A DNA stretch of 64,000 nt, taken from assembly GCF_900444995.1 (NCBI RefSeq), contig NZ_UAPQ01000009.1:124001-188000 (forward strand), written 5' to 3'. The notes under the pieces are model-generated. The model saw nothing but the letters and a program-made list of their open reading frames with translations. It was not told the origin of the DNA and did not search any database. Position numbers and translations under genes: made by a program. The DNA is from Actinomyces bovis (GTDB lineage Bacteria; Actinomycetota; Actinomycetes; Actinomycetales; Actinomycetaceae). Of the stretch, positions 1 through 64,000 are shown piece by piece (position 1 is the first letter of the stretch; the number at the start of each line of letters is the position of its first letter).

Positions 1-68
1 GATCATGGCAGCAGCCTAGGTGCAGGATAGGCGCCACCCAAGTTCCAGGTGCCGGGTCAACCCGTTCA

Positions 69-824
69 CTAACCCAGATGCTTTTGGAGCACCTGGAAGG
101 CCACAGCCACCACCAAAGCGTTGCAAAAGAAGGCGACCACCGAGTGCACTAGCACCACGCGCCGCACCCGGCGCGAACGCACAGCGACATCGGAGGTCGC
201 AAAAGAAGAACCTACGGTGAAGGAGAAGTAGAGGTAATCCGAAAGGAACGGCTCTGCGGTGCCGGGAAACTTTAAGAGGGGCTCGCTGGCAGTCAGGCAT
301 ATCGCCCGGTAGATGCCCGCAAAACCGACCTGCAGCAGTAACCAGGAAAGGATCACCCCCAGGCTGGAAGAGATCGCCAGGAAACTCGCCACGACGCCCT
401 GTACGCCGGACCGATCTACGCCCAGGGCGTGTATAGCGGTGACCACACCGGTTGCAGAGGCCAGCAGCGGCAGCACCCAACTCCGCCCCAGACCTTCCCG
501 GACCTGTCTGCGTTCTATCCGACTTTCTAGCTCACGCCCGCCCCAAACCCTGTGGGCACCCACAGTCAGGTAGAGCACGCCGAGCAGTTCCCAAATCAGC
601 AGCAGCAGGACAAAGCCGAAAAGGACAAAGGCCAGCGAGGTGGCCATGATGGCAAGCTCAAGCAGCCACTGTGCGAGTAGCCAGCCCTGCCGACGGCGTT
701 GGGCGTTGCTGGTTGCTGACGACGGCACTGACTCCTTGCTCACGCGCAGAGTATGCCCTAACCGGACGCTTGAACCCGCAGACGGCCAAACACTCAGGAG
801 GCCCTGACAGAAGCTGCGACCCAC
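69..824 (-). CDS. DUF1345 family membrane protein
   Basis: Small integral membrane protein of unknown function. The chain has several hydrophobic segments: one near residues 58-82 (ending in a WELLGVLYL-type stretch), a pair in the middle, and a C-terminal one. The part before the last segment reads YFSFTVGSSFATSDVAVRSR, which is the hallmark of the DUF1345 family, where an S-D-V pattern follows a membrane span. The start is uncertain. A GTG at 824 gives 251 residues, but the first 27 are not hydrophobic or conserved-looking, and the GTG at 743 gives a more typical length. It is transcribed divergently from the methyltransferase at 912. The family is seen; no biochemical role is known to me. 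Confidence 0.8.
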   Translation of the reverse strand: MGRSFCQGLLSVWPSAGSSVRLGHTLRVSKESVPSSATSNAQRRRQGWLLAQWLLELAIMATSLAFVLFGFVLLLLIWELLGVLYLTVGAHRVWGGRELESRIERRQVREGLGRSWVLPLLASATGVVTAIHALGVDRSGVQGVVASFLAISSSLGVILSWLLLQVGFAGIYRAICLTASEPLLKFPGTAEPFLSDYLYFSFTVGSSFATSDVAVRSRRVRRVVLVHSVVAFFCNALVVAVAFQVLQKHLG

Positions 825-911
825 CTCTAGACAGCAACGGTTTGGTCACAGGACCCAAACTTTGTGCTAACGCGCCTAGTGCGAACGAATGACTAACGTC
901 ACGATTGCCAT

Positions 912-1529
912 ATGACCATTGCGATGTCCTCCACCGCTGGCCTTGAGCAACCCCGCCTCAGTCAGGCCCGGAAGCTCACCTTGCCATCCTTCCGCATGGG
1001 CCGTGGCCGCATGCAGCGGTGGGCCTTGGACCTCGCCCAAATTGCTCAGAGCGACCGAGTGCTCAATATGGGCTGCCAGAGCGGTGGACTGGTGCGTCAG
1101 ATTATGCATCTGACATCTGGCCAGGTCGCTGCCGTTGACTGCAGCCTAGATGCCACTGAGTTGGTGCGGACGCTAAACCGTGCTGCCGTCGAGTCCGGCC
1201 GTCTCCGAGTCTCCGTGGGCACCAGCGGCATGCTCCCCTTCCGTTCCAGCGACTTTGATGTGGTCACGGCCCTAAATGCCGTGTCTCACTGGCCGAACCT
1301 GGGAACCGGCCTGCGCGAGATCCGTCGGGTACTGCGCAAGGGTGGCCGCCTGGTAATCGTCAATGAATACGCCTCTCAGGCTGAAGCCGAAAGATGGCGC
1401 CAGACACCGAAGTACCACGTCCCAGACGCAGACGAGATCATCGCTATCTGTCAGCGCATCGGCTTCCGTCGGGTTACCGCTGAACGCCACGAATCCAAAG
1501 GTTGGCTTGGCGTTGTGGCCTCTGACTGA
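912..1529 (+). CDS. class I SAM-dependent methyltransferase
   Basis: Predicted S-adenosylmethionine-dependent methyltransferase of the methyltransf_11 type. The first motif, which binds SAM, is present around residue 49 as VLNMGCQSGG. The usual acidic residue and second glycine of the D-x-G-C-G-x-G pattern are replaced by N and Q. The acidic end of strand 2 (VAAVDCS), the LPF-x-SxxFDVV motif and the LREIRRVLRKGGRLVIV motif are all intact, so the fold is secure while SAM affinity is uncertain. The substrate cannot be read from the sequence. The start may be the ATG at 912 or the one at 924; neither has a clear Shine-Dalgarno site. Confidence 0.8.
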   Translation: MTIAMSSTAGLEQPRLSQARKLTLPSFRMGRGRMQRWALDLAQIAQSDRVLNMGCQSGGLVRQIMHLTSGQVAAVDCSLDATELVRTLNRAAVESGRLRVSVGTSGMLPFRSSDFDVVTALNAVSHWPNLGTGLREIRRVLRKGGRLVIVNEYASQAEAERWRQTPKYHVPDADEIIAICQRIGFRRVTAERHESKGWLGVVASD

Positions 1530-1638
1530 GGCTGGAAGCTTGCCAGCATGACCTCCAGCCACTCAACCAGTCCAGAGGTCAGGCTTAGCGCCTCCTGGGA
1601 GTCCCGTCCTGCTGCGGTTTTAGGTAGGCTCTGAGGCA

Positions 1639-1683
1639 CCGTCGTTGTTGCGACGGCCAACCATCACCCGGTACCGCACCGGG
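1639..1683 (+). promoter_or_regulatory. two hairpins in the leader of the DUF349 gene
   Basis: The 213 bases between the methyltransferase and the DUF349 gene hold two small perfect hairpins. One has arms at 1639-1644 and 1651-1656 (CCGTCG/CGACGG, 6-nt loop). The other has arms at 1667-1672 and 1678-1683 (CCCGGT/ACCGGG, 5-nt loop). They lie 60-100 bases before the start codon. They could be part of a structured 5' leader or the remains of a terminator for the methyltransferase. A further weak 7-bp stem (1531-1537/1554-1560) directly follows the methyltransferase stop. Confidence 0.35.
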
Positions 1684-1742
1684 CGTGAACGGAACGGCGT
1701 GGCACTGCCTCGCCCACCCCGTCAGTCCTAAAGGAGCACATC

Positions 1743-3440
1743 GTGTCTGAGCAGTTGCAGCACCCCACTGAGCCCGCTGTCCCCAACGAGGTAGAGGCCA
1801 GCACCGTCGATCCCACCACCATGGCTGAGCCTCAGGCCCCTGAGGCGAGCACCGACGCCCCTACTTCGCAGGTTGCCGTTCCGGTGCCCCCCAGCTCGAA
1901 GTCGGCACCTTCTTCGCCCTCGTCTCCTTCAGCTAGCTCAGCTAAATCAGCTCCATCTGCAACTACTCCCGACGCCGCTGCTGCGCCTGCCGAGCCTGCA
2001 GAGACCCCTGAAGCGGCTAAGGCTGCTGAGACCAGCGAGGCCCCGGCGCCAGAAACTCCTGCCGAGCCCACAAAGGACGCCCCCACGCCTGCTGCCAAGG
2101 CAGAAGACACCAAGGTGGATGAGCCCAAGGCGGAGGTGCCAGTCCCCAGCCCCGCAACTGTGCCTACCCCCGTCGAGCCAGCCATCGACCCCGAGGAGGC
2201 CATGGACGCCGCCAAATGGGGCCGGGTAGACGGCGAAGGCAAGGTCTTTGTGCAGGACAACGGGGAAGAGCGTGAGGTTGGCCAGTTCCCTGACGCCCCA
2301 GTTGCTGAGGCCCTCGCCTTCTACGTGCGCCGCTTCCTGGATCTCAAAGCCAGCATCGACCTCTTTGCCACGCGCCTGCCGCAGCTCTCCGTGCGTGAAA
2401 TCGACTCCACCGTGAAGTCGCTCGAAGAATCACTGGTCTCCCCTGCCGCCGTCGGCGATCTGGATGGTTTGCGCGCACGCTTTGCCGCCCTACGGACCGT
2501 GGCCGCCGAGCGCCGCGAGGCGGTTTCAGCTGAGCGAGCCGCCGCCAAGGAGCAGGCCCTTAAGGACCGCACGGCCATCGTGGAGCGCGCTGAAGCAATC
2601 AGCGAGCAGGACCCCGCCCGCACCCAGTGGAAGACCTCCGGTGCAGAGCTGCGTGAACTGCTGGAGAAGTGGAAGGAGGCGCAGCGTCGTGGACCACGCC
2701 TGGACCGCCCCACCGAGGACGGCTTGTGGAAGCGTTTCTCTCACGCGCGCACTACCTTTGACCGGCACCGCCGTCAGTTCTTCTCCGAGTTGGACTCCAA
2801 GCAGTCTCAGGTGAAGGCCGCCAAGGAGGCCCTGATCCGCCGGGCGGAGGAGCTGTCTTCCTCCACCGACTGGGGCACTACTTCCGCCAAGTACCGCGAC
2901 CTTATGGAGGAGTGGAAGAAAGCTGGCCGGGCTTCCCGTAAAGAGGACGATGCCTTGTGGGCGCGCTTCCGGGCCGCCCAGCAGGTGTTCTTTGACGCTC
3001 GCCGGGCCAAGGACGAGGCCACCGACGCTGAGTTCGCCGAGAACCTGAAGGTCAAGGAGGCTCTGGTCGCCAAGGCTGAGGCTCTGCTTCCCATTAAGGA
3101 TGTCAAGGCTGCTAAGAAGGCTATGCGTCCGATTCAGGACGCTTGGGAAGAAGCCGGTCGGGTGCCGCGTGCCGCCGTGCGTCGCATTGAGGGACGCATG
3201 CGTGCCGTAGAGGACGCGATCCGTGAAGCGGAGAACGCCGAGTGGCGTCGCACCGATCCTGAGACCAAAGCTCGCGCTGAGGGCCTAGCTGGCCAGCTTG
3301 AGGACTCGATCGCTGAGCTGGAGAAGGATCTGGCTGCTGCACAGGCTGCCGGCAACGCCAAGAAGGTCGCGGAGGCGGAGGCTGCGCTCACTGCTCGCCG
3401 TGCTTGGCTGGAGCAGGTCCGCCAGTCGGCCCGCGCTTGA
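1743..3440 (+). CDS. DUF349 domain protein with acidic Pro/Ala-rich N-terminus
   Basis: Cytoplasmic helical protein of unknown function. Residues 1 to about 150 are a low-complexity Pro/Ala/Glu/Ser/Thr region with no cysteine. From about residue 270 onward come three DUF349 repeats (roughly 275-350, 355-425 and 430-505). Each has the W-K-x-A-G-R/W-E-E-A-G-R type helix with basic residues followed by LW-x-R-F. The C-terminal 60 residues are a charged coiled coil. The GTG start is chosen because AAAGGAG lies 7 bases upstream. DUF349 proteins are widespread in Actinomycetota, but I know of no firm function. The gene is monocistronic and followed by a hairpin. Confidence 0.88.
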   Translation: MSEQLQHPTEPAVPNEVEASTVDPTTMAEPQAPEASTDAPTSQVAVPVPPSSKSAPSSPSSPSASSAKSAPSATTPDAAAAPAEPAETPEAAKAAETSEAPAPETPAEPTKDAPTPAAKAEDTKVDEPKAEVPVPSPATVPTPVEPAIDPEEAMDAAKWGRVDGEGKVFVQDNGEEREVGQFPDAPVAEALAFYVRRFLDLKASIDLFATRLPQLSVREIDSTVKSLEESLVSPAAVGDLDGLRARFAALRTVAAERREAVSAERAAAKEQALKDRTAIVERAEAISEQDPARTQWKTSGAELRELLEKWKEAQRRGPRLDRPTEDGLWKRFSHARTTFDRHRRQFFSELDSKQSQVKAAKEALIRRAEELSSSTDWGTTSAKYRDLMEEWKKAGRASRKEDDALWARFRAAQQVFFDARRAKDEATDAEFAENLKVKEALVAKAEALLPIKDVKAAKKAMRPIQDAWEEAGRVPRAAVRRIEGRMRAVEDAIREAENAEWRRTDPETKARAEGLAGQLEDSIAELEKDLAAAQAAGNAKKVAEAEAALTARRAWLEQVRQSARA

Positions 3441-3447
3441 TCGCGGT

Positions 3448-3479
3448 GCGCGCAGTTAGCTCTCCCCTAAACTGCGCGC
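3448..3479 (+). terminator. hairpin after the DUF349 gene
   Basis: A perfect 10-bp stem (3448-3457 with 3470-3479, GCGCGCAGTT/AACTGCGCGC) has a 12-base loop and begins 7 bases after the stop codon. There is no long T-run, as is common for high-GC actinobacterial terminators. Confidence 0.6.
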
Positions 3480-3497
3480 CTTAGCCAAAGGCACCTG

Positions 3498-3530
3498 CCG
3501 CACCGTCACTCCTTCTGAGTGGCGGTGCGG
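3498..3530. terminator. bidirectional hairpin overlapping the 3' end of the AbiEi-like gene
   Basis: A 13-bp stem with one wobble pair (3498-3510 with 3518-3530) has a 7-base loop. It covers the last codons and stop of the minus-strand gene ending at 3506, and faces the convergent DUF349 gene. It can serve both strands. Confidence 0.55.
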
Positions 3531-4162
3531 TCTGGTTTCCGGCGCCCGGTCCCCAAATAGCGCCGCAGAGCAGGCTCGCCATAGAGCTCACGGATCAGCC
3601 GTTCCACCCGGTCGCGACCACGCACCTGTGCCCCCACACAGTGGGAAACACAGTTGTAAAGCTCCTGAGGCTTGATGCCAGCGTGCTGCGCAGCCAACAG
3701 GGCCTCCACTGCGCGCGCAGCTGTGTCCAGGCGCGCTACGTCTACGGCTGCCCGCGCCAAAGTGCAACAGGACAGTCCTCCAACCAGCATCACGTCTGAG
3801 GCCGGCAGCCGCCCCTGGCACATGCGCAGCCGAGCAGCCCGGCCAGTATGCACCGGCCGGATGGCTTCAAGCACTTCAGGTGGACGCAGTCCGGTGTGCA
3901 CCCACAAGGCACTGGCACCGTAAATCGACGCCCCGTCCGGAAGGAAGCTTCTCAGGCAGCGGGCCCGGGCACCAGGCGTAGAAACCTGCTCTAAAACCAT
4001 CGCCTGGCCAAGTACTGACACGGTGAGTTCCTCGTCCAATCCGTGGCAGCGCAACACACCTAGTTCCGCAGGCGTCAGTTCACGGGTGGCAGGCTGCAGG
4101 GGCCGCCTCTCCAACCAAGCCAGGGCGGCCATGGTGCGCTGTGGGCGGCGTCTAGTTTCCAT
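3506..4162 (-). CDS. AbiEi/DUF559-like hypothetical protein
   Basis: Function unknown. Residues 80-140 follow the layout of actinobacterial proteins related to AbiEi antitoxins and their DUF559 relatives. A segment resembling SALWVHTG is followed by a basic RMCQGRLPASDVMLVGGL stretch, then TLARAAVDVARLDT, which is the conserved helix where such proteins read T-x-x-R-T-A-V-D-x-A-R. No AbiEii-type nucleotidyltransferase toxin is next to it; the neighbours are the DUF349 gene (convergent) and rel (same strand, about 50 bases downstream of rel). It may therefore be an orphan. The C-terminus is basic (RRYLGTGRRK). The similarity is recognised by eye only, so the family call is tentative. Confidence 0.5.
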   Translation of the reverse strand: METRRRPQRTMAALAWLERRPLQPATRELTPAELGVLRCHGLDEELTVSVLGQAMVLEQVSTPGARARCLRSFLPDGASIYGASALWVHTGLRPPEVLEAIRPVHTGRAARLRMCQGRLPASDVMLVGGLSCCTLARAAVDVARLDTAARAVEALLAAQHAGIKPQELYNCVSHCVGAQVRGRDRVERLIRELYGEPALRRYLGTGRRKPDRTATQKE

Positions 4163-4211
4163 GCCTTAATGCTGGCAGGCAGCTCCTTGCAAAAACGGGC
4201 CTGTGGATAAC

Positions 4212-6548
4212 TCAGGGGCGTGGACGGCGTGACGGCGAGGAAGAACGGTGGGCCTCAAAGACGCCGTCGATCCGGCGCAGTGAGGCCAGAGTGTGGTCCA
4301 GGTGGCTAGGTTCAGCCAGCTCCACCACAAAACGCCCAATGACCACGCGATCACGGCTGGTACCGATATTTGCGCTGACCATATTCACGTGGTTATCCGC
4401 CATAACGCGGGTGATATCTGCCAGCAAACCGCCGCGATCAAGAGCCTCCACCTCGATCTGCACCAGGAAGGCAGTTTGGGCGTGATCCGCCCAGTGCACG
4501 GCGATCATCCGCTCCGGCTCAGCTTGTAACTGCTCGACGTTCTGGCAGTCAGTGCGGTGCACGGAGATGCCCGAGCCGCGGGTGATGAAGCCGACGATCG
4601 GGTCACCAGGCATAGGCGTGCAGCAGCGGGCAAGTTTGACGTACAGGTCGCCGGCATTCATACCTTCCACGATGATGCCGTTGTCTCCGCTGCGAGCCGC
4701 AGCTTGGCGAGCAGTGGAGGCGGCCCGGGTGGGTAGGATCGCCTCGGCGAGGGTTTCCTCCGTTCCGGCTTCCCCGCCCATGGAAGCCACGAGAGTTTCC
4801 ACAACGTGTTGGGCGGAGATATGCCCCTCCCCTACTGCGGCGTAGAGGCCGTCGATATCGCCTTTGTCCAGGGTCTTAGCCACGTCCAAAAGGGTCTCGT
4901 GACTCATGAGCCTTTGTATCGGCAGGTCCTTCTTGCGCATGGCCCGGGCGATTTGGGCCTTGCCCTCTTCAATGGCCTCTTCGCGACGCTCCTTGGAGAA
5001 CCACTGCCGGATCTTATTGCGAGCGCGTGGGGAGCCTACGAATGACAGCCAGTCCCTGGAAGGTGCAGCGGAGACAGATTTGGAGGTGAAAACCTCCACC
5101 GCGTCACCGGTTTCCAGGTGAGAGTCCAGTGGCACCAGGCGACCGTTAACCCTGGCACCAACGGTGCGGTGGCCTACCTCGGTGTGAACGGCGTAAGCAA
5201 AGTCCACTGGCGTAGAACCAGAAGGCAGGGCCAGCACGTCGCCTTTAGGAGTGAAGACGTAAATCTGCGTGCCGGTCATCTCAAAGCGCAAGGACTCCAG
5301 GAACTCAGCCGGATCCTGGGTCTCTTTCTGCCAGTCCACAAGCTGGCGCAGCCAGCCGAGCTCACCCTTGTCAGAGTCGCCCGGGGCGCCGCCCAGCGGC
5401 GTAGGTCCGGTGGCATTGGGGTCAGCCTTGTACTTCCAGTGGGCCGCCACGCCGTATTCGGCACGTCGGTGCATCTCATGGGTGCGGATCTGAATCTCTA
5501 CAGGTTTGCCCCCCGGGCCGACGACGGTGGTGTGCAAAGACTGATAGAGATTGAACTTGGGTACGGCGATGTAATCCTTAAAGCGCCCACTCATGGGGGT
5601 CCAGCGAGAGTGCAGAGATCCGAGCACGGCGTAGCAGTCCTGGATGGTCTCCACAATTACACGCACAGCCACCAGGTCGTAGATATCGTCGAATTCTTTG
5701 CCTCGTACGATCATCTTCTGATAGATCGAGTAATAGTGCTTAGGGCGACCGGTAACCGTACCTTTGATCTTGTTGACCCGCAGGTCCTCCTCGATCTGCA
5801 GGCGCACTTGACGGAGGTACTCCTCCCGAGCAGGAGCGCGCTCCGCCACCATATGCTCGATTTCTGCGTAGACCCCGGGGTACAGGGCTTTGAAGGAGCG
5901 ATCTTCCAGCTCCCATTTGATGGTATTCATACCCAGGCGATGCGCCAGGGGGGCGTAAATCTCCAGGGTTTCCTTGGCCTTGCGGGCAGCATTTTCAGGC
6001 GAAACGTATTTCCAGGTGCGGGCGTTGTGGAGCCGGTCCCCCAGTTTGATGACTAGGACACGAATGTCCTTGGACATGGCCACGATCATCTTGCGGACGG
6101 TCTCCGCTTGGGCGGCGTCCCCGTACTGGAGCTTGTCCAGCTTGGTGACGCCGTCCACTAGCAGGGCGATCTCCTCCCCAAAGTCAGCGCGCAGGCGTTC
6201 CAGGGAGTAGCTGGTGTCCTCCACAGTGTCATGTAGCAGGGCCGCTGCCAAAGTCTGGGAGGTCATACCCAGCTCTGCCAGGATCGTCGCAACCGCCACC
6301 GGGTGGGTGATATAGGGCTCGCCTGACTTTCGCATCTGGCCCTCGTGGGCCTTCTCCGCCACCTCATAGGCGCGCACGATCAGGCTGGTATCAGCCTTGG
6401 GGTGGTTGGCACGGACAGCACGCAGGAGCGGCTCAATCGCGGGGGGCGTGGAATGCCCTCGGGCGCCGAACCAGGCCAGGCGGCTGCGCACCCTGGACCC
6501 AGGAACTACTGTGTCGGCTGCGCCATTCGTGCTCGTGGTGTCCGTCAT
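4212..6548 (-). CDS. relA: bifunctional (p)ppGpp synthetase/hydrolase Rel
   Basis: Makes and degrades the stringent-response alarmones ppGpp and pppGpp. Domains in order: the HD hydrolase (about residues 60-165, with THPVAVA and ALLHDTVEDT intact), the synthetase (about 250-370, with PKHYYSIYQKM, FDDIYDLVAVRV and YQSLHTTVVGP), TGS (about 425-490) and a C-terminal ACT/RRM domain (about 690-770). The synthetase carries the RFKD form of the RxKD motif that marks bifunctional Rel enzymes rather than synthetase-only RelA. The length of 778 residues is normal. Its place just downstream of apt and secDF is the standard actinobacterial order, but a strong hairpin (6639-6680) separates it from apt, so it probably has its own promoter. 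A -10 element 6 bases from the ATG suggests a leaderless transcript. Confidence 0.97.
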   Translation of the reverse strand: MTDTTSTNGAADTVVPGSRVRSRLAWFGARGHSTPPAIEPLLRAVRANHPKADTSLIVRAYEVAEKAHEGQMRKSGEPYITHPVAVATILAELGMTSQTLAAALLHDTVEDTSYSLERLRADFGEEIALLVDGVTKLDKLQYGDAAQAETVRKMIVAMSKDIRVLVIKLGDRLHNARTWKYVSPENAARKAKETLEIYAPLAHRLGMNTIKWELEDRSFKALYPGVYAEIEHMVAERAPAREEYLRQVRLQIEEDLRVNKIKGTVTGRPKHYYSIYQKMIVRGKEFDDIYDLVAVRVIVETIQDCYAVLGSLHSRWTPMSGRFKDYIAVPKFNLYQSLHTTVVGPGGKPVEIQIRTHEMHRRAEYGVAAHWKYKADPNATGPTPLGGAPGDSDKGELGWLRQLVDWQKETQDPAEFLESLRFEMTGTQIYVFTPKGDVLALPSGSTPVDFAYAVHTEVGHRTVGARVNGRLVPLDSHLETGDAVEVFTSKSVSAAPSRDWLSFVGSPRARNKIRQWFSKERREEAIEEGKAQIARAMRKKDLPIQRLMSHETLLDVAKTLDKGDIDGLYAAVGEGHISAQHVVETLVASMGGEAGTEETLAEAILPTRAASTARQAAARSGDNGIIVEGMNAGDLYVKLARCCTPMPGDPIVGFITRGSGISVHRTDCQNVEQLQAEPERMIAVHWADHAQTAFLVQIEVEALDRGGLLADITRVMADNHVNMVSANIGTSRDRVVIGRFVVELAEPSHLDHTLASLRRIDGVFEAHRSSSPSRRPRP

Positions 6549-6554
6549 TCCCGC

Positions 6555-6560
6555 ATCATA
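6555..6560 (-). promoter_or_regulatory. -10 element of rel, leaderless type
   Basis: Reading the minus strand, TATGAT lies exactly 6 bases before the ATG at 6548 and no Shine-Dalgarno sequence is present. Transcription would start at or beside the start codon. No good -35 hexamer is seen. Confidence 0.5.
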
Positions 6561-6638
6561 GCCACCAGGCCTGAACAGCTTTGACTATCTGCACGGCGCG
6601 GGAGGCAGGTTCGCGGCGGCCCTCGTCCTCTAGATGCA

Positions 6639-6680
6639 CTGAGGCCCCGGGATTGCTTACGGGCAATCCCGGGGCCTCAG
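6639..6680. terminator. 18-bp perfect hairpin between apt and rel
   Basis: Arms 6639-6656 and 6663-6680 are exact reverse complements with a 6-base loop. The hairpin begins 9 bases after the apt stop codon. It has no T-run but is by far the most stable stem in this region, so it likely ends the yajC-secD-secF-apt transcript. Confidence 0.75.
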
Positions 6681-6689
6681 CGATCAGCG

Positions 6690-7238
6690 TCAGTAGGAGA
6701 CGACGCAGTCAATCTCAACATCGCCCAGGCGAGCCCGTCCACCGAGTTCTTTGAGCTCCAGCAACATGCAAACTGCCGCCACTTCTGCTCCGGCCCTCTC
6801 GATGAGGTCCATAGAGGCGCGCGCGGTGCCGCCAGTGGCGAGCACATCGTCGATTACCAGGACTCGAGCCCCCGGCCGGACTGAGTCAGGGCGCAGCTCC
6901 ATGCGGGCAGTGCCATATTCCAGCGAGTAATCCTCACCAATTACCGGCCCAGGCAGCTTGCCGCCTTTGCGGATGGTGAGCATGCCAATTCCCAAGCGCA
7001 CAGCCAGGGGCGCAGCCAGAATGAAACCCCGGGACTCCAGCCCGGCGACGGCGTCAACGCGTCCCTCATAGCACTGTGCCAGGCCCTCAATGAGGGCGGC
7101 AAAAGCCGGGCCGTTGGCCAACAGCGGCGTGATATCCCGGAACAGGACACCCGGCTCAGGAAAGTCCGGAATCTCCCGAATATTGTCCAGCACCAGCCGG
7201 GTCAGGCCGGCGGGGAGATTGGGTGCAGTCTCGCTCAT
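6690..7238 (-). CDS. apt: adenine phosphoribosyltransferase
   Basis: Purine salvage enzyme that converts adenine and PRPP to AMP and pyrophosphate in the cytoplasm. The PRPP-binding motif VLVIDDVLATGGTARA is present at about residues 126-141. The N-terminal FPEPGVLFRDITPLL segment and the GLESRGFILAAPLA motif are typical for Apt. The length of 182 residues fits the family. The ATG overlaps the secF stop by 4 bases (ATGA), so it is translationally coupled to secF. The same secF-apt-rel order occurs in mycobacteria. Confidence 0.97.
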   Translation of the reverse strand: MSETAPNLPAGLTRLVLDNIREIPDFPEPGVLFRDITPLLANGPAFAALIEGLAQCYEGRVDAVAGLESRGFILAAPLAVRLGIGMLTIRKGGKLPGPVIGEDYSLEYGTARMELRPDSVRPGARVLVIDDVLATGGTARASMDLIERAGAEVAAVCMLLELKELGGRARLGDVEIDCVVSY

Positions 7239-8338
7239 GAGCGCTTCTTCTTCCGCTTGGGCTGGGCGGAGACACCCAGGTGGTGCCCCGGAGTCAAGGG
7301 AGCAGCAGCTGGCGCTGCAGCCAGCGAGGCAACGGCCTCCTCGTCACCGTCCAGTTCAGCCACACGCTTGGCCCGGGCCTTGGCAACCTTCTCAGCCTGC
7401 TCAGTAATGACCTTCTCGCGGGAGCGCAGATCGACCAGTAGTGGGGTGGCCAGGAAAACCGAGGACAGCGTTCCAGCAAGCATGCCGATGAACATGGTCA
7501 GGGCAATATCGCGCAGAGTGCCTGCGCCCAGGATGAAAGCACCCACGAATAGCAGCGAGGCCACTGGCAGGACCCCTACCACCGAGGTGTTAATGGAGCG
7601 GATGAAGGTCTGGTTCACCGCCAGGTTGGCTAGCTCCGCGTAGGTGGAGCGGCTCTGGGCCTGGAAACCGGCGGTGTTTTCACGAATCTTGTCGAAGACC
7701 ACCACGGTGTCGTAGAGCGAGTAGCCCAGAATCGTAAGCACGCCGATCACGGTGGCTGGGGTGACTTCGAAGCCAGAGATCACGTACACGCCCATGGTGA
7801 TGACGATGTCGTGACAGAGGGCCAACAGCGCGGCTGCCGCCATCTTCCAGGTGCGGAAATAGGCCCAGATCAGGGCGCCGACCAGCAGGAAGAAAATAAT
7901 CAGACCGCGTAAAGCCTTCCCGGTCACGTCACCGGACCAGGTCGGGCCGATGGTGGTGGCGGATACCTCGGCGTTGGTAACGCCGTAGGCGGTGGCTAGC
8001 TCACCGGCCAGTTGGTCAAGCTTGGCCTTCTCCAGAGACTCGGTCTGCACCCGGACAGAGGCTGAGCCCATGGTGGTCACTGAGGAGCCAGCCGAATAGC
8101 CGCCCTTAGCAATCACATCGTTGGCGGGACCCACTTGCGGATTCTGAATACCGGTAATGGTGACTTCTGAGCCGCCCTTGAAGTCGATGCCGGGGTTGAG
8201 TCCGATCGCACCGAGAAGAGCGAAAGAGGCAATGATTACGACGGCGGCGATCCCATACCAAATGCGCCGTTTGGCGATGAAGGGGATGGAGGTCTTGCCG
8301 GAGTAAAGCTCGTTGCCGAGCACCGCGAGTGACTTCAT
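7235..8338 (-). CDS. secF: protein translocase subunit SecF
   Basis: Membrane partner of SecD that uses the proton motive force to pull exported proteins across the membrane late in Sec translocation. Seen in the sequence: a first transmembrane helix (about 28-48), the periplasmic domain beginning GIDFKGGSEVTI, then five helices in the last two thirds that include the SecF signature around GYSLYDTVVVFDKIREN. The C-terminus is a charged, lysine-rich tail ending in PKRKKKRS. It overlaps the secD stop by 4 bases and the apt start by 4 bases, so secD-secF-apt are coupled. Confidence 0.97.
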   Translation of the reverse strand: MKSLAVLGNELYSGKTSIPFIAKRRIWYGIAAVVIIASFALLGAIGLNPGIDFKGGSEVTITGIQNPQVGPANDVIAKGGYSAGSSVTTMGSASVRVQTESLEKAKLDQLAGELATAYGVTNAEVSATTIGPTWSGDVTGKALRGLIIFFLLVGALIWAYFRTWKMAAAALLALCHDIVITMGVYVISGFEVTPATVIGVLTILGYSLYDTVVVFDKIRENTAGFQAQSRSTYAELANLAVNQTFIRSINTSVVGVLPVASLLFVGAFILGAGTLRDIALTMFIGMLAGTLSSVFLATPLLVDLRSREKVITEQAEKVAKARAKRVAELDGDEEAVASLAAAPAAAPLTPGHHLGVSAQPKRKKKRS

Positions 8339-10359
8339 TCCTGGTCACCGTCCTTTCCGCTGGTGGCCTCGGCTTCGACCGCCAGACCGCCCTCCTGAGC
8401 GGCCTGACGCTGTTCTGCCTTGCGGCGAGCCAGGGATCCGGCGACCGCCCCCGCTATGGCCTCACGGCCTTTGCCATAGGCTTCCAAACTGCGGGCGCCT
8501 AGGTGCTCAGGGTCTAGACCGGAGAGCCTGTGCCCCTGGCCGAAGAACGGGAAGCGCAGAATAAAGGCCATCATTGGGTGGGTGAACAAGAAGATGACCA
8601 GCAAATCCACGACGGTGGTCACGCCCAGGGTGAAGGCGAAGCCCTGCACGCCGCCTACAGCCAAGAAGTAGAGCACGACGGCCGCAACTAGGTTCACGGA
8701 GTCTGACACCACGATGGTTTGGCGAGCGTGCTTCCAGCCTTCGTCCACTGCGGCTCGCAGAGTGCGGCCCAGGCGGACCTCGTCACGGATTCGTTCGAAG
8801 TAGATGATGAAGGAGTCCATGGTTATACCAATGGACACGATCAGTCCGGCCACACCTGCCAAGGAGAGGCGGTAGCCCATGGACCAGCTGAGCAGGGCGA
8901 TGACGACGTAGGTTATTACGGCGGCCATCAGCAAGGACGCCACCGCCACGATGGACAGGCCGCGGTACTGCCAGGCCAGGTAGACGATGATGAGCAGGAA
9001 GCCGATCACTCCGGCGATCAGGCCGTTGCGCAGCTGTTCGGTGCCCAGGGTCGCGGAGATCTGCTGCTCGGACTGGACCGTGAAGGTCAGAGGCAGCGAA
9101 CCGAAGGAGAGCTGGTTGGCCAGGGTGTTGGCCCCGGCCTGCTTGAATCCGCCGGAAATCTGCACGCGCCCGTCAGTGATGCCATTAGTGACACCCTCGG
9201 CAAAACCGGAGGCCATAATGGTCAAGCCATCCAAGACGATGGCGAACTGTGCCTTTTCACTGTTGTGGGTCGTCGGGGTGCTCTGGGGCTTGCCCTTGGC
9301 CGCAGCGGCCTCAGCCTTGGCGGCATCACGGAACGCGATGAGGCGCTTGGAGACCTCTGCGAAAGTCTGGGTACCCTTGTCGTCGAACTCCAGGTTCACC
9401 ACCCATTTATTTGTGGTTTTCCCCTGACTAGTGGTCTCCAGACCTGACTGGGCGTTCTTGATCTCGGTGCCCGCAATATCGGCTGGGCCCAGCAGGTAGG
9501 TGGTGCCACTGCCGTCCTTGGCGCAGGAGATGACCGCCTTGGTAGGGTCCTGCGGTCCGCCTTTGAGATTCTGCTCCGCGGTGCAGTCCGTCATGTAGGC
9601 GTCGTAAAGCATCTTCTCGGTCAGGGAGGCGTCCGAGGAGCTGTCCTGGCTCGTGGCATTCAACGGTGTGTCAGTCACCTGGCCGTCGCCGTTGGCGTCA
9701 GCGTAACGGGTGGCAACTTGCTCGGCCGTTACCGTGGGCACGGCGGTGGGTGTGGCACTGGCCTCCGGTGCGGCTGTGCTGGGCTGGTCCGCGGCCGCCT
9801 CAGCGGTTTCAGTGGGAGTTGGCTCAGGAGTCGGCGAGGCCGTCTCGCTGTCGGTTGAAGGTGCGGTAGCCCCATCGGTTGGCGCAGCACTGGCGCTAGC
9901 ACTGGCCGCTGCCGAGGCGGCCTGCGCCGCAATCCTGTTCTGCGCCTCTGCGATCCGGGTTGCTGAACCGCGCAGGATCCGCAGTACGGGCCGGAAGTAC
10001 AGGACGGCGGAGGTGCGCACCAGCTCAAGGGTCTCGGCGCTGGGGGATCCAGGCAGAGACACCACGATGTTCTGACCACCCTGCCGGGAGATCTGGGCTT
10101 CAGCCACACCCGAGGCGTCAACGCGCTGACGGATAATGTTAATGGCCTCATCCACGTTTTTATCGGTGATCTCGGAGCCATCAGTGGTGGTGGGCGTAAG
10201 GATCAGCTGGGTGCCGCCCTCAAGGTCCAGGGCTAAGCCAGGGGTCATGGAGGTGCGCTTGGTGGCCGCACCGTAGACCAGCAGGCCATAAGCCAGCGCA
10301 ATGATCAGCAACAAGGCCGTGATGACGCGGCCTGGACGCTTTAACTGTTTGGTGGACAC
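8335..10359 (-). CDS. secD: protein translocase subunit SecD
   Basis: Large subunit of the SecDF accessory translocase. An N-terminal helix (about 12-32) is followed by the LDLEGGTQLIL motif, the P1 periplasmic domain, and a C-terminal block of transmembrane helices with GVAGLIVSIGITMDSFIIYFERIRDE. The external domain is interrupted at about residues 145-215 by a low-complexity Ala/Ser/Thr/Pro stretch, probably a flexible surface linker; such insertions are common in actinobacterial SecD. The GTG start at 10359 is preceded by AGGAAGGG. It lies 45 bases downstream of yajC and overlaps secF. Confidence 0.97.
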   Translation of the reverse strand: MSTKQLKRPGRVITALLLIIALAYGLLVYGAATKRTSMTPGLALDLEGGTQLILTPTTTDGSEITDKNVDEAINIIRQRVDASGVAEAQISRQGGQNIVVSLPGSPSAETLELVRTSAVLYFRPVLRILRGSATRIAEAQNRIAAQAASAAASASASAAPTDGATAPSTDSETASPTPEPTPTETAEAAADQPSTAAPEASATPTAVPTVTAEQVATRYADANGDGQVTDTPLNATSQDSSSDASLTEKMLYDAYMTDCTAEQNLKGGPQDPTKAVISCAKDGSGTTYLLGPADIAGTEIKNAQSGLETTSQGKTTNKWVVNLEFDDKGTQTFAEVSKRLIAFRDAAKAEAAAAKGKPQSTPTTHNSEKAQFAIVLDGLTIMASGFAEGVTNGITDGRVQISGGFKQAGANTLANQLSFGSLPLTFTVQSEQQISATLGTEQLRNGLIAGVIGFLLIIVYLAWQYRGLSIVAVASLLMAAVITYVVIALLSWSMGYRLSLAGVAGLIVSIGITMDSFIIYFERIRDEVRLGRTLRAAVDEGWKHARQTIVVSDSVNLVAAVVLYFLAVGGVQGFAFTLGVTTVVDLLVIFLFTHPMMAFILRFPFFGQGHRLSGLDPEHLGARSLEAYGKGREAIAGAVAGSLARRKAEQRQAAQEGGLAVEAEATSGKDGDQE

Positions 10360-10404
10360 GGGGTCCCTTCCTGGTAATCAGCGGGGCTAACGCCCCGGGG
10401 CTTG

Positions 10405-10782
10405 TCAGGCCTGCTGGTCTGGCACGTCGTTAGTGGCAGGCTCCGTCACAGGTGCCTCAGCGGCAGTGTCGATTGCAGTCTGGGACTCTGCGGTCTCAGT
10501 AGCCGCAGCAAAAGGCGGCTCCTCTGCACCGAGCAAGGCGCGCTTGTGCCACAGGGACTCGTCACCCAGGGGCGTGGCGAGTGTGACTACGTCACCGTCA
10601 ACCTCCACGAGCTTGCCGTAGAAGCCGGAATGAGTGCGCACCCAGGTACCAGGGACCATGGCTTCTTCCAGCCGACGGTCCTGCTCAGCCTGCATCTTCT
10701 CCTGCTGGCGCCGGGCGAGACGAGTCATGAGCCAGAAACCACCGCCCATGATTACGAGCATCAAAATCAGCGTGGGATCCAT
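10405..10782 (-). CDS. yajC: preprotein translocase subunit YajC
   Basis: Small single-span membrane protein that joins the SecDF complex. An N-terminal helix (about 4-20) is followed by a basic RLARRQQEKMQ stretch and the YajC core V-x-P-G-T-W-V-R-T-H-S-G-F-Y-G. The C-terminal 35 residues are an acidic Ala/Glu/Thr-rich tail. The ATG at 10782 is preferred over the GTG at 10791 because a GAGG sits 8 bases before it. It heads the yajC-secD-secF-apt unit. Confidence 0.93.
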   Translation of the reverse strand: MDPTLILMLVIMGGGFWLMTRLARRQQEKMQAEQDRRLEEAMVPGTWVRTHSGFYGKLVEVDGDVVTLATPLGDESLWHKRALLGAEEPPFAAATETAESQTAIDTAAEAPVTEPATNDVPDQQA

Positions 10783-10946
10783 CGGGCACACCTCAATGTT
10801 GGGAACTTGACATCAGGAGTCTAGGCCACCCGGAGGACTACGCCGCTCTCAAGGCCAATTTGTAGCCCGCACGTAAGGCAAACCACATAATCTGACCGCG
10901 GGTTGCGACGCTTCCATCGCAGCGGATCATCAGCAGCAAACGCCCT

Positions 10947-11978
10947 TCAACTAAACAGGCCACCATCCGTTGGAGCTTCCAAACCCAAGTGGCTGTAAGC
11001 CGCGGGGGTCGCGGATCGCCCTCTGGGAGTGCGCACCACTAAGCCCTCGCGGACGAGGTATGGCTCCGCCACCGTCTCCACCGTTTCCGGCTCCTCCCCC
11101 ACGCTCACCGCCAGCGTCGTGAGTCCAACCGGGCCGCCTCCAAAACGGGTGCATAGGGCGTGCAATACCTGCCGGTCCAGGCGATCCAGCCCCAGCGCGT
11201 CCACCTCAAAGATCTTAAGGGCGCCTTGGGTTGCCTCCAGATCCAGCTGTCCTGGGGTGCCATGCACTTCAGCCCAGTCCTGCACCCGGCGCAGTAGTCG
11301 GTTGGCGATGCGTGGTGTCCCCCGAGAGCGGCGAGCTAACTCACTGGCGGCGTCTTCGGCTAGGCGGACCCCCAGAAGCCCTGCTGAGCGTTTGAGGATT
11401 CGCGCCAGTTCGCTAGGGCCGTAGTAGTCAAGGTGTCCGGTAAAGCCAAAGCGGTCCCGCAGGGGTGCAGGCAACAGACCGGCGCGAGTGGTTGCCCCTA
11501 CCACCGTAAATGGCGGCAGCGTAAGCGGGATGGAGGTGGCGCCGGGGCCCTTGCCCACCACGATATCCACCCGGTAATCCTCCATGGCCAAGTAGAGCAT
11601 TTCCTCTGCTGTGCGGGCCAGCCGGTGGATCTCGTCAATGAAAAGGACGTCCCCCTCCTCCAGAGAGGACAGAATCGCGGCTAAATCTCCGGCATGCTGG
11701 ATCGCGGGGCCGCTCGTCAAGCGCAGTGAGCCTTCCACTTCCGCTGCAATGATCATGGCGAGGGTGGTCTTTCCCAGTCCAGGTGGACCGGAGAGCAGCA
11801 CGTGATCTGGAGTGGTGCCACGGGACAGCGCAGCTCGCAGAACCACGGAGAGCTGGCCGCGCACCACTTCCTGGCCCACGAAGTCTTCAAGGCGCTTGGG
11901 CCGTAGTGCGGCCTCGGCTGCGCGTTCGGCGTCATCTGCGCCGCCACCAACCATGCGGCTTTCTTCCCAATCAGGCAC
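10947..11978 (-). CDS. ruvB: Holliday junction branch migration helicase RuvB
   Basis: AAA+ motor that drives branch migration of Holliday junctions together with RuvA. Walker [12 protein letters not shown] and Walker B FIDEIHRL are intact, followed by sensor 1 (GATTRAGLL), the RDRFGF arginine-finger region, and the C-terminal winged helix ([11 protein letters not shown], then TPRGR). The length of 343 residues is normal. The 5' end overlaps ruvA by 8 bases, and the order ruvC-ruvA-ruvB on one strand is the standard operon. Confidence 0.97.
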
Positions 11979-12597
11979 GGTGTCCGCCTCCCAGCCAACG
12001 CAGCGCGGCTCGCAGCAGCTCGGGGATGCTCATATTCTCCCCACCGAGCCCCGCTTCCACTGCTGCTACGGCTTGGGTGGCTGCCGCCTCGTTCCAGCCG
12101 AGCTGGACCAGCGCGGCGACAACGTCCGGGTTTGAGGCACTCACTGGACTCGAGGTCGGCTCGGCAGCACTACTTACAGGCAGCCCTCCTCCCTGCACTG
12201 GGCCCAACTTGTCCCCGACGTCGATAATGACGCGCTGGGCTCCCTTGGGGCCGAGTCCGGGCACGCGTTTGAGAGCAGCGACATCCTGGCTGGCAATGGC
12301 GCGGCGCAAGGCATCTGGAGTGTGCACCGCCAGCATGGCCAGAGCCAGTTTGGCACCCACGCCCTTAGCCCCTAATAGCACTTGGAAACAGTCGCGCTCG
12401 TCGGCGTCGGCGAATCCGTAAAGGGTCATGGAGTCCTCGCGCACTATGAGCTCGGTGTACAGCAACGTCTCCTGTCCCACTCGCAGGCTAGCCAAAGTCG
12501 TGGGGGTGGCTAGCACCCGCAGCCCCGCTCCCCCGGTCTCTATGACCGCGGCGGTGAGGCTCAGGTCAATCACTTGGCCGCGCAGTGAGGAGATCAT
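11971..12597 (-). CDS. ruvA: Holliday junction binding protein RuvA
   Basis: Tetrameric DNA-binding protein that recognises the four-way junction and loads RuvB. The chain starts MISSLRG, has the OB-fold barrel in the first 65 residues, two helix-hairpin-helix motifs ([13 protein letters not shown] and [16 protein letters not shown]), and a C-terminal UBA-like RuvB-binding domain ([18 protein letters not shown]) after a Pro/Ser linker. The length of 208 residues is normal. Confidence 0.97.
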
Positions 12598-12702
12598 GGG
12601 CCTTTGCTCCCTCTCAGTTTCGCTGGACCAACCCGCTTGCTGGGTGGGCCGGAGTCTGCATACTCGCAGACCATTCGAACATCTGTGCGAACTCTAGCAG
12701 GG

Positions 12703-13368
12703 TCAGGTGGCCTTTCCTCGGTAACTGCGCCGCGGGTCAACCGCACCGGTGCGCCGGGAGGCCGCCTGAGCAGCAGCCCACTGGCGCTGAGCCGGGGTAC
12801 GGGCGCTGGCCCGCACTGCCCCACCGGCAGAGACCATCTCGGCGACGCCGTCAGCGCCGGTGCCCCCACCGCGCCAACCATGACAGATGGCTTGGGCCAA
12901 AGCGTCAGCGGCATCGGCTGGCTTGGGTGCGGCCTCCAGTCCCAAAATGCGCTGCACCATGGCCTGCACCTGGGCCTTATTGGCAGTACCTGAACCAGTG
13001 ACAGCTGCCTTCGCTTCTGAGGGGGTGTGCTGGGCAACCTCCAGCCCTGCACGCGCTCCTGCCACCATCACCACCCCCATCACCTGGGCCACGCCGATAA
13101 CTGAACGCAGATTGTCCTGCGCAAATACTCGCTCTACGGAGATGGCATTGGGGCCCAGCCGGGCGATCCAGTCATCCAGGGCCTCAGCGATCGCCAGGAG
13201 TCGCAACTCGGGACTGGAATGAGGCGCGGTGCGCACCACGCCCACCTCAACCAGGCGGGCGCGGCGGCGAGGGTCAATGTCCACACAGCCCAGACCACAA
13301 CGAGTCAGGCCGGGGTCCACGCCTAAGACGCGGAGCTGGCTGACAGCCGCTTGGCTGGAGGCTGGCAT
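12703..13368 (-). CDS. ruvC: Holliday junction endonuclease RuvC
   Basis: Resolvase that nicks Holliday junctions symmetrically. The acidic catalytic residues are visible: Asp in [12 protein letters not shown], Glu in [12 protein letters not shown], and the paired Asp in [12 protein letters not shown]. The ATG at 13368 is chosen because the longer ORF would begin with TTG inside yebC; this leaves 22 bases between yebC and ruvC. The C-terminal 45 residues or so form a basic Arg/Ala-rich tail beyond the usual end of the family. About 105 bases separate it from ruvA. Confidence 0.95.
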
Positions 13369-13390
13369 GGTTGTTGAACGGACGGGAGAC

Positions 13391-14155
13391 TCAGTCCTCG
13401 CCAGCTTCAAGTTCCGCAGCCACCTCGGCGGAGATCTCAACCGAGGTGTAGACGTTCTGCACGTCGTCCAGGTCCTCCAGCGCGTCGATTAGACGCATCA
13501 CCTTCTTGGCCCCCTCTAGGTCCACCTCGACCTTGGTGCCAGCCACGAACTGGGACTCCGCAGATTCGTATTCCATGCCGGCTTCAGTGACGGCGTTGCG
13601 GACGGCTAGCAGGTCCGTGGGCTCGCAGATGACCTCAAAGGACTCTGCACCTTCCTCAACCTCGTCAGCACCGGCCTCAAGCACAGCCATAAGGATGGTG
13701 TCCTCGTCAATGCCTTCCGCCTTGGCGATCTCCACGATGCCCTTGCGGCTGAAGTTGTAAGCCACCGAACCAGGGTCCGCCAGGTTGCCACCGGTGCGAG
13801 TGAAGGCCACGCGCACATCGGAGGCAGCCCGGTTGCGGTTGTCTGTCAGGCACTCCACCAGGAAGGCGACGCCAGCGGGGCCGTAGCCCTCGTACATGAT
13901 GGTCTGCCAGTCGGCGCCACCGGCTTCTTCACCACTGCCGCGTTTGACGGCACGCGTGATGTTGTCTGCGGGCACGGAGTTCTTCTTGGCCTTTTGGATG
14001 GCGTCGAAGAGCGTCGGGTTGCCAGCGGGGTCACCGCCACCGGTGCGAGCCGCCACCTCGATGTTCTTGATGAGGCGCGCAAAAAGCTTGCCGCGCTTGG
14101 CGTCAATGGCGGCCTTCTTGTGCTTGGTGGTGGCCCACTTGGAGTGTCCCGACAT
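13391..14155 (-). CDS. yebC: YebC/PmpR family protein
   Basis: Member of the YebC/TACO1 family. The family is variously described as DNA-binding regulators or as factors that relieve ribosome stalling at proline-rich stretches. The N-terminus [24 protein letters not shown] is the family signature and the middle has [26 protein letters not shown]. The length of 254 residues is normal. A strong AGGAGG precedes the ATG. It lies directly upstream of ruvC, as in many bacteria. Confidence 0.95.
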
Positions 14156-14322
14156 CTGTCCTCCTGGCTGTAGTTAGTGCCGCGCCCGACTCCGGACGCC
14201 TCGCTGCTGCCGTGAGCCCGGCTTGGCTCACGAAAATCCTCAGCAATCCTAACGCCAGCTGCCCCATCGGCCCGCACGCTCCAGGCTTGGTGCACTTATA
14301 CCGCGCGAGAACTTCCCCACGC

Positions 14323-14976
14323 TCAGTCCTCCTCCCTGAGGGACCTAAGTACGCCATCCCAGCCCGCAAGCAGCTGCCTGGCCAAGCTCGGCAAGGTGTG
14401 GGGGTAGACCGTTAGCCCCGCCGCGACGGCCTCGTCCAGTTCCTGAAAGCTCCACCAGCGCAGCGAATCCAAGACCTCACGCTCCATCTCGGTCCAACCA
14501 GTGCGGTCTAACTCGCCGTCGGCGTCGAGAAGCTGATCGGCCTTGGCAACGGCGCTGTCCTCCAGAATGGCTAGGAAGTAGAGCTCGTGCTGACGGCAGG
14601 TGACTAGGTTGAACTCAAAGCGGGAACTGCGCTGCAGCACAGGTCCTGCCAGCTCGCTGACGCCCAGCTGCAGGCCAGTCTCCTCTGCGAGCTCACGGCA
14701 AGCGCCATCTCTATGACTCTCACCTGCCAGCAGTCCGCCACCAGGCGTAAAAGCCCAACTGTGTGCCGCGTCAGAAAAGTCGTGGCCTTGTACCAACAAA
14801 ATCGCTGGTTCCGGCTCACGGCGCAGCACAATCACGCGCGCAGCATCCCGAGCTGGCAGCCCCTCGTGGTTCAGCTGCCATTCTTGGGGGTCCAGCAGTT
14901 CCTCCCAGTTAGCGGGTACCCGCCGCGAATCACGCCCGTCTAGGGCAGGTGCACAGCCGTGATCGTCTGCAATCAA
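14323..14976 (-). CDS. Nudix hydrolase
   Basis: Predicted pyrophosphohydrolase acting on a nucleoside-diphosphate-linked substrate. The Nudix box is complete: G-x5-E-x7-R-E-L-x-E-E-x-G-L, seen in the stretch from GGGLLAGE to CRELAEETGL (about residues 79-103). The N-terminal strand VIVLRREPEPAILLVQG and the C-terminal WWSFQEL segment fit the ADP-ribose/NTP pyrophosphatase-like subgroup, but the substrate is not determinable. The start is uncertain: the TTG at 14976 is the only obvious in-frame option near the upstream stop. The gene follows the PrsW gene by 3 bases, so the two are probably cotranscribed. Confidence 0.88.
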   Translation of the reverse strand: MIADDHGCAPALDGRDSRRVPANWEELLDPQEWQLNHEGLPARDAARVIVLRREPEPAILLVQGHDFSDAAHSWAFTPGGGLLAGESHRDGACRELAEETGLQLGVSELAGPVLQRSSRFEFNLVTCRQHELYFLAILEDSAVAKADQLLDADGELDRTGWTEMEREVLDSLRWWSFQELDEAVAAGLTVYPHTLPSLARQLLAGWDGVLRSLREED

Positions 14977-14979
14977 GGC

Positions 14980-16194
14980 TCAGGCCTGTCCCAAGAAGAC
15001 TCTGCGCCCCTTGACCACCCGGTCCAACAGTGCCTGCTCACGAAGCTGAAAGTCGGCTTCGGCGTGCCCCTGCATGGCGCGACGCCGCAGATTAGCTAAC
15101 TCGGATGAGGCTTTCTGGAAGTCCTCCATCGCAGCGCCTTGACGCGGCCCCATCCGACCAGCCCAAGCCCGGGCCAGCCGTCTACCAGTAAAGGTTGAAA
15201 GCATCTCAATCTCTGCGGGTACGAACCAGCCGGAGCTGGCGTAGTCGATCAGCCGGTTGCGCAGATTCTTCTGCTCAGCCGCGCGCAGAGCAACCACCAG
15301 GGCGACAAAGCCGATGAACAGCGGCATCTCCACCGCAAAGTAGGTCAAGGGCTGAGCCGCGAGCACACCGTTCCAGAAAGCATGCATAGCAATGGCGCCA
15401 GCCAGCCCTAAAGGGGCCATCCAGACCCAAGCTTGGCGGGACCGCATGCCGGTGCTTAGGCCCAGGGCCAGACCGGTGCTGGCGGTAAACATGATGTGAG
15501 CAAAAGGTGAAGCCACCCCGCGCAACACGAAGACCCTAACGATAGAGTCTTGGAACTTCACGAAGTAAAGGATGTTCTCCGCAAAGGCGAATCCCGCAGC
15601 GCTCACTGCGGCGTACACGACGCCGTCGACCGGCCCGTCAAAGTTGCGCCGCCAGATCAGGAAGATCAGCAACACCCCTAAACCCTTGGTGCATTCCTCA
15701 ATCAGCGGTGCGGTGATAACTATCGAGAAAGTGTTCGCCTGGTAGGGATCTCCGGTGGCGCCGTAGGCCAGTGAGGAGGCCGTGGTGTTCACAACCAGGG
15801 AGATCAGCGTGGCCACCCCAGCTCCCCACAGAAAAGCCATTAGCAGCACCCCAAAGGGCTCAGGCTCCCAGCGATCCACCCAGATCACAGATCCCAGCAC
15901 CATACCTAGCGGGATGAGAGCCAAAAGGGTCGGAAGCAGCAGGTTCGTAGCCCCACCAGCCTGCATGGCAATGAACCACAGCAGGATCAGCAGGCTTAAT
16001 CCCCCCACCGACGTGAGCCCATAGCGGGCGTAATCCTTACGGCGAGAACGCGCAATTGTCTCCGGCTGGGTCCAGGTCACGGAGTTCTCGTAGCTAATGC
16101 CCGGCGACTGGACCGGTTTCAAAGGCAAACTGCGGCCTTTAGGCGTGTATCCGGGGCGCGGCGCCCAGCCATTGGCTGGCCGGTACATGGTCAT
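14980..16194 (-). CDS. PrsW family intramembrane metalloprotease
   Basis: Polytopic membrane protein of the PrsW family, whose founding member cleaves an anti-sigma factor in Bacillus. About nine hydrophobic segments lie between residues 55 and 300. The expected polar motifs inside membrane spans are present: PLIEECTKG (EE pair), GFAFAENILY (E-N), FAHIMFTA (H) and AMHAFWNG (H-x-x-x-N). A basic C-terminal cytoplasmic tail of about 100 residues follows. The substrate here is unknown and no anti-sigma factor lies nearby. It overlaps the LemA-like gene by 4 bases. Confidence 0.9.
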   Translation of the reverse strand: MTMYRPANGWAPRPGYTPKGRSLPLKPVQSPGISYENSVTWTQPETIARSRRKDYARYGLTSVGGLSLLILLWFIAMQAGGATNLLLPTLLALIPLGMVLGSVIWVDRWEPEPFGVLLMAFLWGAGVATLISLVVNTTASSLAYGATGDPYQANTFSIVITAPLIEECTKGLGVLLIFLIWRRNFDGPVDGVVYAAVSAAGFAFAENILYFVKFQDSIVRVFVLRGVASPFAHIMFTASTGLALGLSTGMRSRQAWVWMAPLGLAGAIAMHAFWNGVLAAQPLTYFAVEMPLFIGFVALVVALRAAEQKNLRNRLIDYASSGWFVPAEIEMLSTFTGRRLARAWAGRMGPRQGAAMEDFQKASSELANLRRRAMQGHAEADFQLREQALLDRVVKGRRVFLGQA

Positions 16195-16817
16195 AGCTTC
16201 TCCTCGGACGCAGGGAGGCAGTTCGGGGTGGTTTCATCGTCGACGTCGAATGTGCCCGGACTGGGCGCATGACCAGCCAGGTGAAACAGGCGCACATCCC
16301 AGTTGGTGCGGATGCGCAGAGTCTCAGAGACGTGTGTGTCGTGAAAGCGCCGGGCGAGAACCAGTCGGTAGCAGCAGCGGTCCAGGCGTTCTAGGAGGCT
16401 GGCGGCTATCGGGTCCGGTTCCAACTCGGCACGAGTCTCTGCATCCAGGACTGCGCGCAGCACCCGCGAGAGGTCCGACTCCACCTGGGCTCGTACCCGC
16501 TCTTGCCCAATTGCACCGGTGGCGCGGTGCTCTGGATCTAGACCATCGTCAACCACAGGCGCTTCACTAGCCATGGCTTCCCGCGCTGCTTGGCTAAGGA
16601 GCGTGGCGGATGCCGGATCCAGAGCTTGACAGGCAGCCAGGTCCAAGGCCGCTTGGGCACGGTGCACCAGTTGGGATTCCAGGGTGGCGCGAGCACCAAG
16701 CACCTGGCGGTGGAGCCGGTCCACGCGCAGGGCTTTAGCGTTCAGGAGCCAGCCCAGCAGGGCCAGCACCAGGATGGCTGCCAGGATCAAGACCAGTATT
16801 GAGGAACTTGCGGGCAT
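16191..16817 (-). CDS. LemA-like single-span membrane protein next to pimA
   Basis: One N-terminal transmembrane helix (about 5-25) is followed by a long helical cytoplasmic region. The segment VDRLHRQVLGARATLESQLVHRA is laid out like the LemA helix (L-R-x-x-V-x-x-A-x-x-x-I-x-x-Q-L-x-x-R-x-x-L). The region near residues 160-190 (LARRFHDTHVSETLRIR) matches the ARRFYN-type helix of the actinobacterial proteins found beside pimA. The ATG at 16817 is preferred because TGGAG sits 7 bases upstream. It overlaps prsW by 4 bases and follows pimA by 1 base, so it is part of the PIM operon. Its function is unknown. Confidence 0.65.
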   Translation of the reverse strand: MPASSSILVLILAAILVLALLGWLLNAKALRVDRLHRQVLGARATLESQLVHRAQAALDLAACQALDPASATLLSQAAREAMASEAPVVDDGLDPEHRATGAIGQERVRAQVESDLSRVLRAVLDAETRAELEPDPIAASLLERLDRCCYRLVLARRFHDTHVSETLRIRTNWDVRLFHLAGHAPSPGTFDVDDETTPNCLPASEEKL

Positions 16818-16818
16818 C

Positions 16819-18006
16819 TCAGTTCTCCAGGGCATCGCGCAGCCGCCCTAGGACGGTGCGGCGTCCGGGTACAAGCGAAACCCGCGTATGGGCCGTGGAC
16901 AGGGCCATGTCATACACGTCTAGGACGGCGTCAGTTACTGCCGACCAGTCGTAGCGGCCCACTACGCCATTGGCCGCCTGTACTCGAGCCAAAGCAGCAG
17001 GACGATCCTTGAGCGTGTCAGTGATGACGCGGGCCAGGTCAGCGCTGTCCTCATTGCGGAAAAGGGCACCGTAGCGGCCTTGGCCAAGCACATCGGAGAA
17101 AGCCTTGAGGTCTGAGGCGATCACGCAGGTTCCAGCAGCCATAGCCTCCACCAGCACGATGCCAAAGGACTCCCCGCCGGTCTGTGGCGCCACATAACAG
17201 GTAGCGGAGGTCAGGAGGGCAGCCTTGTCGGCGTCGGAGATTCCACCCAAGAAAACCACCCGGTCACCGTAGGGGGCCAGCAGCTCACGGCTGCGTTCGG
17301 CCTCCCCCCTGCCAGCGATGAGGAAACGTGCACCGGGCACCTGTTCCAGGACTGTTGGCACAGCGGCCGCTAAGACAGGCAGGCCTTTACGTGGTTCATC
17401 TATCCGCCCCAAGAAAGCAATGGTTGGTGCTTCTGGGGTGCCGGTGAAGCGCGGGTCCCTTTGAGCTTCGCGGAAAGGCTGCACATATACGCCGTTTGGA
17501 ATCACGACGGCGTCGCCCCCGTGGTACTGGATAAGGGTGCGGCGAGCCTCCTCCGAGACTGCTATGCGCGCCGTGAGCTTCTCCATCAAGGGCACGGCAG
17601 CTGGGGAAATAAACTCGCGCGCGTAGGAGCGTTCCAAAGCAGCATGGAAGGTGCCCACCACTGGACCTGTGGCCGCTTGGAGCGCCAACATGCCGACGCT
17701 GGGGGTGATGGGTTCGTGAATATGCAGCAGGTCAAACTCACCTTCTGCAAGCCAGCGTCGCACGGCGCGCATGGCCTTGGTGCCGAAGCTGAGCCGCGCC
17801 ACGGAGCCGTTGTAGGGAATAGCCACGGAAGCGCCAGCACTGGTGAACCACTCGGGTAGCTCCGCCAGGGCACTGTCTGAGGAGACTGGAGCCAGTACCT
17901 GGACCTCGTGTCCCCGCCTGCGAAGTTCTCCCGCCAGGTCCATGACATGTACCTGCACGCCGCCCGGAGCGTCAAAGGAGTAGGGGCAAACAATGCCGAT
18001 CCTCAT
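16819..18006 (-). CDS. pimA: phosphatidylinositol alpha-mannosyltransferase PimA
   Basis: GT4 glycosyltransferase that adds the first mannose from GDP-mannose to the 2-position of phosphatidylinositol at the inner face of the membrane, starting PIM synthesis. The N-terminus has CPYSFDAPGGVQVHV, the PimA hallmark, and IPYNGSVARLSFG. The C-terminal domain has the nucleotide-sugar E-x7-E motif (GESFGIVLVEAMAAG) and the FLGRIDEPRKGL loop. The length of 395 residues fits. The ATG overlaps the patA stop by 4 bases. Confidence 0.95.
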   Translation of the reverse strand: MRIGIVCPYSFDAPGGVQVHVMDLAGELRRRGHEVQVLAPVSSDSALAELPEWFTSAGASVAIPYNGSVARLSFGTKAMRAVRRWLAEGEFDLLHIHEPITPSVGMLALQAATGPVVGTFHAALERSYAREFISPAAVPLMEKLTARIAVSEEARRTLIQYHGGDAVVIPNGVYVQPFREAQRDPRFTGTPEAPTIAFLGRIDEPRKGLPVLAAAVPTVLEQVPGARFLIAGRGEAERSRELLAPYGDRVVFLGGISDADKAALLTSATCYVAPQTGGESFGIVLVEAMAAGTCVIASDLKAFSDVLGQGRYGALFRNEDSADLARVITDTLKDRPAALARVQAANGVVGRYDWSAVTDAVLDVYDMALSTAHTRVSLVPGRRTVLGRLRDALEN

Positions 18007-19046
18007 CTCTCCTCCTCCCTAGGTGGTTGTGCTGCTGCCTCATCTCTGCGTGACTGTACTGCGGTGGTCTCTTCCTGGGCGTGGCGGCGAGCCAGCCGCG
18101 CAGGATCCAGGTCAGCGGTGAAAACTGCTTGGAGCATATGCCAGTCGACGGCCTTCGCAGCCAGCAGCGGGGAGAGCTCCCCGATCCAAGCCCGAGTGTG
18201 CTCTGCCACTAGCTGTCTTCCGGCCAGTCCGGTGGGCCTGGGCACGTGCCGGATGGTCAGGACCACGCCCCAGGAGCTGCCTGCCTGGAGGCGCCGCTGA
18301 CCGCTGAGCCGCTCATAGTGAATGGTGCCGGTGTACAGCGGGAAATTTAGGCGATTGGCCAGGGCGGCCGGTCCGGCGGCGACGCGAGCGGGATGGCCGC
18401 ACAGCTCCACTTCTACCCCGGAGGCTGACAGATCTCGGTCGGCGAGCAGTGCAATGATCTGGTGCTCCCCGCGCGCCTGGGCCGCAGTGGCGGCCCGCAC
18501 GAGGCCTTCGAAGACACGCTCGCCATGAGCTTGACCGATGATGCTCAGCCCTAAACCCTCACGGAATGCCACGAACTGTTCAAAGAGTTCCGCAGGCTCT
18601 AGTTTTTCCGCCACCACGAGCACGGGTGCCAAGTGTTTAACGGCCCAGGCTGCAGTTAGGTCCCAGTTGCCCATATGAGGCAGTGCGATGACGACGCTGG
18701 AAGCTTCCAGGTCTGTTTTTAGTTGCGGGTCTAGGTCTGGGCGCAGGCGGTGCCGCAGTTGCTGTGGGGTCAGTCGGCTGAGGGTAAAGGCTTCATAGAA
18801 ATAGCGCAGGTAGGAGCGCATGGCAGCGCGAGACAGGCGGTGCAGTTGGTGATTGCTGAGCCCGGGAACTACGCGGGCCAGGTTTTTCTCAAGCTGCCCA
18901 AGGCCCTTCTCCCCTCCACGCAGACGCTGTACGGCCCAGGTGGCATCGGCCCCTAGGTTGAACAATCCGCGCCCCACCGGAGTGGGCAGTTTGCCCAAGT
19001 ACTTCCAGGCCAGGCGGTAGGCGTCTTGAACGCCCGGAGGCCTCAC
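18003..19046 (-). CDS. patA: phosphatidylinositol mannoside acyltransferase
   Basis: Membrane-associated acyltransferase of the LpxL/HtrB-like family that acylates the mannose of PIM1/PIM2. The catalytic H-x4-D motif is seen as PHMGNWD, followed later by LLADRDLS, also conserved in the family. The GTG at 19046 is chosen: it overlaps the pgsA stop as GTGA and removes 42 non-conserved residues that the longest frame would add. The resulting 347 residues are close to the family length. The pgsA-patA-pimA order matches mycobacteria. Confidence 0.93.
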   Translation of the reverse strand: MRPPGVQDAYRLAWKYLGKLPTPVGRGLFNLGADATWAVQRLRGGEKGLGQLEKNLARVVPGLSNHQLHRLSRAAMRSYLRYFYEAFTLSRLTPQQLRHRLRPDLDPQLKTDLEASSVVIALPHMGNWDLTAAWAVKHLAPVLVVAEKLEPAELFEQFVAFREGLGLSIIGQAHGERVFEGLVRAATAAQARGEHQIIALLADRDLSASGVEVELCGHPARVAAGPAALANRLNFPLYTGTIHYERLSGQRRLQAGSSWGVVLTIRHVPRPTGLAGRQLVAEHTRAWIGELSPLLAAKAVDWHMLQAVFTADLDPARLARRHAQEETTAVQSRRDEAAAQPPREEER

Positions 19047-19693
19047 GATTGGGCCTGCTTGGCGGTCTGCGCTTCCCGGGCGTCTAACTGCCGTTTGGTG
19101 GTAGCCACTCGTTGTCCCACGGTGATGAGAGATCCCAGAGCCACCGCACCAAGAGCCACAGTCAGCACCCAATTGGGCGCACCTAGCCCTACGGCAGCAA
19201 CGCCGAGCCCACCGACTATGAGTCGGTCAGTGCGCTCAGCAATCCCCACCGCGGCAGTAGCCCCGAGGGACTCTGCCTTAGCGCGCGCATAGGAGACAAC
19301 TTCTGCCAGCACCACCACGGCCAGGGCGAGCGCAATAGTGGTGGTGCGCAAGGTTCCAGGCTGCAGTTGCAGGGCAGCCCAAACCGCTAGCGAGCCAAAT
19401 ACGGCGCCATCAGCAATCCGGTCCATGGTGGAGTCAAGGAAGCCACCAAAGACTGAGGTCTTGCCGGTGGCCCGAGCCAGGATCCCATCAAAAGAATCCC
19501 CCACAATGGAGAGAATCAACAGGGCCACGCCCAGCAGGAAGTGTCCCTGTGGGAGGGTAAGCACCGCGATGGTGACCGTGAGCAGGGTGCCAGCCACGGT
19601 GAGCATATTTGGGGTTACGCCCAGCCGGGCCAGGGCGAGCGCTGGGCGGGTAAACAGCGCCTTGGTGACTCCGCGTCCATGTTGTCCAAGCAT
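19043..19693 (-). CDS. pgsA: phosphatidylinositol phosphate synthase
   Basis: CDP-alcohol phosphotransferase that joins CDP-diacylglycerol and inositol-phosphate, giving the lipid precursor for PimA. The motif D-x2-D-G-x2-A-R-x8-G-x3-D-x3-D is complete in the stretch from GDSFDG through FLDSTMD (about residues 60-82). About six membrane spans are visible. The ATG at 19693 is used because the longer frame runs back into the HIT gene. The product is 216 residues. The inositol-phosphate assignment rests on the PIM operon context. Confidence 0.93.
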   Translation of the reverse strand: MLGQHGRGVTKALFTRPALALARLGVTPNMLTVAGTLLTVTIAVLTLPQGHFLLGVALLILSIVGDSFDGILARATGKTSVFGGFLDSTMDRIADGAVFGSLAVWAALQLQPGTLRTTTIALALAVVVLAEVVSYARAKAESLGATAAVGIAERTDRLIVGGLGVAAVGLGAPNWVLTVALGAVALGSLITVGQRVATTKRQLDAREAQTAKQAQS

Positions 19694-19733
19694 CTGTGCG
19701 GTCTCTCTTCTTAGGCGGGGTGGCTGTAGGCGC

Positions 19734-20366
19734 TCAGGCCGGGGCTCCCGGTGCGGTGTCCCAGGCTGCTGCGAGCATTTCCCGTTGTTCGCCGAGTAGC
19801 TGTGGCACCGGTTTGGTCTTGCCGATGATGGGCATGAAATTCGCGTCGCCAGTCCAGCGGGGCACGATGTGCTGGTGTAGATGTGCGGCGATACCTGCAC
19901 CCCCGACTTCTCCCTGATTCATCCCCAGGTTGAAGCCTTGCGGGTGAGATACCTGCCGCACCACCTCCATGGCCCGAGCAGTCAGGGCGCCGATCTCAGC
20001 GCGTTCCTCCGGGCTGGCCTCAGTCCAGTCGGAGAAATGCCGGTATGGGCAGACCAAGAGGTGCCCGGTGTTGTACGGGTAGAGATTCATGAGCACGTAT
20101 GCCCGCTCTCCTCGATGCACAACCAAGCCCTCGGCATCAGCGCGGCTAGGCGCAGCGCAGAAGGGGCACTGGGCGGCACTGGCGTCCTTGGGTTTGTCCT
20201 GACCACCGATATACACCATGCGGTGTGGAGTCCATAGGCGCCCGAAGGCCTCGGGGGCGTCGGGATGTTGGAAGGGCAACTCCACCCGCACGCCGTCGAC
20301 GACGGTGCCCTGCGTCTGCTCGGGGCTGGGCACCGCCGGTGGCATCACGTCAGGCTGTTCATTCAC
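19734..20366 (-). CDS. HIT family hydrolase
   Basis: Histidine-triad nucleotide hydrolase or transferase, similar in position to the mycobacterial HIT protein between thrS and pgsA, which is related to Ap4A-processing enzymes. The triad motif is [11 protein letters not shown] (about residues 155-165). An N-terminal CPFC pair may bind zinc. The GTG at 20366, 10 bases after GGGGGAGAAG and overlapping the thrS stop by 8 bases, is preferred to the ATG at 20393. The product is 210 residues. Confidence 0.9.
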
Positions 20367-22404
20367 CGGAGAGCTTCTCCCCCGCCGGATCATTGACCCG
20401 TTCAGCGATCACGCGGGCAATGTGAGCCACGGCCTGGTCCACGGGCACGCCGTTGGTCTGGGCACCGTCACGGTAGCGGAAAGAGACGGCACCGGCGTCG
20501 GCGTCCTCGCCACCAGCGATCAGCGTGAAGGGGATCTTGTCTTTGGCTGCGTTGCGGATCTTCTTGCCGAAGCGGTCGTCGGAGTGATCCACCTCGACCC
20601 GCACTCCCCGCTCGCGCAGTTTGGCGGCGACGCCGTCGACGTACTCGTCAAAAGCCTCCGCAACGGGCACCAGGCGCACCTGCACCGGGGATAGCCAGGC
20701 CGGGAAGGCACCGGCGTAGTGCTCGGTGAGCACACCAATAAAGCGCTCCACGCTGCCGAGCTTGGCGGAGTGAATCATGATGGGGCGCTGGTGAGAGCCG
20801 TCAGCTGCCGTGTACTCCAGGTCAAAGCGCTCAGGCTGGTTGAAGTCGTACTGAATAGTGGACATCTGCCAGGTACGGCCGATGGCGTCCTTTACCTGCA
20901 CAGAGACCTTGGGACCGTAGAAGGCGGCGCCGCCCGGGTCCGGCACGAGTTCCAAACCGGTGGAGTCGCAGACCTCCTGGAGGGTGCGCGTAGCGACCTC
21001 CCAGTCCGCGTCGGAGCCGATGAACTTGTCCTTCTTGGTGCCGTCTTCATCTCGGGTGGACAGCTCCAGGTAGAAGTCGTTCAGGCCAAAGGCGGAGAGG
21101 ATGGAAAGGAAGAACTCGATCTGGCTCTTGATTTCCGCACCGGCTTGCTCGGGGGTGCAGTAGGTGTGGGAGTCGTCCTGAGTGAAGCCGCGCATGCGCG
21201 TCAGTCCGTGAACCACACCGGACTTCTCGTATCGGTAGTCGTGGCCCATCTCGAAGAAGCGCAGCGGCAGCTCACGGTAGGAGCGGCCCCGGGAGCGGAA
21301 GATCAGGTTGTGCATGGGGCAGTTCATGGCCTTGAGGTAGTACTCCTGGCCAGGTTTGGTGAGTTTTCCTGCCTCGTCGCGTTCCTCGTCAGCGAGCATG
21401 GGCGGGAACATGGTGTCCGCGTAGTAGGGCAGGTGCCCGGAGGTGTGGAACAAGCCGCTCTTGGTGATCTCTGGGGTGTGCACAAAGTCGAAGCCTGCCC
21501 GCTCGTGGCGCTCGATCACGTACTTTTCGATTTCATGGCGCAGCATGCCGCCCTTGGGGTGGAAGACCACTAGACCGGGGCCAATCTCCTCCGGGAAGGA
21601 GAAGAGGTCCAGTTCGGCACCCAGCTTGCGGTGGTCGCGCTTGGCGGCTTCAGCCATGCGGTTTTGGTAGGCCTTGAGGTCCTCCTTTGAGGCCCAGGCG
21701 GTGCCGTAGATCCGCTGCATGGAGTCACCGTTCTGGTCCCCCTTCCAGTAGGCGGAGGAGGATTTGGTTAGGGCGAAACCCTGCCCAATTAAGCGGGTGG
21801 AGGGCAGGTGCGGGCCGCGGCACAGATCTTTCCACGCGACGGTGCCGTCGCGGCGCACATTGTCGTAAATGGTCAGGCCGGAGGCGCCCACCTCCACGCT
21901 GGCGGAGGCCTCTGCCCCCTTGCCTTTGGTGGTGATGAGCTCCAGTTTGTAAGGCTGGTCTGCCAGCTCCTCGCGGCCTTCAGCATCGGTGATGTCACGA
22001 CGGCGGAAGGTCTGCCCCTCCTTGACGATGCGCTTCATGCGCTTCTCAATATCGCGCAGCATTTCAGGGGTGACGGCGTCGATGCCACCAAAGTCGTAGT
22101 AGAAGCCGTCAGCGATGAAGGGCCCAATACCCAGATTGACCTCGGGGAAGAGCTCTTGAACGGCCTGAGCCATGACGTGGGTGGTGGAGTGGCGCAGGAT
22201 CTGCAGGCCATCTTCACTGTCCAGGGTGATGGGCTCGACGGTGGCCCCAGCTGGCAGCTCACGGAACAGGTCCCAGGGCTCACCATCTACCTTCATGGCG
22301 ATGATCTGCTTGTCGGTCTCAAAGAGGCTTGTTCCCGTGGTGCCTAGCTCGATGCTGCGCTTGGCGCCTGCGATGGTGATCTCAATGCTGGGCTGTGCGG
22401 CCAC
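20359..22404 (-). CDS. thrS: threonine--tRNA ligase
   Basis: Charges tRNA-Thr in the cytoplasm. It has the N-terminal TGS domain (1-70), the editing domain with the [12 protein letters not shown]-x3-H motif, the class II core with [10 protein letters not shown] (zinc Cys) and motif 2 ([17 protein letters not shown]), and the C-terminal anticodon-binding domain ([16 protein letters not shown]). The length of 681 residues is normal. The GTG start has AAAGGAG 6 bases upstream. It leads into the HIT-pgsA-patA-pimA genes by overlap. Confidence 0.97.
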
Positions 22405-22519
22405 GGGTGCTCCTTTGTAGCTTGCTTCCAGGCGCTGTACGGGTGCGCCCGGTCGACGCCGAGTCTACTCGGGCGCAGAAAGTACCTTGGTCTTAGCCTG
22501 GTGAAGCCTGACGACGGCC

Positions 22520-22544
22520 GGGGTGGCGCTCTGAGCACCACCCC
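22520..22544 (-). terminator. hairpin between the FemABX gene and thrS
   Basis: On the minus strand a 12-bp stem with one G-U wobble (22533-22544 with 22520-22531) lies 26 bases after the FemABX stop. There is no T-run. It probably separates the cell-wall cassette from thrS. Confidence 0.45.
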
Positions 22545-22570
22545 CGGACAGCCGCCCCGTTTTGCTCCTG

Positions 22571-23626
22571 CTACTTGCCGAGGCGCTGCTTGAGCCCACG
22601 CGCTAGGTCGCGGCCCTGCTTGGCAGCTAGGAGCGCCTGATACAGGGCTGGGCGCACAGGCAGGTCCCAAGCGCCGTCGACCTCTGTAGGGTGCTGCGCG
22701 TAACGGCGCTTGTACTGTCCCACCTTGTACAGCTGTGGCACGCGGGCGGAGTCGGCACCCATCAGGTCCATGCCACGGAAGCCTTCTTCCGCGAGTTTGC
22801 AGGCCACCCACCAGTCCAGGGCCTCTGCGGCGCGGAAACCTCTGGACTCGTTGGAGGAGGCGCCATAAGGCACCACGGCGTCTTTGCCGACGGTGGTCAC
22901 AATGTCCCAGGCGTGAGGCACACCATCTTTGCGGAGCACAAAGAGGCGGGCGTGCTCGGGGCCAAGCGCGGTGAGAAAGCTCCAGTAAGTCTGGAGGGGG
23001 TGGGGGCGGAAGCCGTCCCGGCGGGCGGTCTCCGCCAGCACTTCGTAGACCTCTGCGAACTGAGTGCGGGTCAGGCCGGTCTCCTCGGCGATAGTGCAAC
23101 CAGCCTCATCAGCTACGCGCTGGGCGCGACGCACTCCGCGCCGCCCGTCACGGGGCATGGCGTTGCTGATTGCCTCAGGGGTCTTGGCAGTCAGGTCGAT
23201 CACGTAGGTGCGGTCATAGGTGATGGTGTTGGCCAGCTCGTGTAGGTCTGGGGCTTGGTAGCGGGCGTGCATGCGCACAAAGAGGATGGAGGAGTCGCGT
23301 TTGCGGACCTCTTCAAGCAGCAGCTTGCGCAGGTGAACTTCGCGCTCAGGTGACTGCTCCCGGAACCAGGTGGGGCCGTTCTTGGCCCACAGGAAGCGGC
23401 GTCCACCCAATTTATAGGGGTAGAGGGCAATGGTGGCCACAGCCTTTTCGCCCTCTTCGTAGAGGTAGCGGCCCCACACGGGGCGGCCCTGACTGCGTTC
23501 GAAGCGCTCCCAGGCTTCCGTCTGTTCGATGGCGACGGGGGTACAACCTGCCGCGATACGCATCTGCTTGGCGTCAACGGCCCGAAGGGTTTCGGTGCGG
23601 TCAGCAATGTCAAGGGTGTAGCCCAC
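22571..23626 (-). CDS. FemABX family peptidoglycan bridge aminoacyltransferase
   Basis: Non-ribosomal peptidyltransferase of the FemABX family, which transfers an amino acid from aminoacyl-tRNA to the side-chain amine of residue 3 of a lipid-linked or nucleotide-linked peptidoglycan precursor. Recognisable parts are WAKNGPTWF, the HARYQAPDL stretch, the K-x-R-x-x-V/R-R-A-Q-R segment before the second GNAT-like domain, and the C-terminal VPYGASSNESRGF, GMDLMGAD and QLYKVGQYKRRY motifs. The GTG at 23626 has CGGAGG 5 bases upstream and gives 351 residues, removing a 48-residue leader. It follows the racemase by 118 bases. The amino acid used is not determinable. Confidence 0.88.
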   Translation of the reverse strand: MGYTLDIADRTETLRAVDAKQMRIAAGCTPVAIEQTEAWERFERSQGRPVWGRYLYEEGEKAVATIALYPYKLGGRRFLWAKNGPTWFREQSPEREVHLRKLLLEEVRKRDSSILFVRMHARYQAPDLHELANTITYDRTYVIDLTAKTPEAISNAMPRDGRRGVRRAQRVADEAGCTIAEETGLTRTQFAEVYEVLAETARRDGFRPHPLQTYWSFLTALGPEHARLFVLRKDGVPHAWDIVTTVGKDAVVPYGASSNESRGFRAAEALDWWVACKLAEEGFRGMDLMGADSARVPQLYKVGQYKRRYAQHPTEVDGAWDLPVRPALYQALLAAKQGRDLARGLKQRLGK

Positions 23627-23744
23627 GGTTTCCTCCGATGCGTACTGGTCAGGTCTGTCAGAGCCTAGCGGCCAGGATGCTATTGAGGCGGCACTGTGGC
23701 CTGGTAAGCACGGCCCGAGCGCAAGCCCTACGGTTTTGTGCGGG

Positions 23745-24458
23745 TCAGGCCAGCTCGCAGCCACACTCAATCACGGTGCGGCGTGCCAGTGAGGCCAAGG
23801 AGTCGACGATCTGTCCGCCGTTAGCGCCAAAGTGTGAACACAGGACGGACAGTTCGGTACAGCCGGTGATTACCGCGTCTGCTCCGGCCTGGCGCAGAAC
23901 CTCCACGCATTCGAAGAACTCTTGGCGAGGCACGTCGCGCCCTGCCTTGACGCCGTCGTAGATCATGGCCATGACCCGGGCCTGAGTGCGCTCGTCAGGC
24001 ACGATCACCTCAAAACCGGCGCGCTCAGCGGCATCGTGATAGACGCGCGCAGCCAGGGTGCCGTCGGTGGCCATCAGACCGATCGAGCTGGCTTGGGGCA
24101 AGCGCCGCTGTACCTCGGAAAGGGTCTCCTCCACAATGGAAACTACCGGAATGCTCACGGCTTCCTCCACGGCACCAAGGAACTTGGAAGCCGTGTTGCA
24201 GGGGATCACGATGAACTCTGCCCCGGCAGTCTCAAGACGTTTGGCGTCGGCAGCCATCACCGGGGCTGGCGAGGGACCGTGCCTCAGGATGGCGGCGGTC
24301 CGATCCGGGGTGGAGGAGCGCTGCGTAACTATGAGGTCAGCGTGTTCCTGCTCCACCTTGGCCACGGTGGCGGCTGCCACCATGCTCATGAACTCGATGG
24401 TGGCCAATGGCCCCAGCCCACCGAGCACTCCGGCGGTGCGTCTTTGGCCGCCGCTCAC
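23745..24458 (-). CDS. aspartate/glutamate racemase family protein
   Basis: Cofactor-independent racemase interconverting L- and D-aspartate (or glutamate). The two catalytic cysteines sit in IPCNTAS (about residue 85) and TGCTELS (about residue 195). The N-terminal GVLGGLGPLAT loop is the signature of the aspartate racemase branch. The length of 237 residues is normal. The ATG overlaps the stop of the ATP-grasp gene by 4 bases, so the two enzymes are coupled. This implies that its product is used by that ligase rather than by MurD, which needs D-Glu from the usual MurI. Confidence 0.9.
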   Translation of the reverse strand: MSGGQRRTAGVLGGLGPLATIEFMSMVAAATVAKVEQEHADLIVTQRSSTPDRTAAILRHGPSPAPVMAADAKRLETAGAEFIVIPCNTASKFLGAVEEAVSIPVVSIVEETLSEVQRRLPQASSIGLMATDGTLAARVYHDAAERAGFEVIVPDERTQARVMAMIYDGVKAGRDVPRQEFFECVEVLRQAGADAVITGCTELSVLCSHFGANGGQIVDSLASLARRTVIECGCELA

Positions 24459-25792
24459 AGTGCATCCTGGCGCTCGCGCCGAGCCTGGGACAGCGGGTAA
24501 TAGCGGTGGAAGCGACGCAGCTGGTTAAGCGCGGAAAGGCTCATGTGGTAGGCGCGGCGCAGGTCCTTGCATTTGGCTCCGGGCCAGACCTTGATAAGTG
24601 GGTTGCGGACCCGGCCGGTGAGCACAGCCTGCAGGATGTGCTTGCGGGCACCGTGGCCATAGGCCAGGGCTAGGACCACCGGAGTCACTAGGTACATGCC
24701 TTTGCGGCTGGTGTCGGTGACCACGTGCTCAGAGTCGCCACCCACCCAGTCCTCGGCCATGAGCTCAACGGGGTTAAAGCCGGAGACGGTCAGGTAGTAG
24801 TTGGAACGGCCTAGGCGCGGGTTGAGCTCGAAGACATTCGGGCTGTCGTCACGCGGGTCGACCTTAATGTCAAAGTTCGCGTAGCCCACCCAGTCCAGGG
24901 AGTCGAGCAACTCGCTAATGCGCTTGCCTAGCTCGTCGGCGTCTAGGCCGGTGAGGATAACTGCCGGGTTACCGCGCAGCAGCGGCTCGTGTTCCTCCAC
25001 CACTGAGTGGCCATAGGAGGCAACGCGCACCTTACCCTGGGTGTCGCGGTAGCAGGTGAGGATGCGCATCTGGGAGTCGGGGCCAGGGATGCGCTCCTGG
25101 AACAGGAACTCGCCGGTGAATCCGGACTCATCAATGCGGCGGACCAGATCGTCCACCTCGGCCTTGGAAGCCAGGATGAATACCTTCTCCTGGCCCTCCA
25201 TACCAACCTCGGTGAGATCGTCACCGTTGGCGGGCTTACAGATCAGCGGATAGCCGAGGGCCTCGACGGCGGGGACTTTGCCGGAGCCACCGGTCATAAG
25301 CATGGTCCGCGGCTGCTTGATCCCTGCCTTCTGCGCTAGCTCAGCAAAGCGAGCCTTGTTGCCAACGGTCAGGATAAGTTCATTGGTGGTGTAAGGGATG
25401 ACGACGTTGCTGGCGAGGTCATCTCGCCGGGCAGTCAGGTTGACGATCACCGGGTCCTGGGAGGTGGAGACTAGCAGGGTGGAGTCGTCCAAGGCAGCGA
25501 TCTCATTGATGAAGCTGACGAGCCCATCTGGGGTGGTGTAGACGTCGTCGTAGCGCAGGTGGAACATGGAAGAAGACGTGTGGTACGGGGTAACCGCCCT
25601 GGAGATAAGGGAGGCAGGCACCCCGTAGGCCTCATAGAAGGAGCGGGCCTGTGACAGTGCGCCGATGTCGCCGCCGATCAGCAGCAGACGGAAGGGCTTA
25701 CCGGAGCGGGTGTAGGCCAGGTTGCGCCCAAAGTCGGGGTGCTCGGCGGGAGGCGTGGGGTGGAGCAGTCGTCGAAATAGCTGGTTCGTCAC
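24455..25792 (-). CDS. ATP-grasp ligase resembling D-aspartate ligase (Asl)
   Basis: ATP-grasp enzyme. Several stretches match what I recall of the D-aspartate ligase of Enterococcus faecium: an N-terminal LLIGGDIGALSQARSFYEAYG, the lysine-containing PLICKPANGDD nucleotide-binding segment, and YANFDIKVDPRD followed by VFELNPRLGRSNYYLTVSG, where the metal-binding E-x-N lies. That enzyme adds D-Asp to the side-chain amine of lysine 3 in the peptidoglycan precursor. Here the partner racemase overlaps its 3' end and a FemABX gene follows, which fits a cell-wall role. Substrates (D-Asp or D-Glu) cannot be told. The length of 445 residues fits. Confidence 0.78.
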   Translation of the reverse strand: MTNQLFRRLLHPTPPAEHPDFGRNLAYTRSGKPFRLLLIGGDIGALSQARSFYEAYGVPASLISRAVTPYHTSSSMFHLRYDDVYTTPDGLVSFINEIAALDDSTLLVSTSQDPVIVNLTARRDDLASNVVIPYTTNELILTVGNKARFAELAQKAGIKQPRTMLMTGGSGKVPAVEALGYPLICKPANGDDLTEVGMEGQEKVFILASKAEVDDLVRRIDESGFTGEFLFQERIPGPDSQMRILTCYRDTQGKVRVASYGHSVVEEHEPLLRGNPAVILTGLDADELGKRISELLDSLDWVGYANFDIKVDPRDDSPNVFELNPRLGRSNYYLTVSGFNPVELMAEDWVGGDSEHVVTDTSRKGMYLVTPVVLALAYGHGARKHILQAVLTGRVRNPLIKVWPGAKCKDLRRAYHMSLSALNQLRRFHRYYPLSQARRERQDAL

Positions 25793-25870
25793 TGTTATCA
25801 GTCCACCATCCGTGTTCGATTAGTCCAGGGTAAAAAGAAAACGCCCAGACTGCGACAGTCTAGGCCTTCG

Positions 25871-25945
25871 TGGTGGGCGATACTGGGATCGAACCAGTGA
25901 CCTCTTCCGTGTCAGGGAAGCGCGCTCCCGCTGCGCCAATCGCCC
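25871..25945 (-). tRNA. tRNA-Val (GAC anticodon)
   Basis: On the minus strand the 75 bases from 25945 to 25871 fold as a tRNA. The acceptor arm is GGGCGAT paired with ATCGCCC, the anticodon stem encloses GAC, the T-loop reads GGTTCGATCC, and A73 is followed by an encoded CCA. It is directly downstream of tRNA-Gly with a single base between. Confidence 0.93.
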
Positions 25946-25946
25946 G

Positions 25947-26019
25947 AGCGGATGACGGGACTCGAACCCGCGACCCTCACCTTGGCAAGGTGATGCTCTA
26001 CCAACTGAGCCACATCCGC
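25947..26019 (-). tRNA. tRNA-Gly (GCC anticodon)
   Basis: On the minus strand the 73 bases from 26019 to 25947 fold as a tRNA. The acceptor is GCGGATG paired with CATCCGC, the anticodon loop is CTTGCCAAG, the T-loop is GGTTCGAGTCC, and the discriminator is U73 as usual for tRNA-Gly. No CCA is encoded, unlike the following tRNA-Val. Confidence 0.94.
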
Positions 26020-26046
26020 AGGCACCCATGCTCTGGGCGCAGGAGG

Positions 26047-26075
26047 AAATTAACAGAGATCGCAGAGCAGCACAA
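26047..26075 (-). promoter_or_regulatory. sigma-70-type promoter of the tRNA pair
   Basis: On the minus strand TTGTGC (26075-26070) and TAATTT (26052-26047) are separated by exactly 17 bases. The predicted start is near 26040, about 20 bases before the tRNA-Gly 5' end. Confidence 0.7.
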
Positions 26076-26210
26076 ACTTGGAGCGTCCTCGGAGAAATGC
26101 TCTCGCTCACAGGGCCATTTATTGTCGTAAACCTTCTGAAGTTCGGCTGGATGCCTGGCGCCAAGCCCATTGTGCGGCGTGCCTGCACTGCAGGAAATCG
26201 CCTTCCCGGA

Positions 26211-26216
26211 TAGCCT
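26211..26216 (+). promoter_or_regulatory. -10 element of the DUF3000 gene, leaderless type
   Basis: TAGCCT lies 7 bases before the GTG at 26224 and there is no Shine-Dalgarno sequence. No convincing -35 is visible. Confidence 0.4.
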
Positions 26217-26223
26217 GAGCCAC

Positions 26224-26820
26224 GTGACCACAATCCCCCAGGAGACGAACGCCACCGATGCGGCGGCACCCGAGCGGTTCCGTGAGGTGTTGCTATCCCT
26301 GCGTCACGCCCCACTTCCCCGACAGATGGTTGTCGAAGAGGTTCCCGCCCCTTCTCGCATTGCCCCCTTCACTGCTGCAATCAGCGCCGCCACTGAGCTT
26401 GAGTCTGATGGCCAAGCCGTGGCCTCCGGCCGTTTTGTGGTGCTGCATGACCCCGCAGGTCAGAGCGCCTGGGATGGTGATCTACGCCTGGTCATTCAGG
26501 TGCGCACGCGAATTGAGGACGCGATGGTCTCGGACGAGGCACTGGGGCGGGCGGCTTGGTCCTGGCTGGTTGAGAGCCTGGAGCAGGCTGGCGTTGGCTA
26601 CCGCGCCTTGGTAGGCACCGTCACCAGAGTGGTTTCTGAGACCTTTGGTGGTCTTGAGCTTTCTGACACCTCTGCCCAGGCAGAGATCCGTGCCTCCTGG
26701 TCACCCACGACCACCGATTTGGGCCCGCACCTGACGGCCTGGTACACCACCATCCACCTGTCAGCAGGGAACTCGCCTGAACTCGCTCTTCCGCTGACAG
26801 CAGCTAGGGCGGAAAGTTGA
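26224..26820 (+). CDS. DUF3000 family protein
   Basis: Cytoplasmic protein of the DUF3000 family, found almost only in Actinomycetota and regularly upstream of RNase D and dxs, as here. Recognisable stretches are PERFREVLLSLRHAP, APSRIAPFTAAISA and a C-terminal ASWSPTTTDLGPHLTAWY. The function is unknown. The GTG at 26224 is chosen on conservation of the following residues and on the -10 element just upstream; it gives 198 residues. Its TGA overlaps a possible TTG start of the RNase D reading frame (TTGA), suggesting coupling. Confidence 0.88.
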   Translation: MTTIPQETNATDAAAPERFREVLLSLRHAPLPRQMVVEEVPAPSRIAPFTAAISAATELESDGQAVASGRFVVLHDPAGQSAWDGDLRLVIQVRTRIEDAMVSDEALGRAAWSWLVESLEQAGVGYRALVGTVTRVVSETFGGLELSDTSAQAEIRASWSPTTTDLGPHLTAWYTTIHLSAGNSPELALPLTAARAES

Positions 26821-26917
26821 CTCGCAACCCCATCCCTCTGCCAGTTGACCCTCCGGGCACCACGGATGATCCAGTGCTGGAGGAGGATATTCTCCCACTG
26901 CGCGCCCCCGTGAGGGC

Positions 26918-28093
26918 GTGCCTCCGGTGGTGGCTGACCCGGAGTCATTGGCGACAGCGACGGCGCGGCTTGCACGTGGCACCGGCCCGGTCTCCGTTGA
27001 CGCCGAGCGAGCCTCTGGCTTCCGCTACGGCCAGGATGCATACCTAGTGCAGTTGCGCCGCGAAGACGCTGGAACGGTGCTGATTGATCCGGTTTCTGCC
27101 GGCAGCATGGCGGAACTGGCCCTGGTTCTTGCTGGGCCAGAGTGGATTCTGCACGCTGCGGATCAAGACCTGCCGTGCCTAGCTGAATTGGGCTTAGCTC
27201 CTACGAGTCTTTTTGACACCGAACTGGCTGCACGGCTGCTGGGACGCCAGCATGTGGGCCTAGGCGCGGTGGTTGAAGAGACTTTGGGGCTGCGGCTAGC
27301 CAAGGACCATGCTGCCGCAGACTGGTCTGTGCGTCCTTTACCTGAATCATGGCTCGTGTACGCAGCATTGGATGTGGAACTGCTGGCGGACCTGCGCGAG
27401 GCCCTGGGAGACGAATTAGCTTCAGTGGGTAAAGATGCGTGGGCTGCGCAGGAGTTCGAGCATCTGCGCACACGCCCACCCAAACCGGCGAAAACCGATC
27501 CTTGGCGTAAGACACCTAGAGCAGGCAAAGCTGTGCGCTCCCCGCGTTCGCTGGCGGTACTGCGGGAGCTTTGGACCGTGCGTGAGCGGATCGCCAAGGC
27601 GGAGGACCGTACGCCCTCCAAGGTGCTCCCTCACGCTGCCCTGATCGCCGCCTCACTGGCACGCCCAAGTTCACGTAGAAAGCTCGCGGCCTTGCGGGAG
27701 TTTTCTTCTCGCCAGGCCCGTCTGCATCAGGAGGAGTGGTGGCAGGCAGTTGAGCGAGCTCTGGCGCTGCCGGAATCCGAGTTGCCAGCGCCCCACGCTC
27801 AGCTAGCTCCTGGCGAATTGCCACAGCCACGTTCTTGGGCCAGACATCATGCTGACGCCGCAGAGATCCTCACTTTGGTGCGTCAGGCGGTGCGTGACCG
27901 GGCTGATGAGCTGCGGCTTCCGCAGGAGCTGCTGCTCTCCCCCGATACCCAGAGGCATCTGGCTTGGGACCTTGGGGAGGTGGGTGAACGCCACCCCAGC
28001 CTGGGGATGGTGCAGGAAGTGCTGCGCGGTCACCAAGCTCGACCGTGGCAGGTGGAGCAAGCCAGTCCGAGACTTACGGAGGCGCTTTCTTAG
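26918..28093 (+). CDS. rnd: ribonuclease D-like 3'-5' exonuclease with HRDC domain
   Basis: DEDD-type exonuclease that trims 3' ends of tRNA and other structured RNAs. Motif I is VSVDAERASG (Asp and Glu), motif II includes the Asp of HAADQDLPCL, and motif III has Y-A-A-L-D-V of the DEDDy class. A C-terminal HRDC region follows (about residues 215-300). The GTG at 26918 is the start in this frame. Family members read P-R-E-G-V-P-P-V-V-A at this point and continue upstream, and a matching N-terminal extension lies in another frame at 26817-26911 (see findings). The protein may therefore be 5'-truncated or frameshifted. The catalytic core is intact. Confidence 0.85.
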   Translation: MPPVVADPESLATATARLARGTGPVSVDAERASGFRYGQDAYLVQLRREDAGTVLIDPVSAGSMAELALVLAGPEWILHAADQDLPCLAELGLAPTSLFDTELAARLLGRQHVGLGAVVEETLGLRLAKDHAAADWSVRPLPESWLVYAALDVELLADLREALGDELASVGKDAWAAQEFEHLRTRPPKPAKTDPWRKTPRAGKAVRSPRSLAVLRELWTVRERIAKAEDRTPSKVLPHAALIAASLARPSSRRKLAALREFSSRQARLHQEEWWQAVERALALPESELPAPHAQLAPGELPQPRSWARHHADAAEILTLVRQAVRDRADELRLPQELLLSPDTQRHLAWDLGEVGERHPSLGMVQEVLRGHQARPWQVEQASPRLTEALS

Positions 28094-28116
28094 GCAGCCG
28101 CTCCAAAACAGCAGCG

Positions 28117-28146
28117 GGCCCGGCACCACCTTGGTGATGCCGGGCC
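28117..28146. terminator. terminator between RNase D and pflA
   Basis: A 9-bp GC stem (28117-28125 with 28138-28146, GGCCCGGCA/TGCCGGGCC) has inner pairing and is followed on the plus strand by TCTTTGCTT. It sits 23 bases after the RNase D stop and 48 bases after the convergent pflA stop, so it can serve both. Confidence 0.7.
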
Positions 28147-28194
28147 TCTTTGCTTGATCTTGCTAGCGGCGTCAGCCGCGCGAGCTAGGGCTGG

Positions 28195-29073
28195 TCAGTG
28201 CACGGTGAAGCCGTGGGAGCGGAAGATCGCCCTGGTGGACTCCACGAGTTCTGGCTCAGGCGGCCTGGTTTCCCGCAGCTTGTAGTCCAGGCCTAAGCTG
28301 CCCCACTTGTCGGTGCCCATCTGGTGGAAAGGGAGTACCTCCACACGAGTCACAGATGAACGCCAGCGCTCGATGATGCGCGCCACCTGTTCCACATTCT
28401 CGGGGGCGTCGGTCAGGCCGGGCACCAGCACGAAACGCGCCCAGATCTCAATACCCTTGGCGGCCAGCCGGTCTCCGAAGGCGATGGTCGGGGCAAGTTC
28501 ACGGCCGGTGACCTGCTTGTAGGTGTCCTCGTTGCCGCTTTTGACGTCTAGGAGCACTAGGTCAATGTCGTCGAGCATCTTGTCGGTGCAGTTGACCCCC
28601 AGAAAACCGGAGGTGTCAATGCAGGTGTGGATGCCCATCTCCTTGGCGCCGCGCAGCAAGCGCGCTGCGAAGGCTGGCTGCATGAGCACCTCGCCACCAG
28701 AGAGCGTGATCCCTCCACCGGAAGCGCGAAAAACACCCCGGTAGCGCTTCATGCGCCGCAGCAGCTCATCTGCAGAGATGGGCTCGCCGTCCTTCATGAG
28801 GAAGGTGTCCGGGTTGTGGCAGTACAGGCAGCGAAGAGGGCAACCGTTCAGAAAAACAGTCATCCTCGTGCCGGGACCGTCTACGGCTGTCACCAACTCC
28901 CAGGAGTGGATCGAGCCGAGGGTACCTTCGCGCATTCGCGCCAACCGCTCTGAGCGTTGAATATCTGTGAGCTCCTCGAGCCCACCGGTTCCCGCCCCGC
29001 GCAAGCGGGCGGCCGGGGCCAGAAAGTCCTGGTCCCGGCCGCCCGTCACGTCGGGGGTGATGGTCTCAGTCAT
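28195..29073 (-). CDS. pflA: pyruvate formate-lyase activating enzyme
   Basis: Radical-SAM enzyme that abstracts a hydrogen from the active-site glycine of pyruvate formate-lyase. The 4Fe-4S motif C-x3-C-x2-C is GCPLRCLYCHNPDTF (about residues 78-92), followed by a GGG-type SAM segment (GGGITLSGGEVLMQP). The length of 292 residues is slightly long because of a 35-residue N-terminal extension. It lies 23 bases after the separate glycyl-radical gene and is in the same transcription unit as pflB. Confidence 0.95.
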   Translation of the reverse strand: MTETITPDVTGGRDQDFLAPAARLRGAGTGGLEELTDIQRSERLARMREGTLGSIHSWELVTAVDGPGTRMTVFLNGCPLRCLYCHNPDTFLMKDGEPISADELLRRMKRYRGVFRASGGGITLSGGEVLMQPAFAARLLRGAKEMGIHTCIDTSGFLGVNCTDKMLDDIDLVLLDVKSGNEDTYKQVTGRELAPTIAFGDRLAAKGIEIWARFVLVPGLTDAPENVEQVARIIERWRSSVTRVEVLPFHQMGTDKWGSLGLDYKLRETRPPEPELVESTRAIFRSHGFTVH

Positions 29074-29096
29074 CTGAGTCCCAGCACCCTTCTGGC

Positions 29097-29345
29097 TCAG
29101 GCGCCAGCGTGGAAGGTGCGGTTTAGCACGTCAAGCTGCTGCTCACGAGTCAGCTTGACGAAGTTCACCGCGTAGCCGGAGACGCGAACGGTGAGGTTCG
29201 GGTAGTTCTCCGGGTGCGCCATAGCGTCCTCAAGGGTGGTGCGGTCCAGGACATTGATGTTGGCGTGGTACAGGCCCTTAACGCCGCCATTGTCCGCGCG
29301 CTGAGCCTTCATCGAGGCAAGGCGCTCTTCGTAGGTGGTAGCCAT
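29097..29345 (-). CDS. grcA: stand-alone glycyl-radical domain of pyruvate formate-lyase
   Basis: An 82-residue protein equal to the C-terminal radical loop of pyruvate formate-lyase: [20 protein letters not shown], then [19 protein letters not shown], where Gly57 is the radical site. A 26-residue basic N-terminal extension precedes it. It resembles the autonomous radical cofactor GrcA (YfiD) of E. coli. In E. coli GrcA repairs an oxygen-cleaved PFL that has its own radical domain. Here the adjacent PflB lacks that domain, so this protein is predicted to be an essential subunit rather than a spare part. It has its own Shine-Dalgarno sequence (AAAGGG, 8 bases before ATG) and lies between pflB and pflA. 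Confidence 0.92.
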
Positions 29346-29401
29346 AATGGCACCCTTTCTAGTTGTGTGAAATGAGATGTGACAGGTGGTCCGGGGTGGA
29401 C

Positions 29402-31525
29402 TCAGACGTCAGCGCAGTCCTCAGGGACGAAGCCGGCGTCGAGGATGCCCACCAGGTTGGCGACCCGCTCATCGAGCGTGCGGCCCAGGCCCTGGGGCGT
29501 GATGGTGTTGGTCAAAGAGATGCCGTCTAGCGCGTCGTTGTAGTCGAGCTTGCCCACGGACAGCATGGAGGCAACCATGCCGTGCGTGTCCATGCCGTTC
29601 TCCGGGTTCGCACCCGGGGAGAAGGGGGTGCCCTTCTGGTGGCCGGAGGGGAAGGAACCGGTGGCCTTGCCGTACACCACGTTGGAGGTGATGGTCAGCA
29701 CCGACTGAGTCGGGATGGCGTCACGGTAGAAAGGCTGCGCCTTGATCTTGGACATGATCGTGTGCACCACGGTCGCGGCGATCTCGTCAGCGCGGTCGTC
29801 GTCGTTGCCGTAGATCGGGAACTCGCCTTCGGTGACGTAGTCGACCACCAGGCCGGTCTCGTCACGTACGGGGGTGACCTTGGCGTACTTGATGGCGGAC
29901 AGGGAGTCGGCAACGATCGACAGACCAGCGATACCGCAGCCCATGGTGCGGATGATGTCGGAGTCGTGCAGTGCCATCTCGATGGCCTCGTAGGCGTAGC
30001 GGTCGTGGCAGTAGTGGATGATGTTGAGGGCCTCAACGTAGGTGCCCACCACCCAGTCCAGCATGTCCTCGTACTTGGCCCAGACCTCGTCGAAGTCCAG
30101 CGGGCCATCGCCCTCAATGCCTGGCAGGCCAGTGACGATCTGCTTGCCACTCATCTCGTCACGGCCACCGTTGATGGCGTAGAGGAGAGCCTTGGCAGAG
30201 TTCACGCGGGCACCGAAGAACTGCATCTGCTTGCCTACACGCATCGGGGAAACACAGCAGGCAATGGCGGCGTCGTCGCCCCAGTGGTCACGGATCTGCT
30301 CGTCAGCCTCGTACTGGATGGAGGAGGTCGTGATGGAGATCAGCGCACAGAAGTCCTTGTAGCCCTGCGGCAGCTTCTCGTCCCAGAAGATCGTGATATT
30401 CGGCTCGGGGGCGGGACCGAGGTTCCGCAGGGTCTGCAGTAGCCGGAAGGAGGTCTTGGTGACCTGGGAGCGGCCGTCCTCACTGAAGCCAGCGTCAGAC
30501 CAGGTGGCCCAGTAGGGGTCACCGGAGAAGATCTGGTCGTAGTCAGTGGTGCGCAGGAAGCGGGTGATACGCAGCTTCATGACGATGTTGTCGATGAGCT
30601 CCTGGGCGCGGGTCTCATCGATAATGCCCGCCTTGAGGTCGCGCTCAAAGTAAATGTCCAGGAAGGCGGAAAGACGGCCGATGGACATGGCAGCGCCGTC
30701 CTGGGACTTCACAGAGGCCAGGTAGGCGAAGTAGGTCCACTGCACAGCCTCGTGCGCGTCCTTGGCGGGGCCGGAGATGTCGAAGCCGTAGGACTCGGCC
30801 ATCACCTTGAGCTTCTTGAGGGCCTTGATCTGCTCGGAGTGCTCCTCACGGAATCGGGCCCAGTGCTCGGAGAAGCCCTGCGAGGCCACGGAGTCCTTGG
30901 CCTTCTCTTTCTCGGCGATCAGGAAGTCGACGCCGTAGAGGGCCACGCGGCGGTAGTCACCGATGATGCGGCCACGGCCGTAGGCGTCCGGAAGGCCGGT
31001 GATGATATGCGAAGAACGGGCAGCACGAATGCGCGGGGTGTAGATGTCGAAGACGGCGTCGTTGTGGGTCTTGCGGTACTTCGTGAAGATCTTCTTGACC
31101 TCGGGGTTGACCTCTTTACCGGCCTCCTTGATGGCCTGCTCAACCATGCGCCAGCCACCGTTGGGCATCATGGCGCGCTTGAGCGGGGAGTCAGTCTGCA
31201 GGCCGACGATCACATCATCGGACTCGGAGATGTAGCCGGGCTTGAAGGCGTCGATGTCCGAGGGGGTGTCGGTGTCGACATCAAGGATACGGACCTTGCG
31301 CTCCTCTTTGAGGAAGTTGTCCTCAAGGGTCTGCCACAGTCCCAGGGTCTTCTCAGTGGCGCCAGCAAGGAAGGAGGCGTCGCCGTCGTAAGGGGTGTAG
31401 TTGCGCTGGATGAAGTCGCGAACATCAATGTCCTCGGCCCACGGGCCCTTGGTGAAGCCCTCCCAAGCGTCCTCGCGAGTGCTGCTGCGCTCCGCGCTGG
31501 CGGAAGCTGTGACCTCAGTGGTCAT
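29402..31525 (-). CDS. pflB: pyruvate formate-lyase catalytic subunit without glycyl-radical domain
   Basis: Converts pyruvate and CoA to acetyl-CoA and formate in anaerobic fermentation. The two active cysteines are Cys423 and Cys424 in [19 protein letters not shown]. Other conserved stretches are the [14 protein letters not shown] region, the [22 protein letters not shown] helix and [15 protein letters not shown]. The chain ends at [17 protein letters not shown], just before the point where the usual enzyme continues into the radical loop, giving 707 residues against about 760 in E. coli. The missing part is encoded by the next gene. The ATG at 31525 has GGAGGG 5 bases upstream; the longer frame to 31738 has no homologous N-terminus. 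Confidence 0.95.
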
Positions 31526-31631
31526 CCGTGCCCTCCATGTTGTGGGTGACGATCCGGCCACCCGTGATCTGGTCGCCCTTTTGGGGCGCGTCAGCACTCC
31601 GGCGCGCTGACGAGGCAAGCCTATGCGGGCC

Positions 31632-31748
31632 CTTGGTCCGTGTCCGCTTTCCCTGCCTATCGATCCGGTGTTCTCACTCACAGCCCTAATAGGCACACTC
31701 AAGGCAGGGACCAAAGTCCATGCCGTGGTGAGGACCAAAGGTCACCAC
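31632..31748. promoter_or_regulatory. repeated GGACCAAAG sites and inverted repeat upstream of pflB
   Basis: The 225 bases between dxs and pflB contain GGACCAAAG at 31708-31716 and again at 31732-31740, exactly 24 bases apart, plus an 8-base opposite-strand copy at 31632-31639. The second copy lies within a perfect inverted repeat (GTGGTGA at 31725-31731 and TCACCAC at 31742-31748, 10-base spacer), and the first is centred on GGAC-CAAA-GTCC. These look like regulator sites for the anaerobic operon, or in part a weak terminator of dxs. Confidence 0.4.
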
Positions 31749-31750
31749 AC

Positions 31751-33733
31751 TCAGCGAACAGATAAACGGCCTAAGCCGTCCCGCACGCTGCGTGCAATAC
31801 CGACGGCGTCCATGCCAAGTTCAACCATGAGTTCAGACCTTGAGGCCGTAGGCAGGAAACAACCTGGAATCCCTACCCGCCGCACTACGGGCAGCTTGGC
31901 GCCCGGCATATCGAACTCGTCTAGGGCATCTCGCAGCGCCGAGCCAACGCCGCCATCGACCAGACCATCTTCTGCCACCACCACTAGGTCGAAGCCCGCC
32001 GCAAATTCCACCAGGGTGGCAGAAACCGGCAGCGCCCAGCGCGGGTCCACCACCGTGACCCGCAGTCCTTCAGCCCTGAGGTCTCGGGCTGCCGCGAGCA
32101 CCTCGGGCGCCATGGCGCCTACGGAGACCAGTAGAACATCCGGCTGACCCGGCGCTGCCTCCCCCTCCGGCTCCACCAACACATCCACCCGCGCGAAGAC
32201 GCTGTCAGCCCCATCCACATCACCGCCTAGCACTCGCAGTGCAGGTGCGGCCTCCGGCAGCGAACCTTTGGGATAACGCACCACCGTGGGAGCATCCGCC
32301 GTCGCAAAGGCCTCGCGCAGCTCCTCGCGCAGGCTGGCCTCATCGCGCGGCGCTGCCAAATGCAGCCCAGGCACCCGCGCGAGCATGGCGATATCCCACA
32401 TGCCGTTATGGCTAGCTCCGTCTGCGCCGGTCAGCCCGGCACGGTCCAAAGCAATGGTCACGCCTGCTCCGTGGAGCGCCACATCCATAAGCACCTGGTC
32501 AAAAGCCCGGTTCAGGAAGGTGGCGTACAGCGCTACCACCGGGTGCGCACCGGCAAAGGCCATGCCCGCAGACGCCGTAAGGGCATGCTGCTCAGCGATA
32601 CCGACGTCTATCACGCGGCCAGGCAGTGCATCCGCCAATGGTTGCAGACCAACCGGGGCCTGCATGGCGGCGGTCACCCCCACGATTCGCTCATCTGCCT
32701 GCGCGGCAGTCAAAACCTCCTGAGCAAAGACTGCCGTCCACCCAAAGCGCGAGGGCACTACAGGCAGACCCGTCTCTGGATGAATGCGCCCCACCGCATG
32801 AAAGCGGTCAGCCAGGTCCTCTTCCGCTGGCGTGTAGCCGCGACCTTTCTGCGTGATCACATGCACGATCACCGGCTCGGCGTACTCGCGGGCGCGGGTG
32901 AGGGCAAACTCCAGGGCGGTGATGTCATGCCCGTCTACTGGCCCGGTGTACTTGATGCCCAGGTCCTCAAAGAAGGCCGAGGGCACCAACACGTCTTTCA
33001 ATCCTCGTTTCAGGCCATGTAGCGCCTCAAAGGCCTTTTTGCCCGGCGTGCCTTGCGCCAGCAGGTGCCGCTTAACCCCCGATAGCACCCGCTCGTAGCC
33101 AGGGTTGGTGCGCAGCGCATCCAGGTGATGCGCTAGGCCGCCAATGGTGGGCGCATAGGAACGGCCGTTGTCATTGACAACTATGACCAAGTGCCGGTCC
33201 TCAGAGTCGGCGATATTGTCCAGTGCTTCCCAGGCCATGCCACCGGTCATGGCACCGTCACCGATCACCGCCACCACATGCCGCCCATCGTGCCCCAGTA
33301 TGCGGTTGGCGCGGGCAATGCCGTCTGCCCAAGACAGGGCAGTGGAGGCGTGGGAGTTCTCCACCACGTCGTGCTCAGATTCGGAGCGGCTCGGGTAGCC
33401 AGACAGGCCGTCACGCGCGCGCAGCTTAGAGAAGTCGCGACGCCCAGTGAGTAGCTTGTGCACGTAAGCCTGGTGACCGGTGTCAAAAACTATGGCGTCT
33501 CGCGGTGAGTCAAAGGTCCGATGCAGCGCGATAGTCAGCTCCACCACCCCCAGGTTGGGTCCTAGGTGCCCACCGGTCTGGGCTACTGAGGCAACTAGGT
33601 AGGCGCGAATCTCGGCAGCGAGTTTCACCAGCTGAGCACTGGTGAAACGAGACAGATCGCTGGGACGCTCCACCAAGTCAAGCATCGGATGAGCGGGACG
33701 ATCCTGCGCCTGGGAGCTGCCCGTCGTGGTCAT
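31751..33733 (-). CDS. dxs: 1-deoxy-D-xylulose-5-phosphate synthase
   Basis: Thiamine-diphosphate enzyme that makes DXP from pyruvate and glyceraldehyde-3-phosphate, the first step of the MEP isoprenoid pathway. The ThDP motif is VIGDGAMTGGMAWEALDN. The N-terminal FDTGHQAYVHKLLTGR, the HNGMWDIAMLARVPGL and the PKGSLP segments are typical. The ATG at 33733 has GGAGG 8 bases upstream and gives 660 residues. The gene faces pflB on the same strand and is divergent from the S9 peptidase. Confidence 0.96.
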   Translation of the reverse strand: MTTTGSSQAQDRPAHPMLDLVERPSDLSRFTSAQLVKLAAEIRAYLVASVAQTGGHLGPNLGVVELTIALHRTFDSPRDAIVFDTGHQAYVHKLLTGRRDFSKLRARDGLSGYPSRSESEHDVVENSHASTALSWADGIARANRILGHDGRHVVAVIGDGAMTGGMAWEALDNIADSEDRHLVIVVNDNGRSYAPTIGGLAHHLDALRTNPGYERVLSGVKRHLLAQGTPGKKAFEALHGLKRGLKDVLVPSAFFEDLGIKYTGPVDGHDITALEFALTRAREYAEPVIVHVITQKGRGYTPAEEDLADRFHAVGRIHPETGLPVVPSRFGWTAVFAQEVLTAAQADERIVGVTAAMQAPVGLQPLADALPGRVIDVGIAEQHALTASAGMAFAGAHPVVALYATFLNRAFDQVLMDVALHGAGVTIALDRAGLTGADGASHNGMWDIAMLARVPGLHLAAPRDEASLREELREAFATADAPTVVRYPKGSLPEAAPALRVLGGDVDGADSVFARVDVLVEPEGEAAPGQPDVLLVSVGAMAPEVLAAARDLRAEGLRVTVVDPRWALPVSATLVEFAAGFDLVVVAEDGLVDGGVGSALRDALDEFDMPGAKLPVVRRVGIPGCFLPTASRSELMVELGMDAVGIARSVRDGLGRLSVR

Positions 33734-33955
33734 CGGTCGCGCCTCCAATTCCTTCGCCCTTATAGCAATGCGACCAGGCTAATCCTGGTCGTTGCTTCCA
33801 CCAACGTCGGCAAGGCGTGGCGGCATCGAGTAAGCATAGGCTCACTGCCTCTTCCTTGTGACCGCGAGCGCCGCGCCACACGGCAAAGGCCTTAGGCTTG
33901 CCCCAAGAAGCATGCGGCCACCCAATAGTGCCGCCAGGCCCGTACAGGAGGAACC

Positions 33956-35968
33956 ATGAGCGTGAAGGCACCGTACGGAAGTTGGCCCTCTCCTATTTCT
34001 CCAGGCACGCTCACCAGCCGGACCGTGCGTTTATCACAGGTTCGGGTGGATGGGCCCGATACTTACTGGGTGGAGCAGCGCGCTTCTCAGGCGGGGCGCC
34101 AGGTGCTGCTGCGCCGTGACGGTGCTGGCCAGGTAGGTGAGGTTCTGCCTCTCACCCCCTCGGATGAACTGGTAGACACCCGCACCCGGGTGCATGAGTA
34201 CGGTGGACGCGCCTACGCCGTCGACGGTGGAATCATCGTCACCTCCCATGCCGGGGACTCTCGTCTGTACCGCTACGACGTCGCTCACCGCCTGCGGGGA
34301 CTGGTGCCATTGACTGTTTTCGGGGATGTGCGCCACGGTGACCTAGAGATCGACACGGCCCGTGGCTTGGTCTACGCCGTGCGTGAGGACCACCGCGGCC
34401 CCGGCGAGCCGGTTAACTCCCTGGTGGCCATCCCCTTGGATGGCTCCGCAGCTCGGGATGACTCCGCCATCGTCACGATCGCGTCTGGCACGGACTTCGT
34501 CTCCTCCCCCACACTGTCCCCGGATGGTGAGCACCTCGCTTGGATCAGTTGGAACCACCCGGCGATGCCTTGGACTTCCACGCAGTTGCATGTAGCTGAT
34601 CTGAGCCGTGAAGGGCAGATCGGTGAGCAGACTGTGGTAGCCGGCGGTGACAGTGTGTCCGTGGCCGAGCCTCGCTGGACCGAGGAATGCGAGTTGGTGC
34701 ATGTCTCTAATGAGTCAGGTTTCTGGAACCTTTATCGCACTGAGGGCTTCCCTCGGCGTGGCACCCACCAGGCCGGTTGGACCACCAAGCTGCGTACCCG
34801 CCCCTTGCACCCCAAGGAGGCCACCTTCTCCACGCCCGCCTGGAACCTGGGCCCACACTCCTACGACGTGCTCGACGGCGATCACCTGATCACCTCTTGG
34901 GCGGCGAAGGCCATTTGGCATCTAGGAACGGTGCGCCTGGCTAATGGTGAGCTTGAAGAATGGAGCACTGGCTGGCAGCCGATTGGCAATGTGGCTGCTT
35001 CATCCACACTGGGGCGCGTCGTGATGCTAGCGGGCTCTGAGACTTCGCTGCCTGCCATTATTGAGGTGCGCGGCGGCAAGGTGCAGGTGCTGCGCGGTTC
35101 AGGCGAGTTTGCCCCTGAGAATGAGGGTGTTTCCTTGCCAGAACCGATGGAGTGGCCCACCAGCGACGGAAAGCGGGCCTACGGCTTCTACTATCCGCCG
35201 GCCTCCGCCACTCATGAGGGGCCCGACGGCGAATTGCCGCCCCTGGTGGTCAATGTCCACGGTGGCCCCACCGCCAACGCCCGCCCTGGTTACGACCTGG
35301 GTATCCAGTACTGGACCACCCGCGGCTTTGCCGTGCTCGATGTCAACTATCGCGGCTCGACTGGTTACGGCTCCCAGTACCGCAAGGAACTTGACGGCAA
35401 CTGGGGCATTATCGACGCCGAGGACTGCGCTGACGGGGCTCGCCACCTGATTGCGCAAGGCCTGGTGGACCCCAAGCGGGTGGCTATTCGCGGGTCATCT
35501 GCTGGCGGATTCACGGTGCTCAGTGCTTTGAGCCGCACGGAGCTATTCTCCGCCGCCACCTCGCGTTACGGCGTCACTGACCTAAGTCTGCTGGCTCGCA
35601 CGACTCACAAATTCGAGTCGCGCTACGTACAGACCTTGGTGGGAGCCGAAGGCCTGGATGATCCCGTGCTCGCCGAACGCAGCCCGCTGCATCACGTAGA
35701 GCAGATCCATGCCCCCCTGCTTATGCTGCAGGGCTCAGAAGACCCGATCGTCCCAGCGGAGCAGGCCACCGCGATGTTCGAGGCCGTTCGAGACAAGGGC
35801 TTGCCGGTGGCGCTGGAGATCTTCCACGGTGAGGGGCATGGCTTCCGCCTGGCAGCCAATATTCGCCGTTCCATGGAGGCTGAGCTGAGCTTCTACAGCC
35901 AGGTGTGGGGCATCACCCCAGCCGATGAGGATCTCACTCCGGTCGTCGTGGAGAACCTGGGCAAATGA
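33956..35968 (+). CDS. S9 family (prolyl oligopeptidase-type) serine peptidase
   Basis: Two-domain peptidase with an N-terminal beta-propeller (about 1-400) and a C-terminal alpha/beta hydrolase. The nucleophile is Ser515 in RGSSAGGF; the Asp lies in QGSEDPIVPAEQ and the His in GEGHGFR near the C-terminus. The VNVHGGPTANARPGYD and NYRGSTGYGSQYR oxyanion/loop motifs are in the order of acylaminoacyl-peptidase-like S9C members. No signal peptide is visible, so it is probably cytoplasmic. AGGAGG lies 5 bases before the ATG. The stop overlaps the ClC start by 4 bases. Confidence 0.93.
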   Translation: MSVKAPYGSWPSPISPGTLTSRTVRLSQVRVDGPDTYWVEQRASQAGRQVLLRRDGAGQVGEVLPLTPSDELVDTRTRVHEYGGRAYAVDGGIIVTSHAGDSRLYRYDVAHRLRGLVPLTVFGDVRHGDLEIDTARGLVYAVREDHRGPGEPVNSLVAIPLDGSAARDDSAIVTIASGTDFVSSPTLSPDGEHLAWISWNHPAMPWTSTQLHVADLSREGQIGEQTVVAGGDSVSVAEPRWTEECELVHVSNESGFWNLYRTEGFPRRGTHQAGWTTKLRTRPLHPKEATFSTPAWNLGPHSYDVLDGDHLITSWAAKAIWHLGTVRLANGELEEWSTGWQPIGNVAASSTLGRVVMLAGSETSLPAIIEVRGGKVQVLRGSGEFAPENEGVSLPEPMEWPTSDGKRAYGFYYPPASATHEGPDGELPPLVVNVHGGPTANARPGYDLGIQYWTTRGFAVLDVNYRGSTGYGSQYRKELDGNWGIIDAEDCADGARHLIAQGLVDPKRVAIRGSSAGGFTVLSALSRTELFSAATSRYGVTDLSLLARTTHKFESRYVQTLVGAEGLDDPVLAERSPLHHVEQIHAPLLMLQGSEDPIVPAEQATAMFEAVRDKGLPVALEIFHGEGHGFRLAANIRRSMEAELSFYSQVWGITPADEDLTPVVVENLGK

Positions 35969-37869
35969 AGACACTGCGGGCCATGCTGCTCGCATTCTTC
36001 CGCCACCACCGCTCCGGGATGATCGTCCTGGCGCTGGCGGTAGGTGTGCTTTCCGGGCTGGCGGCCGTGGCCTTCAGGCTAGGCATCGACGCTTGGACGG
36101 AACTGCTCTCAGGGGCCAAGGACTACACCCTTTCCATGGGGCCGTCTGTTGGTCTTTTGCATGCCACTGGGCGCTGGTTCGTGCTACCGGGCCTGCTGGT
36201 ATCTGCACTGCTGATAGCCGCTTTAATGCGTTTGCTGGGGCGTACCGCCACCGGTCATGGGGTCTCCGGGGTCATGTGGTCCTCCCGTCATGGGGATGGC
36301 ACCATGCGGCTGACACCGGCAGTAGCCACCACCGCTGCCTCTGCGCTGACCATTGGTGCGGGTGGTTCAGTTGGCCCAGAAGGACCGATCTCTGAGCTAG
36401 GTGCTGCCTTAGGCTCCAAGGTTGGCGGCAGCCTCGGGATACCTCCACGCTGGATCCGAGTGTTGGCCGCAGCCGGTACGGCTGCGGGAATTGCCTCAGC
36501 CTTTGATGCTCCTTTGGCTGGTGCTTTCTTTGCCCTGGAGGTCATTCTTCTGGACTTCACGGCGGAAACTTTTGGTTATGTGGTGGTGTCCTGTGTGGCC
36601 TCAACCGTGGTTTCCCACCATCTCTTGGGCACTTCCCTGTCCCTGTCCTTGCCTTTCCTAACCCTCAGCGATGACCTAGAACTCGGTTGGGTGGCGCTGC
36701 TTGGAGTCCTGGGTGGTGTGGTCGGTACCTTGTTTACGCGGGCCACGGTGGTGCTGCGTTTCCTGGTGCGCAGGCTTTGGGCTGGACCGGACTGGGCGCT
36801 GCCATTGCTGGGAGCTCTGCCGCTGGCGGGCCTGCTGCTCTTGGTGCCAGAGATGTACGGCGAGTCTGGCGCGGTTTTAGATCGGGCGCTGGACGCCCGT
36901 TACGGGGCCATCGTTCTTCTGGGGCTCCTGCTGGCGAAGATTCTGGCTACTTCAGCGACCTTGGCATTGGGCTTCCAGGGCGGCGTCTTTGCTCCCTCAC
37001 TGTTCATTGGCGACCTGCTGGGCGCGTACCTGGGAACGGTGCTAGCCCCTGGTGAAGCGACCAAGGTGGCGGTCTTTGGCGTAGTTGGTATGGGAGCGGT
37101 GTTCACGGGATCAGCTCGCGCACCGATCACCGGCGTGGTGCTGATCGTGGAGATGACCCGCCAGTACAGCTTGTTGTTGCCCCTTATGCTCGCGATCGCG
37201 CTGGCAACTGTGACCAGTCGGTTTCTGACCCGTACGACGATCTACACCGAGGAATTGCGCCGTCGTGGCGACGACGTCGAAGACCCGGTGGCCTCCACCC
37301 TGATGGGCCGCACCCGCGCCTGGCGTCTAATGAGCCGCCCGCCTGCCGTATTGGATGAATTAAGCACTCTGGCTGAGACTGCTCGAGCGCTGTCTCGCAC
37401 CGGCGCGGGCTGCCTGCCAGTTGTCGCCGGAGAGGCCAAGATTGCGCCTCCCCCAGCCACCGACATAAGCGCATTGGGACAGTCAGGTCTAGCTAATACG
37501 CTCCAGCGACCTGAGGAGGCTCGGAGTCTGGGCCAGCTACTAGGCTGTATCTCGGCCACGGGGCTTGCCGTGGCTGCCCTCCAAGGCGGTAGCGGCAGAC
37601 CGGTGACTTCGCTGCTATTGGCGGGTGAGCACGTGGATCTCATGGCTGGCAGCTCACAGGTGCTGGCCAAGATGGTAGAAGCCCGGCTAGATGCATTGCC
37701 CGTCACTAGAACTCTGCCCACGGGAGAGCTTGAGTTGGTTGGTTGGATCACCAAGGACTCACTGGTACAGCGCCTCTACCAACAGCAGCGGCAGGCCTTG
37801 GAGACTGCACAAGCCCGCAGTTCCTTTGGTTCACGTACCCGAGAGTGGTGGCGGCAGCGGAGTCACTAA
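35965..37869 (+). CDS. ClC family chloride channel or exchanger with CBS domains
   Basis: Polytopic membrane protein of the voltage-gated chloride channel family. Ten or more hydrophobic helices fill residues 15-425. The family selectivity motifs are recognisable: GHGVSGV in place of GSGIP, GSVGPEGPISELGAALGS (GxEGP) and GGVFAPSLFIGDLLGAYLG (GxFxP). The C-terminal 200 residues are a cytoplasmic CBS pair, with inserts such as an Ala/Pro stretch. I cannot decide between channel and proton-coupled exchanger. It is coupled by a 4-base overlap to the peptidase. The stop is 4 bases from the convergent neighbour. Confidence 0.93.
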   Translation: MKTLRAMLLAFFRHHRSGMIVLALAVGVLSGLAAVAFRLGIDAWTELLSGAKDYTLSMGPSVGLLHATGRWFVLPGLLVSALLIAALMRLLGRTATGHGVSGVMWSSRHGDGTMRLTPAVATTAASALTIGAGGSVGPEGPISELGAALGSKVGGSLGIPPRWIRVLAAAGTAAGIASAFDAPLAGAFFALEVILLDFTAETFGYVVVSCVASTVVSHHLLGTSLSLSLPFLTLSDDLELGWVALLGVLGGVVGTLFTRATVVLRFLVRRLWAGPDWALPLLGALPLAGLLLLVPEMYGESGAVLDRALDARYGAIVLLGLLLAKILATSATLALGFQGGVFAPSLFIGDLLGAYLGTVLAPGEATKVAVFGVVGMGAVFTGSARAPITGVVLIVEMTRQYSLLLPLMLAIALATVTSRFLTRTTIYTEELRRRGDDVEDPVASTLMGRTRAWRLMSRPPAVLDELSTLAETARALSRTGAGCLPVVAGEAKIAPPPATDISALGQSGLANTLQRPEEARSLGQLLGCISATGLAVAALQGGSGRPVTSLLLAGEHVDLMAGSSQVLAKMVEARLDALPVTRTLPTGELELVGWITKDSLVQRLYQQQRQALETAQARSSFGSRTREWWRQRSH

Positions 37870-37873
37870 AAGC

Positions 37874-38371
37874 TCAGCGCCCTTTGGTGCGGCGCTCAGC
37901 CAAACTGTCCGAAAGATCGGTCATACGCTCAGCGTTGGCCACGATCCGGCGGGGGTCACTTAGCCACATCCACACTCCGGCAACCACCGGAAGTAACAGG
38001 GGCAGGTAACCACGCGGACGACCACCCACTGACCACACACTGTCTTTAAGCTCAGGTGAAATACCGGCAAGCGTCAGCAGACCGATAAGGAGTGCCGTAG
38101 TCAGCAGCGCTGAAAGCGTCATCCAGCCGATCATCCGCATGCGGCGTCCGTTATGGGCCAGGCAAACAGCCAGCAACAGGTAGAGCAGGCCCCCAATGAG
38201 GTCCAAGGCCCCCACCACTGCGGAACGCTCTGGGAAACGAATCAGGGAAACCAGCGCAGGCCCCGTGATCACAAGTCCAAACACCGCGTAGACGCCCACC
38301 AGGATGCGGCTCCATCCGTGCGCCGGGCGCCGGTTATCCGCCACCGTGGAGACCTTAGGTCCCTCTGTCAT
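37874..38371 (-). CDS. small four-helix membrane protein
   Basis: 165 residues with four hydrophobic helices (about 25-45, 50-72, 82-105 and 125-142) and charged ends. It has no motif that I recognise. A basic RRP-type N-terminus and a positively charged loop (NGRRMRMIGW) suggest the N-terminus lies inside. GGAGG is 9 bases before the ATG. It is convergent with the ClC gene and divergent from pepA. It is probably a conserved actinobacterial protein of unknown function. Confidence 0.75.
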   Translation of the reverse strand: MTEGPKVSTVADNRRPAHGWSRILVGVYAVFGLVITGPALVSLIRFPERSAVVGALDLIGGLLYLLLAVCLAHNGRRMRMIGWMTLSALLTTALLIGLLTLAGISPELKDSVWSVGGRPRGYLPLLLPVVAGVWMWLSDPRRIVANAERMTDLSDSLAERRTKGR

Positions 38372-38466
38372 GTTCTGGTGCCTCCGGTTTAGTGCTCGCG
38401 CTGAGTACGTGAGGAACAGGGCCTGCTTTAGCTCGCGCTAGGGCAACGCGGACCAGATGCTGAGGC

Positions 38467-38472
38467 TACCAT
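38467..38472 (+). promoter_or_regulatory. -10 element of pepA, leaderless type
   Basis: TACCAT lies 7 bases before the GTG at 38480. No Shine-Dalgarno sequence is present in the preceding 20 bases. Confidence 0.45.
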
Positions 38473-38479
38473 TCGCCGG

Positions 38480-40048
38480 GTGACTGCGATTGCAATGACC
38501 TCAGACCAAGACTCCGTCCTCTCTGCCGAAGTGATCATCCTGGCGGCTGCGCCTGCTCAGGCCCCCGAGGCCGCCCCGGTGCTGCTGCTACCCGAGGCTG
38601 GTTTTCCGGGGCTCGACGCCGCCGAGGCCGGCAAGCTCCTGGCGCGCCTAGGTTTCCGGGCCAGCACTGATGAAGTGCTGCGCCTACCTGCAACTGCCTT
38701 GCTGCCAGAAAGCGGCCGCATTGACGGCTCCGTGCTGGTGGTGGGTGCTGGCTCCGACTGGGACCGGGCCCAGGACCCGTGCCGCGACGTCGCCGCGCTG
38801 GGAACAACTCGCGACCAGGTGCTGCGCCGTCTGGCCGGGCGCGGCGTCCGTGCGCTCACCGGCTGCCAAGATGCTTGCCTAGTGCTGCCTACAGACACTG
38901 CCAAGGCCCTAGGGGCCGTGCTCGAGGGTGCCTTGCTCGGTGGCTACACCTGGACTGGTGCCTCAAAGCCCGCAAAGGCCCCGCTTGCAAAAGCCACCGT
39001 GCTCAGTCCTCTGGCCAACACGGCTACCGGCGAGAGCAGCTTGAAGCGTGCCCAAGTGGTGGCAGACGCCGTCGCCCTAACCCGCGACCTGGTCAATGAA
39101 CCCCCAAACCGCCTGAACCCTGTGACCTTCGCGCAGCGCGCCGCGGATATGAGCCAGGCGGAAAACCTCGAAGTCCTGATCCGCGACGAGGCGCAGTTGG
39201 CAGCTGAAGGCTTTGGCGGGATCGTGGGTGTGGGCCAGGGCTCTCCCACGCCACCGCGGCTAGTGCGTATGGCCTGGGTGCCGCCAGAGGCAGATGCCAC
39301 CACCCCGCACGTGGCGTTGATTGGCAAAGGCGTCACCTTCGACTCCGGTGGTCTGTCCCTCAAGCCCCCTGCCTCTATGCCGGAGATGAAATCTGACATG
39401 GCTGGCGCTGCCACAGTCCTCGCGGTGGTGCGGGCGGCCGCACGCCTGGAATTGCCGATCAAGGTGACCGCTTGGCTGGCCCTGGCGGAAAATATGCCGG
39501 GCTCCAGCGCCCAGCGCCCCAGCGACATCGTCACCATGGTCAATGGCACCACTGTGGAGATCACCAACACTGATGCGGAGGGACGCCTGGTGATGGCTGA
39601 CGCCTTGGCCCAGGCGGTCACCGAGTCCCCGAGCATGGTGCTGGACGTCGCCACGCTTACGGGTGCGCAACTGGTTGCCCTGGGCGAGCGGGTCACTGGG
39701 GTTATGGGCACGCCGTCACTCCGGGACCGCGTAGTGGCTTGTGCCCAGGCTGCCGGTGAAGCGGCCTGGCCTATGCCACTGCCTGAGGACCTGCGTTCCA
39801 AACTGGACTCTCCCTACGCCGATCTGCGCAATTCCGCCGTGGGTTCGCGCTGGGGCGGGATGCTGGTGGCGGGCTTGTTCCTGCGGGAGTTCGTGGGCCA
39901 GACAGATTGGGCACACCTAGATGTAGCAGGCCCAGCTTTCAATGACGGCGCTGCTTGGGGTCTGACCAGCACGGGTGGCACGGGCGCCGGGGTAGCAACT
40001 TTGTTGGGTCTACTTGAGGACTGCTGCAAATCGGCGCAGGCAAGTTGA
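38480..40048 (+). CDS. pepA: leucyl aminopeptidase (M17)
   Basis: Dinuclear-metal cytosolic aminopeptidase that removes N-terminal residues from peptides. Metal ligands and catalytic residues lie in LIGKGVTFDSGGLSLKPP, MKSDMAGAATVL and the NTDAEGRLVMADAL signature. The N-terminal macro-like domain is variable. The length of 522 residues is usual. The GTG at 38480 is supported by the -10 element just upstream. It is monocistronic or precedes lpd with a 190-base gap. Confidence 0.95.
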   Translation: MTAIAMTSDQDSVLSAEVIILAAAPAQAPEAAPVLLLPEAGFPGLDAAEAGKLLARLGFRASTDEVLRLPATALLPESGRIDGSVLVVGAGSDWDRAQDPCRDVAALGTTRDQVLRRLAGRGVRALTGCQDACLVLPTDTAKALGAVLEGALLGGYTWTGASKPAKAPLAKATVLSPLANTATGESSLKRAQVVADAVALTRDLVNEPPNRLNPVTFAQRAADMSQAENLEVLIRDEAQLAAEGFGGIVGVGQGSPTPPRLVRMAWVPPEADATTPHVALIGKGVTFDSGGLSLKPPASMPEMKSDMAGAATVLAVVRAAARLELPIKVTAWLALAENMPGSSAQRPSDIVTMVNGTTVEITNTDAEGRLVMADALAQAVTESPSMVLDVATLTGAQLVALGERVTGVMGTPSLRDRVVACAQAAGEAAWPMPLPEDLRSKLDSPYADLRNSAVGSRWGGMLVAGLFLREFVGQTDWAHLDVAGPAFNDGAAWGLTSTGGTGAGVATLLGLLEDCCKSAQAS

Positions 40049-40240
40049 GCGGCACCCCCTCGGGGTCGGCTCACCAAGCACCTCACAACACATTCAGAGT
40101 GGCAGATCTCATACAGCAAGAGGGACTGTAGTCCCCCTCTCACCCATGGATCGGCCCCTAACTCGCAGCCTGAGTGAAACAATGAGCCTGTGCTGAGCCG
40201 ACCCGCTGGGGGCCGGAAATCTACACCCGAGGAGTTTTCA

Positions 40241-41614
40241 GTGACTGAACCCGTGTACGACATGGTCATCCTGGGAGCAGGGTCCGGCGGCTATGCCGCA
40301 GCCCTGCGCGGCGCCCAGCTTGGCCTAAAGGTCGCCCTGGTCGAAGGAGACAAGATTGGTGGCACCTGCCTGCACCGCGGCTGCGTCCCCACCAAGGCGC
40401 TGCTGCATGCCGCGGAAACCGCCGATGCCGTCCGTGAAGCTTCCACCCTGGGCATCAAGGCGGCCTTTGAGGGGATCGACATGCCCGCGGTTCAGGCCTA
40501 TAAGGACGGCATCATCACCCGCATGTACAAGGGACTGCAGGGCTTGGTTTCCTCGCGCGGCATCGACTTCGTGCAAGGCTGGGGCAAGCTGGTAGCCAAG
40601 GACACCGTCGAGGTGGACGGTAAGCGGTATACCGGAAAGAACGTCGTACTGGCCTCCGGTTCTTGTTCCAAGACCATCGGTCAGGAGATTTCTGGCCCCG
40701 TTATCACCAGCGAGGAAGCCCTGGAACTCGACCGCGTGCCCGCCTCTGTAGTGATCCTGGGCGGTGGCGTGATCGGCGTCGAGTTTGCTTCTGCCTGGGC
40801 CTCCATGGGCTGCCAGGTGACCATCGTGGAGGGCCTGCCACGCTTGGTACCCAATGAGGACGAGGCCATTTCCAAACAGTTGGAGCGAGTCTTCCGCAAG
40901 CGCAAGATTGCTTTCAAGACCAACACCATGTTTGACCATGTAGACCGCCACGACGGCGGCGTCACCGTGCACACCAAGGACGGCAGCACCCTCGAGGCTG
41001 AGGTGCTGCTTATCGCCGTCGGCCGTGGCCCGGTCACTGCGAACCTGGGCTATGAGGAGGCCGGGATTGCTATGGACCGGGGCTTCGTCCTGGCTGACGA
41101 GTACGGCCGCACCAATGTGGAAGGCATCTGGGCTGTTGGCGACATCGTCCCCGGCGTGCAGTTGGCACACCGGGGCTTTGCCCAGGGCATTGTGGTGGCG
41201 GAGAAGATCGCCGGTCTGAACCCCACTCCGGTTGACGACGTGCTCGTCCCCAAGGTCACCTTCTGCGAGCCGGAGATCGCCTCTGTCGGTCTTACCGAAG
41301 CCAAGGCCAAGGAACTCCATGGCGCTGACAACATCACCACTTCTGAGTTCAATGTGGCTGGCAACGCCAAGAGCCAGATCCTGGGCACCACCGGCTTCGT
41401 TAAACTAGTGGCCCTCAAGGACGGCCCAATCGTCGGCTTCCACGCCATCGGCACCCGCATGGGTGAGCAGGTTGGCGAGGGCCAGCTCATGGTCTCCTGG
41501 GAGGCAGATGCCAATGACGTCGCCTCCCTGGTGCACGCCCACCCGACCCAGAATGAGACTCTCGGTGAGGCCGCCTTGGCGCTTGCCGGCAAGCCGCTGC
41601 ACAATCACGGCTGA
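40241..41614 (+). CDS. lpdA: dihydrolipoyl dehydrogenase (E3)
   Basis: Flavoprotein that reoxidises the dihydrolipoyl group of the E2 subunit and reduces NAD+. The FAD-binding [10 protein letters not shown] and the redox disulfide motif [13 protein letters not shown] are near the N-terminus. The NAD-binding [14 protein letters not shown] and the C-terminal [13 protein letters not shown] with the catalytic His-Glu are present. The GTG at 40241 is chosen because GAGGAG lies 7 bases upstream. It is 32 bases before the E2 gene. The length of 457 residues is normal. Confidence 0.97.
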
Positions 41615-41646
41615 CCAAAGACTCACAAGAAAGAAAGCGTTGTTTT

Positions 41647-43332
41647 ATGTCTGAGAACGTGTTGATGCCCGCTCTGGGCGAGTCTGTTACCGAGGGCACC
41701 GTCTCCTCCTGGCTCAAGGCCGTGGGCGACACCGTCGCCGTCGACGAGCCTCTGCTGGAGGTCGCCACCGACAAGGTAGACACCGAGGTCCCCTCCCCCG
41801 CCGCCGGCACCATTTTGGAAATCCGCGTCGCCGAAGACGAAACCGTAGAGGTCGGCACCATTCTGGCGGTTATCGGTGACCCCGCTGAAGCTGGTTCCGT
41901 TCCAGCCCCGGCTGCACCGGCCGAGGTCGCAGCCCCCGTGCCAGAGCCTGCAGCTGCCGAGCCCACCCCGGTGTCTCCTGCCGCACCTGCGGGCCCGGTG
42001 ACTGGCACTGAGGTGAAAATGCCCGCTCTGGGCGAGTCTGTTACCGAGGGCACCGTCTCCTCCTGGCTCAAGGCCGTGGGCGACACCGTCGCCGTCGACG
42101 AGCCTCTGCTGGAGGTCGCCACCGACAAGGTAGACACCGAGGTCCCCTCCCCCGCCGCCGGCACCATTTTGGAAATCCGCGTCGCCGAAGACGAGACCGT
42201 AGAGGTTGGTACGGTGCTAGCCATCATTGGCGACGCCGCTGGCGCACCAGTCGCCGCTGCACCGGCTACTCCGGCTCCGGCTGCAGTTCCTACCGCTGCC
42301 CCAGAGGCGACCGCGGCCCCTGCGCCCGCTGAGGCCCCGGCGCCGACCTCTCACGCCGCTCCGGCTGCTGAGGCCCCATCTGCCGCTGCCGTCGCTGCAG
42401 CCGCCTACGTAACCCCGATCGTGCGCAAGCTCGCCAGGGACAAGGGCGTAGACCTGACCACGCTCAAAGGCACCGGCGTTGGTGGCCGCATTCGCAAGCA
42501 GGATGTAGAGGAGGCTGCTGCCGCCGCGGCTGCTGCTGCCACAGCTTCACCGGCGGCTGCGGCACCTGTCGCTCCGGCAGCACCAGCTAAAGCCGCTCCG
42601 GCTGTAGACACCGAATTGCGCGGCACCACGCAGAAGATGAGCCGCCTGCGTCAGGTGATCTCCGAGCGCATGATTGACTCCTTGCAGACCTCTGCACAGC
42701 TCACCACCGTGGTAGAGGTGGACGTCACCCGCGTTGCCGCCCTGCGCGCCCGCGCCAAGGACGCCTTCCTGGCCAAGAATGGCACCAAGCTGACTTTCTT
42801 GCCCTTCTTCGTACAGGCGGCCACCGAGGCCCTTAAGGCTCACCCGAAGCTCAACGCCTCGATCAACGGCAAAGAGGTCACCTACCACGATGTCGAGCAT
42901 GTTGGTATTGCCGTAGACACGCCGCGTGGTCTGCTGGTGCCGGTGGTTAAGCACGCCGGGGATCTGAACATTCCCGGCCTGGCCAAGCGCATCAATGACC
43001 TAGCTGCACGCACCCGTGACAACCAGGTGAACCCAGACGAGCTGTCTGGCTCTACCTTCACCATCACCAACACCGGTTCCGGTGGCGCCCTGTTTGACAC
43101 CCCGATCATCAACCAGCCTGAGGTCGCAATCCTGGGCTTGGGCACGATCGTCAAGCAGCCCCGCGTTATCAAGGACGCTGACGGCAACGAGGTCATCGCC
43201 ATCCGTTCCGTCTGCTACCTGGCGCTGTCCTACGACCACCGTCTGGTCGACGGCGCTGACGCTGCCCGCTACCTCATGACCGTCAAGAAGCGGCTTGAGG
43301 ACGGCGACTTTGGCGGCGAACTCGGTCTGTGA
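41647..43332 (+). CDS. sucB: 2-oxoacid dehydrogenase E2 with two lipoyl domains (SucB type)
   Basis: Acyltransferase core of a 2-oxoglutarate or pyruvate dehydrogenase complex. Two lipoyl domains (about 1-80 and 119-200), each with the lipoyl-lysine in [12 protein letters not shown], are joined by Ala/Pro-rich linkers. An E3-binding domain follows (about 255-295, [15 protein letters not shown]). The C-terminal catalytic domain has the active His in [15 protein letters not shown]. The actinobacterial two-lipoyl E2 is usually annotated sucB/dlaT and may serve both complexes. No E1 gene is present nearby. The lipoyl domains are encoded by near-identical DNA. Confidence 0.93.
41665..42194 (+). 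repeat. 176-base exact direct repeat inside the E2 gene
   Basis: Bases 41665-41840 and 42019-42194 are identical, 354 bases (118 codons) apart, and encode the two lipoyl domains. The copies differ again from the next base onwards. Confidence 0.93.
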
Positions 43333-43365
43333 GTTCCTGAGCCGATAACGCCGCATTAGCGAGCT

Positions 43366-43401
43366 TTGAGGGGTCGTACCCGTTTGGGTGCGGCCCCTCA
43401 A
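43366..43401. terminator. bidirectional terminator after the E2 gene
   Basis: A 16-bp stem with a few wobbles (43366-43381 with 43386-43401) has a 4-base GTTT loop, beginning TTGAGGGG and ending CCCCTCAA. It lies between sucB and the convergent pseudokinase gene. Confidence 0.75.
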
Positions 43402-43451
43402 GCATGCTGCTCCACTGACCTAGCCCGGTCAGCACTGAGGCCTGAAAGGTG

Positions 43452-45029
43452 TTACTCCCCGGCAAGGACTTCTTGTACGCGCCAAGGTCCGGGAACTAGC
43501 ACCAGCACTACCTTCCTCGCAGGCCGTGCAGGAACCACCCGACTTCCGTCGGCACCAGAGCGCGTACAGGCCGGTTGTCGCAGAGTGGCTCGCACTGCCC
43601 GTGCTCCATCCGGCGGCACTGTACTTAAGGTCAGGCCGGTTAAAGGCACTTCACTGACATTTTGGAGTTCGGTGCGCAGACCGGAAACCGTTTCCCCGCT
43701 CTCTTGCAACTGCCGCAAAAGCGCCTCGTCAGACTGTGCCGCGGGTGAGCCAGCGACGCTAGTGGCCGCGAGTGCGGCGGCGTCACCAGATTCCACGGCG
43801 GCATCGCGAACTCGCACCAGCCCCAACACCACTGATATCAGCTCAGAGGCGACCGCCTCCGCCGTGCTAGCAGTGGTGGACGCCGGAGCAGGCGCGCTTA
43901 GCTCGGCCACTGCTGGCGCTGCGGCGGCAAGTTCACCGGAAGGCTGACCCAAAGGCCAGCGAAGCCACTGCGCGCCCCCAATAGCGAGCACCAAAGCAAA
44001 CACTGCGAAGGCAGTGCGCATCCCTTTAGCCCTGCCATGCTGACGGACCTTGGCGCAATGCGCGCCCCGGCGTCGCCTTCCGGGCGGCCCCTCCGCTGTC
44101 CCCCGCGCCCAAGCTTTCTGCTGTGCCTTAGGGCCAGCTTCAGCCGGTCTCCTGTTACCAGGCCCGACTGCCAGACGGGGAGTACCTTTGCGAAAGCGCG
44201 GCCTCCAGCGGCGCCCTGCCCGCCGCCGGGTGGGAGACTGCACGCAGGCTCGCAGTAGCCCTGCCGCCAGGCCTGCTTCCTCCGGCAGTTCAATGGGCAC
44301 CGGGGCCGCCAGACGCGGCGCCCGCTCCGCTAAGGCACGGGCCGTCGGCCGCTCAGCCGGGTCATCGCTCAGCGCATCTTCCAGCAGGACCAGATGTCCA
44401 AGTGCCGTGCGCTGGGCGGCCACAGCTTGTTCCACGAGAGCTGCGAGCGCGCGCACATCACTGGCTGCAGTCGGGGCCACGCCAGCACTGCGTTCGGGAG
44501 CGGCGAAGGGCGCCGTGCCAGTCTCTTGGGGCTCCCCCAGGAGGTCAATTAGCACCGCATGCCCCTGTGGGGTAATCACCGTATTGGCTGCGGAGACATC
44601 GCCATGGGCAAGCCCTTGTTCGTGTAGGTGTGCCAGAGCCGTCCCGAGATCGACTAGGAGCTGGGCGGCCTCATCGCGACGCAAACGGCCGCGGGCACCC
44701 AGCAAAATCGCCAGGTCAACCCCCTCAACCTGCTGCCAGCAGACGGCCACGGCCCCGCCCGGAAGCTCATGAAGGTTCAAGAGGCGTGCCAATCCTGGGT
44801 GTCGCAGCCGCCTTAACTCAGCGAGGCGACGCAGCAAAGCCACCCGGTCTGCGCCTTTGGGCAACTGCACGAGACGAAGCAGCACTGACTCCCCGTCGGG
44901 AGCTAAAGCTCTCAGAGGCGAGTGCTCTTCTACGCCTGCTGGCTCGCTGATTACGTACCCCAGCTCCTCAAGGGCAGCTTCCTGCTCGAGGGTCAGCGAT
45001 GCGATGCCTGCTGCAGTGCCTTTGTTCAT
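43452..45029 (-). CDS. membrane-anchored protein kinase-like protein (probable pseudokinase)
   Basis: Residues 1-230 fold like a Ser/Thr protein kinase. The catalytic loop reads LAHGDVSAANTV, with HRD replaced by HGD and the Asn kept. The DFG position reads IDLLG. There is no glycine-rich loop, and the VAIK position reads VLLRLV without the ATP-binding lysine, so activity is doubtful. The middle (about 240-350) is a basic Arg/Pro-rich linker. One transmembrane helix (about 350-368) and an extracellular Ala/Ser-rich domain of about 150 residues follow. The ATG at 45029 is chosen from the start of the kinase-like fold. The gene is divergent from lipB. Its ligand and role are unknown. Confidence 0.7.
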   Translation of the reverse strand: MNKGTAAGIASLTLEQEAALEELGYVISEPAGVEEHSPLRALAPDGESVLLRLVQLPKGADRVALLRRLAELRRLRHPGLARLLNLHELPGGAVAVCWQQVEGVDLAILLGARGRLRRDEAAQLLVDLGTALAHLHEQGLAHGDVSAANTVITPQGHAVLIDLLGEPQETGTAPFAAPERSAGVAPTAASDVRALAALVEQAVAAQRTALGHLVLLEDALSDDPAERPTARALAERAPRLAAPVPIELPEEAGLAAGLLRACVQSPTRRRAGRRWRPRFRKGTPRLAVGPGNRRPAEAGPKAQQKAWARGTAEGPPGRRRRGAHCAKVRQHGRAKGMRTAFAVFALVLAIGGAQWLRWPLGQPSGELAAAAPAVAELSAPAPASTTASTAEAVASELISVVLGLVRVRDAAVESGDAAALAATSVAGSPAAQSDEALLRQLQESGETVSGLRTELQNVSEVPLTGLTLSTVPPDGARAVRATLRQPACTRSGADGSRVVPARPARKVVLVLVPGPWRVQEVLAGE

Positions 45030-45107
45030 ATCTCCATAGTGGAACGCTAAGTGGGCCTGGAGCGGGCGGCACCAAAATCTGTGGATAACTAGCTGCTGCG
45101 CGGGGCC

Positions 45108-45113
45108 TAGGCT
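45108..45113 (+). promoter_or_regulatory. -10 element of lipB, leaderless type
   Basis: TAGGCT lies 6 bases before the GTG at 45120, in the 90-base gap between lipB and the divergent pseudokinase gene. There is no ribosome-binding site. Confidence 0.4.
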
Positions 45114-45119
45114 GAGCCT

Positions 45120-45809
45120 GTGGATTACTTGTTGCACCGGCTAGGACGGGAACTAGTTTCTTATGCCGCAGGCCGGGAACTGCAAGCCCTGGTGCACTCC
45201 GAGGTGGTGGCAGGTACGCGCCCAGCCACTCTGATCGCCTTAGAGCATGAGCCGGTTTACACGGTGGGCCGCCGGGCCCGTTCCCGGGAGCGACCGGAGG
45301 GCAGCTTTGTGGAGCCGGGGCATATTCCGGTGGTGGAGGTGGACCGTGGGGGGAAGACCACCTGGCACGGCCCCGGTCAACTCACTGTCTACCCGATCCT
45401 GCGGTTGCGCCCACCTCTGGACGTGATCGCCTATGTGCGGGCACTGGAGGCGGCAGTAATGGCATTCTGTGACTCCTTGGGCCTAGAGACCATGCGGGTG
45501 GATGGACGTTCTGGGGTTTGGGTTCCTCCCAAGCTTGCGCCAACCGGCGAGCAGCTCCCTGAGCGGAAAGTCTGTGCGCTGGGCGTGCGGGTGGCGCGCG
45601 GTGTGACCATGCACGGGATCGGTCTGAATATTTGCCCGGACTTAGAGGTTTTCTCCCTGGAGCGGATTATTCCTTGTGGCATTGCTGATGCGGGGGTGAC
45701 CTCGCTGGCGGTGGAAACTGGGAGAGAGCTATCAGTGCTTGGCCTGGCCCCACAGTTGCTGGCGGCCCTGGAGATGCATTTGCAGCCGATAGTGGCTGAG
45801 GCCACGTAG
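45120..45809 (+). CDS. lipB: octanoyltransferase LipB
   Basis: Transfers the octanoyl group from acyl carrier protein to the lysine of lipoyl domains, forming an acyl-cysteine intermediate. The motif [17 protein letters not shown] is complete. The catalytic Lys is in RKVCALGV and the catalytic Cys in [10 protein letters not shown]. The length of 229 residues is normal. It is followed by lipA and lies close to the lipoyl-bearing E2, so the modifying enzymes and their substrate are encoded together. Confidence 0.95.
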
Positions 45810-45924
45810 CCGCTACCCGCCTGCCTGGGCCTTCAGTCCCAGACTGCTTTGTTTGAGGCCTAGACTCGTGCCAAAGCCACGCAGGGACAGCACCTGGGTG
45901 GGGTCAGACCATGGAGGGATGCCC

Positions 45925-46950
45925 GTGACCGACGCCGTCACATCAGAGAGCCGCCGCCTACTGCGCGTGGAGGCCCGCAACGCCGAGACCCCCATCGAGT
46001 CCAAGCCGTCCTGGCTCAAAACCCGCGCTGTCGTCACTGATACCTATGAGCAGGTGCGCGGCCTGGTACGCCAGAAGCAACTGCACACGGTCTGTGCGGA
46101 AGCGAACTGCCCCAATATCTACGAGTGCTGGAACGACCGCGAGGCCTCCTTCCTGATCGCCGGTGAGATCTGCACCCGCCGCTGCGACTTCTGTGATATC
46201 GCCACTGGCCGCCCCACGGAGTACGACGAGGATGAGCCCCGCCGCGTGGCTGCATCTGTGGCGGAGATGCAGTTGCGCTATGCCACCGTCACCGGCGTGG
46301 CCCGGGACGATCTATCCGACGGCGGCGCCTGGCTCTACGCCGAAACTGCCCGCCAAGTGCACCTGCAAGCGCCCGGCTGTGGGATAGAGCTGCTGGTACC
46401 AGATTTCAAGGGCGACGCCGCTGCCATCGATGAGGTCATCTCCTCCGCCCCAGAGGTTTACGCCCACAACCTGGAGACTGTCCCGCGAATCTTTAAGAAG
46501 ATCCGCCCGGCCTTCTCCTACGACCGCTCCTTGGGCGTGCTGCGGCGGGTGGCCGACGCTGGGGTGCTCACGAAGTCCAACCTGATCCTGGGGATGGGCG
46601 AGACACGGGACGAGGTGGAGACAGCGATCAAGGATCTAGTCTCTGCTGGCTGCGACATTCTGACTATTACGCAGTACATGCGTCCTTCCAAGTTGCACCA
46701 CCCGATTGCTCGATGGGTAAAGCCCGAGGAGTTCATTGAGCTAGCTCAGCTAGCTGAGGAGGCTGGTATTCCAGCGGTTATGAGCGGTCCTATGGTTCGT
46801 TCCTCCTACCGTTCCGGCATGCTTTGGGGTCGGGCTATGCGTGCCAAAGGCCGTCCCATCCCTGCAGGCATGGAGGAGACGGCAGCGTCAAGCACTGCCC
46901 GCCAGGAGGCTGCTGTGCTGATCCAATCGATCGGCATGCGCCCCCAATGA
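45925..46950 (+). CDS. lipA: lipoyl synthase LipA
   Basis: Radical-SAM enzyme that inserts two sulfurs into the octanoyl group attached by LipB. The auxiliary cluster Cys are in [12 protein letters not shown] and the radical-SAM cluster in CTRRCDFC. The C-terminal RSSYRSG carries the auxiliary-cluster Ser. The GTG at 45925 is preferred because GGAGGG lies 6 bases upstream, giving 341 residues. The gap to lipB is 115 bases. Confidence 0.95.
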
Positions 46951-46983
46951 GATGCCCAGATCAGGCACTTCAGCGCAGTCGTC

Positions 46984-46989
46984 TATTCT
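46984..46989 (+). promoter_or_regulatory. -10 element of the DUF4191 gene, leaderless type
   Basis: TATTCT lies 7 bases before the GTG at 46997. It sits just after the lipA stop, so the gene can be transcribed independently. Confidence 0.5.
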
Positions 46990-46996
46990 GAGCCAT

Positions 46997-47719
46997 GTGA
47001 GCAAGACTGAGGCCCCCGCCCCCAAGAAGAAGAACCGAGTCGCGCGCTTGGCGTCCAACCTGAAGGACTCCTACACCATCTCCAAGCGCACCTACCCCTG
47101 GATCGGCTGGGCCCTCCTGGGGATCCTGGCAGGGAGCGTCATTCTGGCGGTTCTGCTGTCTGTGATCACCAGTCAGCCGCTGTGGTACTGGCTGTTCCTG
47201 CTGCTCATGATTGCCCTGGTGGCAGATATGGCCCTGCTGTCCTGGGCTGTGCGCCGCGCCTCCTACTCCCAGATTGAGAACGCTCCCGGTGCTGCGAAGG
47301 CAGTCTTGGACCAGATCAGACGAGGCTGGAATATCGAACAGAATCCGGCCTTTATCGACCCCAAGACGCAGGACGTGATCTGGCGGGCAGTTGGCCGCCC
47401 CGGCGTCGTGCTGATCGCGGAGGGACCAGTCAACCGCATACGCCGCAGCACTGAGGATGAGGCGCGTAAAATTAAGCGCATTCTGCGTAACGTCCCGGTG
47501 CACACGATCTTCGTTGGCCCTAAAGAAGGCCAGACCCGCCTGATCGACCTAGAACGCACCATGCGCAAACTGCCCACCAAGCCGACCTCTCTTACTGACA
47601 CCGAGGTGGCTGAGGTATCTAAGCGCCTGACTTCCCTAAACTCCAAGGGCCTGCCCATCCCTAAGGGCATAGACCCGAGCAAGGTGCGTCCAGATCATCG
47701 GGCTCTGCGCGGCCGCTGA
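46997..47719 (+). CDS. DUF4191 family membrane protein
   Basis: Two adjacent transmembrane helices (about 38-60 and 65-83) lie between a basic N-terminus ([13 protein letters not shown]) and a cytoplasmic domain that resembles a PH-like fold (residues 110-200, with [12 protein letters not shown]). The family is conserved beside lipA in Actinomycetota, including mycobacteria, but its function is unknown. The GTG at 46997 is favoured over the ATG at 46952 because it matches the usual family start and has a leaderless-type promoter. The product is 240 residues. Confidence 0.85.
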
Positions 47720-47735
47720 GCTGCCTAGACCGTTG

Positions 47736-47771
47736 GTGTGGCGCCTCCAGGCCGGCCTGGAGGCGCCACAC
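47736..47771. terminator. 36-base perfect palindrome terminator
   Basis: The arms 47736-47753 and 47754-47771 are exact reverse complements with no spacer and are followed by TTCTTTCT on the plus strand. This is the clearest rho-independent terminator of the window, placed after the DUF4191 gene and upstream of glnA1. Confidence 0.9.
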
Positions 47772-47894
47772 TTCTTTCTAACGCCGGGAAACATCGCGGA
47801 CACATGTCTGGCACTGGGGTGTCATGCCTTTCCCACTAACCTGGGAGCAGCCGACCATCCCGGTAGGACGAAGTTGTACGGAGGGCAGAAACCT

Positions 47895-49319
47895 ATGTTC
47901 AAGGATGCAAGCGAGGCGCTGGAGTTCATCGACAGAGAAGGTGTTCAGCTGATTGACGTCCGCTTCTGTGATCTGCCTGGTGTAATGCAGCACTTCACCA
48001 TTCCTGCCGCTGCTTTCCGGGAAGACGCCCTGGTCGATGGACTTATGTTTGACGGCTCCTCAATTCGCGGTTTCACTGCAATCCACGAGTCCGACATGAA
48101 ACTCATCCCGGACGTAAGCACTGCCTACCTGGACCCCTTCCGCAAAGAGAAGACCCTCATCATCAACTTCTCGATCGTGGACCCCTTCACAGACGAGGTG
48201 TTCTCCCGCGACCCGCGCTCAATTGCAGCTAAGGCGGAGGCCTACCTGCGCTCCACTGGCATCGCGGACACCTGTTATATCGGCGCTGAGGCGGAGTTCT
48301 ACCTCTTCGACTCGATTCAGTACGAGACCACCCCCTCCTCCACGCGCTACGCCATTGATTCGGTTGAGGCAGCTTGGAACACCGCTCGCCCAGAGGAGGG
48401 CGGCAACAAGGGCTACAAGACCTCATTCCGGGGCGGATACTTCCCCGTCTCCCCCAATGACCAGATGGCTGACATCCGCGACGCCATGGTGCGCAGCTGC
48501 TTGGAGGCCGGACTGAAAATCGAGCGCGCCCACCACGAGGTTGGCACCGGTGGGCAGCAAGAGATCAACTATCGTTTCGCCTCTCTGCTGGCTGCGGGCG
48601 ACGACATGATGAAGTTCAAGTACATCGTCAAGAACGAGGCCTGGCGCCAGGGCAAGACCGCGACTTTCATGCCCAAACCGATTTTCGGTGAGGCAGGCTC
48701 CGGCATGCACACCCACCACTCCCTGTGGAAGGACGGGAAGCCGTTGTTCTATGACGAGCGCGGCTACGGCCAGCTCTCTGACCTGGCGCGCTGGTACATC
48801 GGCGGCATTTTGAAGCACGCCCCCAGTCTGTTGGCCTTTACCAACCCATCGGTGAACTCTTACAGACGTCTAGTGCCTGGTTTTGAGGCTCCGGTGAACT
48901 TGGTGTATTCGGCCCGCAACCGCTCCGCCTGCATCCGGATCCCGGTCACTGGGACCTCTGCTAAGGCCAAGCGGGTGGAGTACCGCGTGCCCGACCCTTC
49001 GTCCAACCCGTACCTGACCTTCTCCGCCGTGCTGATGGCTGGCATCGATGGCATCAAGAACCGAATCGAGCCGCGCGAGCCCATCGACAAAGACCTTTAC
49101 GAACTGGCGCCTGAGGAGTACCACGACATCGAGAAACTGCCCCACGATCTTGAGGCCGCCTTGGACTGCCTGGAGGCGGACCACGACTACCTGACCGAGG
49201 GCGGAGTATTCACTCCGGATCTGATCGAGACTTGGATTCAGTACAAGCGGGACAATGAGGTAGCGCCTATGCGTATGCGTCCGCACCCCTATGAGTTCGA
49301 GATGTACTACGACATCTGA
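47895..49319 (+). CDS. glnA1: glutamine synthetase type I, adenylylated form
   Basis: Central nitrogen assimilation enzyme making glutamine from glutamate, ammonia and ATP. Metal and substrate motifs are seen in FDGSSIRGF, the EAEFYLFD segment, and NRSACIRIP. The adenylylation tyrosine is Tyr402 in [10 protein letters not shown], so the activity is switched off by GlnE, encoded 4 kb away. The ATG at 47895 gives 474 residues; the longer frame upstream would cover the terminator. GGAGGG precedes the start by about 9 bases. Confidence 0.97.
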
Positions 49320-49347
49320 GCCTGGCACCTCAATGTGCCGCTGGCTT

Positions 49348-49389
49348 CACGTGGTCCCGGTCCACTTCTGTAGTGGTCGGGACCACGTG
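49348..49389 (+). terminator. hairpin after glnA1
   Basis: An 11-bp stem (49348-49358 with 49379-49389, CACGTGGTCCC/GGGACCACGTG) with further inner pairing lies 29 bases after the stop codon of glnA1. Confidence 0.65.
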
Positions 49390-49405
49390 TGTTCATGACA
49401 ACAGT

Positions 49406-49438
49406 TTGAAAACACCCAGCAACCTGCATATTTATGCA
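49406..49438 (+). promoter_or_regulatory. promoter of the amino-acid transporter with palindromic operator
   Basis: TTGAAA (49406-49411), 17 bases later TATTTA (49429-49434), and a perfect TGCATA-TT-TATGCA palindrome (49425-49438) that covers the -10. The palindrome resembles ARG boxes bound by ArgR-type repressors, but the match is by eye. Confidence 0.5.
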
Positions 49439-49508
49439 TGACCTCGGCTATGGTTTCCGCAGAGCCGATCGGAATCACCGACGGCACCCTCGACCACAGG
49501 AGCACCTA

Positions 49509-50444
49509 ATGAAGCGCATACCTACAGTCCTCATCGGCCTGACCGCTGCGGCGCTCGCCCTGTCCGCCTGCACCAGTGCCTCTGACTTGGAAAAGAAGTC
49601 TGGCGCCTCAGCTGGCGCCTCCGCCGTGGCCATCCCCGTCTATGACAATTCCAAAGTCACCGAACAGAAGGACATCTCCGCCCTGTTGCCTGACTCGGTT
49701 AAGTCTGACGGCAAGCTGAGCATTGGCGCGTCTACCGACTATGCCCCTGCCGAGTTCCTCGACCCTGCTGGCAAGGCCGTGGGTTACGACGTCGACTTCG
49801 CCAAGGCACTCGGCAAGGTCTTGGGCCTAGAGGTGGAGGTCACCACCGCCGAGTTCGACTCGATCATCCCCGCCGTCGGCACCAAGTACGACCTGGGCAT
49901 TTCCTCCTTCACAATCACCAAGGAACGCGAGGAATCCGCCACGCTGGTGTCCTACATCAACGTTGGTTCCCAGTTCAATGTTGCCAAAGGCAACCCTAAG
50001 AAGCTTGACGTATCGGACACGATCAACCTGTGTGGCCTAACGATTGGCGTGCAGACCGGCACCGCCCAAGAGGAGGCCCTCCAGGGCTACAGTAAGGGCT
50101 GCCAGTCCACGGGGCACAAGGCCATCGATATCAAGTCCTACGCCGCTCACTCAGACGCGGCTACCGCCCTGGCTGGTGGAGCCATTGACGCGACCTTCTC
50201 TGACTCCACCGTAGCTGGCTACGCCCAGATTCAGACCGGTGGCCAGGTAGAGACCGTGGGTGAGGTCATGGCTTCCGAGCCTCAGGGCGTCGTCGTCGCC
50301 TCTGCTGACCAGGCCACAGCCGACGCCGTACAGAAAGCCATCCAGTACCTCATGGACCAGGGCATCTGGAAAGAGATTCTCAAGACTTGGGGTATCGACG
50401 AGTCTCAGGCTCTGGAAACTGCTGAGATCAACCCCCAGCTCTGA
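49509..50444 (+). CDS. amino-acid ABC transporter substrate-binding lipoprotein
   Basis: Extracytoplasmic solute-binding protein, family 3. The signal peptide MKRIPTVLIGLTAAALALSAC ends in the lipobox LSAC, so the mature protein is lipid-anchored. The binding core starts KLSIGASTDYAPAEFLDPAGK, then YDVDFAKALGKVLG and DLGISSFTITKEREE, as in polar or basic amino-acid binders. AGGAG lies 7 bases before the ATG at 49509. It is followed by permease and ATPase genes. The exact amino acid is unknown. Confidence 0.93.
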   Translation: MKRIPTVLIGLTAAALALSACTSASDLEKKSGASAGASAVAIPVYDNSKVTEQKDISALLPDSVKSDGKLSIGASTDYAPAEFLDPAGKAVGYDVDFAKALGKVLGLEVEVTTAEFDSIIPAVGTKYDLGISSFTITKEREESATLVSYINVGSQFNVAKGNPKKLDVSDTINLCGLTIGVQTGTAQEEALQGYSKGCQSTGHKAIDIKSYAAHSDAATALAGGAIDATFSDSTVAGYAQIQTGGQVETVGEVMASEPQGVVVASADQATADAVQKAIQYLMDQGIWKEILKTWGIDESQALETAEINPQL

Positions 50445-50507
50445 GCCTATTCTGGGGCGTCGCCGGTGCGGGCGGCGCCCCAGCCACGTCTGCGGTAAGG
50501 AAGGCAA

Positions 50508-51491
50508 ATGCAAAAGCAAGCTAAACCGAGCTCGGGCTCCGATCCCAACAGCGGACTCACCCTGAACCACTTGCGCCCAGTGCCCCATCCGGGGCGCTGG
50601 CTGTCAGCTGCGGTGGTGGCGCTGCTTGCGGCCATGCTGATTCACGGTCTGGTCACCAACGAGAAGCTCCGTTGGGACTTGGTGGTCTTCTATCTGCGCT
50701 ACGACCTGATCATCCAGTCTGTCGGCTGGACTCTAATTCTGACGATTTGCGCGATGTTCATCGGGATCGTCTTGGCGGTGCTTACCGCTGTCATGCGGCA
50801 GAGCGAAAACCCTATCCTGCGGGGTGTGGCCTATGCCTATGTCTGGTTCTTTCGCGGCACCCCCATCTACACCCAGCTGGTGTTTTGGGGTCTACTTCCC
50901 GCCTTGTACACCCGCTTGAGCCTCGGCGTGCCTTTTGGGCCAGAGTTCTTCGTGTTTGAGACCAGGGAGCTCTTCACCGGGGCGGTATGCGCCATCGTGG
51001 GACTGGGACTAAACGAGGGCGCCTACCTCTCGGAGATTGTCCGGTCCGGCCTGAACTCAGTGGACCCAGGGCAACGTGAAGCCGCCAGCGCCCTGGGCAT
51101 GAGCAACGGCCAAATCCTTCGCCGCGTGGTCATGCCACAGGCCATGCGCGTGATTGTGCCGCCTACTGGCAACGAGACCATTTCCATGCTCAAGACGACG
51201 TCGCTGGTCACAGCTGTTCCCGTGTCACTGGAGTTGACCTTCGTGGCTAGCCAGGAAGGCTCCCGCACCTTCCAGCCAATTCCGTTACTGCTAGTCGCCT
51301 CCATCTGGTATCTGGTTATCACCACGATCCTGATGATCGGCCAGCACTACCTGGAGCGCTATTACGGGCGTGGCTTTGAGGGCGGTTCCTCTCGCAGCAA
51401 CCGGGCTCGGCGCGGCATGTCCCAGCGGCAGCAGGCCATCCTGGATGCCGGCACCACCAAAACGGACCCAATGATCGAGTACACCCCATGA
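50508..51491 (+). CDS. amino-acid ABC transporter permease
   Basis: Membrane component of a polar amino-acid importer. About five helices, and the EAA-type loop [21 protein letters not shown] that contacts the ATPase. A longer basic C-terminal tail ([15 protein letters not shown]) follows the last helix. AAGGAAGG precedes the ATG. The stop overlaps the ATPase start by 4 bases. A single permease gene implies a homodimer or use of a second permease elsewhere. Confidence 0.93.
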
Positions 51492-52294
51492 GCAAGAAAA
51501 CCCAGAACAATTCTGCCGGCAGTCCAATGGTCCAGATCAAAGGGGTGCACAAGCTCTTTGGAGACCTGCATGTCCTCAAAGGCGTGGACCTAGAGATCGC
51601 CAAAGGCGAGGTTTGCTGCATCATTGGCCCTTCCGGCTCCGGTAAGTCCACTCTGCTGCGTTGTGTGAACGAAATGGAGACCATCTCAGCGGGACGGGTC
51701 TATGTGGACGGCGAACTCATGGGCATGCGCGAGGAGATCAAGGCGGACGGCAAAGTAGTGCTCCACGATCTGCCGAACAAAGTCAAGGCTAAACAGCGCA
51801 GCCGGATTGGCATGGTCTTCCAGCGCTTTAACCTGTTCCCCCATATGACTGCTCTGGGCAATGTGATGGAGGCTCAAGTTCAGGTACTGGGCCGTTCTAA
51901 GGCCGAGGCCAAGCAGATAGCCACCGAGCAACTCACTCGCGTGGGCTTAGCGGATCGCCTGGACCATTACCCCGCGCAGCTCTCCGGTGGGCAGCAGCAG
52001 CGGGTGGCGATTGCCCGCGCCCTGGCCATGAACCCGGAGATCATGCTCTTTGACGAGCCCACTTCTGCTCTGGACCCCGAGTTGGTGGGTGAGGTGCTAC
52101 AGGTGATGAAGGACCTTGCGGCTTCCGGAATGACCATGATCGTTGTGACCCATGAGATTGGCTTCGCGCGTGAGGTTGCGGACGCCTTGGTCTTTATGGA
52201 TGACGGCCTGGTTTGCGAGGCGGGTGCTCCGGCTGAGGTGATTGATCACCCGCAGCAGGAGCGGACCAAGGCATTCTTGTCTTCTGTGCTTTAA
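51488..52294 (+). CDS. amino-acid ABC transporter ATP-binding protein
   Basis: Energises the importer. Walker [11 protein letters not shown]-loop in [11 protein letters not shown], signature [15 protein letters not shown], Walker [14 protein letters not shown] and switch His in VTHEIGFA are intact. The length of 268 residues is slightly long because of a charged insert near residues 75-100 ([15 protein letters not shown]). It is coupled to the permease by a 4-base overlap. Confidence 0.95.
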
Positions 52295-52338
52295 GCACCG
52301 CTGCTGGCCGCGCTCCCCCAGTCAACGCTGGGCACCAT

Positions 52339-52992
52339 TCAGGGCTGGGGCACCCATTCACCGTTGTTCCACCCAGCTAAGCGCCAACCGCGCTCCGGGT
52401 CACCTTCTACACCCGTGATTGCAGTGTTGCCCATGGGATGTTCGGCAATCCACGCGGCGGTTGCCCCCTGTGCGGCTGCTGCCTTTCGGGAAGTCCAGAG
52501 GCGCAGGATCGTGCCATGGGCCAGCAGCAGTGCAGTGGCATTTGGGTCAGTTGTGGTGGTGGTCCGCCAGGCTTCCGTCACGACGTCGTCGAAGCGCGCG
52601 AGCGTCTGGGCGCCGTTTTCGGGTGAGCCGGGCAGGCGGCAATATGTACGCCCCACCATCCATGAACGGGTGGTATCCACCCAGCAGCGGATGGAGTCTG
52701 GGTCATTGGCCATCTCCAGGTCTCCAGCAAGCACCTCCCGCAGGCCGTCACGGACCTGCGCTTGCTGCCTGAGCGCGAGCTCCAGTGGGGCGATGCTCTG
52801 GCGGGCCCGCAGCACTGGTGAGACCCAAAGCGAGTTGATTGCTTCTAAAAGCCCCTGCTCCCGCAGAGTGGTTACCAGCGCCTGTGCCTGGGCCTGGCCG
52901 GTTTCATCCAAGGGCGCCCCGGGCAGGGCAGTGTCAAGCGCCGAGATTGCGTTAGAAGCCGTGTGTCCGTGACGAACTAGTAGGAGTCTCAC
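52339..52992 (-). CDS. histidine phosphatase family protein
   Basis: Phosphoglycerate mutase-like hydrolase. The catalytic LLVRHGHTASNA motif is at the N-terminus, LDETGQAQAQAL follows, and the second histidine lies in LLLAHGTILRLW. The substrate is unknown. It starts with GTG and has no clear Shine-Dalgarno sequence. It is convergent with the transporter operon and downstream of glnE on the same strand. Confidence 0.9.
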   Translation of the reverse strand: MRLLLVRHGHTASNAISALDTALPGAPLDETGQAQAQALVTTLREQGLLEAINSLWVSPVLRARQSIAPLELALRQQAQVRDGLREVLAGDLEMANDPDSIRCWVDTTRSWMVGRTYCRLPGSPENGAQTLARFDDVVTEAWRTTTTTDPNATALLLAHGTILRLWTSRKAAAAQGATAAWIAEHPMGNTAITGVEGDPERGWRLAGWNNGEWVPQP

Positions 52993-53061
52993 GGAGCCAG
53001 TCTGCCAGGCTGAGGTTATGGACAGAGAACTCGCTATGACTGAGCCAATGCCTGAGCTTGC

Positions 53062-56000
53062 TTAACTCCAGGGGTAAGGTCCCAGACCTCGACCGGGACG
53101 CCTTGCGGTTTTCCGGATGGCCCCCTCTTGGGCCGTTCCTGCACGCTTGGGCACAACTGCGCCTACTGGCGCACTGCCGCGAGCCTGGAACCGAGCTTGC
53201 TGTGCGCTCACCAGAGGCTGATCCTTCACCGGCGTGGGTGGCAGTGCTGATGGCGCCGCGCTGATCAGGTGCCCAGCGTCACCGTCCAATAGAACCTTCT
53301 CCACGATTACTCGCGCGCGGCGAGCAGCACGACGGTAGCGGTCCTCCAGGGTTTGCACATCTGGGGCGCCCAGCAAGGATGCAAGCAGCTTCATGTCTCG
53401 GGCGTTTGTGGGCAAGATATCCACGCGTGCCCCGGTAGTCCTGCCGGTACCTAGCACGATGGCGGAGCGGATACGCCCGGCCAAAGTCCAGGCTTCCTCT
53501 AGCCGCTCTGCCGAGTCCACCTCCAGCACGCCGCAGGCGGTAGCTGCTGCCATGGCGCGTGTAGTAGAGGGTGTACGCAGTGAAGGTTCTTGACCGCCGT
53601 GGGCAAGTTGGAGCACCTGCACCGTCCATTCGACGTCGCTGAGCCCACCGGGACCGAGTTTGAGATGGTGGGCGGGCTGGACGCCCCGGGGCAGGCGCTC
53701 GGTCTCCATGCGTGCCTTTAGACGCCGAATTTCCCGTAATTCCGCACTGCTCAGGCCGTCGCTGCGCCAACGCAGCGAGTCCACCAAGGCCATGAACTCT
53801 GCCCCCAGGGCCGGGCTGCCAGCAGCGTACCGGGCGCGTACCAAGGCGTGTCGTTCCCAGACAGAAGCCCAGTTGGCGTAGTAGTCCCGGTAGGAGTCAA
53901 AGGAGCGGGAGATAGCGCCATTGCGCCCCTCCGGTCGCAGGTCGCAGTCCACCTCTAAGGGGCGGGGCTGGCACTGCCCCAGCAGCCGCATAGTGTGGCG
54001 GGCTACAGCCTCGGCCTCACGGGCGGCGGCGTCCGGGTCAGCGTCTGGCAGAGGGCGGTGCACAAAGAGCACGTCGGCATCTGAGGCATAGCTGATCTCA
54101 CCGCCGCCTAAGCGCCCCATGGCGATGATGGCGTGCTCGGCTAGAGCTCCTGGCCACTCGCCGCGGTTATCGCGGCCACCAGCTAAGGCCTGGGCGCCTT
54201 CTCTCTCGGCGATAGCCAGGGCGGTAGCCACCCAGAGGGCTCCCTCCAGGGCTGCGTCGGTGGCATCGCTGAGGATCCGGCCAGTGCGTTCAATATCTAC
54301 ACCGTCCAGGGAGTCGGCCAGGGCGGCTCGCACCAGTTCACGCTGGCGCACGCCCATGACTGCCTGAATCGCGTCCACAGCGGTCTGTTCCAAATTGGCG
54401 TCGGTCAGTTCCCTGAGGCTGCGACGTCGCAGCACCCGATCCACTTCCTCGGCCACAGCTCCGGTAGGGCGGGCGCGCAGTTCGGAATCGTCATCCAGCC
54501 AGGCAATAGACTCAGGGAGTTCGCGCAGCAACTCAACGGTCCAACGAGCGCCCGAAAGCACACGGGCCAGGCGACGAGCTGCCACCGGCGAGTCACGCAG
54601 CATGCCCAGATACCAGTGGGTACGGCCTGCAGTCTCTGACAGGTTGCGGAAGTTCAGCAGCCCAGCATCGGGGTCTGGGCCGTCACCAATCCAACCAATC
54701 ATGACTGGCAGCAACTGCCGCTGAATTGCCGCAGCTCTGGAGACGCCCTCGGTTAGCGCTTGGATGTGGCGCAGGGCGCCGTCGGGGTCTAGATAACCGG
54801 TGGCGGATAGGCGTTCACGCGCAGCCTGAGGCGTCAGACGCATCTCATCGGTGGACAGGTCGGCCACGGCGCCCAGCAGGGGCCGGTAGTAGATCTCCTC
54901 GTGCAGGGCCCGCACGCGGCGGCGGATGGTGGTGAAGGCCCGTTTAAGTTCGTCAGGGTCTACGGGGGCACGAGTGATGCCTCGGCCCAGGCGTCGCAGT
55001 TCAGAGTCGCGGCTTGGCAGGGTGTGGGTACGGCGGAGGCGGTAAAGCTGGCAGCGATGCTCCAATAGCCGCAGCTCGCGGTAGCCGTCAGCCAATGCGG
55101 CGGCGTCCTCGCGCCCTACGTAGCCGCCTGCGGTCAGTGCTTCCAAGGCTTCTAGAGTGCCGCGGTGACGCAGTGACTCGTCGCTGCGCCCATGGACCAG
55201 TTGGAGCAGCTGGACGGTGAACTCCACGTCACGCAGTCCCCCAGGTCCGAGTTTGAGCCGTAGATCCTCGCCGGGACGTTCGGAGTCATGCTCCACACGT
55301 TGGCGCATGTCACGGGCGTCCTGCACGAAGTTCTCTCTAGCGGCGGCGCTCCATACAAAGGGCGCAATTGCTTGCTCGTAGGCGCTTCCCAGGGCCCGCT
55401 CACCAGCGCAGGTGCGGGCTTTGAGAAGTGCCTGGAACTCCCAGGAGGCGGCCCAACGCTCGTAGTAGGTGGTGTGTGAAGCGACAGTGCGCACTAGGGC
55501 GCCATCCTTGCCTTCCGGGCGCAGGGCGGTATCCAGGGGCCAGAGTGCTGGCTCATCGCTGGGCTCGGAGACCACCCGCGCCAGTTCAGCCGCCAAGATC
55601 GTTCCCTGGGTAACCAGCTGGGTCTCTGGCGCCTCTGCCCTGCCCGGGGTGGGGCCGACGACGTACACCACGTCAACATCAGAGACGTAGTTGAGTTCGC
55701 GAGCGCCAGTCTTGCCCAGGGCGATTACAGCCAGGGAGACATCCTGACACTGGTCTTGATGGACCTTTCGAGCGAGGAGCAATGCGGCTTCAAGGGCGGC
55801 ATCAGCCAGGTCTGAGAGTCGTCGCCAGGCTATGGATACGTGCTGCTTGGGATCTGGGCTGGTCAAGTCGTCCGCAGCTAGGGCTAGCAGGCGCCGATAG
55901 TAGGCGCGGCGCAGAGCATTAATTCCAGCCCGGCGGCGGGCAGCAGGTTGACTGTAGGTGGCCCGCAGCGCGGCGGCTACGGCGTCGGAGAGCAGTTTTG

Positions 56001-56580
56001 CCACAGGGGGCTGGCCTGGGGCGTCCCAGGCTTGGGCGTGGGCAAGCTCGCCCAGGTACTCGGGATGCGCGACCAAGAAGTCCCCCAGGGCCTGGGAGGC
56101 CCCCAGTACGGCCACGAGCCGACGGCGCTGAAAGGCTATTCCCGCGGTGTAATCGTTGTCCGCGTCATCAGCGTTTGGATTCAGTATGACGCGCAAGGTC
56201 TGTTCATAAGCGGGCTCACCGGTGCCTTCGGTTACCCTGCCGGCTGCTTCTCCATTTGCGCCATGCCGATCCTGGCAGGCTTGAACCAGGCGCAGGAGAT
56301 TAATCAGGGCCAAATCCGGGTCCGCACAATCTCCCAGGGTCTCCGCCAAAGCCAGCAATGGCTCGGGTAATTCAGGGATCTGCTCCTCAACTGGGGTGGG
56401 CAGACCTTGCGGCGGCACAGCCTCTTGCGGGCTGCCGCTTAGGTCAACCCACTTGGCCAACACCGGATCCTCCAAAAGGCGCAAAGCGCGATCAGTGTCG
56501 GCAAAACCTGCCCGCAGCAGTCGCGCCCGGGGGCTGACCCGCCGCAGCCGCAGCGGCTCGGCTGGTGGAGATGCAGGCAT
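53062..56580 (-). CDS. glnE: glutamine synthetase adenylyltransferase/deadenylase
   Basis: Adds and removes AMP on the tyrosine of GlnA1, adjusting nitrogen assimilation. Two nucleotidyltransferase domains are seen, each with the D-x-D metal pair: YVSDVDVVYVV (deadenylylase half) and YASDADVLFVH (adenylyltransferase half). Each is followed by LDTALRPEGKDG or CDLRPEGRNG and a LKLGPGGL-DVE motif. The length of 1172 residues exceeds the usual 950-1000 because of an N-terminal leader and a disordered basic C-terminal extension of about 75 residues. The start is 9 bases downstream of glnA2. Confidence 0.96.
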   Translation of the reverse strand: MPASPPAEPLRLRRVSPRARLLRAGFADTDRALRLLEDPVLAKWVDLSGSPQEAVPPQGLPTPVEEQIPELPEPLLALAETLGDCADPDLALINLLRLVQACQDRHGANGEAAGRVTEGTGEPAYEQTLRVILNPNADDADNDYTAGIAFQRRRLVAVLGASQALGDFLVAHPEYLGELAHAQAWDAPGQPPVAKLLSDAVAAALRATYSQPAARRRAGINALRRAYYRRLLALAADDLTSPDPKQHVSIAWRRLSDLADAALEAALLLARKVHQDQCQDVSLAVIALGKTGARELNYVSDVDVVYVVGPTPGRAEAPETQLVTQGTILAAELARVVSEPSDEPALWPLDTALRPEGKDGALVRTVASHTTYYERWAASWEFQALLKARTCAGERALGSAYEQAIAPFVWSAAARENFVQDARDMRQRVEHDSERPGEDLRLKLGPGGLRDVEFTVQLLQLVHGRSDESLRHRGTLEALEALTAGGYVGREDAAALADGYRELRLLEHRCQLYRLRRTHTLPSRDSELRRLGRGITRAPVDPDELKRAFTTIRRRVRALHEEIYYRPLLGAVADLSTDEMRLTPQAARERLSATGYLDPDGALRHIQALTEGVSRAAAIQRQLLPVMIGWIGDGPDPDAGLLNFRNLSETAGRTHWYLGMLRDSPVAARRLARVLSGARWTVELLRELPESIAWLDDDSELRARPTGAVAEEVDRVLRRRSLRELTDANLEQTAVDAIQAVMGVRQRELVRAALADSLDGVDIERTGRILSDATDAALEGALWVATALAIAEREGAQALAGGRDNRGEWPGALAEHAIIAMGRLGGGEISYASDADVLFVHRPLPDADPDAAAREAEAVARHTMRLLGQCQPRPLEVDCDLRPEGRNGAISRSFDSYRDYYANWASVWERHALVRARYAAGSPALGAEFMALVDSLRWRSDGLSSAELREIRRLKARMETERLPRGVQPAHHLKLGPGGLSDVEWTVQVLQLAHGGQEPSLRTPSTTRAMAAATACGVLEVDSAERLEEAWTLAGRIRSAIVLGTGRTTGARVDILPTNARDMKLLASLLGAPDVQTLEDRYRRAARRARVIVEKVLLDGDAGHLISAAPSALPPTPVKDQPLVSAQQARFQARGSAPVGAVVPKRAGTAQEGAIRKTARRPGRGLGPYPWS

Positions 56581-56589
56581 CTGCGGCCT

Positions 56590-57912
56590 TTAGAGACGCG
56601 GGAAGAACTGCTGGAATTCGAAGTCCGTCACCTGGGCGTCATAGGCTTCGTACTCGCGGCGTTTATTGGAACGGAAGAACTCGAATGCGCCCTCCCCCAG
56701 GGTTTCGGCCACCAGTTCAGAGTCCTTCATGGCGCGGATGGCGCTCTTTAGTGAGCTAGGCAGTTCGGTGATACCCAGGGCAGAACGCTCAGCCTCAGAC
56801 AGGGACCAGACGTCGTCCTCAGCCTCCGGGGGCAACTCGTAGCCCTCTTCTATGCCCTTCATCCCAGCAGCCAAGATGACGGCGTAGGCCAGGTAGGGGT
56901 TGGCGGCAGAGTCGATGCCGCGGTACTCCACGCGCACAGACTGGGCTTTGCCAGGTTTGTGCATAGGCACGCGCACCAGAGCGGAGCGGTTGTTGTGTCC
57001 CCAGCAGATGAAGCTGGGGGCCTCGTCCCCACCCCACAAGCGCTTATAGGAGTTGACGTGTTGGTTGGTGACAGCGGTGATCTCAGCGGCGTGACGCAGC
57101 AGGCCGGCAATGAAAGAGCGCCCAGTGGCCGAGAGTTGGTACTGGCCAGCGGGGTCGAAGAAGGCGTTGCGGTCCCCTTCAAACAGTGAGAAGTGGGTGT
57201 GCATGCCGCTGCCCGGGTGCCCTACGAAGGGCTTGGGCATGAAGGTGGCGTAGCTGCCTTCCTGTAGGGCGACCTCTTGGACCACGGCGCGGAAAGTCAT
57301 GATGTTGTCCGCCATGGACAGAGCGTCGGCAAAACGCAGGTCGATCTCGTTTTGGCCAGGGCCACCTTCGTGGTGGGAGAACTCTACGGAAACGCCCATT
57401 TGCTCCAGCATGAGGATGGCGCGGCGGCGGAAACCGTGAGCAGTTCCGCCTGGCACATGGTCGAAGTATCCGGCGTGGTCCGTGGGGTGCACGGAGCCAT
57501 CGGAGTGGCGGTCCACCAGGTAGAACTCAATCTCTGGGTGCACGTAGCAGGTAAATCCGGCGTCTGCTACGCGCGCGAGCTGACGCTCCAGGACGGCGCG
57601 CGGATCGGTGCGTGCTGGCAGACCGTCGGGGGTGAGGATGTCGCAGAACATGCGGGCTACGCCGTCACGCCAGGGCAGCATCTGGAAGCTGGCAGGATCG
57701 GGCGCCAGGAGCATGTCTGACTCGTAGATGCGAGTCAGACCCTCCACGGCAGAACCGTCGAAGCCAATGCCCTCTTCAAAGGCCCCCTCGATTTCTGCGG
57801 GGGCCACGGCCACTGACTTGAGTTGACCAAGCACGTCGGTGAACCACAGGCGTACAAAGCGAATGTCGCGCTCCTCGATGGTACGCAGTACGAACTCCTG
57901 CTGCTTGTCCAC
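56590..57912 (-). CDS. glnA2: glutamine synthetase, GlnA2 type
   Basis: Second glutamine synthetase, of the actinobacterial GlnA2 branch. FDGSAVEGL, the EIEFYLVD segment and NRSALVRVP mark the family. The region that holds the adenylylation tyrosine in GlnA1 reads GYELPPEAEDDVWSL here. The usual context is altered, so GlnE regulation is not expected. The GTG at 57912 gives 440 residues and has GGAGGG upstream. It is transcribed with glnE and divergent from panB. Some GlnA-like paralogues act on polyamines, so the substrate should not be taken for granted. Confidence 0.93.
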   Translation of the reverse strand: MDKQQEFVLRTIEERDIRFVRLWFTDVLGQLKSVAVAPAEIEGAFEEGIGFDGSAVEGLTRIYESDMLLAPDPASFQMLPWRDGVARMFCDILTPDGLPARTDPRAVLERQLARVADAGFTCYVHPEIEFYLVDRHSDGSVHPTDHAGYFDHVPGGTAHGFRRRAILMLEQMGVSVEFSHHEGGPGQNEIDLRFADALSMADNIMTFRAVVQEVALQEGSYATFMPKPFVGHPGSGMHTHFSLFEGDRNAFFDPAGQYQLSATGRSFIAGLLRHAAEITAVTNQHVNSYKRLWGGDEAPSFICWGHNNRSALVRVPMHKPGKAQSVRVEYRGIDSAANPYLAYAVILAAGMKGIEEGYELPPEAEDDVWSLSEAERSALGITELPSSLKSAIRAMKDSELVAETLGEGAFEFFRSNKRREYEAYDAQVTDFEFQQFFPRL

Positions 57913-58057
57913 TGCGGTTCTCCCTCCAGCCCCGGTGGTGGGGCAACGACGCCGGGGCGCCCCGGTTTGGGTCATTGTGCCTCGCCTCTGCCTCGGGTTG
58001 AAGTGCCCGCACCGCAGGCGCAGGCTCCAGACGGTATTGCGTGTCCTGTGTGCTGAG

Positions 58058-58063
58058 TAGGCT
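58058..58063 (+). promoter_or_regulatory. -10 element of panB, leaderless type
   Basis: TAGGCT lies 6 bases before the ATG at 58070 in the 157-base divergent gap with glnA2. No ribosome-binding site is present. Confidence 0.45.
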
Positions 58064-58069
58064 GGTGGT

Positions 58070-58999
58070 ATGAGCGAGCCCAAAAGCAAGACCTCAGTCC
58101 CTGGCACTGGAGACAACCCAAGCACCATGTCCCCCTACGCCCCAGGTGCCGCTTCCCCTGTGTCCGGTGGCACCCAGCCTGACGCTGCTGCGAAGGCACC
58201 GCGTAAGCCCTTCCGGGTGCAGCACATTGCCCAGGCGAAGGCACGTGGGGACAAACTGGTGATGCTGACCGCCTATGACGCAATCACGGCCCGGATTCTG
58301 GATGAGGCAGGCTGCGACATGCTGCTGGTTGGGGACTCCTTGGGCAATGTGATGCTGGGCCTTGACTCGACGCTCCCAGTGGAGTTGGACGAGATGGTGG
58401 TGGCCACTCGCTCGGTGTCACGGGCCACCAAGCACGCGATGGTGGTGGCCGACCTGCCCTTTGGCTCCTATGAAGCAGGCCCTAAGCAGGCCCTGGCCTC
58501 CGCTACCCGGCTGATGAAGGCTGGCGCCAACGCCGTCAAACTTGAGGGCGGTAAGCCGCGCGTAAAAACGGTGCAAGCGCTAGGCAACGCAGGCATCCCC
58601 GTGATCGGGCACCTTGGTTTCACGCCACAGTCAGTCAATATGCTTGGCGGCTTCCGAGTGCAGGGACGTGGCGATGAAGCTGGAGACCGCCTGGCAGCGG
58701 ATGCCCAAGCACTTGCCGCTGCCGGCGCACCCGCCATCGTCCTAGAGATGGTGCCTGAGCCTTTGGCGGCGCGAGTTACTCAGGAGTGCCCCGCTGCCAC
58801 TATCGGCATTGGTGCTGGCGCCCGGTGTGACGGCCAGGTACTGGTTTGGACCGATATGGCGGGTATGACTGATTGGAAACCGCGCTTCGCCAAGCACTTT
58901 GGGCAGGTTGGTGCGGCCTTAGCGCAAGCAGCGGAGAGCTACGCAGCGGCGGTACGGCAAGGGTCCTTCCCCGATGCCGAGCACTGGTTCGAGTCCTGA
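58070..58999 (+). CDS. panB: 3-methyl-2-oxobutanoate hydroxymethyltransferase
   Basis: First committed enzyme of pantothenate synthesis, adding a hydroxymethyl group from methylene-tetrahydrofolate to ketoisovalerate. Conserved stretches are LLVGDSLGNVMLG, VVADLPFGSYE, AVKLEGG and GHLGFTPQSVN. The first 45 residues are a Pro/Ser/Ala-rich leader not part of the barrel. The length of 309 residues is slightly long for that reason. Confidence 0.95.
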   Translation: MSEPKSKTSVPGTGDNPSTMSPYAPGAASPVSGGTQPDAAAKAPRKPFRVQHIAQAKARGDKLVMLTAYDAITARILDEAGCDMLLVGDSLGNVMLGLDSTLPVELDEMVVATRSVSRATKHAMVVADLPFGSYEAGPKQALASATRLMKAGANAVKLEGGKPRVKTVQALGNAGIPVIGHLGFTPQSVNMLGGFRVQGRGDEAGDRLAADAQALAAAGAPAIVLEMVPEPLAARVTQECPAATIGIGAGARCDGQVLVWTDMAGMTDWKPRFAKHFGQVGAALAQAAESYAAAVRQGSFPDAEHWFES

Positions 59000-59120
59000 G
59001 GCTGTGCTGCAGCTAGCGTCAACCGGCTGATAGAACTAACGCCATCTATCTACCTCTTCAGATCCAGGCTTTTACCTAGGCGATAAGACCCTGCCGGTCT
59101 GCAACCAAGGCCAGCACTCC

Positions 59121-59126
59121 TATGCT
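59121..59126 (+). promoter_or_regulatory. -10 element of map, leaderless type
   Basis: TATGCT lies 6 bases before the ATG at 59133, with no Shine-Dalgarno sequence. Confidence 0.45.
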
Positions 59127-59132
59127 GGGCCT

Positions 59133-60023
59133 ATGACTTCCTCCGCCACCTCCCTGGCAGACCGCGCTCCCCGAGGCACCCTCACTAAGGGTGTGCTCAC
59201 TCCTGAGCGGCAGGTCCCCAGCATGATCGCCCGCCCTGAGTACATGTTCCACGATGGCCCGGAGGTGGTTACGGCCTCTGATGTGAAAGACGCTCAGACG
59301 GTTGAGCGCATCCGTGAGGCCGGCCGGATTGCGGCCCAGGCCCTGGCTGAGGCTGCCAAGGCCATTGCACCGGGCGTAACCACAGATGAGCTGGACCGGA
59401 TCGCCCACGAGTACCTGTGCGACCACGGCGCATACCCCTCCTGCCTGGGTTATATGGGCTTCCCCAAATCCATCTGCACCTCAATCAATGAGGTCATCTG
59501 CCACGGAATCCCTGACTCCACTGTGTTGCAGGAGGGAGACCTCATCAATCTGGACGTGACTGCCTATAAGGGTGGCGTGCACGGAGACACCAACGCCACT
59601 TACCCAGTGGGTGAAGTGGACCAGGAGACTTCTCTGCTAATCGAGCGCACCCGGGTGGCGATGGAACGCGGCATCAAGGCTGTGTGTCCGGGGCGCGAGG
59701 TCAATGTGATCGGCCGGGTCATCGAGAAATACGCCAAACGCTTCGATTACGGCGTGGTACGCGACTACACGGGGCACGGCGTGGGAGAGGCCTTCCACTC
59801 CGGGCTCATCATTCCGCACTACGACGCCGCACCTTTGCATGCCGAGGTAATGGAAGTAGGCATGGTCTTTACCATCGAGCCCATGCTTACTTTGGGAACG
59901 GAGGACTGGGAGCAGTGGGATGACGGTTGGACTGTAGTCACCAAGGACCGCTCCCGTACTGCCCAGTTTGAGCACACCCTGGTAGTAACTGAGGATGGTG
60001 CGGATATTTTGACCCTTCCCTGA
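59133..60023 (+). CDS. map: methionine aminopeptidase
   Basis: Removes the initiator methionine from new proteins. Metal ligands are seen in [16 protein letters not shown] (two Asp), [11 protein letters not shown] (His), FTIEPML (Glu) and [10 protein letters not shown] (Glu). The N-terminal 40-residue extension ahead of the catalytic fold is typical of actinobacterial type 1c enzymes. The length of 296 residues is normal. Confidence 0.95.
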
Positions 60024-60181
60024 ACCCGCATCTGTTCTCACAGTTCCGCATTGCGTCCGCCAAAGGATAGGACTCCCCGTGCAGCCAGGGCGCTTGGCAA
60101 GCCACTTAGTGGACGCTTGCGTGTAGATTGAGGGTGTTCATAAGGCTCATACCGCCCCAATACCCTAGACGGAGGTTCTCC

Positions 60182-61456
60182 ATGGCCCTGCGCTTCAACC
60201 CGCCACCGAACTGGCCCGCCCCACCCGAGGGTTTCGTGCCGCCGGCCGGTTGGCAGCCTGACCCTGCTTGGGGGCCGGCGCCTGAAGGCTGGCAGCTCTG
60301 GGTGGACGACGCGATGCCTGCGGCTGACGCCTCAGGAGTTGCGCCCACTCAGGCCATTGCCCTAGGTTCCCCGGCACCCGGATCACCCTCTGTGGGCTCT
60401 GCGCCTTCCTTTGAGGGGGGAGCGCCCTCTGTGGGTTCTGCCCCATCCTTTGGTGCTTCTGCCGCCTCTGTGGGCTCCGCTCCGGCTTTTGGCGCTTCCG
60501 CACCTTCTGTTGGTTCAGCTCCCGCTTTCAACACGACGCCGTTGGGCAGCTCTGCCCCGGTTGCAGGCTCCGCTCCCTCTTCAAGTCCCTACGCGGCCAA
60601 CCTGGACTACGCGCAGGCCCCTACGCCATATCACTCGGCACCTGGTCAGCCCCAGGTTGCTGGCTGGCAGCCGGTTGACGTCAGTGGCGCTGGTCAAGCG
60701 GCTGCTACTCCGGTAACTAAGCAGTGGTGGTTCTGGGCACTTATTGTCGGTGTGGTTGCGGCGCTGGTGCTGGTCGCCGGGCTGGTGTACGCGATGAGCG
60801 GGGACGACGATCCCAAGCCTGTCTCCCAGCCGTCGAACTCGACCAGTTCTGAACCCGACCCGACTACGGAGCCGAGCGAAGACCCGGCTCCCCCCACTCA
60901 GGTCGCCACCGTCAACCCCACTGCGGCGCCCAGTGCTGCTCCTTCCGCCAACCAAAGTGCCGCTCCCAAGCAGGGTGGTGATGTCGGTAAGACGCGGGAG
61001 AACCCGATTGACCCCACGGTCAACGGTTTGACCTTCCACGCCAGTAAGTACAGCGATGACCCAAAGGCGTACATTGAAGTGCAGTTCGGTGCGGTCACCT
61101 GGGATGCCACCGAGGCACTCCGAGCTTCCATGAGCAAGTACAGCTTTGAGGACCCGGGGGACGGAAACCAGTACATGCGTGTGCCGGTCACTCTGACCTA
61201 TCACGGCAAGGGCCAGTTTGAGAAGTATCAACTGACAGTGGACTACGTTGACGACAATGCTTCCTCATACAAGGCCAAGTCGATTTACAACCTCGGCGGC
61301 ACGCAGGATGACTTCAACCGCATGGACATGCCACGTGACGGCGGCAGCGTCACCGGTAACTTCACCTTTGTCATCCCGAGCGGCCAGGTGAACAAGGGCG
61401 TGTTCGCGGTCAAGGCTTTCTACGGCAGCGACGAGCTCTACGTGAAGGCCAAGTGA
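60182..61456 (+). CDS. single-span surface protein with DUF2510-like N-terminus
   Basis: The N-terminus reads FNPPPNWPAPPEGFVPPAGWQPDP and on to GPAPEGWQLW, a tryptophan-proline module like DUF2510. Residues 70-121 hold four 13-residue repeats based on SVGSAPxF. A transmembrane helix (about 182-202) is followed by a Ser/Thr/Pro linker and a C-terminal domain of about 130 residues with alternating strands, resembling DUF4352-type extracellular domains. The ATG at 60182 has GGAGG 6 bases upstream. The tail would face outside. The function is unknown. Confidence 0.8.
   Translation: MALRFNPPPNWPAPPEGFVPPAGWQPDPAWGPAPEGWQLWVDDAMPAADASGVAPTQAIALGSPAPGSPSVGSAPSFEGGAPSVGSAPSFGASAASVGSAPAFGASAPSVGSAPAFNTTPLGSSAPVAGSAPSSSPYAANLDYAQAPTPYHSAPGQPQVAGWQPVDVSGAGQAAATPVTKQWWFWALIVGVVAALVLVAGLVYAMSGDDDPKPVSQPSNSTSSEPDPTTEPSEDPAPPTQVATVNPTAAPSAAPSANQSAAPKQGGDVGKTRENPIDPTVNGLTFHASKYSDDPKAYIEVQFGAVTWDATEALRASMSKYSFEDPGDGNQYMRVPVTLTYHGKGQFEKYQLTVDYVDDNASSYKAKSIYNLGGTQDDFNRMDMPRDGGSVTGNFTFVIPSGQVNKGVFAVKAFYGSDELYVKAK
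60389..60544 (+). repeat. four 39-base coding repeats
   Basis: Four in-frame units of 13 codons start at 60389, 60428, 60467 and 60506. Each encodes S-V-G-S-A-P-(S/A)-F followed by a variable Gly/Ala/Ser part. Confidence 0.85.
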
Positions 61457-61490
61457 CATACCGCTAGCTGCGGCGCCTGCGCCATAGCTG

Positions 61491-61522
61491 AAGCCCCGTC
61501 AGGAATCATCCTGGCGGGGCTT
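61491..61522. terminator. bidirectional terminator between the surface protein and rnpB
   Basis: A 13-bp stem (61491-61503 with 61510-61522) with one G-T wobble has a 6-base AATCAT loop. The convergent genes on both sides end here. Confidence 0.75.
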
Positions 61523-61542
61523 CGCGTGCGATAACCAGCATG

Positions 61543-61931
61543 AGGCGGACGAGCCGACCTGTACGCCGGGTTCTGTTGCCGCCTGCCGTTGCCGGCATGG
61601 CGGTGGCGACCATCCATCTTGGACCACCGTTGCCGGTGGCCTCACGCGACCTACCCGCAGGCTCGGGCGAGCAGCCCTCAGGCGTCTGCTGTGCGGTCTT
61701 GCTCCGGACGGGGTTTGCCTAGCCACCGCAGTCGCCTGCGGTGCTGGTGGGCTCTTACCCCACCCTTTCACCCTTACCTCCGGCATGCCGGCGGCGGTCT
61801 GCTCTCTGTGGCACTTTCCCGCGGGTCGCCCCGGGTGGCCGTTAGCCACCGTCCTGCTCTGTGGAGCCCGGACGTTCCTCGATCCACTGGTATCCCAGCG
61901 GTACCGCGGCCGCCCGGTCGGCTCGTCCGCG
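61543..61931 (-). ncRNA. rnpB: RNase P RNA (class A)
   Basis: Catalytic RNA that removes tRNA 5' leaders. On the minus strand the 5' strand of helix P1 (61930-61916) pairs perfectly over 15 bases with the 3' strand (61559-61545). Other conserved RNase P segments are GAGGAACGTCCGGGCTCC (complement of 61863-61880) and ACAGAACCCGGCGTACAGG just before the 3' strand of P1. The length of about 390 bases is right for bacterial type A. A -10 TATACT at 61943-61938 predicts the start at about 61931. Confidence 0.93.
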
Positions 61932-61937
61932 CTGGCG

Positions 61938-61943
61938 AGTATA
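61938..61943 (-). promoter_or_regulatory. -10 element of rnpB
   Basis: TATACT on the minus strand is 6-7 bases from the predicted first base of RNase P RNA. It lies back to back with the yaaA promoter. Confidence 0.55.
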
Positions 61944-61992
61944 TCGCTCGGACAGCCGGCCCAGCGTTGCCAGGTATTCCGCTGGCGCCCCT

Positions 61993-61998
61993 TACGAT
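61993..61998 (+). promoter_or_regulatory. -10 element of yaaA, leaderless type
   Basis: TACGAT lies 7 bases before the GTG at 62006. A TTGCCA at 61967-61972 is a possible -35, but its spacing of 20 bases is long. Confidence 0.45.
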
Positions 61999-62005
61999 TG
62001 CCTGC

Positions 62006-62800
62006 GTGCCAATCCTTCTGCCGCCCTCTGAGGGCAAAACCTCTCCATCCCAAGGACCACAGCTGGACCTGCTTTCCCTGGCCTTTGCCAAGGAGCTGAC
62101 CGCGCCACGCCACGAGGTTATGGCGGAACTAGCTCGGATCAGCGCTTCCCCACAGGCTGCACAGATCTTGGGATTGGGACCACGAGCTGCTGCTGACGCC
62201 GAGCTAAATACGGTGCTGACCACGGCGCCCTGTGCTCCAGCCTCCCAATTGTTTACAGGGGTGCTCTATGAGGCTGCGGGATTGTCAGAGCTGGGTCCAC
62301 AAGATCAGGCCTCCGTGGCGGCACAGCGTGAACTGCTCATTTTTTCGGGTTTGTGGGGAGTGCTACGCCCGTGCAACCTGGTTCCCGATCACCGGGCCGC
62401 TATAGGGGTGCGACTGCCGCAGCTTGGCGGCCTGGCTGCCTTCTGGCGCCGCCATCTCAGTGCTTTGCTGGACCAGTTCTGTGCTGCCGGCGTCGTGGTG
62501 GATTGTCGATCAGCTAGTTATGCAACGGCCTGGCAGCCCTCCGCCGGGGTGTGTGAGTTGCTGCAGGTGCAAGTAGTCAAAGAGCAGGCTGGAAAACGGA
62601 AAGTCGTATCCCATCATGCGAAACACACGCGGGGACTGCTCACGGGAGCTTTGCTTGCAGCCTTAGGGCGTGGCCAGAAAGCCCTAAGCAGTGCGGAGGC
62701 GGTGGCTGAGGTGGCCGCAGAACTAGCTGAGGTGCGCGCAGTAGAGCTTGGCGCGCCAGACCGACGCGGTCGGCGTCAGCTGTCTTTGGTGCTCACCTAA
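62006..62800 (+). CDS. yaaA: YaaA family (DUF328) peroxide-stress protein
   Basis: Member of the YaaA family, which in E. coli limits free iron and oxidative damage. The N-terminus VPILLPPSEGKT and the segment VVDCRSASYATAWQP are family signatures, and SHHAKHTRGLL follows near residue 205. The GTG at 62006 is chosen because upstream bases belong to rnpB and the GTG starts exactly at the conserved N-terminus. The product is 264 residues. The gene is convergent with the zinc-ribbon-like gene. Confidence 0.9.
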   Translation: MPILLPPSEGKTSPSQGPQLDLLSLAFAKELTAPRHEVMAELARISASPQAAQILGLGPRAAADAELNTVLTTAPCAPASQLFTGVLYEAAGLSELGPQDQASVAAQRELLIFSGLWGVLRPCNLVPDHRAAIGVRLPQLGGLAAFWRRHLSALLDQFCAAGVVVDCRSASYATAWQPSAGVCELLQVQVVKEQAGKRKVVSHHAKHTRGLLTGALLAALGRGQKALSSAEAVAEVAAELAEVRAVELGAPDRRGRRQLSLVLT

Positions 62801-62823
62801 TTCATTCCACAGGGCTGCGTCAG

Positions 62824-63564
62824 TCAGTCCTGTGGGTCGTTCATGCGCACGATGATCACGTCGTTTTCCTCGGCGTGAATGATCTGTTCCTCCGGGGCGG
62901 CAAGGATACGGGCCAGCTCTTGGGGGCTGATTTCCACGGCCCCGTCCAAGCGCTTGCCGTAGAGGGCGACGGCGCCCAGGCCGCCGGTGCGGGCACAGAC
63001 TTCTTCGTACTCGGCCAGCAGCGCGTGGTCTAGGTCAGCTGCTAGGTCTGCGCGGCGTTGTGCAATCTCGGCACGCTCTAGGTCGATCCGCGCGAACTCT
63101 TGGTCCCGGGTGGCGGTAAAGCTGCGGCCTTCTTCACGGATTTGCTGCTCGGCAGCATCGAGTTCTGCTGCCGCGGCCTGCGCACGCTCTAAGGCTTCCA
63201 TAGCTTCAAGTTGGCGCTCTTCTAGGGCACTCTGGCGGCGGCCCAGCTGGTCAATCTCGCCCTGGAGGGCGGATAGGTCGCGCGCAGCTGCCGCCCCCGA
63301 ATGGAGCCGCTCGCGCAGCGTGGCCGAGCGAGTAACGACCTGGCTGACCTCCTCCTCTACGCGCGTGGCCTCCCGCTTGGCGTCCTCAAGCGCACCTTGG
63401 GAAACGACGGCGTCCCGTCGGTTGGCCTTTAGGCGCTCGATGGTCTTCTCTATAGAGGCTAGAACCGGCAGGTGGGAGCGCTCGTATGCCAGACGTGCCA
63501 ATTTGGAGTCGAGTTCCTGAAGCTCGATGAGGCGGCGCTGCTGGGCAATAGGGGCACTCGTCAC
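62824..63564 (-). CDS. coiled-coil C4-zinc-ribbon family protein lacking the cysteines
   Basis: Residues 10-190 are a long antiparallel coiled coil, as in the CT398/Rv2229c-like family. The C-terminal part matches the family outline (ALYGKRLDGAVEISPQELARILAAPEEQII), but the four cysteines that form the zinc ribbon (normally C-x2-C and C-x2-C) are all absent. It is upstream of a NIF3-like gene on the same strand, the typical order in Actinomycetota. The GTG start has AGGAGG 7 bases upstream. Its role is unclear; loss of the metal site would change it. Confidence 0.82.
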   Translation of the reverse strand: MTSAPIAQQRRLIELQELDSKLARLAYERSHLPVLASIEKTIERLKANRRDAVVSQGALEDAKREATRVEEEVSQVVTRSATLRERLHSGAAAARDLSALQGEIDQLGRRQSALEERQLEAMEALERAQAAAAELDAAEQQIREEGRSFTATRDQEFARIDLERAEIAQRRADLAADLDHALLAEYEEVCARTGGLGAVALYGKRLDGAVEISPQELARILAAPEEQIIHAEENDVIIVRMNDPQD

Positions 63565-63608
63565 GGGGTTCCTCCTGTGGTCTTGAAGCAGTTTGGCGTT
63601 GCGGCTAC

Positions 63609-64000
63609 TTAGCCGCGAGGGCCGGTGGCTAGGCGAGCGGCCCAGGGGTCGGTGACTGTCTGGGACACGGTCACGCTAAGCCTATGCCCCTGTTGCTCGG
63701 CAAGTGCTTCCAGGTGCTGGGCTAGTGGCGGCAGGCCTACCCATTCGGTAGCCCAGTGGGTGCCACACAATAGGTACGGGCGCCCGCCTTCAAGGTGCTC
63801 GCTGGCTGGGTGATGGCGCAGGTCAGCGGTGAGGAAGACATCGGCCTCGGCGTCGCGAGCCTGGCCGAGAAGCGAGTCACCGGCGCCCCCGGAGACGGCC
63901 ACGCGACTGACTTTGGCCTCCAGATCACCGCCTACCAGCAAGCCTGGGGCCGAGTCAGGCAGCGCCGCAGCCACTTGCTCAGCCAATTCGCGCAAGGTGA
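63609..64000 (-). CDS. NIF3-like dinuclear metal centre protein (partial)
   Basis: C-terminal part of a NIF3/YbgI family protein; the gene runs off the right end of the window. Seen are the strand VSRVAVSGGAGDSLLGQA, then ADVFLTADLRHHPASEHLE and the metal-binding CGTHWATEWVGLPPLAQHL. The family forms hexamers with a dinuclear metal site; the exact reaction is not settled. It is 44 bases upstream of the zinc-ribbon-like gene. Confidence 0.88.
   Translation of the reverse strand, partial: TLRELAEQVAAALPDSAPGLLVGGDLEAKVSRVAVSGGAGDSLLGQARDAEADVFLTADLRHHPASEHLEGGRPYLLCGTHWATEWVGLPPLAQHLEALAEQQGHRLSVTVSQTVTDPWAARLATGPRG

Follow-up and report, generated by a model that had tools for sequence, protein, structure and literature searches.

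A pyruvate formate-lyase of Actinomyces bovis probably assembled from separate catalytic and glycyl-radical subunits

How a pyruvate formate-lyase (PFL) can work when its chain ends before the domain that carries the glycyl radical is the question raised by a locus of Actinomyces bovis, located on the minus strand of a window of 64,000 nucleotides (the whole stretch of DNA analysed). Three genes follow one another there, pflB, an 82-codon gene and pflA. The first (29402..31525) encodes a catalytic subunit of 707 amino acids that passes the PFL profile TIGR01255 narrowly (997.6 bits vs a cut-off of 994.2, covering profile positions 1-681 of 744), the glycyl-radical domain being absent from this polypeptide and carried on the separate gene. 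Its predicted catalytic cysteine pair, Cys423-Cys424 (codons 30254..30259), lies in the motif IACCVS, which aligns with ACCVS of PDB 38lb, and would be the equivalent of C418/C419 of the E. coli enzyme. The PflB stop is followed by 56 intergenic nucleotides (29346..29401) holding a brief match to the Shine-Dalgarno sequence (AAGG), placed 8 nt 5' of the ATG of the small gene (29097..29345), which is read in a different frame. The encoded subunit of 82 amino acids is a glycyl-radical domain of the NCBIfam family GrcA2 (NF008341, 163.9 bits vs a cut-off of 145), and it fails the GrcA/YfiD profile TIGR04365 (84 bits vs a cut-off of 170). Its predicted radical site, Gly57 (codon 29175..29177) in RVSGYAVNF, is invariant in an alignment of 45 rows, and its residues 1-23 (29277..29345) form an N-terminal extension that one-chain PFLs lack, with a helix predicted at residues 5-18 (mean pLDDT of the model 71.7). 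Further downstream, pflA (28195..29073) encodes the PFL-activating radical SAM enzyme of 292 amino acids, with the cysteine motif CX3CX2C in the form CPLRCLYC and a TIGR02493 score of 299.4 bits, above the NCBIfam cut-off of 231.75. Rechecked on the sequence, the coordinates, lengths, Cys423-Cys424 and Gly57 are all as given in the preliminary description, which had likewise correctly placed the small gene 56 bases downstream with its own Shine-Dalgarno sequence, pflA behind it, and a stop codon of the small-gene frame just inside the end of pflB.

Aligned with E. coli PFL, residues 18-700 of PflB match residues 8-694, so that the chain indeed stops before the radical loop, as had been described, and residues 20-79 of the small protein match residues 697-756; the latter also matches YfiD 67-124. 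Taken together, the two matches make up one PFL, cut at about residue 695. On this gene anatomy the operon very probably encodes an obligate two-subunit pyruvate formate-lyase of which the radical subunit is a permanent part. PflB would provide the barrel and the cysteine pair, being without the glycine loop that bears the radical, and the 82-residue protein would dock where the C-terminal domain is missing. PflA would then place the radical on Gly57 of the small subunit, from which it would move on to the cysteine pair of PflB for the cleavage of pyruvate. The helical N-terminal extension is probably an anchor on PflB in place of the lost covalent link.

The narrow pass of TIGR01255 could be taken to mean that the large subunit belongs to a related glycyl radical enzyme (GRE) with a different 2-keto acid as substrate, and not to a PFL. 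The score is, however, lowered by the last 63 profile positions, which are missing from the chain, and the best relatives in the PDB are PFLs at 803 to 882 bits, with other GREs below 90 bits. The adjoining pflA and the formate release of A. naeslundii point the same way, making another substrate improbable. For A. naeslundii, formate release is described in PMC6493303 and PMC10715109, and the genome taken as A. naeslundii NCTC 10301 (G026; the named A. naeslundii locus is L126) holds a split PFL only, although the strains in the formate papers differ from the sequenced one and the formate could come from other sources.

Could pflB simply be broken, as a pseudogene or through an assembly error? 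Beyond the interrupted frame itself nothing suggests so, and the idea is practically out of the question given the conservation of the split in related species, where the preliminary description had suggested looking. The nearest named relatives belong to Actinomyces (PflB is 93% identical to that of A. oris), and each of the 37 genus genomes studied (the window's own is one of them) has the pflB stop and a separate downstream radical-domain gene; three further genus genomes (G165, G183, G199) gave partial matches only and stand outside the 37. The split is not a chance event, since all 37 share it. In the same genomes the small gene has a pN/pS of 0.142 overall, its radical domain one of 0.087 and its N-terminal extension one of 0.182, values at odds with decay. 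Conservation thus rules out both pseudogene and assembly error. As a side observation, 5 of the 37 genomes have a further near-complete radical-domain match, which at one locus (L005, 1444-3315, minus strand) belongs to what looks by eye like a PFL2-like enzyme, followed by an ORF (729-1397, minus strand) resembling, also by eye, fructose-6-phosphate aldolase.

The split extends to many other genera of Actinomycetota. In the GTDB family all 40 loci from 19 other genera are split, a figure that is not a rate because these loci were picked for a partial radical-domain match; one-chain PFLs occur in other genera of this family, and no match was obtained from 16 of 151 genomes. Among named loci found with the small protein, the best 80 of at least 568 confirmed comprise 54 split, 25 one-chain and 1 fused (L151), another result that speaks against a broken gene. 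The split loci of these 80 come from Actinomyces, Schaalia, Trueperella, Actinotignum, Varibaculum, Corynebacterium, Propionibacterium, Dermabacter, Brachybacterium, Helcobacillus, Pseudactinotalea, [Zimmermannella] and metagenome-assembled genomes, and the one-chain loci from Sanguibacter, Cellulomonas, Rarobacter, Tessaracoccus, Bifidobacterium, an uncultured actinobacterium (1) and Oscillospiraceae (1). Sixteen Bifidobacterium-type loci likewise have one-chain frames. The PflA cysteine motif, tested as a motif only, is found no more than 1.5 kb downstream at 93 of the 97 Actinomycete loci; among the remaining four, L101 and L134 are at contig ends and L137 and L149 show none. Two genera, g41 and g53 (noted at loci L090 and L101), mix split members (G078, G153) with one-chain ones, a hint of gene exchange or, in the case of G153 (fragmented and 76% complete), of contamination.

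Another reading would be to regard the small protein as a spare part like E. coli GrcA, with a complete PFL made by frameshifting or stop-codon readthrough at the junction. The family name, "autonomous glycyl radical cofactor GrcA2", favours a spare part, and at 37 of 131 Actinomycete junctions the two genes share a frame. A spare part of the GrcA type, however, presupposes a PFL that carries a radical domain itself, and the only PFL of this genome is without one. The whole genome (12 contigs; completeness 99.97%) gave a single PF02901 match and two PF01228 matches, which cover profile positions 1-65 (in pflB) and 64-106 (in the small gene). These two halves, with the lone PF02901 match, indicate a single divided radical domain and no further PFL. 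Searches of all contigs with PF02901 and PF01228, and with TIGR01255, thus found no other PFL, in particular no second full-length one, which the preliminary description had named as the finding that would undo its reading. The TIGR01255 search was extended to 79 of the 99 split genomes available (37 of the genus, 20 of the family, 21 of a second group described below, and G336), and in none of the 79 does a PFL match extend into the radical domain within a single open frame. Of the 744 profile positions, the best match stops at 679-702 in 58 genomes and at 665-670 in 21, six of the 79 best alignments crossing a stop codon; the remaining matches among those listed are separate radical-domain genes or weaker GREs, at 175 bits or less. 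A hidden full-length PFL is ruled out by these whole-genome and 79-genome searches.

Recoding fares no better at the junction itself. The statistics cover 133 Actinomycete loci, 131 of which have a stop before the small-gene ATG. Relative to pflB, the small gene occurs in all three frames (57/37/37 loci), the gaps between the genes have a median of 63 nt and range from -1 to 219 nt, and each of the three stop codons is used, a variety for which a common recoding signal is implausible; the window's own two genes are in different frames, as are the two overlapping genes of L137. Since all three relative frames occur among the 131 loci, recoding is excluded, which bears out the earlier judgement that a simple frameshift does not explain the locus. 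Small genes also have their own ATG, and 127 of 132 are preceded by a Shine-Dalgarno match of at least 4 nt, although 54 of these are just 4 nt long and the count stands without a shuffled control. A continuous frame across the junction, the other result that would have told against the split, was found in none of the 37 genus genomes examined, each having a stop between the genes. Open frames of 837-916 amino acids spanning both genes in some genus genomes were considered as natural fusions and rejected, a stop lying between the genes in each. A spare part serving an intact PFL is in sum very improbable.

What distinguishes the split loci instead is the small gene's added N-terminus. In one-chain relatives the junction runs on uninterrupted; in split ones a variable tail and a stop are followed by a methionine and an extension before the radical-domain sequence. 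Scored from an ATG sought 15-28 codons upstream of GLYH, the extension is 22-27 residues long and contains a Y/F-x-E/D-R-x-x-x-M-like motif in all 132 Actinomycete small genes, the fused L151 counted; it is absent from the one-chain tails compared. A structure model of the natural fusion has a mean pLDDT of 57, too low for docking. In that fusion (L151, 1684-4092, Corynebacterium sp. Marseille-P4321) the junction is without a stop and a single frame of 803 amino acids keeps the extension and the internal start inside it. Because it keeps these features and is nested among split Corynebacterium in the tree, L151 is read from its sequence as a secondary fusion by stop-codon loss, unless a sequencing error is responsible.

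Precedents for a detached radical subunit exist in E. coli. Cleavage of PFL by oxygen is known to occur at the radical glycine (PMC8683613), and damage in the two-subunit enzyme would for this reason be confined to the 82-residue subunit; a damaged copy could probably be swapped out, PflB not having to be remade. PMC8683613 describes an artificial truncated PFL, tPFL (residues 1-695), and the natural cut, between E. coli residues 694 and 697, is in the same place. Activated tPFL-YfiD complexes have a wild-type-like kcat, but their binding was too weak to measure and activation was 32-fold below that of cleaved PFL, rising 5.4-fold when YfiD residues 1-60 were removed (PMC8683613). From the weak binding and low activation, a bare split appears to work badly without adaptation. 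In vivo, radical-dead E. coli PflB G734A gives formate at an intermediate level with GrcA and none without it (PMC12338860). A separate radical subunit is therefore workable both in vitro and in vivo, and dependence of PflB on its small subunit would follow from this precedent (PMC8683613, PMC12338860) together with the gene anatomy.

A split of this kind is not confined to one lineage. Surveys covered Actinomycetota and a Bacillota phylum. In the first, 66 of 396 genomes had a match to the small-subunit family, and separate PFL-type radical-domain genes occur in 21 genomes of two other families (f35 and f56, probably Coriobacteriia), all 21 fetched loci being split; in the same draw the Actinomycete-type split occurs in the window's genome and in G336, whereas six genomes gave PFL-type matches of the one-chain form, four of them checked (L223-L226). 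PflB of the second group terminates in LGK plus a tail, and the small gene starts before NLVxMxDxY. At L204, PflB matches E. coli PFL 9-681 and the small protein 683-759, and the cut of this group lies 13-14 residues upstream of the Actinomycete one. The L204 small protein, the sole second-group subunit scanned, belongs to NCBIfam GrcA3 (166.5 bits vs a cut-off of 158), and 12 of the 21 loci have the pflA motif no more than 1.5 kb away. The second-group large subunits (L201-L220, L222) often end Cys-rich, for example in NPDCGCC.

Clade tests were run on 35 of 103 tree rows. They reject a grouping of all split PflBs in one clade (p-AU 0.00016) but do not reject a clade of the Actinomycete splits (p-AU 0.22), and one-chain rows of Cellulomonas, Bifidobacterium and Tessaracoccus fall among the Actinomycete split rows with weak support. 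With a common origin of both splits rejected, the sequences indicate that the PFL split arose at least twice, with different cut sites. In the Bacillota phylum (398 genomes, 136 with a match) there is one split PFL (G818), of the second kind; the other three short frames are two fragments of one-chain PFLs and one dehydratase-type GRE. A dehydratase-type GRE of a Bacillota genome (L261, 973-3270) has its radical domain on a separate ORF 89 nt downstream (3360-3620), preceded by the Shine-Dalgarno-like AAAGGGGGTGAA, and is a possible split GRE outside PFL. Free-standing GrcA3-type small genes were also seen on three viral contigs (L078, 3001-3237; L079; L080), with no pflB motif upstream within the sequence examined; that of L078 barely reaches the GrcA3 cut-off (158.1 vs 158).

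Granted that the two-subunit enzyme is real, the split may still be a neutral gene fission, the extension just compensating for the lost linkage. The rarity of the GrcA3-type split in Bacillota, at the single genome above, fits such a history, as does the lineage of L151, which re-fused. On the other hand, the fission arose two or more times, at cut sites that differ, and freed the radical domain each time; it has been retained in several families; and the cut isolates exactly the oxygen-labile part. Neutral fission seems to us possible, if rather doubtful. The fuller proposal is that the radical resides permanently on a disposable small subunit, that GrcA2 and GrcA3 proteins are catalytic subunits of obligate two-subunit PFLs and not repair proteins, and that this solution to oxygen sensitivity evolved at least twice and, going by the one dehydratase-type example (L261), also outside PFL; taken as a whole, it has about an even chance of being right.

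Upstream of the operon, a DosR-like palindrome, TGGACTTTGGTCCC, lies at 31707-31720 of the window, about 195 nt from pflB, and recurs in nearly the same place at L123, L126 and L127 (Actinomyces) and is absent at L121 and L128. It was matched against the DosR consensus. Sites of that strength occur at 24 of 71 pfl loci, one-chain loci included, vs 3.3% of letter-shuffled controls that do not keep dinucleotides, which hints at hypoxia control of pfl.

If the two-subunit reading is right, what serves for repair in E. coli would be the regular arrangement of an enzyme central to fermentation in Actinomyces, Corynebacterium and a wide range of further Actinomycetota, and the GrcA2 and GrcA3 families would appear to be misnamed. 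The natural pairs would bear on an open question, the recognition and activation of a detached glycyl-radical subunit. Both regions important for complex formation in E. coli, PFL residues 696-733 and YfiD 1-60 (PMC8683613), are missing from their places here. The pairs may also be a guide to more oxygen-robust PFL designs. The components are already on record: the small proteins are named in NCBIfam, though after a repair protein, and putative large-subunit structures are in the PDB. No paper on a natural split PFL was found in the literature searched, where thin coverage of subscription journals and preprints makes this weak evidence of absence, and the available part of PMC11528403 does not mention GrcA.

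Among known systems, the one-chain PFL (E. coli PflB, TIGR01255; PDB 1h16) shares the barrel, cysteine pair, RVSGYA loop and activating enzyme, the difference here being that the C-terminal radical domain forms a polypeptide of its own, lengthened by an N-terminal extension. Like the small subunit, E. coli GrcA/YfiD (TIGR04365; PDB 6owr) is a free-standing glycyl-radical domain, and the small-subunit model is 52% identical to it over 58 aligned residues; GrcA, however, serves a PFL that includes a radical domain, and no such PFL is present here. The YfiD N-terminus consists of 60 disordered residues (PMC8683613), whereas that of the small subunit is short, conserved and predicted to be helical. 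The names of NCBIfam GrcA2 (NF008341) and GrcA3 (NF038360) imply autonomous spare parts, yet in the examined genomes these proteins adjoin PFLs without a radical domain. The artificial pair of tPFL and truncated YfiD (PMC8683613) is cut in the same place and competent once activated; that pair is engineered and binds poorly, and the natural small subunit has its own extension replacing the YfiD 1-60 region. In a 2026 copy of the PDB, two entries named "Formate acetyltransferase", 38la and 38lb (687 and 739 residues; known by name, length and alignment), are among the closest solved relatives and resemble the second split group more than they do the window's PflB. Neither is matched by the small-subunit query of the window or of the second group, and the C-terminal tail of 38lb is like that of the second group. 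On these sequence grounds both are very probably large subunits of split PFLs, so that such subunits have probably been solved already.
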